Assembly (NCBI GenBank): GCA_013360945.1
Contig: JABWAQ010000016.1
Coordinates: 1-43,086, forward strand
Reading direction: 5' to 3'
From: Candidatus Brocadia sp.
Lineage (GTDB): Bacteria > Planctomycetota > Brocadiia > Brocadiales > Brocadiaceae
Length of the DNA: 43,086 bases
The number at the start of each line of letters is the position of its first letter. The stretch's first letter is position 1. Below are positions 1 through 43,086 of this stretch, piece by piece. The translations under genes and the position numbers were made by a program. The notes below the pieces were generated by a model. The model made no database searches and had not been told where the DNA came from. It saw nothing but the letters and a program-made list of their open reading frames with translations.

Positions 1-24
1 AAGAGAAGTGTTTCGTTTGATGAA

Positions 25-47
25 GCAAAAAATCTGCGATTTTTTGC
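25..47. terminator. A/T-rich perfect hairpin, possible terminator
   Basis: A 10-bp perfect stem (25-34 pairs with 38-47) closes a 3-nt TGC loop. The stem contains an A-run on the left and a T-run on the right, and another T-rich stretch follows around 57-65. This could end transcription of a gene left of the window. The stem is weak in G/C, so the call is tentative. Confidence 0.3.
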
Positions 48-258
48 CAGAGAGAATTTTTTTTTCGCTTGACAAAAGCCTTCTAATGGGCGACCCCAAT
101 TTTTCCTTGATTTATCCCTTTGCTCCTGTTATTAGTTGTACTTGCGGATTTTTGAAATAGACAATACGGGTTGAAACCACAGATTTCGCAGATTGCACAG
201 ATAGTCAAAATAAAAACTGATAACCCTCGCGATAACAAAGACAAAAGGACAAACGTGG

Positions 259-1701
259 ATGGAAACTTTTTTTAATCCTTCATCGGTTGCCATCGTGGGC
301 GCTACGGAGAAACCGGGCAGCTTACCGGGCATTATCCTGAAAAACCTCCTTGATATGGGTTTTCAAGGCAAGATATATCCGGTAAACCCGAAATACAAGA
401 CTATCTTTGGCCTGCGATGTTTCCCCTCAATCCTGGATATCCCTAATGAAGTAGCCTTGACGGTGATCGCCATCCCTGCATCATCGGTGCTGGAAGTATT
501 ACAACAACAAGCACAGAAACGAATTCACCATGCCATTATTATCAGCGCCGGATTTCGGGAAATGGGCGCTGAAGGCATGAAAATGGAAGAGGAGATCAGG
601 CAGGTTTCAATCAAACATGATATCAGAATCCTTGGCCCTAACTGCCTGGGTGTTTTAGATAATTATACCAATTTTACCACTTCATTCCTGTCATGGGAGA
701 GGGTGAGCACACCGAAAAAGGGTTCACTATCGATCCTCTCTCAAAGCGGCGCCTTTGCCATTGCCCTGCTTGACCTGGCAACGCAGGAGGGCTTGGGCAT
801 AGCGAAGATGGTGAATTACGGGAACAGGATCGATGTGGGTGAATCTGCACTTTTGCCGTTTTTAAGAGACGACGTTCATACAAAGGTAATTGCCATTTAC
901 ATGGAGTCGGTTGATCATGGGAGGAGGTTTATCGAAGCGGCTAAGTCTTGCTCAAAGGAAAAGCCCATCGTGGCGCTCAAAGTAGGAAAAGGCGCTGCCG
1001 GTATCGCCGCTGCCAAATCCCATACGGGCGCTATTGCCGGGAACTACGAAATATACAAGGCCGCATTCCTGAAATCAGGCATTATCGAGGCAAACGGTCT
1101 GGAGGAGTTTATTGATGGTGTGAAGGTCCTTTCCATGCAAAAACCGCCCAAAGGGAACCGTATGCTCATTGTCACCAATGGCGGCGGTTTTGGCGTCATA
1201 GTGGCCGACTACTGCTCGGAAAATGGACTGGATGTTCCACCCCCATCTCGGCAGCTAAAGGAGAAACTTAAAGGAGAATTCTCTTCATTCTACGTAGTAA
1301 ATAATCCCGTTGATTTAACCGGAAGCGCATGCGATAAAGACTATTACACCGCCTTACATACCTGCATGGTCGAAAGTGACGAATACGATGCCGCCATTAT
1401 CATCCCCCTCATGGCGCCTCAGGGCATGACGGAGAAGGTAGTTGATTTCATCTCTGACACGATGAAACGATCAGGAAAGCCCACCATTATATGTACCGTG
1501 GGTGGGGCATTTACCATGAAAGTCAAACAATTATTTGAAGATCGGGAGTTTCCTGTCTATCCCTCTCCCGAAAGAAGTGCAAGGGCTATGGCAATGCTGC
1601 TGAGGCGGAGGATATTGCAAGAGGGCGCTAAAGAAGTAATCACCCGGAGTCACGGAGTCGCAAAGAATGATATTAACAAGAGAACATCGAACAAGGAATA
1701 A
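259..1701 (+). CDS. acyl-CoA synthetase (NDP-forming), alpha-type subunit
   Basis: This 480-aa protein matches the alpha subunit of NDP-forming acetyl/acyl-CoA synthetases (AcdA type). These interconvert acyl-CoA and acid while making ATP or GTP by way of a phosphohistidine. An N-terminal CoA-binding Rossmann domain begins with a typical AIVGAT segment near residues 11-16. A succinyl-CoA-ligase-like domain follows, with the SQSGAFA segment around 160, and then the expected phosphorylated histidine, His255, in a KSHTGAIAG motif. No ATP-grasp beta domain is fused and none is encoded directly downstream, so a partner would have to lie elsewhere. The last 20 or so residues run into an intergenic repeat-like segment and are probably not part of the fold. 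The gene is monocistronic here and faces the convergent VWA operon. Protein acetyltransferases of the Pat type share the CoA-binding part, but no GNAT domain is present. Confidence 0.85.
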   Translation: METFFNPSSVAIVGATEKPGSLPGIILKNLLDMGFQGKIYPVNPKYKTIFGLRCFPSILDIPNEVALTVIAIPASSVLEVLQQQAQKRIHHAIIISAGFREMGAEGMKMEEEIRQVSIKHDIRILGPNCLGVLDNYTNFTTSFLSWERVSTPKKGSLSILSQSGAFAIALLDLATQEGLGIAKMVNYGNRIDVGESALLPFLRDDVHTKVIAIYMESVDHGRRFIEAAKSCSKEKPIVALKVGKGAAGIAAAKSHTGAIAGNYEIYKAAFLKSGIIEANGLEEFIDGVKVLSMQKPPKGNRMLIVTNGGGFGVIVADYCSENGLDVPPPSRQLKEKLKGEFSSFYVVNNPVDLTGSACDKDYYTALHTCMVESDEYDAAIIIPLMAPQGMTEKVVDFISDTMKRSGKPTIICTVGGAFTMKVKQLFEDREFPVYPSPERSARAMAMLLRRRILQEGAKEVITRSHGVAKNDINKRTSNKE

Positions 1702-1800
1702 TGAATGCAGAAGTAAAAAAATTAATTCGAAATTTCTTGTTTAATATTCATTATTCAGTTTTTTAATGTATTTCTTTGTGTCCTGGCGTCTTTGTGTGAG
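1636..1800. repeat. intergenic dispersed-repeat-like segment with inverted repeat
   Basis: Low-complexity DNA of the 'cacggagtcgcaaag ... tctttgtgtcc' style covers the end of the acyl-CoA synthetase gene and the gap to the VWA gene. It contains an 11-bp perfect inverted repeat, GAATAATGAAT at 1696-1706 against ATTCATTATTC at 1746-1756. Similar wording occurs around 172-200 before the first gene. I infer a dispersed non-coding repeat family. Copy number cannot be judged from this window. Confidence 0.4.
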
Positions 1801-1835
1801 GCGACAGATAGTTTTTATCATCCGGTTCGTTCGGA

Positions 1836-2855
1836 TCAGGGTATTCTCATCCAGACATTTTCTATAATGATAGCAACCAGAAGAAGGAAGATGCTGGCAA
1901 GGGTGGGATAGAGATAAAGGTCTTTTTTCTTTAAAACGGTTTCTATGGTAATCTTGTCTTTTTCTATTTTATCGATCTCATCATAAAATCTGGCAACCTC
2001 CTCAAAGTCCTCCGCATGGTAATACCTTCCTCCTGTTGACTCAACGCCCTCCTTTAAATCTTCAATATGTTGGGCTGCAATTTCCGGGTCCACGCCGGTA
2101 ACGTCCGATGCCTTGACCGCCACGACATATGCCTTTATCCCCATTCTTTTCAATAAGCGTAAAGGGCGGTCGGGTGAGATGCCAATATTATATATCCCAT
2201 CGGTAAACAGGATAATAAGTTTATTTTTGAGTATCTCTCTTTTTTCCATTTCCCTGATAAAGGTGATGGCATAATCGGCGAGATATTCCTTGTTAATGCT
2301 ATTTCTTAAATCCTTTACGGTAAATTGACTTCCCATTTCTCTTTCAAACAGCGCTGCGATGGAGGTAAAAAGGCCTTCTCCAATGGCTGTCTGATAACCC
2401 ACCTGGGACGCCTGTACACGCTCCAGAGATTTTTCCAGCAATTGAGTTTCCATGGTAGGTATAACAATGAGCGCAGCATCCGTGCCAAAGATCGTGATGC
2501 CTAAGAGGTCGTTCGACCGTTTTTTTATAAAATCCCCGACGATTTTTTTGATGGTCTCGATCGCCGTTCCCGTCATACTAAAGGAGGTATCTATGGAAAG
2601 AATGATCTCCCGCCCATGCAAGGCAGTTTCCTCCTGGAGGTACCTTGTCTGGGGATGTGAGACGGCTACAATTGCAAAAAATACCGCGCCAAAAAATACA
2701 GGTTTCGGCAGATGGGCTACGACCATCTTGAACCCCGCCGGTTTTCTCACGTGATGGAGACTTGAATATCCAAGAAACTTCCTTTCCTTCCAAAAGAAAT
2801 ATAATAAACCAAAAGGGATGAGAAGCAGCAGGAGTAAGGGGTTGGCGAAAGTCAT
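1836..2855 (-). CDS. VWA-domain membrane protein, BatA-like
   Basis: This 339-aa protein has the layout of BatA/BatB-type proteins from MoxR-linked operons. Two N-terminal membrane helices lie at about 5-22 and 52-67. A von Willebrand factor A domain follows with an intact metal-binding MIDAS (Asp89, Ser91, Ser93 in DTSFS) and the later FTDG loop. A C-terminal membrane helix lies at about 315-335. The VWA domain should face the extracytoplasmic side and bind a divalent cation. It is the last gene of a minus-strand operon running MoxR, DUF58, BatD-like, VWA, about 97 bp downstream of the BatD-like gene. Such operons are thought to act in chaperone-like maturation or envelope stress, but the client here is unknown. 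Confidence 0.85.
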   Translation of the reverse strand: MTFANPLLLLLLIPFGLLYFFWKERKFLGYSSLHHVRKPAGFKMVVAHLPKPVFFGAVFFAIVAVSHPQTRYLQEETALHGREIILSIDTSFSMTGTAIETIKKIVGDFIKKRSNDLLGITIFGTDAALIVIPTMETQLLEKSLERVQASQVGYQTAIGEGLFTSIAALFEREMGSQFTVKDLRNSINKEYLADYAITFIREMEKREILKNKLIILFTDGIYNIGISPDRPLRLLKRMGIKAYVVAVKASDVTGVDPEIAAQHIEDLKEGVESTGGRYYHAEDFEEVARFYDEIDKIEKDKITIETVLKKKDLYLYPTLASIFLLLVAIIIENVWMRIP

Positions 2856-2952
2856 TTATCTGTACCTAACATGACATGGGCAAGCAAAAAACACAAAATT
2901 TTAGATTTATAGTATTGCCGTGTAAAATCTTTCTTCGCTTAATAAAATTATT

Positions 2953-4341
2953 TTATGAGCCGTGGCTGGTTCGTGTTATAATTTCTTCAATTCCCTGCTG
3001 CATTTTGTCGAAAGCTTCTCTACCAATATGTTTTCCGAAGATAATGGCGTCGAGTTGTTTTAATACCGTTTGAATCGCCGTTGAAGTTTCTTCTGAAAAT
3101 TGTTTCTGCGTGTCGTAGCGCAGAAAACCTGGCGTCGTGGCGGACTGTGCCATTTCGTTTGAAATGCCCATGAGCGTGCCGAGATACGCCCTTAATGCCT
3201 TATTAATACGGTGTATATTCTCCCGATCTGCTGTGTCGTCGTTTGTGAAGGAGGATGTTAAGACATTCTTTAATCTTTCCAGGGAAATTTGAGGAGTTTC
3301 AGCTACCGGTTTTGGCGCTGCCGGAGATAATTTTTTTGCAACAGAACGTAATGTTGCCACACCTAAAAAGAATAACAAAACAACGCCTAATCCCATGGGT
3401 AAATATCCATGGTAAAAGCTATATTTTCTTGAATAGAGCATTGGGCCTTTGATCCCTTCCAATGGCACGTCCACCATCTTGAGAAGGCTATTGAGGATGA
3501 TGGGAATGGCAACGGTCTTAACCTCCTTCATCTCGATGTGTGAGCTATCGGCTTTTCCCCTGTCAGATTGCGGAGATGATTCTACGTAATATAAAATCGT
3601 AAGCTCTGGGATTTCAGGTGTCTTTTTTTTCCCCCCCAATTCGTACAACGAAAGGGTGTAGTTTATTACGGTCTTTTCAATATTCCCCTCTGTCAGTTTT
3701 TCTACATCCTTTTCTAAAACCTCAAATGGGGAAAAAGTCAGTTTTTCAATATTTTCCCATAATAACTTCACATGCTTTTCGTGCCTGATTGTAAGGGCAT
3801 AACTGATGTGGTCTCCGATGGTGATGACGTCCTTGTCCACCTTCCCTTCAACGAGAACAGGCACCTTTTTAATTGCAACAGGCGGGGAGTTTGCCATTCC
3901 TTCCATCTTATCAACCTCATCCCGGTATGAGAGAGAAAAAGAGGGGATAGAATAAATACCATCCTTTCTATCTGAAGGCAGGGAGAGCGCATAAGTAATT
4001 ACGATATAATCGTGCTCATTGTCAAATATCTGGCGCTCCCCTATGGTTACACCTTCTACCCGAAACGGCGAAAGATCAACCTTGTCCACACCTTCCAGAT
4101 TAACGGTCACTCCTAATTTCCACATAACCTGAACGGTCAGGTGCAGGGTCTTGCCGGTGATTACCCGGTAATCATCAATAAATGTCCAGATTTCAAGCGG
4201 TTTATCTGTCAGTGCCAGCTCTTGTCCCGTTTCTGCGGGTTCCTGTGTTTGGTGTTGTTCTTGTTCTTGTGCATGTGCATGGAAAAAACTATCCCCCCAA
4301 AAAATTGCACAGATAAATACGCAGATGCCAATATATTTCAT
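2953..4341 (-). CDS. BatD-like exported protein with C-terminal cytoplasmic domain
   Basis: This 462-aa protein has an N-terminal signal peptide that appears to end near an AHA sequence at about residue 23. A long beta-rich extracytoplasmic region follows, with two repeated segments sharing a 'LSPF.VEGV / FSPFEVLEK' pattern. One membrane helix sits at about 311-331, and a helical cytoplasmic tail ends the protein. This is the arrangement of BatD-family ('oxygen tolerance') proteins, which accompany MoxR and VWA proteins. Its ATG overlaps the stop codon of the upstream DUF58 gene by 4 bp (ATGA), which implies translational coupling. Sequence similarity within this family is low, so the family call rests on architecture and context. 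Confidence 0.7.
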   Translation of the reverse strand: MKYIGICVFICAIFWGDSFFHAHAQEQEQHQTQEPAETGQELALTDKPLEIWTFIDDYRVITGKTLHLTVQVMWKLGVTVNLEGVDKVDLSPFRVEGVTIGERQIFDNEHDYIVITYALSLPSDRKDGIYSIPSFSLSYRDEVDKMEGMANSPPVAIKKVPVLVEGKVDKDVITIGDHISYALTIRHEKHVKLLWENIEKLTFSPFEVLEKDVEKLTEGNIEKTVINYTLSLYELGGKKKTPEIPELTILYYVESSPQSDRGKADSSHIEMKEVKTVAIPIILNSLLKMVDVPLEGIKGPMLYSRKYSFYHGYLPMGLGVVLLFFLGVATLRSVAKKLSPAAPKPVAETPQISLERLKNVLTSSFTNDDTADRENIHRINKALRAYLGTLMGISNEMAQSATTPGFLRYDTQKQFSEETSTAIQTVLKQLDAIIFGKHIGREAFDKMQQGIEEIITRTSHGS

Positions 4342-5192
4342 CGTCTCCTTCTTCCCCCTCTCCTGATACGCCTGTCGAAAAATTCAGAGATTTTTTTAAT
4401 CCACATTTCCTCATCTTCATCGGTAGATAGCATAAGATGATCGATATTTAATTTTTTAAATAAAACTTGGTATGGCAAAGATTCTTCCAGTGCAGTGGAA
4501 ATGTCCAGCAATTCCAGCGCACCCGTCTCGATATCCTGAGTGGTCAGGAATCCCTTTGCATCTGGTAAGGTTGTTTCCACCCTGTCAGAAATGATAATAG
4601 GGACTACTTCGTGTAAATAGGACAGTGTTTTCAACGATTGCTCATAATTATAAGGCGCTAAAAAATCGGACAGGATAAATACCATGGCCGGTTGGTGAAT
4701 TTTTTCGATTAAAAAAGTAAATGCACAATTTAAGTCAGTGCCTTTTCTCGAAGGTGTTTCGTGTAAAATATTTTTTATATTGATGAGCGCTTCTTTTTCG
4801 CCGGCTTTTGGTTGAATATAATTTTCTATCTTATCGGTAAATGTTATAAAACCTACCTCGTTACCCGTTTCCGATGCGGCATGAACAAGGATGGTGAGGA
4901 TTGCGGATTGGATATCTTCTTTTGTGCGTATCAAAGAGCCAAACCTCTCTGACAGACTTTTGTCGACAAGGAAGACGATAGTCACCCGCTTATCCACCAA
5001 TTTCATGCGTACATGAAGTTTGCCGGTCTTTACCGTTGCCTTCCAGTCGATGGATTTACCATCGTCTCCAGGTTGGTATTGCCGAAGCTCGTCGAGTTCC
5101 AGGCCATGCGGGGCAGTCATATAGCTGGAAAATACACCCTCAAAGAGGTTTCCGATTAATCGTTCTAAGGTGAGTTTTATCCTTCTCTTCAT
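4338..5192 (-). CDS. DUF58 domain protein
   Basis: This 284-aa soluble protein carries the DUF58 signature, a 'YQPGDDGKSIDWKATVKTG' stretch near residue 40. A VWA-like fold follows, beginning with VTIVFLVDKSLS, where the first metal-site Asp and Ser are retained. DUF58 proteins accompany MoxR ATPases almost invariably. This one starts 5 bp after the MoxR stop codon and overlaps the next gene by 4 bp. It probably links the ATPase to the membrane VWA and BatD-like partners. The Arg-rich C-terminus (RRIRRGGRRRR) is notable and may contact membrane lipids or nucleic acid; that is speculation. No enzymatic activity is known for the family. Confidence 0.85.
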   Translation of the reverse strand: MKRRIKLTLERLIGNLFEGVFSSYMTAPHGLELDELRQYQPGDDGKSIDWKATVKTGKLHVRMKLVDKRVTIVFLVDKSLSERFGSLIRTKEDIQSAILTILVHAASETGNEVGFITFTDKIENYIQPKAGEKEALINIKNILHETPSRKGTDLNCAFTFLIEKIHQPAMVFILSDFLAPYNYEQSLKTLSYLHEVVPIIISDRVETTLPDAKGFLTTQDIETGALELLDISTALEESLPYQVLFKKLNIDHLMLSTDEDEEMWIKKISEFFDRRIRRGGRRRR

Positions 5193-5197
5193 CTAAC

Positions 5198-6247
5198 TTA
5201 TTCCAGGATTGGTACCCGACGTAGTGTTTTCTCAATAATATAGTCCGCATCAATGCCCTGGGATTCCGCCTCGTGGGTAAGGATAATCCTGTGTCTCAGG
5301 ACGGGGTAAGCCATTTTGTGAACATGTTCGGGTAATACCATATCCTCTCCCTGAATAAAGGCATATACACGGGCTGCCTTTGTCAAGGCAATGGATGCCC
5401 GTGGTGATGCCCCATACATCACGAGGTTGCTTAACTCACCATTCCCCGCTTCCGGTCTTGTTGCCCTGACTAATCGTGTGACGTATTTTACAATGGCTGA
5501 GGTTTCCTGCAAAGGCATCCATTCAGCAATGGTGTGTCTTAAAGAGAGCACTTCTTTCGTGTTCAAAACAACACCTATCTTAGCTTCCTCATCCCGGATC
5601 TGTCTCCTGGTAATTTCTCTTTCATCTCCGTACGCCGGGTAATGCACCTTGAGTTTAAACATGAACCGGTCTATTTCCGCCTCAGGCAATAAATACGTCC
5701 CTGATATCTCGATGGGATTTTGGGTTGCCAATACGAGAAATAATTTCTCCAGGGGGTAGGTCTCCCGGCCAATAGTCACTTGCTTTTCCTGCATCGCCTC
5801 GAGCAGGGCGCTTTGGACCTTAGCAGGTGCGCGGTTAATTTCATCTGCAAGCAATAAATTGGTAAATACCGGCCCTTTTTGTATCCTGCTTTTCCTCGTC
5901 TCCGGATCCCACATTTCAAAACCTGTAATATCGCCGGGGATAAGGTCTGGCGTAAATTGTACCCGATGGAACTTTGCATCCAATACCCTTGCAATGGTTT
6001 TTACCGTGACGGTCTTTCCGAGTCCGGGATAACCTTCCAGGAGGATATGGCCGTCTGAGAGAAGTGCGATAATAATACCCTCGATCATTTCTTCCTGACC
6101 CACAATAACTTTTCCCACTTCCTTTTTTATCTTTTCGACCTTCTCTTTTATGAAGTCACTATCATTCGTTATCGTTTTTATCCGCGTCGTTTTTATCCGC
6201 ATCTTCACAGTTTTTTTAACCCCCATTCGTGGAGCGGCTTGCCGCAT
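5198..6247 (-). CDS. moxR: MoxR-family AAA+ ATPase
   Basis: This 349-aa AAA+ ATPase of the MoxR subfamily is the first gene of the operon. Walker A is GYPGLGKT at 72-79 and Walker B is LLLADE at 131-136, followed by the characteristic INRAPAK segment. The sensor/arginine-finger region EIDRFMF and a C-terminal lid domain are present. MoxR proteins are thought to be chaperones that use ATP to remodel or metallate partners displayed by VWA proteins. The start is uncertain. The N-terminal 25 residues are unlike the family and include a 5-residue duplication, from a 13-bp direct repeat at 6173-6185 and 6188-6200. Initiation at an internal Met (residue 8 or 16) is possible. Confidence 0.9.
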   Translation of the reverse strand: MRQAAPRMGVKKTVKMRIKTTRIKTITNDSDFIKEKVEKIKKEVGKVIVGQEEMIEGIIIALLSDGHILLEGYPGLGKTVTVKTIARVLDAKFHRVQFTPDLIPGDITGFEMWDPETRKSRIQKGPVFTNLLLADEINRAPAKVQSALLEAMQEKQVTIGRETYPLEKLFLVLATQNPIEISGTYLLPEAEIDRFMFKLKVHYPAYGDEREITRRQIRDEEAKIGVVLNTKEVLSLRHTIAEWMPLQETSAIVKYVTRLVRATRPEAGNGELSNLVMYGASPRASIALTKAARVYAFIQGEDMVLPEHVHKMAYPVLRHRIILTHEAESQGIDADYIIEKTLRRVPILE

Positions 6248-6592
6248 CCAAATTATCCCCTGTATATTCCCCTTTTGAAAAAAGCAAAGAAGAAAGACCT
6301 TGCCGGAAATATTCTTTCTGAGTTAACCTTCTAAGCCATCAACTGACACCGGGCATGAAAACAGAACTCTACCCATTGACAATTTGGCGGGGATAAACCG
6401 CCGCATCACAGGTTATTTTCAGCCAAAATGTTCATTGTAGATACTCGCACCTCAAAGTGAAATTATATATTTTCCCTTTTTTGTTTACAAACAAATTATC
6501 ATTCTTTTTATTGCAACTAAAGGTGATTCCATGAAGATACAACACTGTTATAACAAATTTTTCGTAATAGAAAAACTTGCGTCAATCTACTG

Positions 6593-6605
6593 GCATATTA
6601 TATGC
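6593..6605. promoter_or_regulatory. perfect palindrome, candidate operator
   Basis: GCATAT-T-ATATGC is a perfect 6+1+6 palindrome about 35 bp upstream of the -35 box of the promoter at 6640-6668. An activator-type position is possible. No regulator family is recognised from the sequence, and AT-rich palindromes can occur by chance. Confidence 0.3.
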
Positions 6606-6639
6606 TATAGACAATACATTGCGTCTCCAGAGAATTATA

Positions 6640-6668
6640 TTGACAGCAAATTTAAAAATGTGTATATA
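6640..6668 (+). promoter_or_regulatory. sigma70-type promoter of the glutamate synthase-like gene
   Basis: A consensus -35 TTGACA (6640-6645), a 17-bp spacer and a -10 TATATA (6663-6668) lie about 88 bp upstream of the ATG at 6757. An alternative -10, TATATT, sits 2 bp later. A purine-rich ribosome site (GGAAAGGGG) precedes the ATG. Confidence 0.6.
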
Positions 6669-6756
6669 TTCGGATTTTAGGCTGTAAACAATAAAATGCA
6701 TATTCAATTACTATAAATTACTCTGATAAATTTAATTTACGGAAAGGGGTTTAAAA

Positions 6757-8418
6757 ATGTCATTTTCTAAACCAAATGCGTCGGCAGCGACGCGTACAAA
6801 AAATAGAACACCTAACGACAGGACATCAGCCAGCGGAATGTGTTCGGTTTGCGTGGATGATTGTCCTGGCTTATGTGAGATTGGAAAATCTGCCTTTCGG
6901 GCATCGGAAAATTTGTATCCACAACCCTTTGGAACAATCACGGCCGGTGCAGACAAGCAATATCCGGTAGATTTTTCCCATTTAAATATCATGGGTACGG
7001 CTGTTGGAGCAGTAGGAATAGAAGCCGACAGCGACAAGGCAATCTTTGAGAATGTAAACGTAGAAACACGGCTCGGTAAAGATAAAGGGATTAAATTAAA
7101 GTTGCCTATTATGATTCCGGGGTTGGGTTCAACGAAAGTTGCAAAAACACATTGGGATGGAATAGCTGTCGGTTCTGCAATTTCCGGCACTGCTTTAACC
7201 ATGGGTGAAAATGTGGGTGGCATGGATGTAAACTCTCAGTTCAAAAATGGAAAGATAACCCATTGTCCTGATATTGAATACCGAGTAAAGACCTTTCAGA
7301 ATTGGCAGCAGGACGGGTATGGAACGATAGTACTCCAGGAAAATGTAGAAGATTCCCGGTTGGGGGTCGTGGAATATGGCATCTCAAAGTTAGGCGTTCA
7401 AGCCGTAGAATTGAAATGGGGACAAGGCGCAAAGGATATCGGGGGAGAGGTTAAGATCGACAACATAGAAAAGGCCAGAATCCTGAGAGATCGTGGCTAT
7501 ATCGTGCTGCCCGATCCGTATGACAATACGGTAGCCGCTCTCTTTGGGAAGGCATTTAAGGAATTTGAAAGACATTCCAGGGTGGGGATGGTCACTGAAG
7601 AGGGTTTCGTAAATAGGGTTAACGAAGTAAGAAGAGCAGGCGCCAAGTACGTTTTCCTGAAGACAGGCGCCTATAGACCTGCCGATCTGGCGAGGGCAGT
7701 TCGTTATTGTTCCATTGCGGGAGTAGATGTATTGACCGTTGACGGCGCTGGCGGTGGAACGGGGATGAGTCCCTGGCATATGATGAATGAATGGGGGATA
7801 CCTACCTTGTATATTGCCTCTCTTACTTACAACTATGTGCATAAATTGGCATCGAAGGGGCAGTATGTCCCTGATATTATCCTGGCCGGTGGTTTTGCCT
7901 TTGAGGACGACATCTTCAAGGCCATGGCGCTTGGCGCCCCCTATGTGAAGGCTGTCGGTATGGCGCGCCCACCACTCTGTGCTGCACATGTCGGAAAACT
8001 TGTTGCTGAACAAATTAAAAACAACGCCGTCGACAAGACCATTGAATCTTACGGGAAAACTATGGAGGAAGTATTTGTTCTGGCCTCCAGGGCAAAAAGA
8101 TTATTCGGTTCTGATGGCAGGGAAGTCCCCCCTGGGGCAATTGGGGTTTATTCATATTATCAACGTTTATCTCAGGGACTACGACAATTGATGTGCGGCG
8201 CAAGAAAGTTTGCATTGGAATATTTAACAAGAGACGATATTGTAAGTTTAACTCGTGAAGCAGCTGAAGTAACGGGTATAAAATATATTATGGAGGCGGA
8301 CAGTGAAGCGGCTGAACAGATTCTTGCAGGAAAAGAGCAAGCTGCAGCTAAAATAATGGTGAAGGCAAAGCCAAAAGCAACCCCAAAACCTAAGACTGGA
8401 AGTAAAGCAAAGAAATAG
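6757..8418 (+). CDS. FMN-binding glutamate synthase-domain protein, stand-alone
   Basis: This 553-aa protein is the FMN/(beta/alpha)8-barrel synthase domain of glutamate synthase (GltS family) without the glutaminase (GATase) domain of bacterial GltB. Clear family segments include VDGAGGGTG near 330, ILAGGF, and the phosphate-binding ALGAPYVKAVGMARP around 400. The N-terminus carries Cys29, Cys32, Cys36 and Cys40 (CX2CX3CX3C), which could hold an iron-sulfur cluster. The C-terminal 25 residues are Lys/Ala/Pro-rich and probably disordered. Archaeal-type enzymes of this architecture use separate subunits for ammonia or glutamine hydrolysis and electron delivery, and none is adjacent here. It is expressed alone, between a consensus promoter and a strong terminator. 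The likely job is forming glutamate from 2-oxoglutarate and ammonia with ferredoxin-like electrons, but the true amino donor is unknown. Confidence 0.85.
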   Translation: MSFSKPNASAATRTKNRTPNDRTSASGMCSVCVDDCPGLCEIGKSAFRASENLYPQPFGTITAGADKQYPVDFSHLNIMGTAVGAVGIEADSDKAIFENVNVETRLGKDKGIKLKLPIMIPGLGSTKVAKTHWDGIAVGSAISGTALTMGENVGGMDVNSQFKNGKITHCPDIEYRVKTFQNWQQDGYGTIVLQENVEDSRLGVVEYGISKLGVQAVELKWGQGAKDIGGEVKIDNIEKARILRDRGYIVLPDPYDNTVAALFGKAFKEFERHSRVGMVTEEGFVNRVNEVRRAGAKYVFLKTGAYRPADLARAVRYCSIAGVDVLTVDGAGGGTGMSPWHMMNEWGIPTLYIASLTYNYVHKLASKGQYVPDIILAGGFAFEDDIFKAMALGAPYVKAVGMARPPLCAAHVGKLVAEQIKNNAVDKTIESYGKTMEEVFVLASRAKRLFGSDGREVPPGAIGVYSYYQRLSQGLRQLMCGARKFALEYLTRDDIVSLTREAAEVTGIKYIMEADSEAAEQILAGKEQAAAKIMVKAKPKATPKPKTGSKAKK

Positions 8419-8553
8419 ATGAAGTTATTCTGAATTCTTTTATTAGAAAGAACACAGGAAAGAAGGAACATAACGATTTTGAAAAATAAAAGCGCCTTCT
8501 TATATTTGCCAAACCTCTTAATTATTTGCTAGAATTGTTGTTGTTTCTATTTT

Positions 8554-8597
8554 AAGGGTTTTTCAATATCCTCAAGGTATTGAGAAACCCTTTTTCA
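8554..8597 (+). terminator. Rho-independent terminator
   Basis: A 15-bp stem (8554-8568 with 8578-8592, one G-U pair) encloses a 9-nt loop and continues into TTTTTCATTT. It lies 136 bp after the glutamate synthase-like stop codon and only 25 bp before the next ATG. It therefore insulates the downstream esterase gene and argues against that gene starting inside the hairpin. Confidence 0.85.
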
Positions 8598-8621
8598 TTT
8601 ATTCACACAAAAGGTACCATT

Positions 8622-9890
8622 ATGACATATAGATATCTGCCAGGTCTCTTGTCGCTTGTATTCCTGTTAACTCAGTCTTTTTGCCTGGGGCAGGATAGAG
8701 CATCCAATGGCAAATCGCTGGTAAAGGAATATCTTAAAAGCAATAACGAGGCAGAAAGAGAAGTCATACTAAAGAGTTTGGAGGAGCTAAAGGTCGATTT
8801 CAATACCATGAAGGAATGGGTAAAACTGTCCTCTGAATACATACCCCAAAAGCCTGGTTTACGCAGGGAGTTTGCCCCTGTTGGTGAAAAAAAGGGTGAA
8901 TACTTTATCTATATTCCATCTTCTTATACGCCGGAAAAAGAATGGCCTATGATACTATCATTGCATGGGGTCGGCGGCAATGGGCATGAACAGGTAATAA
9001 CATGGCTGAAGTCAATGGCACATAACGATGAATTTATCTTTGCAGCGCCCACATACGGATCAGGGCTTTGGTGGAAAGAAGAACCGGAAAAATTGGTGCT
9101 TTCCGTGCTGGACAAGGTAAAACAGGGTTACCGCATAGACACCAACAGGATTTATCTCACGGGATTTTCAAGCGGCGGACACGGGGTGTGGTATATGGGA
9201 ATTCGTTATCCCTGGCTTTTTGCTGCCATAAACCCCATTGCCGGTGAATGTCCGCTGCCCTCTTTGCTGATAAACTTGAAAAATGTGCCCGTCTTTATTA
9301 TTCATGGCGCAAAGGATACCGTTATTCCGGTAGAGGCGGGAAGGGATGCAGATTCCAGACTGGAAAAACTCCATTATAATGTTATTTATAAGGAACTGCC
9401 GGAACTAAAACATCGGTTCCCTGCTGAGGAAGCAGGAAAGGTGATTGACTGGTTTCGTGTTAACAAGAGGATACCGTATCCGAAGGAAATAAAATTTTCT
9501 ACAGAGTCCCCCGGATATTCGATTGCATACTGGATTGAGATAACGGAATTCTCAGAGTTGGTAGGGCAAACCCCGGGAGTTTACAAGGATATTTCCGGCA
9601 AACTGATAAGGACTGAGGGATCAGCGGAGATGGCAACAGTTGAGGCCAATGCGCAAGTAGGGGATAACGAGATTTACTTAATTACCCATGGGATAAAAGC
9701 CCTTCGTCTGTACTTGGAAGATGGGTACTCAGACGCGGGAAGGCCCCTTCGGGTGAATATCAATGGTAAATTAATGTACTTTGAAAAGATGGAAATGAGT
9801 GTGCGCGGTATTCTCGATGCGGTAAGGAAGATGAATGACCGGGAGGCATTGTATTCCGCATATCTGGATATAAGAATTCCATCTGAGTGA
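8622..9890 (+). CDS. secreted alpha/beta-hydrolase (esterase/PHB-depolymerase-like)
   Basis: Starting from the ATG at 8622 gives 422 aa with a good signal peptide (hydrophobic core at 6-20, small residues before QDRAS). An in-frame TTG at 8580 lies inside the terminator hairpin and is rejected. The hydrolase domain shows the SLHGVGGNG oxyanion region near 115, the nucleophile elbow GFSSG with Ser183, the acid loop HGAKDTVIP and a His in the ELKHRFP segment. This is a full Ser-Asp-His triad typical of carboxylesterase, phospholipase or depolymerase relatives. About 130 residues follow the catalytic domain and form an extra region I do not recognise, probably beta-rich. The substrate is unknown. 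The gene stands alone between the terminator and the glycan cluster. Confidence 0.8.
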   Translation: MTYRYLPGLLSLVFLLTQSFCLGQDRASNGKSLVKEYLKSNNEAEREVILKSLEELKVDFNTMKEWVKLSSEYIPQKPGLRREFAPVGEKKGEYFIYIPSSYTPEKEWPMILSLHGVGGNGHEQVITWLKSMAHNDEFIFAAPTYGSGLWWKEEPEKLVLSVLDKVKQGYRIDTNRIYLTGFSSGGHGVWYMGIRYPWLFAAINPIAGECPLPSLLINLKNVPVFIIHGAKDTVIPVEAGRDADSRLEKLHYNVIYKELPELKHRFPAEEAGKVIDWFRVNKRIPYPKEIKFSTESPGYSIAYWIEITEFSELVGQTPGVYKDISGKLIRTEGSAEMATVEANAQVGDNEIYLITHGIKALRLYLEDGYSDAGRPLRVNINGKLMYFEKMEMSVRGILDAVRKMNDREALYSAYLDIRIPSE

Positions 9891-9946
9891 TCAATGTTGT
9901 ATTAACAAATATCTGGCAAGACGGAGATTGGTAACGCTCGTTTGTT

Positions 9947-11098
9947 ATGAAGATTGCATTGGTGGTATATCAGTTTGTAAAGGAAAAAGGCGGGGTGGAA
10001 AGTTATGTGTTTAACTTATCCAAACAACTCCTCGATCGTGGACATGAAGTTCATATATTTACGCATCGATTCAGCCATGACCGTGATAAGAGATTGATTT
10101 TTCATCACGTTCCGGCCGTTACCTTCTGGTCTCCATTAAAATACTGGACATTTGCCGTAAATGCCCCTAAGATTATTAAAAAAACGAAGATGAAGTTCGA
10201 TCTCGTTCACGGATTCACTCAGACATTGTTCCAGGATATTTATCGGGTAGGAGGGGGATGTCATTGGGACTATATGGTGCATACCTATTCCTTGATGCAA
10301 TCCATGCCTGGCAGGATTGCCATGTGTCTTAATCCCAGGCACCTGAGCCTTCTGCTTTTAGAAAGGGTTATTTTCAAAAAGAAATGCTATCAGCAGGTTA
10401 CGTGTATCTCAAAACAATGCAAGGAAGAAATTATACACCATTACCAATTGTCTCCGGACGACATAGAGGTTATTCACAATGGAGTAGACATCAATACATT
10501 TACACCGCAAAGCCGAATAAGATACAGAGACGCGGTAAGGTCAAGATATGGCATTTCACCTGATGAATTTCTCCTCTTGTTTGTTGGTTCAGGGTTTAAA
10601 AGAAAAGGGCTGAAACATGTTGTCGATGCGCTGGCCATGATTGACAAATCCCGAAAACTGAAATTACTCATCGTGGGAAAAGGAAACATTCATGAATACC
10701 AGAGGCTCGCAGAGGAAAAAGGTGTTTATGCCAGGCTGATCTTTGCCGGTGTATGCAAAGATATCCAGGAAATCTATGCAGGAGGAGATATTTTTGTCTT
10801 CCCCAGCGAATACGACGCCTTTGGCACGGCCTGCCTTGAGGCAATGGCATCCGGGCTTCCCGTCATTGCCAGCAAAACCAGCGGCGTGTCTGAGATTGTC
10901 ACGCACGGTAAAGACGGTTTCGTCATTAATCACCCCATCGACGCAGGGGAAATGGCGCAGTATATTAAATTACTCCTCGAAAAAGAAAAAAGGGAACACA
11001 TGGGTTCTGCGGCAAGACAAAAAGCGGAAATGTATTCCTTTGAGGCAAATGTTGAAAAAACGCTCGAAATTTATCGAAAGGTATTGGATCGTAATTAA
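9947..11098 (+). CDS. glycosyltransferase family 4 (WaaG/RfaG-like)
   Basis: This 383-aa GT-B fold glycosyltransferase retains the family 4 hallmarks. These are an N-terminal acceptor domain with GGVESYVFNLS near residue 15, the GSGFKRKG nucleotide-sugar loop near 205, and the EX7E-type donor site in EYDAFGTACLEAMASGLP near 285. The N-terminal half resembles LPS core glucosyltransferases of the WaaG type. It should transfer a sugar from a nucleotide donor to a lipid-linked acceptor at the cytoplasmic face. It opens a cluster of surface-glycan genes, and the next gene starts on the base after its stop codon. The exact sugar cannot be read from sequence. Confidence 0.85.
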   Translation: MKIALVVYQFVKEKGGVESYVFNLSKQLLDRGHEVHIFTHRFSHDRDKRLIFHHVPAVTFWSPLKYWTFAVNAPKIIKKTKMKFDLVHGFTQTLFQDIYRVGGGCHWDYMVHTYSLMQSMPGRIAMCLNPRHLSLLLLERVIFKKKCYQQVTCISKQCKEEIIHHYQLSPDDIEVIHNGVDINTFTPQSRIRYRDAVRSRYGISPDEFLLLFVGSGFKRKGLKHVVDALAMIDKSRKLKLLIVGKGNIHEYQRLAEEKGVYARLIFAGVCKDIQEIYAGGDIFVFPSEYDAFGTACLEAMASGLPVIASKTSGVSEIVTHGKDGFVINHPIDAGEMAQYIKLLLEKEKREHMGSAARQKAEMYSFEANVEKTLEIYRKVLDRN

Positions 11099-12766
11099 AT
11101 GCAGATGGATGTCAAAAATTATATTAGAAATGACATTCGATGGTCAGTGAGGGGTATCTCGGCAGATACGTTGAACGAAATACTTGATTCAATTGATGAA
11201 AACAAGCATTGTGAGATCATCCGTAATGGATATGATAAAAAGGTAATAAGATACGCACAGAACCACGGGTCCTTTTACATAAAACGGTATTCGGTAAGAA
11301 ATGGACTGGAAAGCCTCAAGTCAATATTTTCTCTATCAAAGGCACAAAGGGAATGGAATTGCGGGCATAGACTGCTCAGGAATAACCTGCTTGCAGCAGA
11401 GCCAGTTGCGGTGGGAGAAAAAAAGCGCTTTGGAATGCTCAAAGATTGTCACATAATCTCTAAGGAAATACCAAATTGCACAACGGTAAAAGAATGCTTG
11501 ACCACCTTCCAGCAATCGATCGTAAATTTGCCAAAAAAAAATATAGTCCTCAAAAATCTTATATCGTACGTTAAAGCGGTGCATGATCACGGTATTTTTC
11601 ACGGAGAACTCCATGCTGAAAATATACTGGTAGATACCAATGAGGGCACGTTGTTTTATCTGCTTGACCTGGGACGCGCCGTATTTAAAAAGAAACCGCC
11701 GTTATCTTTAAGGATTCGCGAACTAGCCAGGTTGCTCTATTCCCTCATGAATATCTGCACGAATGAAGAGATAACAGGATTGATACATGACTATGCAAGT
11801 CAACTGTTAGCTGCCGGAGACAGGAAAATTTTCAGTAAAGCCGTCTTGGAAGAGATGTACAGGATCAAACACAGACTTTGGCGCAGCCGGACGAAAAAAT
11901 GCTTAAAAAGCAATAACGTATTTAAGGCTATAGCGCATGCACGCTATACGGTAAATATGCGGAATGAGTGGGATGTTGACACGTTGACTGACCTCATCAA
12001 TAGACATATGCGCTCTTTTACAGAACGGCCCGGTACGATCATAAAAACATCCTCTAAGACAGGTATCACCCGTACCCCTGTGTCTCACGAAAACACGAAA
12101 AGTGTATGTATCAAAGAATACCGGTATCCATCTGCCTTGAAGAGGTTTTTGTATTCCTTCCTCAGTTCGCCGGCGCGAAGGGCATGGCTTGCCGCACATG
12201 GTTTAATGGCGGCGCACTTTCTGACTCCGAAACCCATCGCACTATTTGAGGAAAGAAGGGCAGGCATACTGAAAAAGAGTTTTATTCTTATGGAAGATGT
12301 TGCTGCCTGCCTGCCGTGCAACAACTATGTCAGTAAAGCGTTTCGTGACCCTTATCATAAAGCCACCGCCGGAAAGAGACGCAGATTTATCACCTGTTTA
12401 GCTTTATCCTTCAGACAATTACACGATTCAGTCGTCTATCACAGGGATTTAAAGGCAAATAATATCTTGGTGAGGGAATTACAGGACACCTGGGCGTTTT
12501 TTTATTTGGATCTTGACCGTGTGTCTTTTAACAAGAAAATAACACGCGAAAAAAGGATTAAAAATCTATCCCAATTAAATGCATCTATACCCAATTGTAT
12601 AACGTACACCGACAGATTGAGATTTTATCGAATATACACAGGTACAAAAAACCTTGATGGAAAAAACAAACGAATAGTGCAGGCAATCGTGCAATTAAGC
12701 ATACAGCGGAGGCATGTATGGAATCCAAAAGCACCGGCTACCCGGATTTTGCATATTAGCATCTGA
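11099..12766 (+). CDS. tandem lipopolysaccharide-kinase-like protein (two WaaP/Kdo-kinase-type domains)
   Basis: This 555-aa protein contains two protein-kinase-like domains of the WaaP/Kdo-kinase type, which phosphorylate LPS core sugars. Domain 1 (about 45-250) has HGELHAEN with Glu170 where the catalytic Asp is expected, Asn175, and Asp190 in the LLDLG metal-binding motif. Domain 2 (about 325-520) has HRDLKANN with catalytic Asp450 and Asn455, and Asp471 in YLDLDR. Domain 2 therefore looks fully active, while domain 1 carries an Asp-to-Glu change at the catalytic position. No signal or membrane segment is evident, fitting a cytoplasmic enzyme acting on lipid-linked oligosaccharide. The ATG follows the glycosyltransferase stop directly (TAAATG), so the two are likely co-translated. 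Confidence 0.75.
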   Translation: MQMDVKNYIRNDIRWSVRGISADTLNEILDSIDENKHCEIIRNGYDKKVIRYAQNHGSFYIKRYSVRNGLESLKSIFSLSKAQREWNCGHRLLRNNLLAAEPVAVGEKKRFGMLKDCHIISKEIPNCTTVKECLTTFQQSIVNLPKKNIVLKNLISYVKAVHDHGIFHGELHAENILVDTNEGTLFYLLDLGRAVFKKKPPLSLRIRELARLLYSLMNICTNEEITGLIHDYASQLLAAGDRKIFSKAVLEEMYRIKHRLWRSRTKKCLKSNNVFKAIAHARYTVNMRNEWDVDTLTDLINRHMRSFTERPGTIIKTSSKTGITRTPVSHENTKSVCIKEYRYPSALKRFLYSFLSSPARRAWLAAHGLMAAHFLTPKPIALFEERRAGILKKSFILMEDVAACLPCNNYVSKAFRDPYHKATAGKRRRFITCLALSFRQLHDSVVYHRDLKANNILVRELQDTWAFFYLDLDRVSFNKKITREKRIKNLSQLNASIPNCITYTDRLRFYRIYTGTKNLDGKNKRIVQAIVQLSIQRRHVWNPKAPATRILHISI

Positions 12767-12782
12767 TAAATAATAATCAAAA

Positions 12783-13781
12783 ATGGAAAAAGTTTATTTT
12801 CTTATACAAGAATGGAATCACCCTGCGAGCAGATACCGGGTACTACAGTACATTCCTTATCTTAAAGAATCACACATAACGGCAAAGGTTGCGCTCTTCC
12901 CGGATTCCTTTTTCAAGTGGATGAAACTATTTTCAGAGCTAAAAGATTATCATACGGTCTTTGTCCAAAAGAAACGGCTCTGGCATTGGCAACTCTGGTA
13001 TCTTAAAAGGCGACGCATCAAGATTATCTATGACTTCGATGATGCCGTTATGTTTAAAAGCCCGGTAGATGGCGGTGGCCGGTCTTTTAAGAGGCGAAGG
13101 ACGTTTGCCAGAATGGTAAGGTATAGTGATCAGGTTATAGCCGGGAATCAATACTTGAAATCACAAGCCATACCTTATAATAAAAACATAATCGTCATAC
13201 CAACGGCAATCGATACCGGCAGGTATACCATGAAAGATTATCGCAGTGATAAGGAGCGCATTACGATTGGGTGGATAGGAAGCAAGTCTTCACTCCCATT
13301 TTTGAAGGAGTTAACGCCAGCCTTTGATCATTTAGCAGGCCAACATGCATCTTTGGGGCTAAAGATTGTTTGCAGCGATTTTTTTGATTGCGGCAAGATG
13401 CCGGTTATAAAAAAAATGTGGGCGCTGGAGGAAGAAAATTCAGAGTTACAGGATGTTGATATCGGCCTTGCGCCTCTGCCGGATCATGAGTGGACAAAAG
13501 GAAAGTGTGCCACCAAATTACTTCAATATCTCTCTGTGGGAATTCCTGTTGTCTGTTCTCCTGTAGGCGTTCATAATGAAATAATACAAGAAGGGGTGAA
13601 CGGCTTATTTGCAGCATCCATACAGGAGTGGATCGAAAAGATCGATACTCTTATAAAGGACAAGGATCTTCGGGAGTGTATGGGACTGGAAGGGAAGAAA
13701 ACCGTGGAATCTTCTTATTCACTAAAGGCAAACATCCCAAAATTCATTAACGTCATCAAAGGCATTTCACATCATGACTAA
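12783..13781 (+). CDS. glycosyltransferase (GT4/GT-B fold)
   Basis: This 332-aa GT-B type glycosyltransferase has a short divergent N-terminal domain containing IIYDFDDAV near 85. A Rossmann C-terminal domain follows with TIGWIGSKSSLPFL near 160 and a donor-site region ending in CATKLLQYLSVGIPVVCSPVG. The usual EX7E donor motif is altered, with Lys and Leu replacing acidic residues around KLLQYLSVG. Similar proteins occur in planctomycete glycan clusters. It starts 16 bp after the kinase gene and overlaps the next glycosyltransferase by 8 bp, so it belongs to the same operon. Confidence 0.75.
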   Translation: MEKVYFLIQEWNHPASRYRVLQYIPYLKESHITAKVALFPDSFFKWMKLFSELKDYHTVFVQKKRLWHWQLWYLKRRRIKIIYDFDDAVMFKSPVDGGGRSFKRRRTFARMVRYSDQVIAGNQYLKSQAIPYNKNIIVIPTAIDTGRYTMKDYRSDKERITIGWIGSKSSLPFLKELTPAFDHLAGQHASLGLKIVCSDFFDCGKMPVIKKMWALEEENSELQDVDIGLAPLPDHEWTKGKCATKLLQYLSVGIPVVCSPVGVHNEIIQEGVNGLFAASIQEWIEKIDTLIKDKDLRECMGLEGKKTVESSYSLKANIPKFINVIKGISHHD

Positions 13782-14661
13782 CAGTTCACCTCTTGTAAGT
13801 GTCGTATTACCTACGTATAACTGTGCCAACTTTTTACCGGAATCCATTGGGTCGATCTTGTTACAAACGTATCATTCTTATGAGATTATCGTCATAGATG
13901 ATGGGTCTACAGACAATACAAACGAAGTTTTAAATCCATTTATGCAAAGAATAAAGTACATTAAATTAGAACAAAACAAGGGACTCCCAATTGCAAGAAA
14001 CACCGGTATCCGATCTGCCCAGGGCAAATATATAGCCTTTATTGATGCAGACGACCTCTGGCTGCCGGAAAAATTACAGACTGATATGGAATGTTTCAAC
14101 GGCCATCCGGATGTCGGCATGGTATATTCACAACATATGAATATCGATGAAAAGGGACATGTGCTTAGTGGTGGTCCGCTGAAACGATTGCCATCCGGAA
14201 ATATCTTCATTCAATTATTTTCTCAACAGAACTTTGTAATTTCCTCATCTGTAGTGGCGCGAAAGGAAGTATTTGAAACGACAGGCTTATTTGACGAACA
14301 ACTTTTCAATTGCCAGGACTGGGACATGTGGTTGCGAATTGCCTTTTATTTCAAGGTCGCAGGGATTAATAAAACGCTTGTCAAATATAGGCATAATCCA
14401 CGTTCTGTGAGTAAGAACAGGAATAATGTCTTAAGATATCAAAAGCTGGTTATCGATAAGACCTATAATGCGTTTAAAGACAAGGGAAATGGCATGAATG
14501 TGAAACTCTATAAAAGACGACTGGCTTCACATTATGCAAAGGCCGGCCGGCATTATTTGAGAATAGGGAATAAAAGTCTGGCAAATGAAAATTTCCGTCT
14601 GTCTTTGAAATATGATCCGCTAAATTTGAGGTCAATAAGATACTATTTCAGGTTATGGTAA
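13774..14661 (+). CDS. glycosyltransferase family 2
   Basis: This 295-aa GT-A fold enzyme has a canonical start, VSVVLPTYNCANFLPESIGS. The nucleotide-binding Asp lies in VIDDGSTDNT near 45, and the DXD-like metal site lies in IAFIDADDLW near 90. The C-terminal 60 or so residues are helical and basic. It uses a nucleotide-sugar to extend a surface polysaccharide, acting at the inner face of the membrane. It overlaps the preceding gene by 8 bp, a sign of translational coupling. Donor and acceptor are unknown. Confidence 0.85.
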   Translation: MTNSSPLVSVVLPTYNCANFLPESIGSILLQTYHSYEIIVIDDGSTDNTNEVLNPFMQRIKYIKLEQNKGLPIARNTGIRSAQGKYIAFIDADDLWLPEKLQTDMECFNGHPDVGMVYSQHMNIDEKGHVLSGGPLKRLPSGNIFIQLFSQQNFVISSSVVARKEVFETTGLFDEQLFNCQDWDMWLRIAFYFKVAGINKTLVKYRHNPRSVSKNRNNVLRYQKLVIDKTYNAFKDKGNGMNVKLYKRRLASHYAKAGRHYLRIGNKSLANENFRLSLKYDPLNLRSIRYYFRLW

Positions 14662-14746
14662 CCGCGCATTTTTATAATGCTAACGCTATTTGCCTGTTTT
14701 TTATCGTATAGTATCAGTCCAAAAAGTTTTGTAAATTATCATATAA

Positions 14747-15703
14747 ATGACCGATTTGAACTTTATCATTGTAAACTGGAATACCAGGGAGTTATTACTC
14801 GACTGCATAAGATCCATTTATACAACCGTTACCGGCCTCAGTTATCGCATACACGTAATCGATAATGGTTCCAGGGATGACAGTGTGAAGGCTGTACATC
14901 AGCAATTTCCACAGGTGCACGTTATTGAAAACCGGGAAAACAGAGGTTTTGCCGTGGCCGTGAATCAAGCCCTTGAGGAAAATACGGCACTCTATAGCGT
15001 ACTACTGAACACCGATACTATCCTCCGTAAAGATGCTATACAAATAATGCATTCATTCATGGAACAACAGAAAGACGCTGGGATTGTTGGGGCGCAACTG
15101 CAAAAACCAGATGGTACGAGGCAACATAGTTATGATAATCATCCCACCCTGGCAACGGAACTTTTCAATAAAAGCTTATTACGATGGTTCTTTCCCTCTC
15201 GTTATCCGAGTAAAAAACAATCAATCATGCACCCAGTAGAAGTCGAGTCCGTTATTGGGGCATGTATCATGGTAAGAAATGAGGCGGTAAGGCATGTCGG
15301 GAAATTAGATGAAGATTATTTCTTCTTTCTCGAAGAAACCGATTGGTGCTATCGTATGCAGAAGGCGGGTTGGAAGGTATATCATGTCCCTGATGCCAGA
15401 GTTGTTCATCTGGGTGGGCAGAGTAAGAAGATGGCGCCATGGCAATCGCAGGTAGAATATTGCCGTTCGCTCTATATCTTTTTTAAAAAAAACAGATCCA
15501 CCTTTTCGTACATCATGCTCAGGATATTATATCTGTTAAAGATTATTTTAAATTTAACCGCAAACTCCAATGCTAATTTATTCGTATTATTTCAAAATAA
15601 AAAACTCCGTTACCGGCTATCGATATACGGCAAGCTTTTTTTGTGGCACCTTTTATTATGCCCCGATTGGATGGGTTTAAAGCCTGTAGAAAATAAGAGA
15701 TAG
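14747..15703 (+). CDS. glycosyltransferase family 2 (rhamnosyltransferase-like)
   Basis: This 318-aa GT2 enzyme of the type often labelled rhamnosyl- or N-acetylglucosaminyl-diphospholipid transferase has these motifs: IIVNWNTRELL near residue 5, VIDNGSRDDS near 38, SVLLNTDTIL near 84, and the later EETDWCYRMQKAGW motif near 205. The C-terminus is hydrophobic and basic, suggesting membrane association. It is the last gene of the glycan cluster, 85 bp after the preceding GT2 gene. No terminator is seen after it. Confidence 0.85.
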   Translation: MTDLNFIIVNWNTRELLLDCIRSIYTTVTGLSYRIHVIDNGSRDDSVKAVHQQFPQVHVIENRENRGFAVAVNQALEENTALYSVLLNTDTILRKDAIQIMHSFMEQQKDAGIVGAQLQKPDGTRQHSYDNHPTLATELFNKSLLRWFFPSRYPSKKQSIMHPVEVESVIGACIMVRNEAVRHVGKLDEDYFFFLEETDWCYRMQKAGWKVYHVPDARVVHLGGQSKKMAPWQSQVEYCRSLYIFFKKNRSTFSYIMLRILYLLKIILNLTANSNANLFVLFQNKKLRYRLSIYGKLFLWHLLLCPDWMGLKPVENKR

Positions 15704-16061
15704 TGGGTTTATATCATAACATCGTGAACTCAAGCCGACATCGTCTAAGCTTTCTCCAAAAACATTCCTGGAGGAGGCAATCTACGGTAGGCCCGGTAGT
15801 TCCATGATCGAAGAAAAATGGGGTTGGGTTCGCGAAAAAATGGTGGGAGGGATGAGCGACCCAACACATCCCTGAAAAGGAGAATCATCCACAATCAGAA
15901 GAATATAAGAATTTTTTATTCAGATTTGAAATTCCTTCATCAAGTTTTAATCCCCAAATAATATTTGACTTATCCAATAATTTTGATTACATTGTTAAAA
16001 ATTTATTCCATACTTTTAATAAATAGAAGCTCTTTTATTAAAGGGGAAAGTTTAAAATATT
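15704..16061. other. 358-bp intergenic region with unexplained inverted repeats
   Basis: No coding sequence is evident. The region has an imperfect inverted repeat around 15833-15863 (GTTGGGTTCGC against GCGACCCAAC), a CTCCA/TGGAG pair near 15753-15773, and a purine-rich segment between. The right part is AT-rich and holds a weak promoter at 15965-15993. It may encode a structured leader or be decayed sequence. I do not recognise a known riboswitch. Confidence 0.4.
15965..15993 (+). promoter_or_regulatory. possible sigma70 promoter of ABC exporter operon
   Basis: TTGACT (15965-15970), a 17-bp spacer and TACATT (15988-15993) lie 69 bp upstream of the ATPase gene's TTG start. The -10 box matches at four of six positions, so support is moderate. 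Confidence 0.4.
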
Positions 16062-16907
16062 TTGGATAGTTACGCAGTTAGAACGGAAGGACTCACAAAG
16101 GTTTACAGGGATTTCTGGAGGCGGAAAACTGCCCCGGCTTTAACAAATCTTAATTTAACTATCGAGCGGGGAGAGATATTCGGATTACTTGGTCCTAATG
16201 GTTCAGGTAAGACAACTACCGTAAAATTACTCCTTGGCCTCTTGTTTCCCACCGGCGGCAAGTCCTGGCTGCTGGGATATCCTTCAGGCGACTTAAAGGT
16301 TAAAAATAAAATAGGCTTTTTACCTGAGGAATCGTATTTATATAAATTCCTCAATGCAGAAGAAATCCTGGATTTTTATGCAAAGCTCTTTGATATTCCC
16401 AAAAAAGAAAGAAAAAGGCGGATCGATACCTTAATCCATGACGTGGGGCTGGCTCACGTGCGCAAACGCCCTTTAAGCCAATATTCAAAAGGGATGCTAC
16501 GGAGGATTGGACTGGCGCAGGCTATTATCAATGACCCGGAACTGGTAATACTGGATGAGCCGACAAGTGGTCTGGATCCCATCGGCAGTCGTGAGATGAA
16601 GGGCCTTATCCTGGAGTTTAAAAGACAGGGAAAGACCGTTGTCCTCAGCTCGCACTTGTTGGCCGATGTGCAGGATATTTGCGACCGGATTGCCATCCTT
16701 AACAGGGGTGTCTTACAGGTAACGGGGAGCGTTAGTGAATTACTTTCCCAAAAAGACGTCGTAGAATTTATGGTAAAGAATCTTTCCGGCAACGACATTC
16801 AGGCAGTGGAGGCCTTTATTAAGAGCAGAAATGGCGATGTGGTATCCATCAATCATCCTTCCTCCACCCTGGAAGAGTTATTTGTAAATATCATTCAGCA
16901 TCGCTAA
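16062..16907 (+). CDS. ABC-2 type transporter, ATP-binding protein
   Basis: This 281-aa ABC ATPase has Walker A GPNGSGKT at 44-51, a signature loop QYSKGM near 140 in place of LSGGQ, Walker B LVILDEPTSG near 158, and the switch His in SSHLL. The roughly 60-residue C-terminal extension is typical of ABC-2 exporters. The start is a TTG at 16062 preceded by AAGGGGAAAG. No in-frame ATG lies near, and the N-terminus then aligns well with the family. It pairs with the permease gene 25 bp downstream and should power export or membrane remodelling from the cytoplasm. The cargo is unknown; proximity to the glycan cluster is only suggestive. Confidence 0.88.
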   Translation: MDSYAVRTEGLTKVYRDFWRRKTAPALTNLNLTIERGEIFGLLGPNGSGKTTTVKLLLGLLFPTGGKSWLLGYPSGDLKVKNKIGFLPEESYLYKFLNAEEILDFYAKLFDIPKKERKRRIDTLIHDVGLAHVRKRPLSQYSKGMLRRIGLAQAIINDPELVILDEPTSGLDPIGSREMKGLILEFKRQGKTVVLSSHLLADVQDICDRIAILNRGVLQVTGSVSELLSQKDVVEFMVKNLSGNDIQAVEAFIKSRNGDVVSINHPSSTLEELFVNIIQHR

Positions 16908-16932
16908 CAGACGATTATTTCTCTCGTTTACC

Positions 16933-18213
16933 ATGATACTGACCATTGCCAGCCATACCTTTCGGGAAGCGCTTCGAAAAAAGGTAATTCATGTCCTGAT
17001 TGGACTCGGCATCCTCATCATGCTGATTTTACCTGTTATCCCAACGACAGACGAACCTGATGCCCGGGTGAAAATGATGATGGTCGTGTTTTTTCAGGTA
17101 GTAGTGCTTTTGTGTATCATAGGAGTTATTTTTCTCTCCGCCACCTCATTGCCTTATGAGATAGAAGACAGGACGATCTACGGTATTTTATCGAAACCTA
17201 TATCGAGACTGAAAATTATTGTGGGCAAAATACTCGGTTTCGCCCTGTTATCAGCCCTTTTGTTAGGAATTCTGAGTCTGTTAAACGTAGCCTCCATTCA
17301 ACGGATTGCAACAAGTTTGCCGGAGGAATACAGAGGTATATTAAGGGCGAGGACAGAGTTTCAGGCATCACAGTTTTCTATTCAGGGTAAATTGCACCAT
17401 GCCCGCCAGGGAATTGCATGGATTGAGGGGGGAAGGGGCGGGGTTGCGCAATGGAGTTTTTCCAATCTTCAAAAAAATCCCGGGAACAAACCTCCCCTTG
17501 AAGTCGAATTTAACCTGAGGATGGAGAGCAGTCAGGGGTTTATCGACACGATCTCATTGGTTGTGGGGATAGAGGATGCTATTTCAGGCCAGCGGAGGAG
17601 CGAAGTTTTATCAGCAAAGGCAGATAAACCATTCATGGTAAGGATCACCCCTGATGATATCCATGGAAATGGCTCTATACATATTACCGTTTTCCCCGTC
17701 CATATGACGGATTATATCGGCGTGACACAGGAAGATGTTAAGGTATTCGCGCCGCGCAAAGGTTTTGTATCGAATTATGTAAAGGCTGTTGTTCTAACCT
17801 TTTTGAAATTTCTGCTGATAGTCATCATTGCGGTAATGGGATCTACCTATCTGTCAGCACCCGTAAGCATTGCATCTGCTTTCGTTGTTTTCTTATGTGG
17901 ACACATATTGGAATTTATCAAGGATTTTTCCTTGCTCATGCATCGTCACGACCTGCATGAACATGTTGTGCCGGCTGTGCTGAAAAAACCCAATATTCTC
18001 CTGGTCTGTCTGGAGTATCTTCTGAAAAAGCCGCTGGAATGGATCTCCTTTGTTTTGCCGGATTTTAAAAGGTTTGACAGTTTGAAATTTCTCTTAAAAG
18101 GTATACATATCCCTTGGGAAACCGTTGGAGTTTCTTTCGGGTATACCGCCATTTATGCAGGTATTTGCCTCTGTATATCCGCTATCATATTTAAAAGAAG
18201 AGAGTTTTTCTAA
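16933..18213 (+). CDS. ABC-2 type transporter permease
   Basis: This 426-aa integral membrane protein has an amphipathic N-terminus, helices at about 20-40, 48-70 and 95-115, a large extracytoplasmic region (about 120-280), and further helices near 290-330 and at the C-terminal end. The topology matches NatB/ABC-2 permeases with an inserted soluble domain. It follows its ATPase directly, and its stop codon is separated by only 3 bp from the next gene's TTG, so the three genes form one operon. The large inserted domain is unusual for simple drug exporters and may bind a lipid or protein partner. Confidence 0.8.
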   Translation: MILTIASHTFREALRKKVIHVLIGLGILIMLILPVIPTTDEPDARVKMMMVVFFQVVVLLCIIGVIFLSATSLPYEIEDRTIYGILSKPISRLKIIVGKILGFALLSALLLGILSLLNVASIQRIATSLPEEYRGILRARTEFQASQFSIQGKLHHARQGIAWIEGGRGGVAQWSFSNLQKNPGNKPPLEVEFNLRMESSQGFIDTISLVVGIEDAISGQRRSEVLSAKADKPFMVRITPDDIHGNGSIHITVFPVHMTDYIGVTQEDVKVFAPRKGFVSNYVKAVVLTFLKFLLIVIIAVMGSTYLSAPVSIASAFVVFLCGHILEFIKDFSLLMHRHDLHEHVVPAVLKKPNILLVCLEYLLKKPLEWISFVLPDFKRFDSLKFLLKGIHIPWETVGVSFGYTAIYAGICLCISAIIFKRREFF

Positions 18214-18216
18214 ACA

Positions 18217-19032
18217 TTGGGACGTCGCAAGAGGATCCTTTTTTTATTGCTATTATTGTGCGGTACTTTTTTTATCAATACGTGGATTGCTTCTACGCGA
18301 AATTCAACGGTAACCGGCGTATTTCGCTATGACCCGACAGAAAACATTCCATTGCTTCTCCTGGGAGGTTTTCGGGGAATTGCCGTAGATTTTCTCTGGG
18401 CAAGGGCGCTTACCCGACACGAAGAAAAAAGATATTATGAATTATTAACCATAAACAATCTTATCGCTAAATTGCAGCCTGACTTCCCTGCGGTCTGGAT
18501 TTTTCAGGCATGGAATATGGCGTATAATATTGCCTATGAGTGGGACGCCCCACAAAACAAGTGGAAATGGATACGTACCGGATTACATTTTGCGAAGAAA
18601 GGGGCTGCGAAAAACCTTTATAGCGGCGACCTCTTCTTTGAGTTGGGGTATATGTATCTGCATTTATTTGATCAGCGGTTTTTTAAATATGCTACGTATT
18701 TTCGGGAACAATTAAAGAAAGACGATGGAGAAGATAATTACGAGGCATCGCTGTATTGGTTAAGGCGATCTCTTCTGAATGCCCCAAAGTTACATAATAT
18801 TTTAGCTATAGAAAGAACCATTTGTCATGCATTATCGCACGCTGCATTGTGCGCCGAAAAAGAAGGAAATTTTGACAAGGCGCTTCACTATACGGAGTCT
18901 GCAATGCATGAATGGGAGATGTATCGTATGAGTCATCCAGAGGATACCTTGACTCGTATCAATGAATTTATCAGTATGCTGGAAAAGAAAAGGGAATTTT
19001 TACAAGGTATATCGAAGAAAGATAAGTGGTAG
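18217..19032 (+). CDS. membrane-anchored protein of unknown function, TPR-like
   Basis: This 271-aa protein has one N-terminal membrane helix (about 6-24). The rest is rich in Trp and Tyr, with alternating helices that resemble tetratricopeptide repeats, for example segments near 80-110 and 165-235. It starts with TTG at 18217, 3 bp after the permease stop. No other start fits, and the purine run AGAAGAGAG lies upstream. Its place as third gene of the exporter operon suggests an accessory subunit on the outer face of the membrane. I do not recognise a named family. Confidence 0.65.
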   Translation: MGRRKRILFLLLLLCGTFFINTWIASTRNSTVTGVFRYDPTENIPLLLLGGFRGIAVDFLWARALTRHEEKRYYELLTINNLIAKLQPDFPAVWIFQAWNMAYNIAYEWDAPQNKWKWIRTGLHFAKKGAAKNLYSGDLFFELGYMYLHLFDQRFFKYATYFREQLKKDDGEDNYEASLYWLRRSLLNAPKLHNILAIERTICHALSHAALCAEKEGNFDKALHYTESAMHEWEMYRMSHPEDTLTRINEFISMLEKKREFLQGISKKDKW

Positions 19033-19101
19033 TGAGTTACGTGTACTATTTGATAAATGACCGACATTGTTAAAAAACAGAAAGGAGAATGATTTACGTC
19101 G

Positions 19102-21534
19102 ATGGATAGTTTCTTGCCTAAATGGAAACCTTTTTTAAAATATAGTCGCGTTAGCGTCGTGATGATACTTTTGATGCTAACGATCCTGATCTTTGGGGTG
19201 TCAAGGTCTGGATTATTTTCTCACGATGTCCAGGCGCAGACTGCGCCAAAGACGGGTGGGGAAAAGCCCGTCTTTGAACTCGGAGAATCCACTCAAAAAG
19301 AAAGACCTTTATTTGAATTGGAGGCTCCGGTGCATAAGGCGCCTGAGGATACGTCACACACCATACCCAGATTATGGTGGATTGCCCCGATTGGCGCGCT
19401 GTTCGCTCTTTTTTATGCGCGAAGGTTTTACAAAGAAGTCATGAAGGCGCCCGATGGCAACGACAAGATGAAATCGATTGCCGGTCACGTCCGTGAAGGC
19501 GCTTACGCATATTTGAAACAACAATACAAAGTGGTAAGTATATTCTTTATCGGCGCTTTTCTTGTGCTCCTTTTGATCTCCTTTGGATTGCATACCCAGT
19601 CCAAGGTGGTTCCCTTTGCATTCCTGACCAGCGGTTTCCTGTCGGGTCTTGCCGGTTTTCTGGGAATGAAGACGGCCACCAGCGCCAGTTCGAGAACCGC
19701 CGAGGGCGCAAGGAAATCCCTGAACCAGGGATTGCAAGTCGCATTCAGGAGTGGCGCAGTTATGGGGCTGATCGTGGTTGGTATGGGACTTTTGGACATT
19801 TCCATATGGTTTTTCGTGTTCCGTAAATTTACCGATATTTCGTTGCTTGATATGGCTATGATGCTGCCGTGTTTCGGCATTGGCGCTAGTTCCCAGGCAC
19901 TGTTTGCAAGGGTTGGCGGTGGAATTTTTACAAAGGCCGCAGACGTAGGGGCTGATTTGGTGGGTAAGGTTGAGGCAGGTATTCCTGAAGACGATCCGCG
20001 AAATCCTGCTACGATCGCAGATAACGTCGGGGACAACGTTGGTGACGTAGCGGGTATGGGCGCAGACTTGTATGAATCGTATTATAATTCTATGCTTGCC
20101 TGCGCGGCACTGGGTGTAACTGCCGGACTGGGTATTGCCGGAATGGTTATGCCTATGATTTTGGCGGGATTAGGCATCTTCCTTTCCATTATAGGAATTT
20201 ACGCGGTTAAGACAAAAGAAGAGGCATCACAGAAAGAACTCCTGAAGGCGTTGGGAAAGGGGATCAACCTCAGTTCAATCCTGATCCTGATCTTGTCAGC
20301 GGTAATCATCAAGTATATGCTGCCGCAAAATTTTGGCATCTGGGGTTCTATTGTAACAGGATTGATAGCGGGGGTTATTATCGGTAAGGGCACGGAATAC
20401 TTCACCTCTTCCAATTACTCGCCGACCAAAGGTATTGCCGGACAGTCAAGGACGGGGCCTGCTACAGTGATCATCGATGGCATTGCCACGGGAATGATGT
20501 CCACGATTATACCGGTCATCACCATTTCTGCTGCAATCCTATTAAGCTATGCCTTTGCGGGTGGTTTCTCAAACATTTCGCTCGGTCTTTACGGGATCGC
20601 CATTGCGGCAGTTGGTATGCTTTCCACACTGGGATTAACCCTGGCGACGGACGCCTATGGGCCTATTGCGGACAATGCCGGCGGAAATGCGGAAATGAGC
20701 GGTCTTGACCCGCATGTCAGGGAAAGAACTGATGCACTCGATGCATTGGGGAATACAACGGCTGCAACGGGAAAGGGTTTTGCCATCGGTTCTGCAGCTC
20801 TCACAGCCATGGCGCTGATTGCCTCCTTTGTCGAACAAATAAAAGTAGGATTAGAGAGATCGGGGGTCACCGTCATTCAAATTGCCGGCACCTCTATGGA
20901 TATGGCCCAGGCAAAATTGTCCGATCTCATGGATTACCTGGATATTACCCTGATTAATCCAAAGGTGCTGATAGGCCTGTTCATCGGCGGTCTGTCTGCA
21001 TTTGTCTTCAGCGCTATGACAATGAAGGCCGTAGGCCGTGCTGCCGGAAGTATGGTAGAAGAAGTGAGAAGGCAATTCAGGGAAATTGCAGGGATTATGG
21101 ACGGGACGGGAAAACCCGATTACGCTGCGTGTGTGGCGATCAGCACGAGGGGGGCACAACGGGAGATGTTTGTGCCTTCACTTCTGGCCTTAACGGTGCC
21201 TGTTATAACCGGTTTAATATTGGGTGTGCCAGGCGTAGTAGGCCTTTTGGCGGGAAGTTTAACGGTAGGATTCTTGCTGGCGGTCTTTATGGCAAATGCA
21301 GGCGGGGCATGGGATAACGCGAAAAAGTATATTGAAGGCGGAGCATTCGGCGGAAAGGGTTCTCCTGCACACAAGGCGGCTGTCGTGGGTGATACGGTAG
21401 GAGACCCCTTCAAAGACACTTCTGGTCCGTCTTTGAATATCTTACTGAAACTTATGTCCATCGTGTCCGTTGTATTCGCCGGAATTATTATTAAATATTC
21501 GCCCAAAATAGGCGCCCTTCTGCACCTTCACTAG
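19102..21534 (+). CDS. hppA: membrane-bound pyrophosphatase, K+-dependent type
   Basis: This 810-aa ion-pumping pyrophosphatase couples PPi hydrolysis to H+ or Na+ transport. Catalytic motifs are intact: DVGADLVGKVE, the Asp-rich DNVGDNVGDVAGMGADL, TDAYGPIADNAGG, and the C-terminal GDTVGDPFKDTSGPS. The sequence GNTTAATGKGFAIGSAAL has Ala where K+-independent enzymes carry Lys, which indicates the K+-dependent subfamily. The Glu in GADLYES is retained, as in Na+ pumps and related H+ pumps, so the ion is undecided. About 85 extra N-terminal residues precede the core: a signal-peptide-like helix (14-34, then VQAQ) and a linker with a tandem motif (KPVFELGE / RPLFELEA). In anammox bacteria such pumps are candidates for energising the anammoxosome membrane, but location here is inference. 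Confidence 0.93.
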   Translation: MDSFLPKWKPFLKYSRVSVVMILLMLTILIFGVSRSGLFSHDVQAQTAPKTGGEKPVFELGESTQKERPLFELEAPVHKAPEDTSHTIPRLWWIAPIGALFALFYARRFYKEVMKAPDGNDKMKSIAGHVREGAYAYLKQQYKVVSIFFIGAFLVLLLISFGLHTQSKVVPFAFLTSGFLSGLAGFLGMKTATSASSRTAEGARKSLNQGLQVAFRSGAVMGLIVVGMGLLDISIWFFVFRKFTDISLLDMAMMLPCFGIGASSQALFARVGGGIFTKAADVGADLVGKVEAGIPEDDPRNPATIADNVGDNVGDVAGMGADLYESYYNSMLACAALGVTAGLGIAGMVMPMILAGLGIFLSIIGIYAVKTKEEASQKELLKALGKGINLSSILILILSAVIIKYMLPQNFGIWGSIVTGLIAGVIIGKGTEYFTSSNYSPTKGIAGQSRTGPATVIIDGIATGMMSTIIPVITISAAILLSYAFAGGFSNISLGLYGIAIAAVGMLSTLGLTLATDAYGPIADNAGGNAEMSGLDPHVRERTDALDALGNTTAATGKGFAIGSAALTAMALIASFVEQIKVGLERSGVTVIQIAGTSMDMAQAKLSDLMDYLDITLINPKVLIGLFIGGLSAFVFSAMTMKAVGRAAGSMVEEVRRQFREIAGIMDGTGKPDYAACVAISTRGAQREMFVPSLLALTVPVITGLILGVPGVVGLLAGSLTVGFLLAVFMANAGGAWDNAKKYIEGGAFGGKGSPAHKAAVVGDTVGDPFKDTSGPSLNILLKLMSIVSVVFAGIIIKYSPKIGALLHLH

Positions 21535-21563
21535 AAAAAAGATGAGACAAATCATTGGAAAAT

Positions 21564-21593
21564 TGTGGGGGCGAACGACGGTTCGCCCCCACA
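21564..21593. repeat. perfect 13-bp palindromic hairpin, REP-like
   Basis: TGTGGGGGCGAAC (21564-21576), loop GACG, then GTTCGCCCCCACA (21581-21593) form a perfect G/C-rich stem 30 bp after the pyrophosphatase stop codon. No U-tract follows, so it is not a classic intrinsic terminator. It may stabilise the mRNA 3' end or be a copy of a dispersed REP-like palindrome. Confidence 0.6.
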
Positions 21594-21644
21594 TTCGTGA
21601 CTGCGGTTAAGTTTTGAAAATACCCTTACACATGGGAGGTAGTT

Positions 21645-21899
21645 ATGTCCGGTAATATAACTGAAAGGGATGACAGAATGTGCCCTAATACAAACTGTCA
21701 ATACGACAATCATGTAAAAGGGGCAAATTTCTGTATCCTCTGCGGCACGCTTTTGTACCACAGGTGTGAAAATTGTCTCGATGTGAATCCCCGGTATGCA
21801 AGATTTTGTTACTATTGTGGAAGCAGTCTGTCAGAAATCAAACCCGCTGCACAATATGATGCCGATTTTGGTGAAAGTTTTGACACACGACAACGGTAG
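21645..21899 (+). CDS. double zinc-ribbon small protein
   Basis: This 84-aa protein has two zinc-ribbon-type knuckle pairs. CX4C (CPNTNC) with CILC forms one, and CENC with CYYC the other, giving eight cysteines able to bind two zinc ions. A strong ribosome site (GGGAGGT) precedes the ATG. The last 20 residues are acidic and unstructured. Zinc-ribbon proteins of this kind often mediate protein contacts or nucleic-acid binding, but no specific role can be read. It lies just upstream of the RsfS-like frame and probably shares its transcript. Confidence 0.7.
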   Translation: MSGNITERDDRMCPNTNCQYDNHVKGANFCILCGTLLYHRCENCLDVNPRYARFCYYCGSSLSEIKPAAQYDADFGESFDTRQR

Positions 21900-21925
21900 A
21901 ATGTTATTCAGGAGAAACAGAAACG

Positions 21926-22276
21926 TTAGACTCAAAAGAGATCGCAATCCTCTGCGCTAGAATTGCCGACAATAAAAAGGCAGAAGATATCCTCGTCTTT
22001 GACGTGCACAAGGTAATCTTTGTTACGGATTTCTTTGTTATTTGCAGCGGCTTTAATAAGCGGCAATTGCAAAGCATTGCAAACGATATAGAATTGAAAC
22101 TGCACGAGTATGGCATCCATTGGATAGGGATTGAGGGATACCCGGAAGCCCGATGGATACTCATGGACTATGGAGATGTGGTAGTACATCTTTTTGACAA
22201 AGATGTACGTCACTTTTACGATTTGGAACTCTTGTGGGGCGATGCCCGAAAATTACCATGGAAATCCAATGCCTAA
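21926..22276 (+). CDS. rsfS: ribosomal silencing factor RsfS (Iojap family), start codon irregular
   Basis: The frame encodes an RsfS/Iojap protein, which binds ribosomal protein uL14 and blocks subunit joining in slow growth. Family segments ADNKKAEDILVFDV, TDFFVICSG, RQLQSIANDIE, WILMDYGDVVVHLF and FYDLELLWGDA are all present. The expected N-terminus begins LDSKEIAILCARIAD at 21926, where the codon is TTA. No ATG, GTG or TTG occurs in frame between the stop at 21881-21883 and the GTG at 22004, and starting there would cut off a conserved segment. AGGAGA at 21910-21915 is well placed for 21926. Either TTA is used, or a base is wrong (TTG would be perfect), or the gene is damaged. Its stop overlaps the convergent bS21 stop. 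Confidence 0.75.
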   Translation, partial: LDSKEIAILCARIADNKKAEDILVFDVHKVIFVTDFFVICSGFNKRQLQSIANDIELKLHEYGIHWIGIEGYPEARWILMDYGDVVVHLFDKDVRHFYDLELLWGDARKLPWKSNA

Positions 22277-22527
22277 AATGGTGAATATTTAGAATATGTA
22301 TTCTTTTGGGAGCGCATAGGACCTGCCAAACCTGAGATGCCTAATTTTTGAGCCCTTTTAATATTCTTGATCCTCCGGCTTTCCTCACGGCGTCTCCTTT
22401 CGGAAGGTTTTTCGAAATAGGCTATACGTTTAGATTGATTAATGATTCCTTCTTTGTCACACATTTTCTTAAATCTTCTTAATGCCTCTCTTATATTTTC
22501 ATCCGATGTTATTTGTATTTTCGCCAT
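22273..22527 (-). CDS. rpsU: ribosomal protein bS21
   Basis: This 84-aa protein matches bS21 of the small ribosomal subunit, which helps mRNA selection near the anti-Shine-Dalgarno region. The ENIREALRRFKKMCDKEGI segment and the basic RIAYFEKPSERRRRE segment are diagnostic. It is longer than the usual 65-70 residues because of a C-terminal tail of about 20 residues ending YSKYSPF. It is convergent with rsfS and the two stop codons overlap by 3 bases. It is divergent from trpD. Confidence 0.9.
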   Translation of the reverse strand: MAKIQITSDENIREALRRFKKMCDKEGIINQSKRIAYFEKPSERRRREESRRIKNIKRAQKLGISGLAGPMRSQKNTYSKYSPF

Positions 22528-22638
22528 AAATCGTTCATGAATCCTTTCTGTAAATTGTCATTTATAAAAATTTTAGTCCCTGATTGTAATTCATGTTGTA
22601 CTCTACGTCAAGTAAAAAAACTCCAATTCAAATAATGT

Positions 22639-23649
22639 ATGTGTATAAAAGAAACCATATCCAAGCTCGTAAATCGTCAGAATCTAAGCCTGGAAGATAG
22701 CCGGGCTGTTATGACGCAAATAATGGAAGGAAATGCCACTGATGCGCAGATTGCCTCTTTTATTACAGCCCTGCGCATGAAAGGAGAAACTGTTGAAGAA
22801 ATTGCCGGATGCACCATTGCCATGAGAAAAAAGGCCATCAAAATAAAAGCAGGGGACGGTATTGTCGTCGACACCTGCGGAACCGGGGGAGATGCAAAAA
22901 ACACATTCAACATCTCTAGCGCGGCTGCCTTTGTCGCTGCAGGCGCCGGTCTGAAGGTAGCAAAGCACGGCAATAAAGCATCCTCCAGCCGGTGCGGAAG
23001 TGCAGATGTGCTGAAACAGCTAGGCGTCAATATTGAAGCAGATGTTAAAATTGTAGAAAAATGTATTACCATGGCCAATATCGGATTTCTCTTTGCCCCT
23101 CTGTTGCATCAGGCAATGAAATACGCCATCGGCCCCCGAAAAGAAATTGGAATTCGTACCATATTTAACATCATCGGCCCCTTGGCAAACCCTGCCGGGG
23201 CAACCCATCGTATCCTCGGTGTGTATAGTGAACACATGACCATTGTCATGGCAGAGGCATTGAAGATGCTTGGAGATCAACATGCCTTTGTTGTGCATGG
23301 GTTGGACGGTTTGGATGAGATCACCGTAACAAACAAAACCAAAGTTTGTGAACTCGTTGGGAATACCATAAAAAGTTATTATTTAAATCCGGAAGATTTT
23401 GGTATAAAAAAGGCAAAGCTTTCTGATTTGACGGTAAATACCCCCGACGAAAGCGCTATGGCAATCAGAGAGATACTGGATGGCGCCCATGGTCCGAAAA
23501 GAGATGTGACGCTTTTAAACGCCGCGGCCGCAATCATTGCCGGGGGACTGGCAAAAGATTTTCAGGAAGGGTTAAAAATCGCTGCACAATCCATCGACTC
23601 TGGTAATGCGAAAAACGCACTCAAGAAGTTAGTGGAAATCAGTTGGTAG
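22639..23649 (+). CDS. trpD: anthranilate phosphoribosyltransferase
   Basis: This 336-aa enzyme transfers the phosphoribosyl group of PRPP to anthranilate in tryptophan biosynthesis. The PRPP-binding glycine loop GTGGD is at 81-85, followed by NISSAAAFVAAGAG, KHGNKASSSRCGSADVL and the DE metal site in HGLDGLDEI near 225. Length and motifs match the family throughout. The ATG at 22639 lacks a strong ribosome site, and another ATG lies 3 bp upstream in another frame. It is isolated from other trp genes in this window. Confidence 0.93.
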   Translation: MCIKETISKLVNRQNLSLEDSRAVMTQIMEGNATDAQIASFITALRMKGETVEEIAGCTIAMRKKAIKIKAGDGIVVDTCGTGGDAKNTFNISSAAAFVAAGAGLKVAKHGNKASSSRCGSADVLKQLGVNIEADVKIVEKCITMANIGFLFAPLLHQAMKYAIGPRKEIGIRTIFNIIGPLANPAGATHRILGVYSEHMTIVMAEALKMLGDQHAFVVHGLDGLDEITVTNKTKVCELVGNTIKSYYLNPEDFGIKKAKLSDLTVNTPDESAMAIREILDGAHGPKRDVTLLNAAAAIIAGGLAKDFQEGLKIAAQSIDSGNAKNALKKLVEISW

Positions 23650-23962
23650 GCTTTGTGAAAAGTATTTTTGATCATGCATGTTTTTCTCAATCTTTTGCAC
23701 ATTTAGTGACGGTACATTGATAAGGCTAACGGCATGGTGGACGACGGGGAGGGCGACGGCCAGGTTTTCATCGGCACCTTTGGGGCTTGCGGGGAGATTC
23801 ATAGTAAGGGTTTTTTGTGATTGTCGCTTTTCCGACCGGGATAACTTCGTGGTTCGTGATGGTGGCATCAATTTTCTTGAGCATATTCCGGATCACCTCG
23901 CCGCTGGCCTTATAATAAATGGCCAACAGTCGTGGCGTATTTATCGTGTCAGACAGTACCAT
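23629..23962 (-). pseudogene. possible frameshifted small gene of unknown function
   Basis: Two overlapping minus-strand frames cover this stretch. The first begins with an ATG at 23962 and reads a plausible protein (SDTINTPRLLAIYYKASGEV and onward) until about 23768. The second, shifted by one base, continues from the overlap with GADENLAVALPVVHHAVSL and ends at 23629, inside the trpD 3' end. Neither is recognised. Joined by a one-base shift they would make a single product of roughly 100-110 aa, so I suspect a decayed or mis-sequenced gene. A chance pair of open frames cannot be excluded. Confidence 0.3.
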
Positions 23963-24117
23963 ATCCTGGCCTGGTTATAAATTACTTGTTTTTTGGTAAC
24001 AATATGATTAAAATTGTTCTTTTTGTGGATGAACAGTCAGTGTTTGTTTCAGCCAAAGTACGGCAAACTACACCAGGTTTTCTGTCTCCCGGAATGTTAT
24101 AGAAAGGTAAAATTTCC
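23650..24117. other. trpD-glnA intergenic region
   Basis: 468 bp without a plus-strand gene. The left two thirds hold the two minus-strand frames described at 23629-23962. The AT-rich right third (23972-24117) should contain the glnA promoter, but no good sigma70 or sigma54 box was found. Confidence 0.4.
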
Positions 24118-25464
24118 ATGACCAGTGAGCATGTAGATTTGGCAATTATCAATCGTGTAAAAGAAGACAACGTAAAACTTGTTCAGTTGCAATTTACTGA
24201 TATAAACGGGAATATCAAAGCTGTTACGATACCTATAGAGAGATTTTCGGAGTCCATAGAGAAGGGGATATGGTTTGATGGTTCTTCAATTGAGGGTTTC
24301 ACAAGAATTTGCGAGAGCGATATGTATCTCAAGCCTGATACAAGTACGTATGCCTTACTGCCCTGGGAGACAGAAGAAATAACCGCCAGATTTTTTTGTG
24401 ACGTCTACATGCCCGATGGTTCTCCCTTCGAGGGAGACCCCCGCTATATCCTGAAAAGGGCGATCAAAAATGCGCGGGATATGAACTTTGAATATAATGT
24501 GGGACCGGAATTGGAATTTTTCTTGTTTAAACCCAAGAACGATGGACAAGTGGAGCCTACGCCGCACGATGTGGGGAGTTATTTTGACTTTTCACCGAGA
24601 GACCTTGCCGGGAATGTGAGAAGAGATATTATTTTTACCCTGGAGAAGATGGGTCTTAGTGTCGAAATGAGTCACCATGAAGTGGCTCCCGGCCAGCATG
24701 AGATTGATTTCAAATATGCCGAGGCATTGAAGACGGCAGAAAATGCCTTGACTTTTAAACAGGTAGTAAAGTCTATTGCGCATCAACACGATTTATATGC
24801 CACTTTTATGCCGAAACCCATCTTCGGAGTATGTGGCAGTGGAATGCATTGTCATCAAAGTTTTTTCGATGTTAAGACACGAAAGAATATATTCTTCGAC
24901 GAAAAGGATGAGTATAAACTCAGTAAGTTAGCAAAACATTTTGTTGCGGGACAATTGCAGCATGTCCGTGCGATGAGCGCCGTCCTGTCTCCGACCGTGA
25001 ATTCCTATAAAAGATTGGTGCCAGGGTATGAAGCGCCGGTGTATATCTGCTGGGGGCAAAAGAATCGTTCCGCCCTGATACGAATTCCAAGGTTTTCTCA
25101 TGGCAGGGAACAGGCAACGCGGGCGGAATTGAGATGCCCTGACCCCAGTAATAACCCATACCTTGCCCTTGCAGTGATGCTGGAAGCAGGGCTTGATGGC
25201 ATTAAAAGAGGCGTTGCACCTCCCAATCCTGTCGAAGAAAATGTCTATGAGTTTAATAAGGATGAATTGGCATATCGGAATATAGCTACCCTCCCTGGTT
25301 CGTTAGGCGAGGCAATAGATGAGTTAAAGAAAAATAAATTGATGGAAACTGCACTAGGTTCACACACTTACCACGTGTATATCCACGCAAAAATGGCTGA
25401 ATGGGATGAGTACAGGATACAGGTAACCGAATGGGAACATAAAAAATATTTCGAGGCAACATAA
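24118..25464 (+). CDS. glnA: glutamine synthetase type I (alpha-type)
   Basis: This 448-aa enzyme makes glutamine from glutamate, ammonia and ATP and forms dodecamers. Recognisable parts are WFDGSSIEGF near 50, the metal-binding GPELEFFLF near 128, the ATP-site HHEVAPGQHEID near 190, GSGMHCHQS near 242, NSYKRLVPGYEAPVYICWG, and the RCPDPSNNPYLA segment near 342. The C-terminal region lacks the adenylylation-type NLYDLPPEE loop of GSI-beta enzymes and matches the shorter GSI-alpha pattern. Regulation by adenylylation is therefore unlikely, and feedback or protein partners are more probable. It is single and not linked to glnB or amtB here. With the stand-alone glutamate synthase at 6757 it could form a GS-GOGAT-type route. 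Confidence 0.95.
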   Translation: MTSEHVDLAIINRVKEDNVKLVQLQFTDINGNIKAVTIPIERFSESIEKGIWFDGSSIEGFTRICESDMYLKPDTSTYALLPWETEEITARFFCDVYMPDGSPFEGDPRYILKRAIKNARDMNFEYNVGPELEFFLFKPKNDGQVEPTPHDVGSYFDFSPRDLAGNVRRDIIFTLEKMGLSVEMSHHEVAPGQHEIDFKYAEALKTAENALTFKQVVKSIAHQHDLYATFMPKPIFGVCGSGMHCHQSFFDVKTRKNIFFDEKDEYKLSKLAKHFVAGQLQHVRAMSAVLSPTVNSYKRLVPGYEAPVYICWGQKNRSALIRIPRFSHGREQATRAELRCPDPSNNPYLALAVMLEAGLDGIKRGVAPPNPVEENVYEFNKDELAYRNIATLPGSLGEAIDELKKNKLMETALGSHTYHVYIHAKMAEWDEYRIQVTEWEHKKYFEAT

Positions 25465-25621
25465 CAGAATTAAAAAATATATATTAAAGTTATACGTTCT
25501 TTAAACTTCAGATACCGTTATTAAGAATAGTTTACTAAAGGGAAAAGAGTAAGGTTTTATCCTGTTTAAAATGTATAAAATTTAATATATATAAAAATTT
25601 TAATTTTGTTAAGGAGGGTAT

Positions 25622-26413
25622 ATGGAAGTTGGAAATATTTTTCGGCACCTGCTCGTACACAATGAGGCATTTGTAAAGAATACTGAAGCAACAAAGTTTT
25701 TAACGTATGCCACACACCAGAATCCGTACATTACCCTCCTTACGTGTGCCGATTCCCGGGTTCAGGGTGAAATCCTGGGAAGAGATATATTTAACAAGGT
25801 TTTTATTATTCGAAATGCCGGTAACCAGTTTGCGGTAAATAGGGGTTCCATCGAATATTCGCTCTTTGTGCTTAATACCCCTGTCATGCTTGTCCTCGGA
25901 CATACCGACTGTGGGGCGGTAAAATTTGCCACCCACGCCTGTATCACGCAGTCTAAAGAGATTGTTAATCTGGTAAAGTCTTTTGATAAACTCATGAAGA
26001 CGGATTATTCATCTCTGAGCCGGGAGATAAAGGCTGAAATGCTTCCTTTGACTATTCCCATTGAAAGAGGTATACCTGATTTAAGAAAGATTCAAAATGA
26101 AATGAAGGAGCTGGCCTATCTGAGTCAAACGAACGTGGACTATCAGATAGAAAAGGCATTAAAATTTTATGGAGACAGGGTAAAAGAAAACAAGCTGACG
26201 ATTATTGGCGGGATTTACGACTTCGTTGGCGCCTATTCACAACAGCTTGGCAGGGTCTTAATTACCAATATTAATGGTGTCATTAACCCCATAGACCTCC
26301 AGGATTGTGCGAGAACGATTGTTAAAAGGATCCCGAATTACGCTGAAGAGAGTGAGGGATATAAGGTTGTAAGCGAATTAATTGCTGAAAAGGTAACTCG
26401 CATAACGGTATAG
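25622..26413 (+). CDS. beta-class carbonic anhydrase
   Basis: This 263-aa protein is a beta-carbonic anhydrase, interconverting CO2 and bicarbonate. The zinc ligands are Cys42 (in CADSR, with the Asp44-Arg46 dyad), His94 and Cys97 (in GHTDCGAV). A strong ribosome site AAGGAGGG lies before the ATG. It is somewhat longer than the minimal family size, with a central helical insert (about 110-190) typical of plant/prokaryote beta enzymes. The upstream 150 bp is very AT-rich. It heads a run with the YkgJ-like gene 6 bp downstream. It could supply bicarbonate or CO2 for autotrophic carbon fixation or pH control. Confidence 0.92.
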   Translation: MEVGNIFRHLLVHNEAFVKNTEATKFLTYATHQNPYITLLTCADSRVQGEILGRDIFNKVFIIRNAGNQFAVNRGSIEYSLFVLNTPVMLVLGHTDCGAVKFATHACITQSKEIVNLVKSFDKLMKTDYSSLSREIKAEMLPLTIPIERGIPDLRKIQNEMKELAYLSQTNVDYQIEKALKFYGDRVKENKLTIIGGIYDFVGAYSQQLGRVLITNINGVINPIDLQDCARTIVKRIPNYAEESEGYKVVSELIAEKVTRITV

Positions 26414-26419
26414 AACTCT

Positions 26420-27229
26420 ATGGATACCATTTACCAGGCACATAAAAATCACGGCAGTATAACCTTTGCAGAAAGTGAATGTTCGGATGGAATGTGTTGT
26501 TTTACCTGCGTCATTCCACAGAATAACAGGCATATTGGGTTGTTTAAATCTCTGTGGAAGAGTGGAACGGGTTATTCCCACGTCAAGTTATTGGTGACCA
26601 GCGAAGGACACAAAAACGAATTGTATGACTCTTGCAAGTTTCTGGATTTTGCGATTTCCAAAAGCTCTACGGACGCCAGTCTGGAAATGGACTTGCGTTG
26701 CAGTATTTACAAATCTCGTCCGAGACAATGCATGGGATACCCGGATAAGGCAGGCGAGTCGTTGTATGAGAGGATCTGCGGGCCGTGTATATTTAATGAA
26801 TATACTGCTCCCGGTGCATATAAGCAACTTATATACAAGAGGGAATGGAATGCCTTTTATGCAATTCGGGATAGCGAAGAGGTAATCCGTAGTGTGTTTG
26901 TTCATGAAGGATCTCTTGTTGCAAGAGAGGCACTGTTAAAAACTAAGGATGTTCACCTTGCAACGCTATCTGTGGAGACGGAGGAATTAGACTACATCCT
27001 GGTTCCGATACCCAAACGGACACAAAATATCTTGTATTCATCGGAACAACATCAGCCAATTGCGACGATTAGACAGGCGTATCATCAATGGGAGGAAAAG
27101 ATACAGCGAAATCTACAAAATCATTATGGATCCGAGTGGGAAACGAGACTTAAAAATGCCATAGAAATGGAGGAAAAAGATGTTCGTAAAAGATGTAATG
27201 AAGACACAGCTGATAACCTTGAATGCTGA
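26420..27229 (+). CDS. YkgJ-like Cys-cluster protein (putative Zn/Fe binder)
   Basis: This 269-aa protein has the CxxxxCCxxC cluster at Cys21, Cys26, Cys27 and Cys30. Further cysteines follow at 72, 94, 104, 120 and 123, including the CSIYKSRPRQC motif common to YkgJ/UPF0153 proteins. These are assumed to bind zinc or an iron-sulfur cluster, but the biochemical function is not established. The C-terminal half is unlike the family core. It begins 6 bp after the carbonic anhydrase stop codon, and its last 50 bp overlap the CBS gene in another frame. The overlap carries that gene's ribosome site. Confidence 0.7.
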   Translation: MDTIYQAHKNHGSITFAESECSDGMCCFTCVIPQNNRHIGLFKSLWKSGTGYSHVKLLVTSEGHKNELYDSCKFLDFAISKSSTDASLEMDLRCSIYKSRPRQCMGYPDKAGESLYERICGPCIFNEYTAPGAYKQLIYKREWNAFYAIRDSEEVIRSVFVHEGSLVAREALLKTKDVHLATLSVETEELDYILVPIPKRTQNILYSSEQHQPIATIRQAYHQWEEKIQRNLQNHYGSEWETRLKNAIEMEEKDVRKRCNEDTADNLEC

Positions 27230-27596
27230 TTCAAAGCTCGGTTTTGCAAATGATATCATGTATTTGGGGAGGATACGGCATTTGCCCGTTGTGAAAGGAG
27301 AAAATGTTGTTGGCATACTGACACAAAGGGATCTTTATCGTGCGTCACTGACGTCCATCCTGACGAACTGGAAAGAAAATAAGGAATTTCTGGATTCCAT
27401 TAAGGTCTCAGAGGTAATGACGAAAAATGTAATTACCATTGCCCCTGATGCAACGATTGAGGAAGCTGCCCAGATTATGATTGATAAGAAGGTGGGTGGG
27501 CTGCCCGTAGTAAGAGACAAGAATAAGTTGATTGGTTTGATTACCGAGACGGATGTATTACAATATTTTGTGGATGAGCGGATAGAGAAGAAATGA
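27180..27596 (+). CDS. CBS-domain pair protein
   Basis: This 138-aa protein consists of two CBS motifs (about 1-60 and 73-135), each with the typical 'VMT..VITI..DATIEEAAQIMI..K.GGLPVV' arrangement. Such Bateman modules bind adenine nucleotides and act as energy sensors. The start at 27180 is set by GGAGG just upstream, although it lies within the end of the YkgJ-like gene. The partner it regulates is not evident; carbonic anhydrase upstream is one candidate only by proximity. Confidence 0.88.
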   Translation: MFVKDVMKTQLITLNADSKLGFANDIMYLGRIRHLPVVKGENVVGILTQRDLYRASLTSILTNWKENKEFLDSIKVSEVMTKNVITIAPDATIEEAAQIMIDKKVGGLPVVRDKNKLIGLITETDVLQYFVDERIEKK

Positions 27597-27621
27597 GGTT
27601 TCATGGGAAAAGGGGTGTCTA

Positions 27622-27846
27622 ATGTGTGACGTTGGTGGTCATATAAGCAGCGACATGATTACGTGGCAATGTGCATGTTGTGGTGCAGCAATAAAGGATT
27701 CAGACAATACAGCCGAAGGGCTTTGCGATCTTGGAATATGTTTGTCATGCCGTAATTCTCCGGAGGAGTGGATGGAATTTGTCAGAGATGAATGGGAAGA
27801 GGGTGTCTGTATGGATTGCATATCGCCGTGTGCTCTTAAACGATGA
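27622..27846 (+). CDS. small Cys-rich protein, unknown function
   Basis: This 74-aa protein has ten cysteines (residues 2, 17, 19, 20, 35, 40, 43, 63, 66, 70). These include CACC, CLSC and a CX2CX3C arrangement, all compatible with zinc or Fe-S binding. It lacks a signal peptide and lies 25 bp after the CBS gene, preceded by a GGGG-rich ribosome site. It is not recognised. The cysteine count and operon position make it a likely metal-binding partner of the neighbours. Confidence 0.5.
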   Translation: MCDVGGHISSDMITWQCACCGAAIKDSDNTAEGLCDLGICLSCRNSPEEWMEFVRDEWEEGVCMDCISPCALKR

Positions 27847-27894
27847 TGTTTGTTGCTGCCGGGGATACACAAAAGATTTAATCAGCGGGGAAGA

Positions 27895-28749
27895 ATGATT
27901 TCAAGGCGAATGTTCATACGAGGTGCTTTTGGATGCGGAATTGGGATTGCATCCATAGGGGGTTATAGCCGGTTACTCGAACCGCGCTGGGTTGAAACAA
28001 ACTACGTCCCTGTAAAAATTAATGCCCTGCCGAAACGGTTTGAGGGGATGACAATAGCCCAATTATCGGACATTCATCATTGCAAATATGTTCCCCGTGA
28101 ATTTGTGCGCAAATGCGTTCGGAAGGTAAATGCTTTATGCCCGGATATTATTGTATTAACAGGAGACTATATTTATCGTTCCGATGCGTTTCTTTTGCCT
28201 GTTGCAGAGGAATTATCAGAACTCAAGGCGAAGGAAGGGGTCTTTGCCGTGTTGGGGAACCATGATAATAAGGGCGATACTTTCAGTGCATTGTCCAAAG
28301 CAGGTATCCGTGTATTAATTAATGAGCATGTCCCTCTCTTTAGAAAAAGAGATCATCTTTTTGTCGCCGGGGTGGACGATTTGTGGAAAGGGTGGTCGGA
28401 TTTAGGCAGAGCTTTAAAAGGTACAGATGATAAGCCCAAGCTTTTATTAGCCCACAATCCGGATATAATTGAGATGACAAAGACTACAGATGTTGATTTT
28501 GTGATGGTAGGCCACACCCATGGTGGGCAGGTGAGTTTGCCTCTGTATGGACCTCTCATTGTATACTCTAAATTCGGCGTACGCTATGCGGCAGGGCTGT
28601 TTCATGAGAGAAATACGACCATGTATGTAAATAAAGGTATTGGGGTTTCCGGCCTCCCGGTGAGATTTTTTGCACGGCCGGAAATTACATTGTTTACGTT
28701 GAGGAATAAAAGAAGAAAAGAAGTGGTGCGTCAGGAGGAACAGTGTTAA
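27895..28749 (+). CDS. Tat-exported metallophosphoesterase (YkuE-like)
   Basis: Using the ATG at 27895 (GGGGAAGA upstream) gives 284 aa and a near-perfect twin-arginine signal, SRRMFIRG, followed by a hydrophobic stretch. An upstream in-frame TTG at 27850 only adds residues before this signal. The calcineurin-like core is complete: Asp59-x-His61 in LSDIHH, Asp91 in TGDYIY, Asn122-His123 in GNHD, and His207/His209 in GHTHGGQ. These residues bind two metals and catalyse phosphoester hydrolysis. Tat export suggests cofactor loading in the cytoplasm before export. The substrate is unknown; YkuE relatives are sometimes linked to UDP-diacylglucosamine or envelope phosphates. Confidence 0.85.
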   Translation: MISRRMFIRGAFGCGIGIASIGGYSRLLEPRWVETNYVPVKINALPKRFEGMTIAQLSDIHHCKYVPREFVRKCVRKVNALCPDIIVLTGDYIYRSDAFLLPVAEELSELKAKEGVFAVLGNHDNKGDTFSALSKAGIRVLINEHVPLFRKRDHLFVAGVDDLWKGWSDLGRALKGTDDKPKLLLAHNPDIIEMTKTTDVDFVMVGHTHGGQVSLPLYGPLIVYSKFGVRYAAGLFHERNTTMYVNKGIGVSGLPVRFFARPEITLFTLRNKRRKEVVRQEEQC

Positions 28750-28817
28750 AAATCAGCCCCCTTGTGATTCATAATCTGTTTTTACTCCTACATGGAGTAT
28801 TGACGGAGATGTGATTC

Positions 28818-29798
28818 ATGAAAAACTATCTTAGGAGTTTTTTCTATTGTGTATTTGTGCTATGGATAATGGGTATCTGTGTAAGTACGATATTTGCATT
28901 TTCGGCTGGTCCTCCAAACGGTCGCACAGGTTCTCCGGCCGATAATTTTAAGACATGCAAGGATACAGGATGTCATAATTCTTTTGAGCTGAATTCAGGG
29001 AAAGCAACAGTTTCTATTTCTGCACCGGATAATTATGCCTTGAGCGAGGTTGTCCCTATAACTATTTCTTTTAGTAATTCCAGTACTGCAAAACATGGCT
29101 TTGAACTATCGGCGTTAGATGCAAATGATGAGCATGTTGGTACATTCAGCCCTGTTGATGGTAAAACCCAAACCGATGATGGAAAAGAGAATTATATAAA
29201 ACACACCTCAACTGGCAGCAATCAATCCGGCAATGCTTCCTGGGGTGTAACATGGACCGCACCCCCTTCTGCGGTAAAGAATCCTGTTACTTTCTATGCG
29301 GCTGGAAACGAAGCGAATGGGGATGGTACGCATGATGGAGACTATATTTATACGACTACACGTGAGATAAGCCAACTTGCAACGCCAACGCCGGCCCCTA
29401 CTGCCACGGCAACGCCTTTTCCAACACCTACACCAACAAATACTGTAACACCTATGTCAACACCGACCCCTACACCAATACCAACGCCTGCGGAGTGTGA
29501 AGCTGAGTCAATGACGGCTTCTCCCGGCGAACTGGAACTTGAAAAAGGGGAAAGTGTGGAAGTGGTAGTAACTTTGATACCTGCCGGAGGTTGCCCACCT
29601 GATGATGGTGAGTTAGTTACGGCAAAGGTTAACCGGTCTGGTAAAAAGCGCGTATCCGTTTCGCCAGAAAGCGCTACTACAAATGTTAATGGCGAGGCTA
29701 TGTTTACCATTACTGCCAGTAACAAGGCGGGAAAAGCAAAGGTCAAATTCAGATATAAAGATTTAAAGACGACCGTAAAGGTAAAAGTAGTAAAGTAA
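28818..29798 (+). CDS. exported protein with CX4CH motif, Thr-Pro linker and Ig-like C-terminus
   Basis: This 326-aa protein starts with a signal peptide (hydrophobic core 8-28). The first domain (about 28-190) opens with GPPNGRTGSP and then Cys47, Cys52, His53 in CKDTGCH. Related proteins of the reelin-like 'choice-of-anchor' type carry a CXXCH here, so this could bind haem through a CX4CH motif; that is inference. A repetitive Thr/Pro linker (about 194-228) leads to a beta-rich Ig-like domain (about 235-326), with a Cys pair and a basic end. The gene has its own terminator at 29830-29870. Function unknown; probably at the cell surface or in a periplasm-like space. Confidence 0.7.
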   Translation: MKNYLRSFFYCVFVLWIMGICVSTIFAFSAGPPNGRTGSPADNFKTCKDTGCHNSFELNSGKATVSISAPDNYALSEVVPITISFSNSSTAKHGFELSALDANDEHVGTFSPVDGKTQTDDGKENYIKHTSTGSNQSGNASWGVTWTAPPSAVKNPVTFYAAGNEANGDGTHDGDYIYTTTREISQLATPTPAPTATATPFPTPTPTNTVTPMSTPTPTPIPTPAECEAESMTASPGELELEKGESVEVVVTLIPAGGCPPDDGELVTAKVNRSGKKRVSVSPESATTNVNGEAMFTITASNKAGKAKVKFRYKDLKTTVKVKVVK

Positions 29799-29829
29799 CA
29801 ACAGCGGTAGTTGCAGAATTTTTAAAGCG

Positions 29830-29870
29830 AGGGGGTGCGACGTTTTTAGACGAGGCACCCCTTCTTTTTT
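29830..29870 (+). terminator. Rho-independent terminator
   Basis: A G/C stem (GGGGTGC around 29832-29838 with GCACCCC at 29855-29861, extended on both sides with a bulge) is followed by TTCTTTTTT. It lies 31 bp after the stop codon of the CX4CH protein gene. Confidence 0.75.
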
Positions 29871-30041
29871 AGTTGATATAAGACTAATGGATGTTAAACT
29901 TAAACTCTTGTCATTGCTTATAGGAGGGCATGCTTGATCAAGGATACGGTAGCTTCAGGAAGGTTGAGTTGCCTGTTGTAAAGGGCAAAGTTGATTGGAA
30001 TAAGAAAGTTTAAGATGGGTTTATTGTAGGAATAGGTATTG

Positions 30042-31139
30042 ATGACAAAATTGTTGGCTATTGTGTTAGGTATGCTCGTGGGTTTCTATGCCACAGTACA
30101 TGGGGATACAATAACTTTGAGGAATGACGGTAAAGATGTCGATCTCAAGGTGACAGGCGTTACGGGGGAATATATAAATGCCGTAATATTAAAAAAAGAT
30201 ATAAAATCCCTGAATATGCAATTTTTGGACACCAAAAATTACCCTGATGTAATTCTTTTAAACGTTGCCAATGTCGCTGTAGAATGTAAAATCAAAGAGA
30301 TTTCCGATGATGCCATTCAGGTGCTAATTCCCACCGTCATGATTTCTTCCCTCAAGATGACCTTTCAACCAGGGGATAAACAGGTAAGGACGGTTTCAGG
30401 TGATGTTGAGAACAGACCAAAGACTGCAGATGTGGTTGTGAAAGAGGAAAATACAGAACAAATGGATGCACGAGCAACTGAATCTAAAATACGTGAAGAT
30501 GTGGGTGGAAGTGGCATTGCTGATGAGATAAGGACGTCACCGGCAGAGAAGGAGGTTAAGGGAATACATTATCGGTTAAAAACGAAAAAGGCAAAAGTGG
30601 GTAGCGCAGAGGTGGAAGATGGCCTATCGAATGCTGAAACAGAGGATGTGCCTCTGGATAGAAATGAATCTGTTGTCAATGGGAAAACACATGAAACAGA
30701 TATGGAACCGTCTGAACTGAAACAAGGACTGGTGGATGAGTCAGTGGATAAAGGGCGTGTGATAGAAGACGAAGAAGATGTGAAAAAGGAAAAGCCGGTT
30801 GCCCAGGATCCAAATCTTGGCAGGGTTGAAGGGAGGATATTGCATGGTGGAAAACCCCTTCCGGAATGTCAGGTAAAGTTGCAAATGTTAGAAAAAAGTG
30901 GGCTGTTAACCAAGGGGTATCGCCCGGTAGAAGGGGCCATGGAACTTGAAGCTGTTACCGGCAAGGATGGTTTATATCGTTTTATGAATGTGTCGCCAGG
31001 CCAGTACAAGCTGTATTGGAAACCTTCGTCAGAGACTGCGTGGGTCAGGCGTTTTAAGATGGAACCGGATGTAATTGTAAGTTCCGGTAAGCTTACCAGT
31101 CCTAAAGAGATTGAAACGTTGAAGAGGACCTTGAATTAG
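30042..31139 (+). CDS. exported protein of unknown function with C-terminal carboxypeptidase-regulatory-like domain
   Basis: Starting at the ATG at 30042 (a TTG just before it is less likely) gives 365 aa. A signal peptide covers about 1-21. A small beta-rich domain (22-115) begins DTITLRNDGKDVDLKVTG. A long charged, low-complexity region (about 120-260) is rich in Glu, Lys and Val. The C-terminal domain (about 265-345) has the GRVEGRILHGGKPLPECQV and GLYRFMNVSPGQYKLYW segments of carboxypeptidase-regulatory-like/CnaB folds. The layout suggests an envelope scaffold or adhesin. It has a separate transcript from the cupredoxin gene, which starts 449 bp later behind its own promoter. Confidence 0.65.
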   Translation: MTKLLAIVLGMLVGFYATVHGDTITLRNDGKDVDLKVTGVTGEYINAVILKKDIKSLNMQFLDTKNYPDVILLNVANVAVECKIKEISDDAIQVLIPTVMISSLKMTFQPGDKQVRTVSGDVENRPKTADVVVKEENTEQMDARATESKIREDVGGSGIADEIRTSPAEKEVKGIHYRLKTKKAKVGSAEVEDGLSNAETEDVPLDRNESVVNGKTHETDMEPSELKQGLVDESVDKGRVIEDEEDVKKEKPVAQDPNLGRVEGRILHGGKPLPECQVKLQMLEKSGLLTKGYRPVEGAMELEAVTGKDGLYRFMNVSPGQYKLYWKPSSETAWVRRFKMEPDVIVSSGKLTSPKEIETLKRTLN

Positions 31140-31275
31140 GTGTGAAGTTACAAGAATTGATTTTATTTATTCACAATAAATAGAGAAAAACGAAGGCCAA
31201 AAATATTTTAGTGGATATAAATAATTCTGTAATACTTTATTGAAACCATTATTGCATCCTTGAAATTTTATCTTA

Positions 31276-31287
31276 ATAACTAGTTAT
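31276..31287. promoter_or_regulatory. 12-bp palindrome, candidate operator
   Basis: ATAACTAGTTAT is a perfect palindrome about 200 bp upstream of the promoter at 31484. Its half TTATGTAA recurs inverted at 31346-31353. It does not match a regulator site I know. Confidence 0.3.
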
Positions 31288-31483
31288 GTAAGGAAATAAT
31301 TTTTATCTGGTGATACAAAAAACTAACAACTTGAAATTTAATTAGTTACATAAATTTTTTTTGTTTTCTATTTTTTTTGCCAGAAAGGAATGATTATTGT
31401 TAATGGTGGAATCCCGTTGTGTGATTTTTGAAAGAGGCTTTGTGTTCTTGAATCCGGTTTATTTTGGATGCTTAAAATTGCAA

Positions 31484-31512
31484 TTGACAAATTCTCTTTG
31501 CGGATGTATCAT
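31484..31512 (+). promoter_or_regulatory. sigma70-type promoter at head of electron-transfer cluster
   Basis: TTGACA (31484-31489), a 17-bp spacer, then TATCAT (31507-31512), a one-base departure from consensus. It lies about 75 bp upstream of the cupredoxin-like gene's start region. Confidence 0.7.
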
Positions 31513-31587
31513 GCTTATCTTTAAATTTTGAATTGAGTATAGTAAGCAAAGTCTAATATTTTAAAGTAACGAATTATGGAGGTAATG

Positions 31588-32349
31588 ATGGTGAAAAGTT
31601 TGCGATATGGAACGATTATCGGTAGTTTGATGCTGGGTGTCATAAGCAATTCGATATGGATGGGCAATATTGCTATGGCACAGGCCAAAGGTGAAGCTTA
31701 CAAAGAGGTTGATGTAAAAGATGGGGGATCAATTGTTGGGACTGTTAGGTTTGACGGCGATATTCCAAATGCTAAAATCTTAAAGGTTGATAAAGATGAG
31801 CAGACCTGCGGCCATGAAAATAAGCAATCAGAGGAGTTGGTTATCAATGGAGAATCAAAGGGTATTAAAAATGTGGTCGTATCACTCGTTGACATTGCAG
31901 CTGGTAAGAAAGCAGAAGTAACGACAGCCGCATTAGATCAGAAAGAGTGCCTGTTTATTCCCCACGTGCTTGCAGTGTCAGCCGGAAGTAACGTGGATTT
32001 GCTTAATAGCGATAACGTAATGCACAATCTTCACTCCTGGTCTATCAAAAATGCAGCCTTTAATGAAGGCGTATCAGGCGGTGGAAAGATGACAAAAAAA
32101 TTTGATCTTCCAGAGATAGTCAAGATAACGTGTGATGTGCACAAATGGATGAGTTCCTACATAGTGGTGAAGAATAATCCTTATTTTGCCGTTACTGATG
32201 AGAATGGAAGTTTCAGGATAGAAAATGTACCGGCCGGTACGTATAAGATTGAGGCCTGGCAAGAGAAGCTTGGAAAAAAGACAAGCGACGTAACCGTAAA
32301 GCCTAAAGAAGAAACTGCGGTAGGCTTTGTTTATACCGCAAAGAAGTAA
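31588..32349 (+). CDS. cupredoxin-like exported protein with carboxypeptidase-regulatory-like tail
   Basis: Several in-frame starts exist (31576, 31585, 31588, 31591). The GGAGGT at 31578-31583 lies inside the first, so 31588 or the GTG at 31591 is likelier; 31588 gives 253 aa. A signal peptide ends near MAQA. The central domain has candidate type 1 copper ligands: His146 or His149 (MHNLH), then Cys182, His185 and Met188 in CDVHKWM. That C-X2-H-X2-M spacing is like amicyanin. A C-terminal domain follows with ENGSFRIENVPAGTYKIEAW. Methylamine-utilisation-type 'plastocyanin' proteins share this layout. It is first in the electron-transfer cluster behind a good promoter. It may be a soluble electron carrier on the outer side of the membrane. 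Confidence 0.8.
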   Translation: MVKSLRYGTIIGSLMLGVISNSIWMGNIAMAQAKGEAYKEVDVKDGGSIVGTVRFDGDIPNAKILKVDKDEQTCGHENKQSEELVINGESKGIKNVVVSLVDIAAGKKAEVTTAALDQKECLFIPHVLAVSAGSNVDLLNSDNVMHNLHSWSIKNAAFNEGVSGGGKMTKKFDLPEIVKITCDVHKWMSSYIVVKNNPYFAVTDENGSFRIENVPAGTYKIEAWQEKLGKKTSDVTVKPKEETAVGFVYTAKK

Positions 32350-32419
32350 TGGAAATAAATGGTATTAAATTTATTATTATGGAATGTGTAACTCACTCGA
32401 TTAAAAAGGCGCACTGCGA

Positions 32420-34585
32420 ATGAATAACTTGAAGATGTTGTTGCAGTTCACGAAAAGAAATGCATGTGTTATTGTTTTCTTGTTTTTTCTCTCCTCTCTT
32501 CCATCCTTTTTGTCTTCCCAAAGAGTAGTTGCTGCTGATGCCCCGGTGCAAACGGCACAAAAAAATGAGGGTGCGGCATCTGGTGTGGAATTACCTCAAT
32601 TTGAGACAGCCCAGCCATCGGCGCCGTCTCAATCGCCCGAAGGTCAGCCCGTGGCGGGTGAAGGAACTGCGACTGCCACTGCAGGGGAGGAAGAAGAAAT
32701 GCCTCCAGTTCAATACCGGGCTTTTTTTGGGATGGACTCCCGTACGGTCGTCTGGATTATATCAGAATTACATCTCATGTTTGCGGCCTTTGTGCTTGGC
32801 GTTCCCATTTTTGCCGTGATCGTGGAGATCGTGGGATTCAAGGGCGGCGACATCAAATATGACAAGATGGCGAAGGAGTTTACCAAGCTCTTGTCTGCTG
32901 CATTTGCCACGACTGCATCGCTGGGAGGTTTGCTTGGATTTTGTTTGTTTGGTTTGTATCCGGAGTTTATGGGTCACATGACGAATGTTTTTGCGCCGAC
33001 CATGTACGTTTATGCCCTGATGTTCTTTGGTGAGGCATTTACTTTGTATGGTTATTATTACTCATGGGATATTCTGAAAGGATCGGCGGCAAAAAAATGG
33101 TTTCATATCTTTTTAGGTGTAATGCTTAACCTCTTTGGAACTGGACTTATGTTCCTGACCAATTCCTGGGCGACTTACATGATGAGTCCGGCGGGGATTG
33201 TGCCGGCGACAGGAAAGGTACTCAGTTTGTATCATGCCATATATAACCCGCTCTGGATGCCGGTAAACATTCACCGGTTAATTGCCAATGTATGTTTTGG
33301 CGGTTTTATTGTTGGTGCCTATGCTGCAGTAAAATTCCTGGGCGCAAAGACAGAAGAAGAAAGGGCGCACTATGATTGGATGGGTTACGTCGGGAACTTT
33401 ATAGGGGTCGGGGCGCTGATTCCTTTGCCATTTGCTGGGTATTGGCTGGGGCGTGAAGTCTATAGCTCCAGTCCCGTTATGGGCAATATTATGATGGGTG
33501 GTGCATTCTCTTGGACGTTTATTGTCCAGGCAATCCTGATTGGTATGCTCTTTATTGGCGCTAATTATTACTTATGGCTTGGAATGGGAAGAATTAAGGG
33601 TTCTGAACGCTACACAAGGTTCATTAAATATCTTATTTTTGTCATCTTCGTGAGTTTTGCTGTATGGCTCACCCCCCATAATCTGCCTCTGAGCGGGGAA
33701 GAAAGGGCAATGATTGGGGAGCAATACCATCCGTTCTCTAAGTATTTCGGAGTCATGGCGGCAAAAAATGCTGTAGTCAATCTGATTATTCTGGCAACCT
33801 TCTTTTCCTTCCTGATTTACCGACGGGGGAATAAAGGGGAGATGGTTCCGTTTTCCGAACAAGGGCGGGCCGGCAAAATAGGAATATTTTCTGCATTAAT
33901 CTTCTGTTTGTTAATGTTAGTTTCGTATGCGATTTCGCTCAATTTTGTAGAGTTGGAGGCTAACATGAAGGATTTTGTGAAGCCACTCATACGATCTCTC
34001 TATATCCAATCGTTTGCGATATGTCTTGCTGCCTTTCTGACCTTTAAGAATAAAGGAAAGTTGGCGCAAGCCATGCTGTTTGCGGTTACCGCGTGTATTG
34101 CCGTGCTCTATTTCTGGTATTATGGTTTTTATGTCATGCAAAAAGCTAACTTGGTGTTGCGATATCTGTCGGTGACGCAGGTTTCGATTGTGATGAGCTG
34201 CCTGATTATGAATGCCATTATAGATATTTTTATCTTCCGTAAGGCAAAACTTGTGGGAGGGATTGTGTGGGGTAAGATGCCGGTGAGATCCCAGTATGCA
34301 TTGATTCTTTTGTGTGTGGTTATTGTGATCCTGATGGGGCTTATGGGTTTTATACGTTCAGGTCTCAGGATGGACTGGCATATTTACGGCGTTTTACAGG
34401 ACACCTCACAATGGGCTTACACACCATCTTTGGCGTACATGGGGCGGATAGTTGGTTTGATTGTGGCGCTCTTTCTGGGGCTTGTGGCCTTCGTGTTCTG
34501 GCTGGCTAACCTGGGCGAAAAGAAGGAGAAAGGGGTGTTGGAAGAAGAATTTAAATTAACAGAACCACATCCGGAGCACTATTAA
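32420..34585 (+). CDS. cytochrome bd subunit I-like (CydA-like) membrane protein
   Basis: This 721-aa protein begins with a signal-like helix (about 14-38) and an Ala/Pro/Gln/Glu-rich linker to about 95. A long polytopic region with at least a dozen hydrophobic helices follows. The first core helix (SELHLMFAAFVLGVPIFAV) matches CydA helix 1, with His118 at the place of the high-spin haem ligand. GEAFTLYGYYYSWD resembles the conserved Glu-containing helix. His285 in NIHRLIANV and Met446 in YFGVMAAKN are candidates for the low-spin haem b ligands. No CydB gene is adjacent, and the protein is much longer than CydA (about 520 aa). The C-terminal half has extra helices. It may be a quinol-oxidising or cytochrome-linked haem protein rather than an oxidase. 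It sits between the cupredoxin gene and five cytochrome c genes. Confidence 0.8.
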   Translation: MNNLKMLLQFTKRNACVIVFLFFLSSLPSFLSSQRVVAADAPVQTAQKNEGAASGVELPQFETAQPSAPSQSPEGQPVAGEGTATATAGEEEEMPPVQYRAFFGMDSRTVVWIISELHLMFAAFVLGVPIFAVIVEIVGFKGGDIKYDKMAKEFTKLLSAAFATTASLGGLLGFCLFGLYPEFMGHMTNVFAPTMYVYALMFFGEAFTLYGYYYSWDILKGSAAKKWFHIFLGVMLNLFGTGLMFLTNSWATYMMSPAGIVPATGKVLSLYHAIYNPLWMPVNIHRLIANVCFGGFIVGAYAAVKFLGAKTEEERAHYDWMGYVGNFIGVGALIPLPFAGYWLGREVYSSSPVMGNIMMGGAFSWTFIVQAILIGMLFIGANYYLWLGMGRIKGSERYTRFIKYLIFVIFVSFAVWLTPHNLPLSGEERAMIGEQYHPFSKYFGVMAAKNAVVNLIILATFFSFLIYRRGNKGEMVPFSEQGRAGKIGIFSALIFCLLMLVSYAISLNFVELEANMKDFVKPLIRSLYIQSFAICLAAFLTFKNKGKLAQAMLFAVTACIAVLYFWYYGFYVMQKANLVLRYLSVTQVSIVMSCLIMNAIIDIFIFRKAKLVGGIVWGKMPVRSQYALILLCVVIVILMGLMGFIRSGLRMDWHIYGVLQDTSQWAYTPSLAYMGRIVGLIVALFLGLVAFVFWLANLGEKKEKGVLEEEFKLTEPHPEHY

Positions 34586-34639
34586 AGTGCATCTGAATAG
34601 TGAGTTTAAAGGCCAAAGAAGATGAAGGGGTAATAACTA

Positions 34640-34684
34640 ATGTTAAATATGACTGAATTTAATTATGGTAAAGCGAAGGCATAG
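34640..34684 (+). CDS. 14-codon mini-ORF before the diheme cytochrome gene
   Basis: An ATG at 34640 preceded by GAAGGGG encodes a 14-residue peptide (MLNMTEFNYGKAKA) ending in TAG 8 bp before the next start. It could be a leader for translational coupling. A chance open frame is equally possible. Confidence 0.2.
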   Translation: MLNMTEFNYGKAKA

Positions 34685-34692
34685 AAAAGCGT

Positions 34693-35643
34693 ATGAATAA
34701 GAGCATGCTAAAAATTACGGCTTTTGGGGTTGCGATTATTGGATTCTACTTGTATATCACTATGTACGTGTCTGGACTATCTGGCACTGGTGGAGCTGAG
34801 TCTGCCGGAGGGATAAGTCCTGAGGCCGGAGAAAAGATTTTTTGGGGGGACGGACAATGCGGAACTTGCCACAAGATTGGAACAAGCGGCAGCGCTACCA
34901 GGGGTCCTGATCAGGAAGGTTTGGCAAACAGGGCAGATGAGCGCGCAAAAGAATTGGGTTTGCCTTCCGGGCTGGATTATCTTGTGGAGTCCATTGTGGA
35001 GCCGGATAAATTTATTGTGAAGGGGTACGATAAAATTATGCCAAAGGTGTACGATCCTCCTATTTTGCTGTCGCGAGAAAAGATACTGGCTGTTTTGGCT
35101 TATCTTCAAACGCTCGGTGGAGAAGCAGACGTTGGTGCCCTTATGAAATATAAGGACAAAATACCTGAAGTATCAAAGAAGAAAGTAAAACCGTGGGTAT
35201 CTCCCATCGCAGTTGATCCAAAAGATGGTGAAAAGGTGTTTTTTGATGAAACACTTCCGGTTACCTGTGGGAAGTGCCACGTCGTGAGTGGGAAAGGAAA
35301 GAAGGTTGGCCCGGAGCTTACGGGGATTGGCGCAATACAAACGCCTGAATATTTCATCGAGTCCATCCTTAAGCCCAGTGCGAAGATTGTGAAGGGGTAT
35401 GAAACGATGTATGTGATTACCACCGATGGGATACCTTATAATGGTGTGATTAAAAGTGAGACCGAGGAAGAACTCGTGTTGTTAAAAGAGGAAAGCGGTG
35501 AAATAGAAGAGATCTCCATTCCAAAAAGTGAGATAGCTGAAATGAAAAAGCAAGAGGTCTCGATCATGCCGGGAAATATTAGTGAGTTGTTAAGTGTGAG
35601 AGATTTTTACGGAATTATATCCTTTTTGCAAAGCTTGAAATAG
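34693..35643 (+). CDS. membrane-anchored diheme cytochrome c with TIGR02603-like domain
   Basis: This 316-aa protein has an N-terminal membrane anchor (about 7-28), then two cytochrome c domains. Haem 1 attaches at CGTCH (Cys56, Cys59, His60) and haem 2 at CGKCH (Cys192, Cys195, His196). KIMPKV supplies a likely Met ligand for the first. The second domain, with GPELTGIG, a 'SILKPSAKIVKGYETM' segment and a small beta-insert before the final helix (DFYGIISFLQSL), matches the planctomycete TIGR02603 haem-binding domain. The haems should face the extracytoplasmic (or anammoxosome) side. It follows the CydA-like gene by about 107 bp and likely accepts or donates electrons to it. Confidence 0.85.
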   Translation: MNKSMLKITAFGVAIIGFYLYITMYVSGLSGTGGAESAGGISPEAGEKIFWGDGQCGTCHKIGTSGSATRGPDQEGLANRADERAKELGLPSGLDYLVESIVEPDKFIVKGYDKIMPKVYDPPILLSREKILAVLAYLQTLGGEADVGALMKYKDKIPEVSKKKVKPWVSPIAVDPKDGEKVFFDETLPVTCGKCHVVSGKGKKVGPELTGIGAIQTPEYFIESILKPSAKIVKGYETMYVITTDGIPYNGVIKSETEEELVLLKEESGEIEEISIPKSEIAEMKKQEVSIMPGNISELLSVRDFYGIISFLQSLK

Positions 35644-35662
35644 TTCAAAGGAGTTGTTGTAT

Positions 35663-35695
35663 ATGCGAGGGAATCAAATGGTAGGAGTACATTAA
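35663..35695 (+). CDS. 10-codon mini-ORF coupled to the next cytochrome gene
   Basis: AAAGGAG at 35647-35653 is ideally placed for the ATG at 35663. The peptide MRGNQMVGVH ends in a TAA that shares one base with the ATG of the following gene (TAATG). This looks like a translational coupling leader; conservation is untested. Confidence 0.3.
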   Translation: MRGNQMVGVH

Positions 35696-36465
35696 TGGCT
35701 AAGAAACGCAGTACTTTTTTGTTTATATGGATTGTCATCTCCATAGCCTGTTTGTTTTTGTTGCTTAAATACGCCTCCCCCAGGATTTTTCAGGTGTTGA
35801 TGGCAAAAGGTCACCCCATGCCAACACCGAGTACCCTGATGATGTGGTATATGATTATGGGCGTGTTGGCTGGTTTGATATATGCAACTACCAGTAATCA
35901 AAAATTTGTAGATTTTTTAAATTTTTTGCTGCCGGATCATGGTCCTTTCATGAAATTTGTGTTGCAAAAGATATTATTTGTTGGTTTCCCTGTTCTTGTG
36001 GGATGGTTTGTGTATTCATGGTCGATTCCAGGAGCTGCATCACCTGTGGAATTAAGGATTCAACATCCGACTTTGCCGCAAGAATTTGAAAAGCTTGAAA
36101 ATCCTTTCAGGCAGGCCGATGCTGAGACCCAGCGAAAATGCGTCGAAGAAGGGAAGATACTTTTTCAAACCTATTGTCGTCCCTGCCATGGTTCAAAAGC
36201 TGATGGAAATGGTCCATTCGCAAATTCGTTCCGACTCAGACCAATTAATTTTCAAGATCCAGGGACCATTGCCACGGTGGTAGATAATTATCTCTTTTGG
36301 CGCATCAAAGAAGGTGGGCCGGGGCTTCCTTCCGAATCTACTCCCTGGGATTCAGCAATGCCTTCATGGAAAGACGATTTGAAAGACGATGAAATCTGGA
36401 AGATCATCATGGGCGAGTATGATACGGCCGGCGTCATGCCCCGGCAAAGGGAGAAATTGGAGTAA
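35695..36465 (+). CDS. membrane-anchored monohaem cytochrome c
   Basis: This 256-aa protein has three hydrophobic segments at about 7-27, 43-62 and 86-108. A soluble cytochrome c domain follows, with CRPCH (Cys161, Cys164, His165) and a GSKADGNGPFANSFRLRPINFQD region. A Met ligand is likely in the SAMPSW segment near 222. The domain resembles the cytochrome c partners of alternative complex III (ActE-like) and related membrane complexes. Its start overlaps a mini-ORF stop and it has a good ribosome site (GGAG at 35683-35686). The haem domain should reside outside the cytoplasmic compartment. Confidence 0.82.
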   Translation: MAKKRSTFLFIWIVISIACLFLLLKYASPRIFQVLMAKGHPMPTPSTLMMWYMIMGVLAGLIYATTSNQKFVDFLNFLLPDHGPFMKFVLQKILFVGFPVLVGWFVYSWSIPGAASPVELRIQHPTLPQEFEKLENPFRQADAETQRKCVEEGKILFQTYCRPCHGSKADGNGPFANSFRLRPINFQDPGTIATVVDNYLFWRIKEGGPGLPSESTPWDSAMPSWKDDLKDDEIWKIIMGEYDTAGVMPRQREKLE

Positions 36466-36552
36466 CGTTGTGTTTGTGGAGAAGGGGGTTGGCTCGCACA
36501 ATTTTTCGTGATTAATTTATTGACGACTAAGGAAGTAGAGCAAGCAAATACT

Positions 36553-38148
36553 ATGATAAAAACGTTTAAAAAAGGAATGGTTGTTTTAGGATTAATCGGT
36601 GTATGCGGTGGTGCTTTTTGGACAAATGGAGAGGTGTCTGCCCAAACGTCGCAATTGTTCAGAAAATACAAACGTGAAGTGCCTCAAAAATTGCCGGAAA
36701 CGCCAGATGCCGTTGCAGAAGGGAAAAAAGTATACGAAAAAAGGTGTTGGTATTGCCATGGAATCGAAGGCAGGGGCGACGGCCCTGCTTCCATTACGAT
36801 GTTTCCAAAACCCAGAAACTTTACACGGAATGAATATAAGGTGCGCTCAACCACCTTTGGGTCTGTTCCTACAGATGAAGACCTCTTTCGAATTATTACA
36901 AGCGGCATAGAGGGGACGGCAATGCCATTCTGGAGTACGATCAGCGAAACAGAGCGATGGCAGGTGCTGTATTATGTCAAGACCTTTAACGATCAGTTCA
37001 AAAAAGACGCTACACCAAAAGTAGTCCCTATTGTAAGTATTGCATCAACGCCGGAAAGTATAAGCAGGGGGCAGGAGTTGTTTAAGGAAACGAAATGTTT
37101 TGAATGCCATGGTGATGATGGCAGGGGCAACGGACCATTAACAGTGGCCTTGCAAACAGAATGGAATATGCCTTATCGTGCAAGGGATTTAACCAAAGGA
37201 TGGAATTTTAAGGGCGGTAATACGATAGAAGATATTTATCGTACGATCTCAACAGGCCTTAATGAAACTCCTATGGGGTCTTATTTGGAAAAGCTTTCTG
37301 ACGAGGATCGCTGGCATGTTGCCCATTTTGTAAAAAGTATCTCCAGGGACATGGCATCAGACGTAGTAGTTAAGGTAAAGTTATTTGAGGGGGATCTGTT
37401 GCCGTCAGAACCTTTTGATGAAAACTGGAGTAAGGCTTCTCCTGTTGAAATCCCCTTGGCCGGTCAAATTCTTACAAGTCCCAGACAGTGGACACCCTTG
37501 GTCGATGCGATTATGATTAGGGCATTGTATAATAAGGATGAAATTGCATTTTTGCTGGAATGGGATGATACCACGAATAAACAAGAGGAAGTTTTCAGGG
37601 ATGCGGTTTCTATTCAGTTCCCTACAAAGATTCCGGAATCGTTAAAGAAGCCCTATTTTGCCATGGGAGATTCCAGTGGTGCGGTAAATCTTTGGAGCTG
37701 GAAGGCATATTGGCATGAGGGATTTGGATCGGTTATAGAAGCGCCTGTCACGGAACCAGGTATGGTGAGTGAATTAAATGCGAAGGGTTTCAAAAATGTT
37801 GTACTCCAGCCTGCTGAAAGTCAAAATGTGACGGGAAGAGGAGTGTATCAAAATGGGAGTTGGAGGGTTGTGCTGAAAAGAACTTTGAAGACGGAAGATG
37901 TGAAAGGAGATATGCAATTCGAGATTGGGAAATTAATCCCCGTGGCCTTTGCTGTTTGGGATGGTTCGAATAGCGATGTGGGAGGTCTAAAATCTATTTC
38001 GTCCTGGTATTATGTCTCTCTTGAAAAGCCGGTGCCCAAAACGGTTTTTGCCTATGTATTGGTAGCGATCGTTATAGGTGCAAGCATAGAAATGTGGTTT
38101 ATAGCAAGGTTGCGCAGGTTTCCGCCAAAGTTAGAAGATCGGGAATAA
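36553..38148 (+). CDS. diheme cytochrome c fused to NXR-C/ethylbenzene-dehydrogenase-gamma-like haem b domain, C-terminal anchor
   Basis: Starting at the ATG at 36553 gives 531 aa with a signal peptide (MIKTFKKGMVVLGLIGVCGG...VSAQ). An upstream in-frame GTG at 36508 only adds a hydrophilic leader. Two cytochrome c domains carry CWYCH (Cys65-His69) and CFECH (Cys182-His186), each followed by GxGxGP-type loops. Residues about 275-490 match the haem b gamma subunit of type II DMSO reductases (EB_dh fold). Met371 in FAMGD precedes NLWSWKAYW, the counterpart of MGD ... NLWHWKADW in the NXR-C-like gene at 42088. A membrane helix (about 497-518) and a basic tail end the protein. It would form a three-haem, tail-anchored wire. 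It has no separate Mo subunit nearby within the window. Confidence 0.85.
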   Translation: MIKTFKKGMVVLGLIGVCGGAFWTNGEVSAQTSQLFRKYKREVPQKLPETPDAVAEGKKVYEKRCWYCHGIEGRGDGPASITMFPKPRNFTRNEYKVRSTTFGSVPTDEDLFRIITSGIEGTAMPFWSTISETERWQVLYYVKTFNDQFKKDATPKVVPIVSIASTPESISRGQELFKETKCFECHGDDGRGNGPLTVALQTEWNMPYRARDLTKGWNFKGGNTIEDIYRTISTGLNETPMGSYLEKLSDEDRWHVAHFVKSISRDMASDVVVKVKLFEGDLLPSEPFDENWSKASPVEIPLAGQILTSPRQWTPLVDAIMIRALYNKDEIAFLLEWDDTTNKQEEVFRDAVSIQFPTKIPESLKKPYFAMGDSSGAVNLWSWKAYWHEGFGSVIEAPVTEPGMVSELNAKGFKNVVLQPAESQNVTGRGVYQNGSWRVVLKRTLKTEDVKGDMQFEIGKLIPVAFAVWDGSNSDVGGLKSISSWYYVSLEKPVPKTVFAYVLVAIVIGASIEMWFIARLRRFPPKLEDRE

Positions 38149-38183
38149 AATACTAATATATTTAAAAGGGTTAAGGAGTTTTT

Positions 38184-39686
38184 ATGCGGTTAAGGTCTGT
38201 AGAGTGCCTACTTATTGTATCAGTTTTCGTTTTCATAATTTGTGTTCCCTGTATGATTTTTTCAAGTGTTTCATTCGGGCAGGAGCGGAAGATAGATGCC
38301 CTTTATCTGGAATTAGATAAAAAGTATCGTATTCCTGAACAATGGACTGTCCTTCCCTTTGAACTTGAAGACCCTTATAAGAGAATTAAAAACGGGCCTC
38401 CGTTAGTCAATATCATGAGTAAGGCAAGGGTGGAGTGGATTTCCCGATGGATTGCAAATCCCAAAAAGGTGGTGCCGAATGCAAAAATGCCAAATCTGGG
38501 GTTGGATTTTGAGGAGATTAAGGCTGTTATTGCTTATTTGGCTAGTATTGCGGAGAAGGAAGCCCCGCAGATATCGTGGGATCCTTTTTTGTTAAAAAAT
38601 GAGGAAGAACTGTCTGAAGATGAATACGATAAGATGGATAAGGTTTATAATAACGGAAAAGGTGTGTGGGGGCGTGCCCGTTGTACGATTTGCCATCCAA
38701 TAAAAGGAGTAGGGGGGAACGTGGGCGTAGGTCCCGACCTGGGTGAAATTACTACAAAAATAAACAGGAATTGGTTGTATGACTGGCTCAGCAACACGAA
38801 GAACCATTTTCCGGATACCATGATGGCACAATACCGATTTACAGATGCCGATGTGCGGGGAGTTGTAGAGTTTATCATGCGTGATACACAGTTTATCCCA
38901 GAAGAAAAAGAAGAAGAAGATGAGGACGAGGGGCAGCCCAAAGAGCCACTACCTGCGGAGACTGAGGTTAAAGTGCTGACAGAACAAGAATTTGGGAATA
39001 TAAGAAAAGATAATGCCCTTATTGAAAAAGGTAGGGATGTGGTTGAAAAAGCACGGTGCTTTGTCTGCCATGATATTAAGGGAATACCTGAAATAATGCC
39101 CGTAGTCGAAAAAAAGCGGGATGGGTTGGCCGGATTTGAAAAGCTTTTGTATGAAATACGGTGTCTGTCCTGCCATCGGATACAAGACAACGGCGGTACC
39201 TATGCTCCGAATCTGACAATTGCTGGCAGTAAGATTAAGATGTTATGGGAAAGGGAGTTTTTGCAGGTGCCAGACATTATCAGACCGCTGAGTCAGCAGA
39301 TGCCAAAGTTTAACCTGGCCGAAGATGAAGCGGGGGTAGCGACCGAGTATATGGAAAAAAACCTTATCGTTAAAGAAGGCCTTCCGGATTTTTATAAAGA
39401 AGGGGCGCTTTCTCCGGAAATTATTGCGGCCGGTGAAAAGCTTTTTTATGAAAAAGGATGCAATGTCTGCCATTCAGAAAGTATTACAAAGGGCGGCGGG
39501 GTGGTTGGTCCTAGCCTTGCGACGGTTGGGGACAGACTTCAGCCTGCATATATCCTTTATCATTTACAAAATCCACAACGGGCAAACCCTCAAGCCATAG
39601 AACCAAACTTTGGTTTGTCAGAAGCTGATCTGAGGCAGCTAGTAGGTTTCCTGGTTGACCATGTGAAGAAGAAAGAGGGTAAATAA
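38184..39686 (+). CDS. tetrahaem cytochrome c with degenerate N-terminal cytochrome domain
   Basis: This 500-aa exported protein (signal peptide about 1-32, ending near SFG) has four haem sites: CTICH (167-171), CFVCH (292-296), CLSCH (327-331) and CNVCH (426-430). A region at about 70-120 (WISRWIANPKKVVPNAKMPNLG, then FEEIKAVIAYLAS) looks like the C-terminal half of a cytochrome c domain with its Met ligand but without its own CXXCH. An acidic linker (about 238-262, rich in Glu/Asp) splits the first and second haem domains. No second membrane helix is apparent. It has a direct ribosome site (AAGGAG) and its stop shares a base with the next ATG (TAATG). The likely role is a multihaem electron carrier in the outer compartment. 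Confidence 0.85.
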   Translation: MRLRSVECLLIVSVFVFIICVPCMIFSSVSFGQERKIDALYLELDKKYRIPEQWTVLPFELEDPYKRIKNGPPLVNIMSKARVEWISRWIANPKKVVPNAKMPNLGLDFEEIKAVIAYLASIAEKEAPQISWDPFLLKNEEELSEDEYDKMDKVYNNGKGVWGRARCTICHPIKGVGGNVGVGPDLGEITTKINRNWLYDWLSNTKNHFPDTMMAQYRFTDADVRGVVEFIMRDTQFIPEEKEEEDEDEGQPKEPLPAETEVKVLTEQEFGNIRKDNALIEKGRDVVEKARCFVCHDIKGIPEIMPVVEKKRDGLAGFEKLLYEIRCLSCHRIQDNGGTYAPNLTIAGSKIKMLWEREFLQVPDIIRPLSQQMPKFNLAEDEAGVATEYMEKNLIVKEGLPDFYKEGALSPEIIAAGEKLFYEKGCNVCHSESITKGGGVVGPSLATVGDRLQPAYILYHLQNPQRANPQAIEPNFGLSEADLRQLVGFLVDHVKKKEGK

Positions 39687-40255
39687 TGAGATATTTTTTC
39701 TCTGGAAAAAAATTAATTATAAACTCATTCATTGTGTTGGGTGTTTTGTCCATCTATTCAACAGCTAAAGGGTTAGATGTTTCCCCGCGTGACCAGGTAT
39801 TTTTGCTTTCCCCTAAGAAGACCTTTGAGTATTACTGTTCACCCTGTCATGGCATGAAAGGCAAGGGGGACGGTACGTTCTTTACAATCGATTTAAAGCC
39901 GAAGCCGAGAAATTTTACCGATGTTGAATACATGAAGAAAAGAACGGATGATATACTTGTAAAGTCCATTACTGAGGGTTCGAAGGCTGTTGATAAGTCG
40001 AATCTGTGCCCTCCGTGGGGAAAGACACTTACCGAGAAGCGGATAAAGGAGCTTGTGGTTTATATACGCAGTTTTTCTGTGCATGAACAGGAAGTTTCAA
40101 AGCCAGTAGCAGTGGCTAAAGAGCTTACAACCGAAGACGAAAAGAGCAGCGTATTTAAATCATTGGTGCGGTGGCTATTTGTAGGTGTAATTACTCTGGC
40201 ATTAGCAGGCGGGGCTATTAACGAATGGAAGAAACTGAAGAATAAAGTATCTTAG
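39686..40255 (+). CDS. tail-anchored monohaem cytochrome c
   Basis: This 189-aa protein has a signal peptide (about 1-29), one haem site CSPCH (Cys51, Cys54, His55) followed by GMKGKGDG, and a C-terminal membrane helix at about 157-178. The cytochrome domain is close in style to those of the gene at 36553 (CHG.xG.GDG and PKPRNFTD). It is translationally coupled to the tetrahaem gene by a TAATG overlap. It probably faces the same compartment and passes electrons within the same complex. Confidence 0.85.
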   Translation: MRYFFSGKKLIINSFIVLGVLSIYSTAKGLDVSPRDQVFLLSPKKTFEYYCSPCHGMKGKGDGTFFTIDLKPKPRNFTDVEYMKKRTDDILVKSITEGSKAVDKSNLCPPWGKTLTEKRIKELVVYIRSFSVHEQEVSKPVAVAKELTTEDEKSSVFKSLVRWLFVGVITLALAGGAINEWKKLKNKVS

Positions 40256-40285
40256 TGTTAGAAAATAATCGACCAAATATTCTTT

Positions 40286-41620
40286 ATGTATAAAAAAATA
40301 TTTATTGCAATCGATAATTCGCAGCATTCAAATTTTTGCATTGATCTCGGCATTGACATTTCCAAAAAATTTGGTTCATTGCTGGTGGGGTGCCATGTCT
40401 ATGATGCTGCTTTGCATCAAAGGCGTTTTCGTGATATGGAGAAAGGGTTGCCTCCACAGTTTCAAGACGAAAACGTCCTTCAGCGACAGCGTGATCTTCA
40501 TAGTTCTCTGATAAATCTTGGACTCAAGTTGATTTCAGAGTCTTATCTGGACGTTTTTAAAAATAAGTGCAGAGATGCAACTGTTCCCCATGAAGGCCTC
40601 TTGCTGGAAGGCAAGAATTATTATGAAATTATTAAAGAAGCCCAAGGAGAACATTATGACCTGATGATTCTGGGCGCGCTTGGTTTGGCTGCCGTTAATG
40701 AAAATACGCTTGGCAGTGTTTGTGAACGTGTTGTCAGGCGTGTTAAGACCGATGTGCTCGTAGTAAAAAACAGGTGTTTGGAGAGAAAGGTTTTAGTTGC
40801 CGTAGACGGAAGCATACCATCTTTCGCTGGGGTCAGATCAGCCATTGCTTTTGCAAAGTCGTTCAACCTGAAACTTGCTGCTGTGTCCGTATTTGACCCG
40901 CATTATCACCGCGTTGCTTTTGAAAGTATTGCAAATGTACTTTCTAAGGAGGCAGGACAGATTTTCAGATTTAAGGAACAGGAAACACTCCATGAGGAGA
41001 TTATTGATAAAGGTTTGGCAAAGATCTACCAGGGTCATCTAGATCAGGTAAATCGCATGGCGGCGGATGCGGGATTGGAAATAGATACCGTTCTTATGGA
41101 CGGTAAGCCGTATGATAAAATATTAAAATACATCCAGAATGAAAACCCATCCATGTTAATTGCTGGACGTACCGGAGTGCATAATACCAACGGATTGGAT
41201 ATTGGGAGTACGACAGAAAATTTACTGAGGTTGGCACCATGCAATGTATTGCTTGCCGGAGAAAATATTGAGGCAAAGCTTAGTGCTTCAAGGGAATATT
41301 CAGAATTTAAAAGGAGTTCTGTAAATGAAAAACAACCTCTGGTAAGCTCCTGCGATCAGGCACTGAAAGAAAATGGTTTTTTAATATCGGCTAAGGCTGA
41401 TCAAGATATTTGCGATAAACCGCCACTGGAAACACAAAATCCTGTTTGGACACAGGAAGCACGAATTCAAACGGAACGCATTCCTTCTTTTGTCAGGGAG
41501 GTGGTTAGGAAAAAAATTGAAGAGTATGCTTGCGAGAGAGGCTACCAGGAAATAACTGCGCAGATTGTCAGTGAAGCAAGGACCGTGTTCACGAAAGATG
41601 ATCCGTTTCATAAGGTTTGA
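40286..41620 (+). CDS. tandem universal stress protein with PCP_red-like C-terminus
   Basis: This 444-aa cytoplasmic protein has two Usp domains (about 1-160 and 168-330). Each has an ATP-binding loop of the G-2x-G-9x-G(S/T) type: GALGLAAVNENTLGS and GRTGVHNTNGLDIGS. A variable linker (about 335-382) is followed by a roughly 60-residue tail. The tail's pattern (W..EA....ERIPSFVREVVRKKIEEYA...G...IT..IV) matches the PCP_red domain, best known from the light-independent protochlorophyllide reductase B subunit. The fusion is uncommon. It sits between the last cytochrome c gene and the NXR-C-like gene, 30 bp after the former. A regulatory or assembly role for the redox complex is possible. No clear ribosome site precedes the ATG. 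Confidence 0.82.
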   Translation: MYKKIFIAIDNSQHSNFCIDLGIDISKKFGSLLVGCHVYDAALHQRRFRDMEKGLPPQFQDENVLQRQRDLHSSLINLGLKLISESYLDVFKNKCRDATVPHEGLLLEGKNYYEIIKEAQGEHYDLMILGALGLAAVNENTLGSVCERVVRRVKTDVLVVKNRCLERKVLVAVDGSIPSFAGVRSAIAFAKSFNLKLAAVSVFDPHYHRVAFESIANVLSKEAGQIFRFKEQETLHEEIIDKGLAKIYQGHLDQVNRMAADAGLEIDTVLMDGKPYDKILKYIQNENPSMLIAGRTGVHNTNGLDIGSTTENLLRLAPCNVLLAGENIEAKLSASREYSEFKRSSVNEKQPLVSSCDQALKENGFLISAKADQDICDKPPLETQNPVWTQEARIQTERIPSFVREVVRKKIEEYACERGYQEITAQIVSEARTVFTKDDPFHKV

Positions 41621-41644
41621 CAAAAGCATTGTTCGCTGTATAAT
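41617..41644 (+). promoter_or_regulatory. perfect consensus sigma70 promoter for the NXR-C-like gene
   Basis: TTGACA (41617-41622), a 16-bp spacer and TATAAT (41639-41644) match consensus at all 12 positions. The -35 box overlaps the Usp stop codon. Transcription would start near 41651, leaving a leader of about 435-440 nt before the ATG at 42088. Confidence 0.7.
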
Positions 41645-42087
41645 TATAAAAATGCGAACACATGGCACAAGAGTTCCGGGCAGATTCACCCCTTGCCTTA
41701 TATACCGTGTTTTTAATTACTCATAATTATTCGTGTCAGTGTTTTAATGTCCTTTTCGATTGTGCATTAAGTATTTCAGATAGGAAACGCGCCCTTGATC
41801 AGTTAATTTGTTATGTGAGCGGTTGAATTTATGTAAGATAATGAAAATAAAAAGCCTACGTTCTGCGCTACTTATATGAATTGTGCTTGTGTAGTGGAAT
41901 GGATTTTGCGCAATATTTGATAATCGTTGGCAGAAGATTGAATTTCAAATTTAAAAAAATGTGTTAGCGGGTGGAGGCAAAGAAGTAGATAGTTTTTATG
42001 TGTTTGTGTTCGGTACCTTTATGAGGGTGTAATCGTTAAAAGTCATTGGGTTATTTTAAAAATATATTGTTTAAGGAGGAGAGGGGA
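41621..42087. other. long leader / intergenic region before NXR-C-like gene
   Basis: 467 bp without a convincing gene. It starts with the promoter at 41617-41644 and ends with a strong ribosome site (AAGGAGGA at 42073-42080). It contains loosely paired TGCGC/GCGCA segments around 41870-41915 but no clear terminator. It could be a regulatory 5' leader or encode a small RNA. Confidence 0.5.
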
Positions 42088-43062
42088 ATGAAAAAAACTT
42101 ATTTGATGTTTAAAAGATATGGTGTTGCCCTCTTGAGTTGTGCTTTTCTTAGTACTGCATTGTATGCGGCTGAGGAAACGGCACCGGGGGTGACAGGGGT
42201 GAGTGAAGAGGAGTTTACACCGGCAAAAGAAGTGTTAACGGTTAAATATGTGATGATGGACAGACCATATCACATGGATGTGGAATCATTGCAGGGCGCG
42301 TTTAAGGACGCGCAAGTAGTTACAATTCCGTTTCAAAAACAGGATAAGGCGTTTCCCAATGGTGGTGGATCTGTAAGCAGCGCAGAAGTAAAAGCTATTC
42401 ATGATGGTCTCGCAATATATTTCAAGATTTCCTGGAGTGATCCGACGAAGAATGCCAGGGCGATTGCCGTTCAGGAATTCAGGGATGCCGTTGCGTTGAT
42501 GTTTCCTCTGGGGGCCGTGGAGATAACGCCTGCGGAACATTTCAGCCCCAGGATGGGAGATCGTGAAAAACCGACAAACCTTTGGCACTGGAAGGCGGAT
42601 TGGGAAGCTGATTTGTTGGTTAGAGGTGAGCTGGAGGATGTTGAACAGCAGTATCCAAACATGCATGATGATTGGAATTTTAATCCGTACAGCGCATATT
42701 ATCATCGGGATTTGATAACCAGTGTGGAGGTTTTATCAGGGGGAAGGGCAGCCGATAACTTACTTTCTAAGCCGGGAAGAGGAAGAACAGTAGAAGATTT
42801 AAATGCAGAAGGCTTTGGTACCCTTACTACTCAAGCCCATCAGGATGTAAACGGATGCAGCAAATATGAGAACGGAGTATGGACGGTAATAGTATATCGT
42901 TCTTTAATTACAGAAGACCCGCATGATGTGCAGTTTGTTCCTGGTGGGAAAACCTTTTACAACATGGCGATATGGAACGGCGGTGAACAAGACAGGAATG
43001 GGCAAAAAAATATATCTACCCAATGGCATCCGGCAGTGTTAGAAAAGGTTGCCTGGCAATAG
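42088..43062 (+). CDS. nxrC: nitrite oxidoreductase gamma subunit-like haem protein (NXR-C-like)
   Basis: The ATG at 42088 is fixed by AAGGAGGA 7 nt upstream; an in-frame TTG at 42046 is rejected. The product has 324 aa with a signal peptide (MKKTYLMFKRYGVALLSCAF, cleavage near LYAAEE). The mature part is an EB_dh-type haem b domain as in ethylbenzene dehydrogenase, dimethylsulfide dehydrogenase and NXR gamma subunits. Met156 in PRMGD is a candidate axial ligand and Lys320 near the C-terminus a candidate for the other. In anammox bacteria this subunit connects NXR-A/B to outside electron carriers. The catalytic subunits are not in the window, and the next gene lies past the right edge. Chlorate- or perchlorate-type gamma subunits are an alternative, but context favours NXR. 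Confidence 0.85.
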   Translation: MKKTYLMFKRYGVALLSCAFLSTALYAAEETAPGVTGVSEEEFTPAKEVLTVKYVMMDRPYHMDVESLQGAFKDAQVVTIPFQKQDKAFPNGGGSVSSAEVKAIHDGLAIYFKISWSDPTKNARAIAVQEFRDAVALMFPLGAVEITPAEHFSPRMGDREKPTNLWHWKADWEADLLVRGELEDVEQQYPNMHDDWNFNPYSAYYHRDLITSVEVLSGGRAADNLLSKPGRGRTVEDLNAEGFGTLTTQAHQDVNGCSKYENGVWTVIVYRSLITEDPHDVQFVPGGKTFYNMAIWNGGEQDRNGQKNISTQWHPAVLEKVAWQ

Positions 43063-43086
43063 CAGGTATTTTAGAGAAAGCTTTAA

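Follow-up and report, generated by a model that had tools for sequence, protein, structure and literature searches.

The accessory, electron-transfer half of the nxr gene cluster in a Candidatus Brocadia contig, and the wide distribution of its five-gene core

In the anammox bacterium Candidatus Kuenenia stuttgartiensis, the genes of nitrite oxidoreductase (NXR) lie in the nxr cluster kustd1699-1713, which runs from a blue copper protein (kustd1713) to NXR-C (kustd1704), carries an NXR-T gene (kustd1705), and includes nxrB and nxrA. Transcripts of the whole cluster are down-regulated when NO replaces nitrite. Fractionation places 84-99.5% of the kustd1705-1712 products with the membranes and most of the copper protein kustd1713 in soluble form (PMC11897245); by protein signal, kustd1713 is about as abundant as NXR-C in Kuenenia. 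The haem of NXR-C must hand its electrons to a partner outside NXR, and Kartal et al. (2013, cited after PMC6606698) hypothesised that a membrane complex connects NXR with the quinone pool. Nitrospira, Nitrospina and anammox bacteria have been reported to share a conserved bd-like/alt_NxrC/cytochrome c gene cluster. The described islands of iodate reductase (idr), in turn, have no dedicated quinone oxidoreductase.

The window analysed here is a 43,086-nt stretch of a Candidatus Brocadia sp. contig. ORF calling resulted in nine consecutive + strand ORFs at 31576-43062, the same nine genes as in the first-pass annotation, whose start at 31588 falls on an ATG inside the first ORF and in its frame. 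The ORFs and two promoter-like sites are the following.

31484-31512, + strand: promoter-like TTGACA-N17-TATCAT (11/12), upstream of the copper-protein gene
31576-32349, + strand: type 1 copper protein with N-terminal signal-like sequence and C-terminal CarboxypepD_reg-like domain; kustd1713 orthologue
32420-34585, + strand: CydA-like polytopic protein of 721 aa, PF01654, bd-like and of OR-N type by its Nitrospirota homologues with the same cytochrome neighbour genes; kustd1712 orthologue
34693-35643, + strand: dihaem cytochrome c, two CXXCH; orthologue of Kustd1711 (PDB 7zs0, an identity resting on the entry title, length and literature)
35695-36465, + strand: monohaem cytochrome c with hydrophobic N-terminal helices, one CXXCH; kustd1710 orthologue
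36508-38148, + strand: dihaem cytochrome c fused to an EB_dh (NxrC-like) domain, hydrophobic C-terminal segment; kustd1709 orthologue
38184-39686, + strand: tetrahaem cytochrome c, four CXXCH; kustd1708 orthologue
39686-40255, + strand: monohaem cytochrome c with hydrophobic C-terminal segment; kustd1707 orthologue
40286-41620, + strand: tandem Usp-domain protein (Pfam Usp 5e-37) with C-terminal PCP_red domain (9e-14); kustd1706 orthologue
41617-41644, + strand: perfect promoter-like TTGACA-N16-TATAAT where the 425-bp gap ahead of nxrC begins
42046-43062, + strand: NXR-C, haem b gamma subunit of nitrite oxidoreductase; kustd1704 orthologue

The ORFs follow the order kustd1713-1706 and then kustd1704, and the locus is the accessory, electron-transfer half of the already described anammox nxr gene cluster, with the same genes in the same order as in Kuenenia from the blue copper protein to NXR-C. 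Unlike the Kuenenia cluster, the window has no NXR-T gene between the Usp gene and nxrC, an absence from that position that has been reported for genera other than Kuenenia, and it stops before both nxrB and nxrA. The order Cu-CydA-dihaem-monohaem-EB_dh-tetrahaem-monohaem-Usp-NxrC-NxrB-X-X-NxrA was identical in all 11 Brocadiaceae regions examined, apart from one extra gene in L040, and because of this identity the gene pattern is far beyond chance. A comparison of gene order across relatives had been proposed as a check with the first-pass annotation; carried out in silico, it leaves that reading unrefuted. The extra gene (L040:6608-7168) encodes a 186-aa monohaem protein between Usp and NxrC, i.e. 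in the NXR-T position, and is missing from the window.

The contig ends 24 bases past nxrC, where relatives carry NxrB, two smaller genes and NxrA downstream. No NxrB was found in this assembly, in which nxrC is present twice, each copy near a contig end; the second copy (G000:C128:14639-15628, L002/L053) is 90% identical and is without the accessory module. Two nxrC and two nxrB copies were present in another genome (G275). A collapsed or unbinned repeat is the likely explanation for the missing NxrB. The CydA-like protein of the window grouped with Candidatus Brocadia sequences, and Brocadiaceae had one CydA-like copy per genome.

Immediately before the copper gene (window 30039-31139) lies a gene for a 366-aa protein with no Pfam family, which had a homologue at the same place in 21 of the Brocadiaceae loci (38-72% identity) and none among the non-anammox module loci. 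A membrane H+-pyrophosphatase gene is located ca. 10 kb upstream (window 19102-21534).

Within the locus, a TAATG overlap was found at one junction only (39684-39688), where the start of the monohaem gene overlaps the stop of the tetrahaem gene; the earlier count of several such overlaps was therefore too high. The remaining intergenic gaps were 30-107 bp, in addition to the 425 bp ahead of nxrC. A TTGACA-N17/18 site (10-11/12) equivalent to that before the copper gene was present in all 11 relatives tested, and in a control, a comparable 425-bp gap that was shuffled 1000 times reached 11 in only 4 cases. The perfect site before nxrC overlaps the end of the Usp gene. A counterpart of 10-11/12 in this position was limited to some relatives (L041, L055), which makes the function of the site uncertain. 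With promoter-like sites ahead of both the copper gene and nxrC, two transcription units in the locus are plausible.

The CXXCH motifs of the five cytochromes add up to ten (2+1+2+4+1), and Pfam recognised Cytochrom_C/CBB3 domains in these five products, EB_dh in two, and Usp together with PCP_red in one, all in agreement with the counts of haem motifs, EB_dh domains and Usp protein given in the first-pass annotation. The dihaem protein is an orthologue of 7zs0 over its full length (phmmer 6e-167); the haems of Kustd1711 are near +350 mV, and a role in nitrite oxidation has been proposed for it. One haem motif was retained in 102/102 members of the 1710-type monohaem family, and two in 99/102 members of the 1709-type family. 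The EB_dh domain of the 1709-type protein matches 7b04_C and 2ivf_C, and its M386 and K495 correspond to the NXR-C haem ligands M155 and K305. In the wide family, these positions were variable in an uncertain alignment (Met in 35/88, Lys in 15/88), and the ligand pair was dropped as a family feature. The window NxrC is in turn an orthologue of 7b04_C (phmmer 9e-143), with an EB_dh domain and with M170 and K321 aligned to the ligands M155 and K305.

The putative type 1 copper site was likewise upheld, as the ligands H150, C186, H189 and M192 (C-x2-H-x2-M) were invariant in 82/82 aligned relatives. The copper protein gave no strong PDB match.

The 721-aa protein had been described as a bd-oxidase-like polytopic protein, which agrees with a Cyt_bd_oxida_I Pfam match (4e-20) confined to residues 108-353, and with an AlphaFold model (pLDDT 84.5) of which the top Foldseek matches were all bd-oxidase CydA chains. 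In a profile alignment to canonical CydA, with an E. coli reference sequence validated at its known residues alone, E. coli H19 corresponded to H118, E107 to E205, H186 to H285, and E99 to Y198. Among 106 CydA-like relatives, His was found at H118 in 105, Glu at E205 in 101, His at H285 in 106, and Tyr at Y198 in 106. The quinol-site residues K252 and E257 had no Lys/Glu equivalents in the aligned stretch, and a quinone site is therefore not evident; the M393 and E445 regions fall outside the reliably aligned part. Compared with the canonical cytochrome bd quinol oxidase (CydAB), the window protein thus shares the CydA fold and keeps the equivalents of H19, E107 and H186, but it has Tyr in place of E99, lacks alignable K252/E257, and is longer. 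No CydB was present among the nine products.

On sequence comparison, the protein belongs to a bd-like family that it shares with Nitrospira. In Nitrospirota genomes, relatives of this type, often paired, precede cytochromes of the 1711, 1710 and 1709 types and have the ligand pattern of the window protein, in agreement with the bd-like clusters described in Nitrospira and with the OR-N class. Unlike the Brocadiaceae clusters, the Nitrospirota regions read had two CydA-like copies and no NxrC-NxrB-NxrA downstream. The ligand patterns were also tried as a discriminator between oxidases and non-oxidases and were rejected, as presumed Nitrospirota terminal oxidases have mostly the same pattern.

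The five-gene core, i.e. Cu-CydA-dihaem-monohaem-EB_dh, is not confined to anammox bacteria. Searching GTDB genomes with the CydA-like alignment returned at least 575 relatives, of which the best 80 were kept, and the phyla with the core set number a dozen or more. Among 60 loci from outside the anammox bacteria, 59 had the dihaem gene, 54 EB_dh, 53 the monohaem gene and 50 the copper gene, and 25 carried at least two CydA-like copies; as the loci are best-scoring matches, these frequencies are not unbiased. That the five genes recur in many other bacterial phyla, in some of them beside an iodate-reductase-type molybdenum enzyme, is the less expected point of the analysis.

An Idr/Aio-type catalytic subunit was located at most 8 kb from the CydA-like gene in 20 of the 60 loci, and nxrA and nxrB were near the module in two, L074 of Poribacteria and L078 of Rokubacteria, the latter of which also carries an Idr/Aio-type enzyme. 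The window itself has no such enzyme; its likeness to the iodate reductase clusters (idrABP1P2) is through these 20 loci, in which the same CydA core is the neighbour. Many of the idr/aio-type neighbours come with a Rieske subunit and two CCP_MauG peroxidases, a synteny that has been reported for idrABP1P2. In the planctomycete L049, the module lies upstream of an idr/aio-type enzyme with a Rieske subunit and a CCP_MauG protein. The idr/aio-linked loci fell into separate groups of the tree (SAR324, Rokubacteria, Proteobacteria), and L049 into another.

The one molybdenum enzyme compared in detail (L092) was 28-30% identical to plasmid-borne AioA and 48-67% identical to three plasmid homologues, two of which (Azonexus, Vibrio) adjoin two cytochrome c peroxidases. 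The module was absent around these plasmid-borne relatives in idr-type clusters, within the stretches read. No description of the link between the module and idr was found in the open-licence papers searched.

Further genes were observed near the module. A HEAT-repeat protein of ca. 750 aa follows the molybdenum enzyme in L092 (L092:6804-9074), and a protein of similar size takes this place in many proteobacterial loci. NirJ2-like radical SAM proteins occurred in L047, L049, L074, L099, L125 and others; the two scanned, those of L047 and L049, have a C-terminal PCP_red domain, as does the Usp protein of the window.

At the threshold used, a search of 50 module-bearing genomes returned NxrA-like proteins in 12, Idr/Aio-like proteins in 21, both in 3 and neither in 20, and on account of these last genomes the core is not tied to nitrite. 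Because it adjoins both idr/aio-type and nxr genes, it looks like a portable electron-transfer complex for periplasmic molybdenum enzymes of high potential. We give an even chance to the five-gene core being a portable respiratory complex that various enzymes of this kind share as their partner in the membrane. It would serve NXR in anammox bacteria, and it lies near nxr in Poribacteria and Rokubacteria; in Proteobacteria, SAR324, Rokubacteria and one planctomycete, the enzymes served would be of the iodate-reductase/arsenite-oxidase type.

For the anammox locus, we favour, as moderately probable, a membrane complex carrying nitrite-derived electrons from NXR into the membrane chain, with quinone as the favoured acceptor. 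Soluble NXR-ABC, the A and B genes of which would lie just past the window end, would oxidise nitrite, and the electrons would exit via the haem b of NXR-C with its Met/Lys ligands. From there, the copper protein (31576-32349) is the most likely soluble carrier of high potential to take them to a membrane complex presumably built on the CydA-like protein and the 1711-type dihaem, 1710-type monohaem and 1709-type dihaem/EB_dh subunits, to which the tetrahaem 1708- and monohaem 1707-type cytochromes may be attached. There the electrons would enter the membrane chain, probably at the quinone pool and by energy-driven reverse transport. The membrane location of the kustd1705-1712 products, together with the soluble and abundant kustd1713, fits a soluble carrier feeding a membrane complex, and the presence of the core beside other periplasmic molybdenum enzymes and in Nitrospirota bd-like clusters is as expected of a general partner complex. 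Counting against the favoured model are the lack of alignable K252/E257 equivalents, the 20 module-bearing genomes with neither NxrA-like nor Idr/Aio-like proteins, and one proteome in which the CydA-like and 1710 proteins were undetected.

The potential of nitrite, ca. +0.42 V, is far above that of menaquinone. Quinone reduction therefore needs energy coupling, and none is visible in the sequence. The first-pass interpretation, that the locus moves nitrite-derived electrons to or from the quinone pool and possibly replaces a bc1-like step, is kept in its first part as far as electron transfer of anammox NXR is concerned, on the grounds of the NxrC and dihaem orthologues and the kustd1713-1704 gene set. 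The bc1 replacement is unsupported, as anammox bacteria have Rieske/cytochrome b complexes of their own (PMC12954380); as to a bc1-like complex in the locus, Pfam assigned neither a Rieske nor a cytochrome b domain to any of the nine products.

An unlikely alternative is that the electrons stay at high potential and bypass quinone altogether, with a cytochrome c/copper-protein pool delivering them to nitrite reduction or to further anammox enzymes. The lack of a recognisable quinol site in the CydA-like protein speaks for it, the +350 mV haems of the 1711 protein and the type 1 copper site suit such a pool, and the potential of nitrite reduction to NO (+0.38 V) is close; it leaves unexplained, however, why every Brocadiaceae cluster conserves a polytopic haem-family protein of ca. 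700 residues, when a soluble carrier would suffice.

That the CydA-like protein would instead be a cytochrome c-dependent O2 reductase (OR-N type, on the likeness defined above) for oxygen scavenging appears improbable. The family overlaps with the Nitrospira bd-like proteins, which have been proposed to act as O2 reductases, the equivalents of H19, E107 and H186 are retained, and this explanation is kept because the ligand patterns give no separation in Nitrospirota. Against it stand the Tyr in place of E99 in 106/106 relatives, the E445 region that could not be aligned, the anaerobic growth of anammox bacteria, and the one CydA-like copy per Brocadiaceae cluster versus the CydAA' pairs proposed for OR-N oxidases. 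A set of genes mainly for NXR assembly, tubule anchoring or regulation, which the Usp protein and the tubules that NXR is described to form with an accessory haem protein might suggest, is very improbable, as ten haem c motifs, a copper site and a bd-like subunit indicate redox work and the core is present without NXR in many genomes.

The nine genes form a genuine and functionally coherent locus that was known before; what is added here is the family placement of the CydA-like protein and the mapping of its ligands, the wide distribution of the core, and its repeated proximity to a second type of molybdenum enzyme, the idr/aio type. The membrane complex that we favour bears on how electrons leave NXR in anammox bacteria and on the energetics of nitrite oxidisers. 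If the core indeed serves an iodate-reductase-type enzyme in unrelated phyla, the complex would be open to study outside anammox bacteria, and nitrogen and iodine cycling would be linked via one kind of electron-transfer complex.
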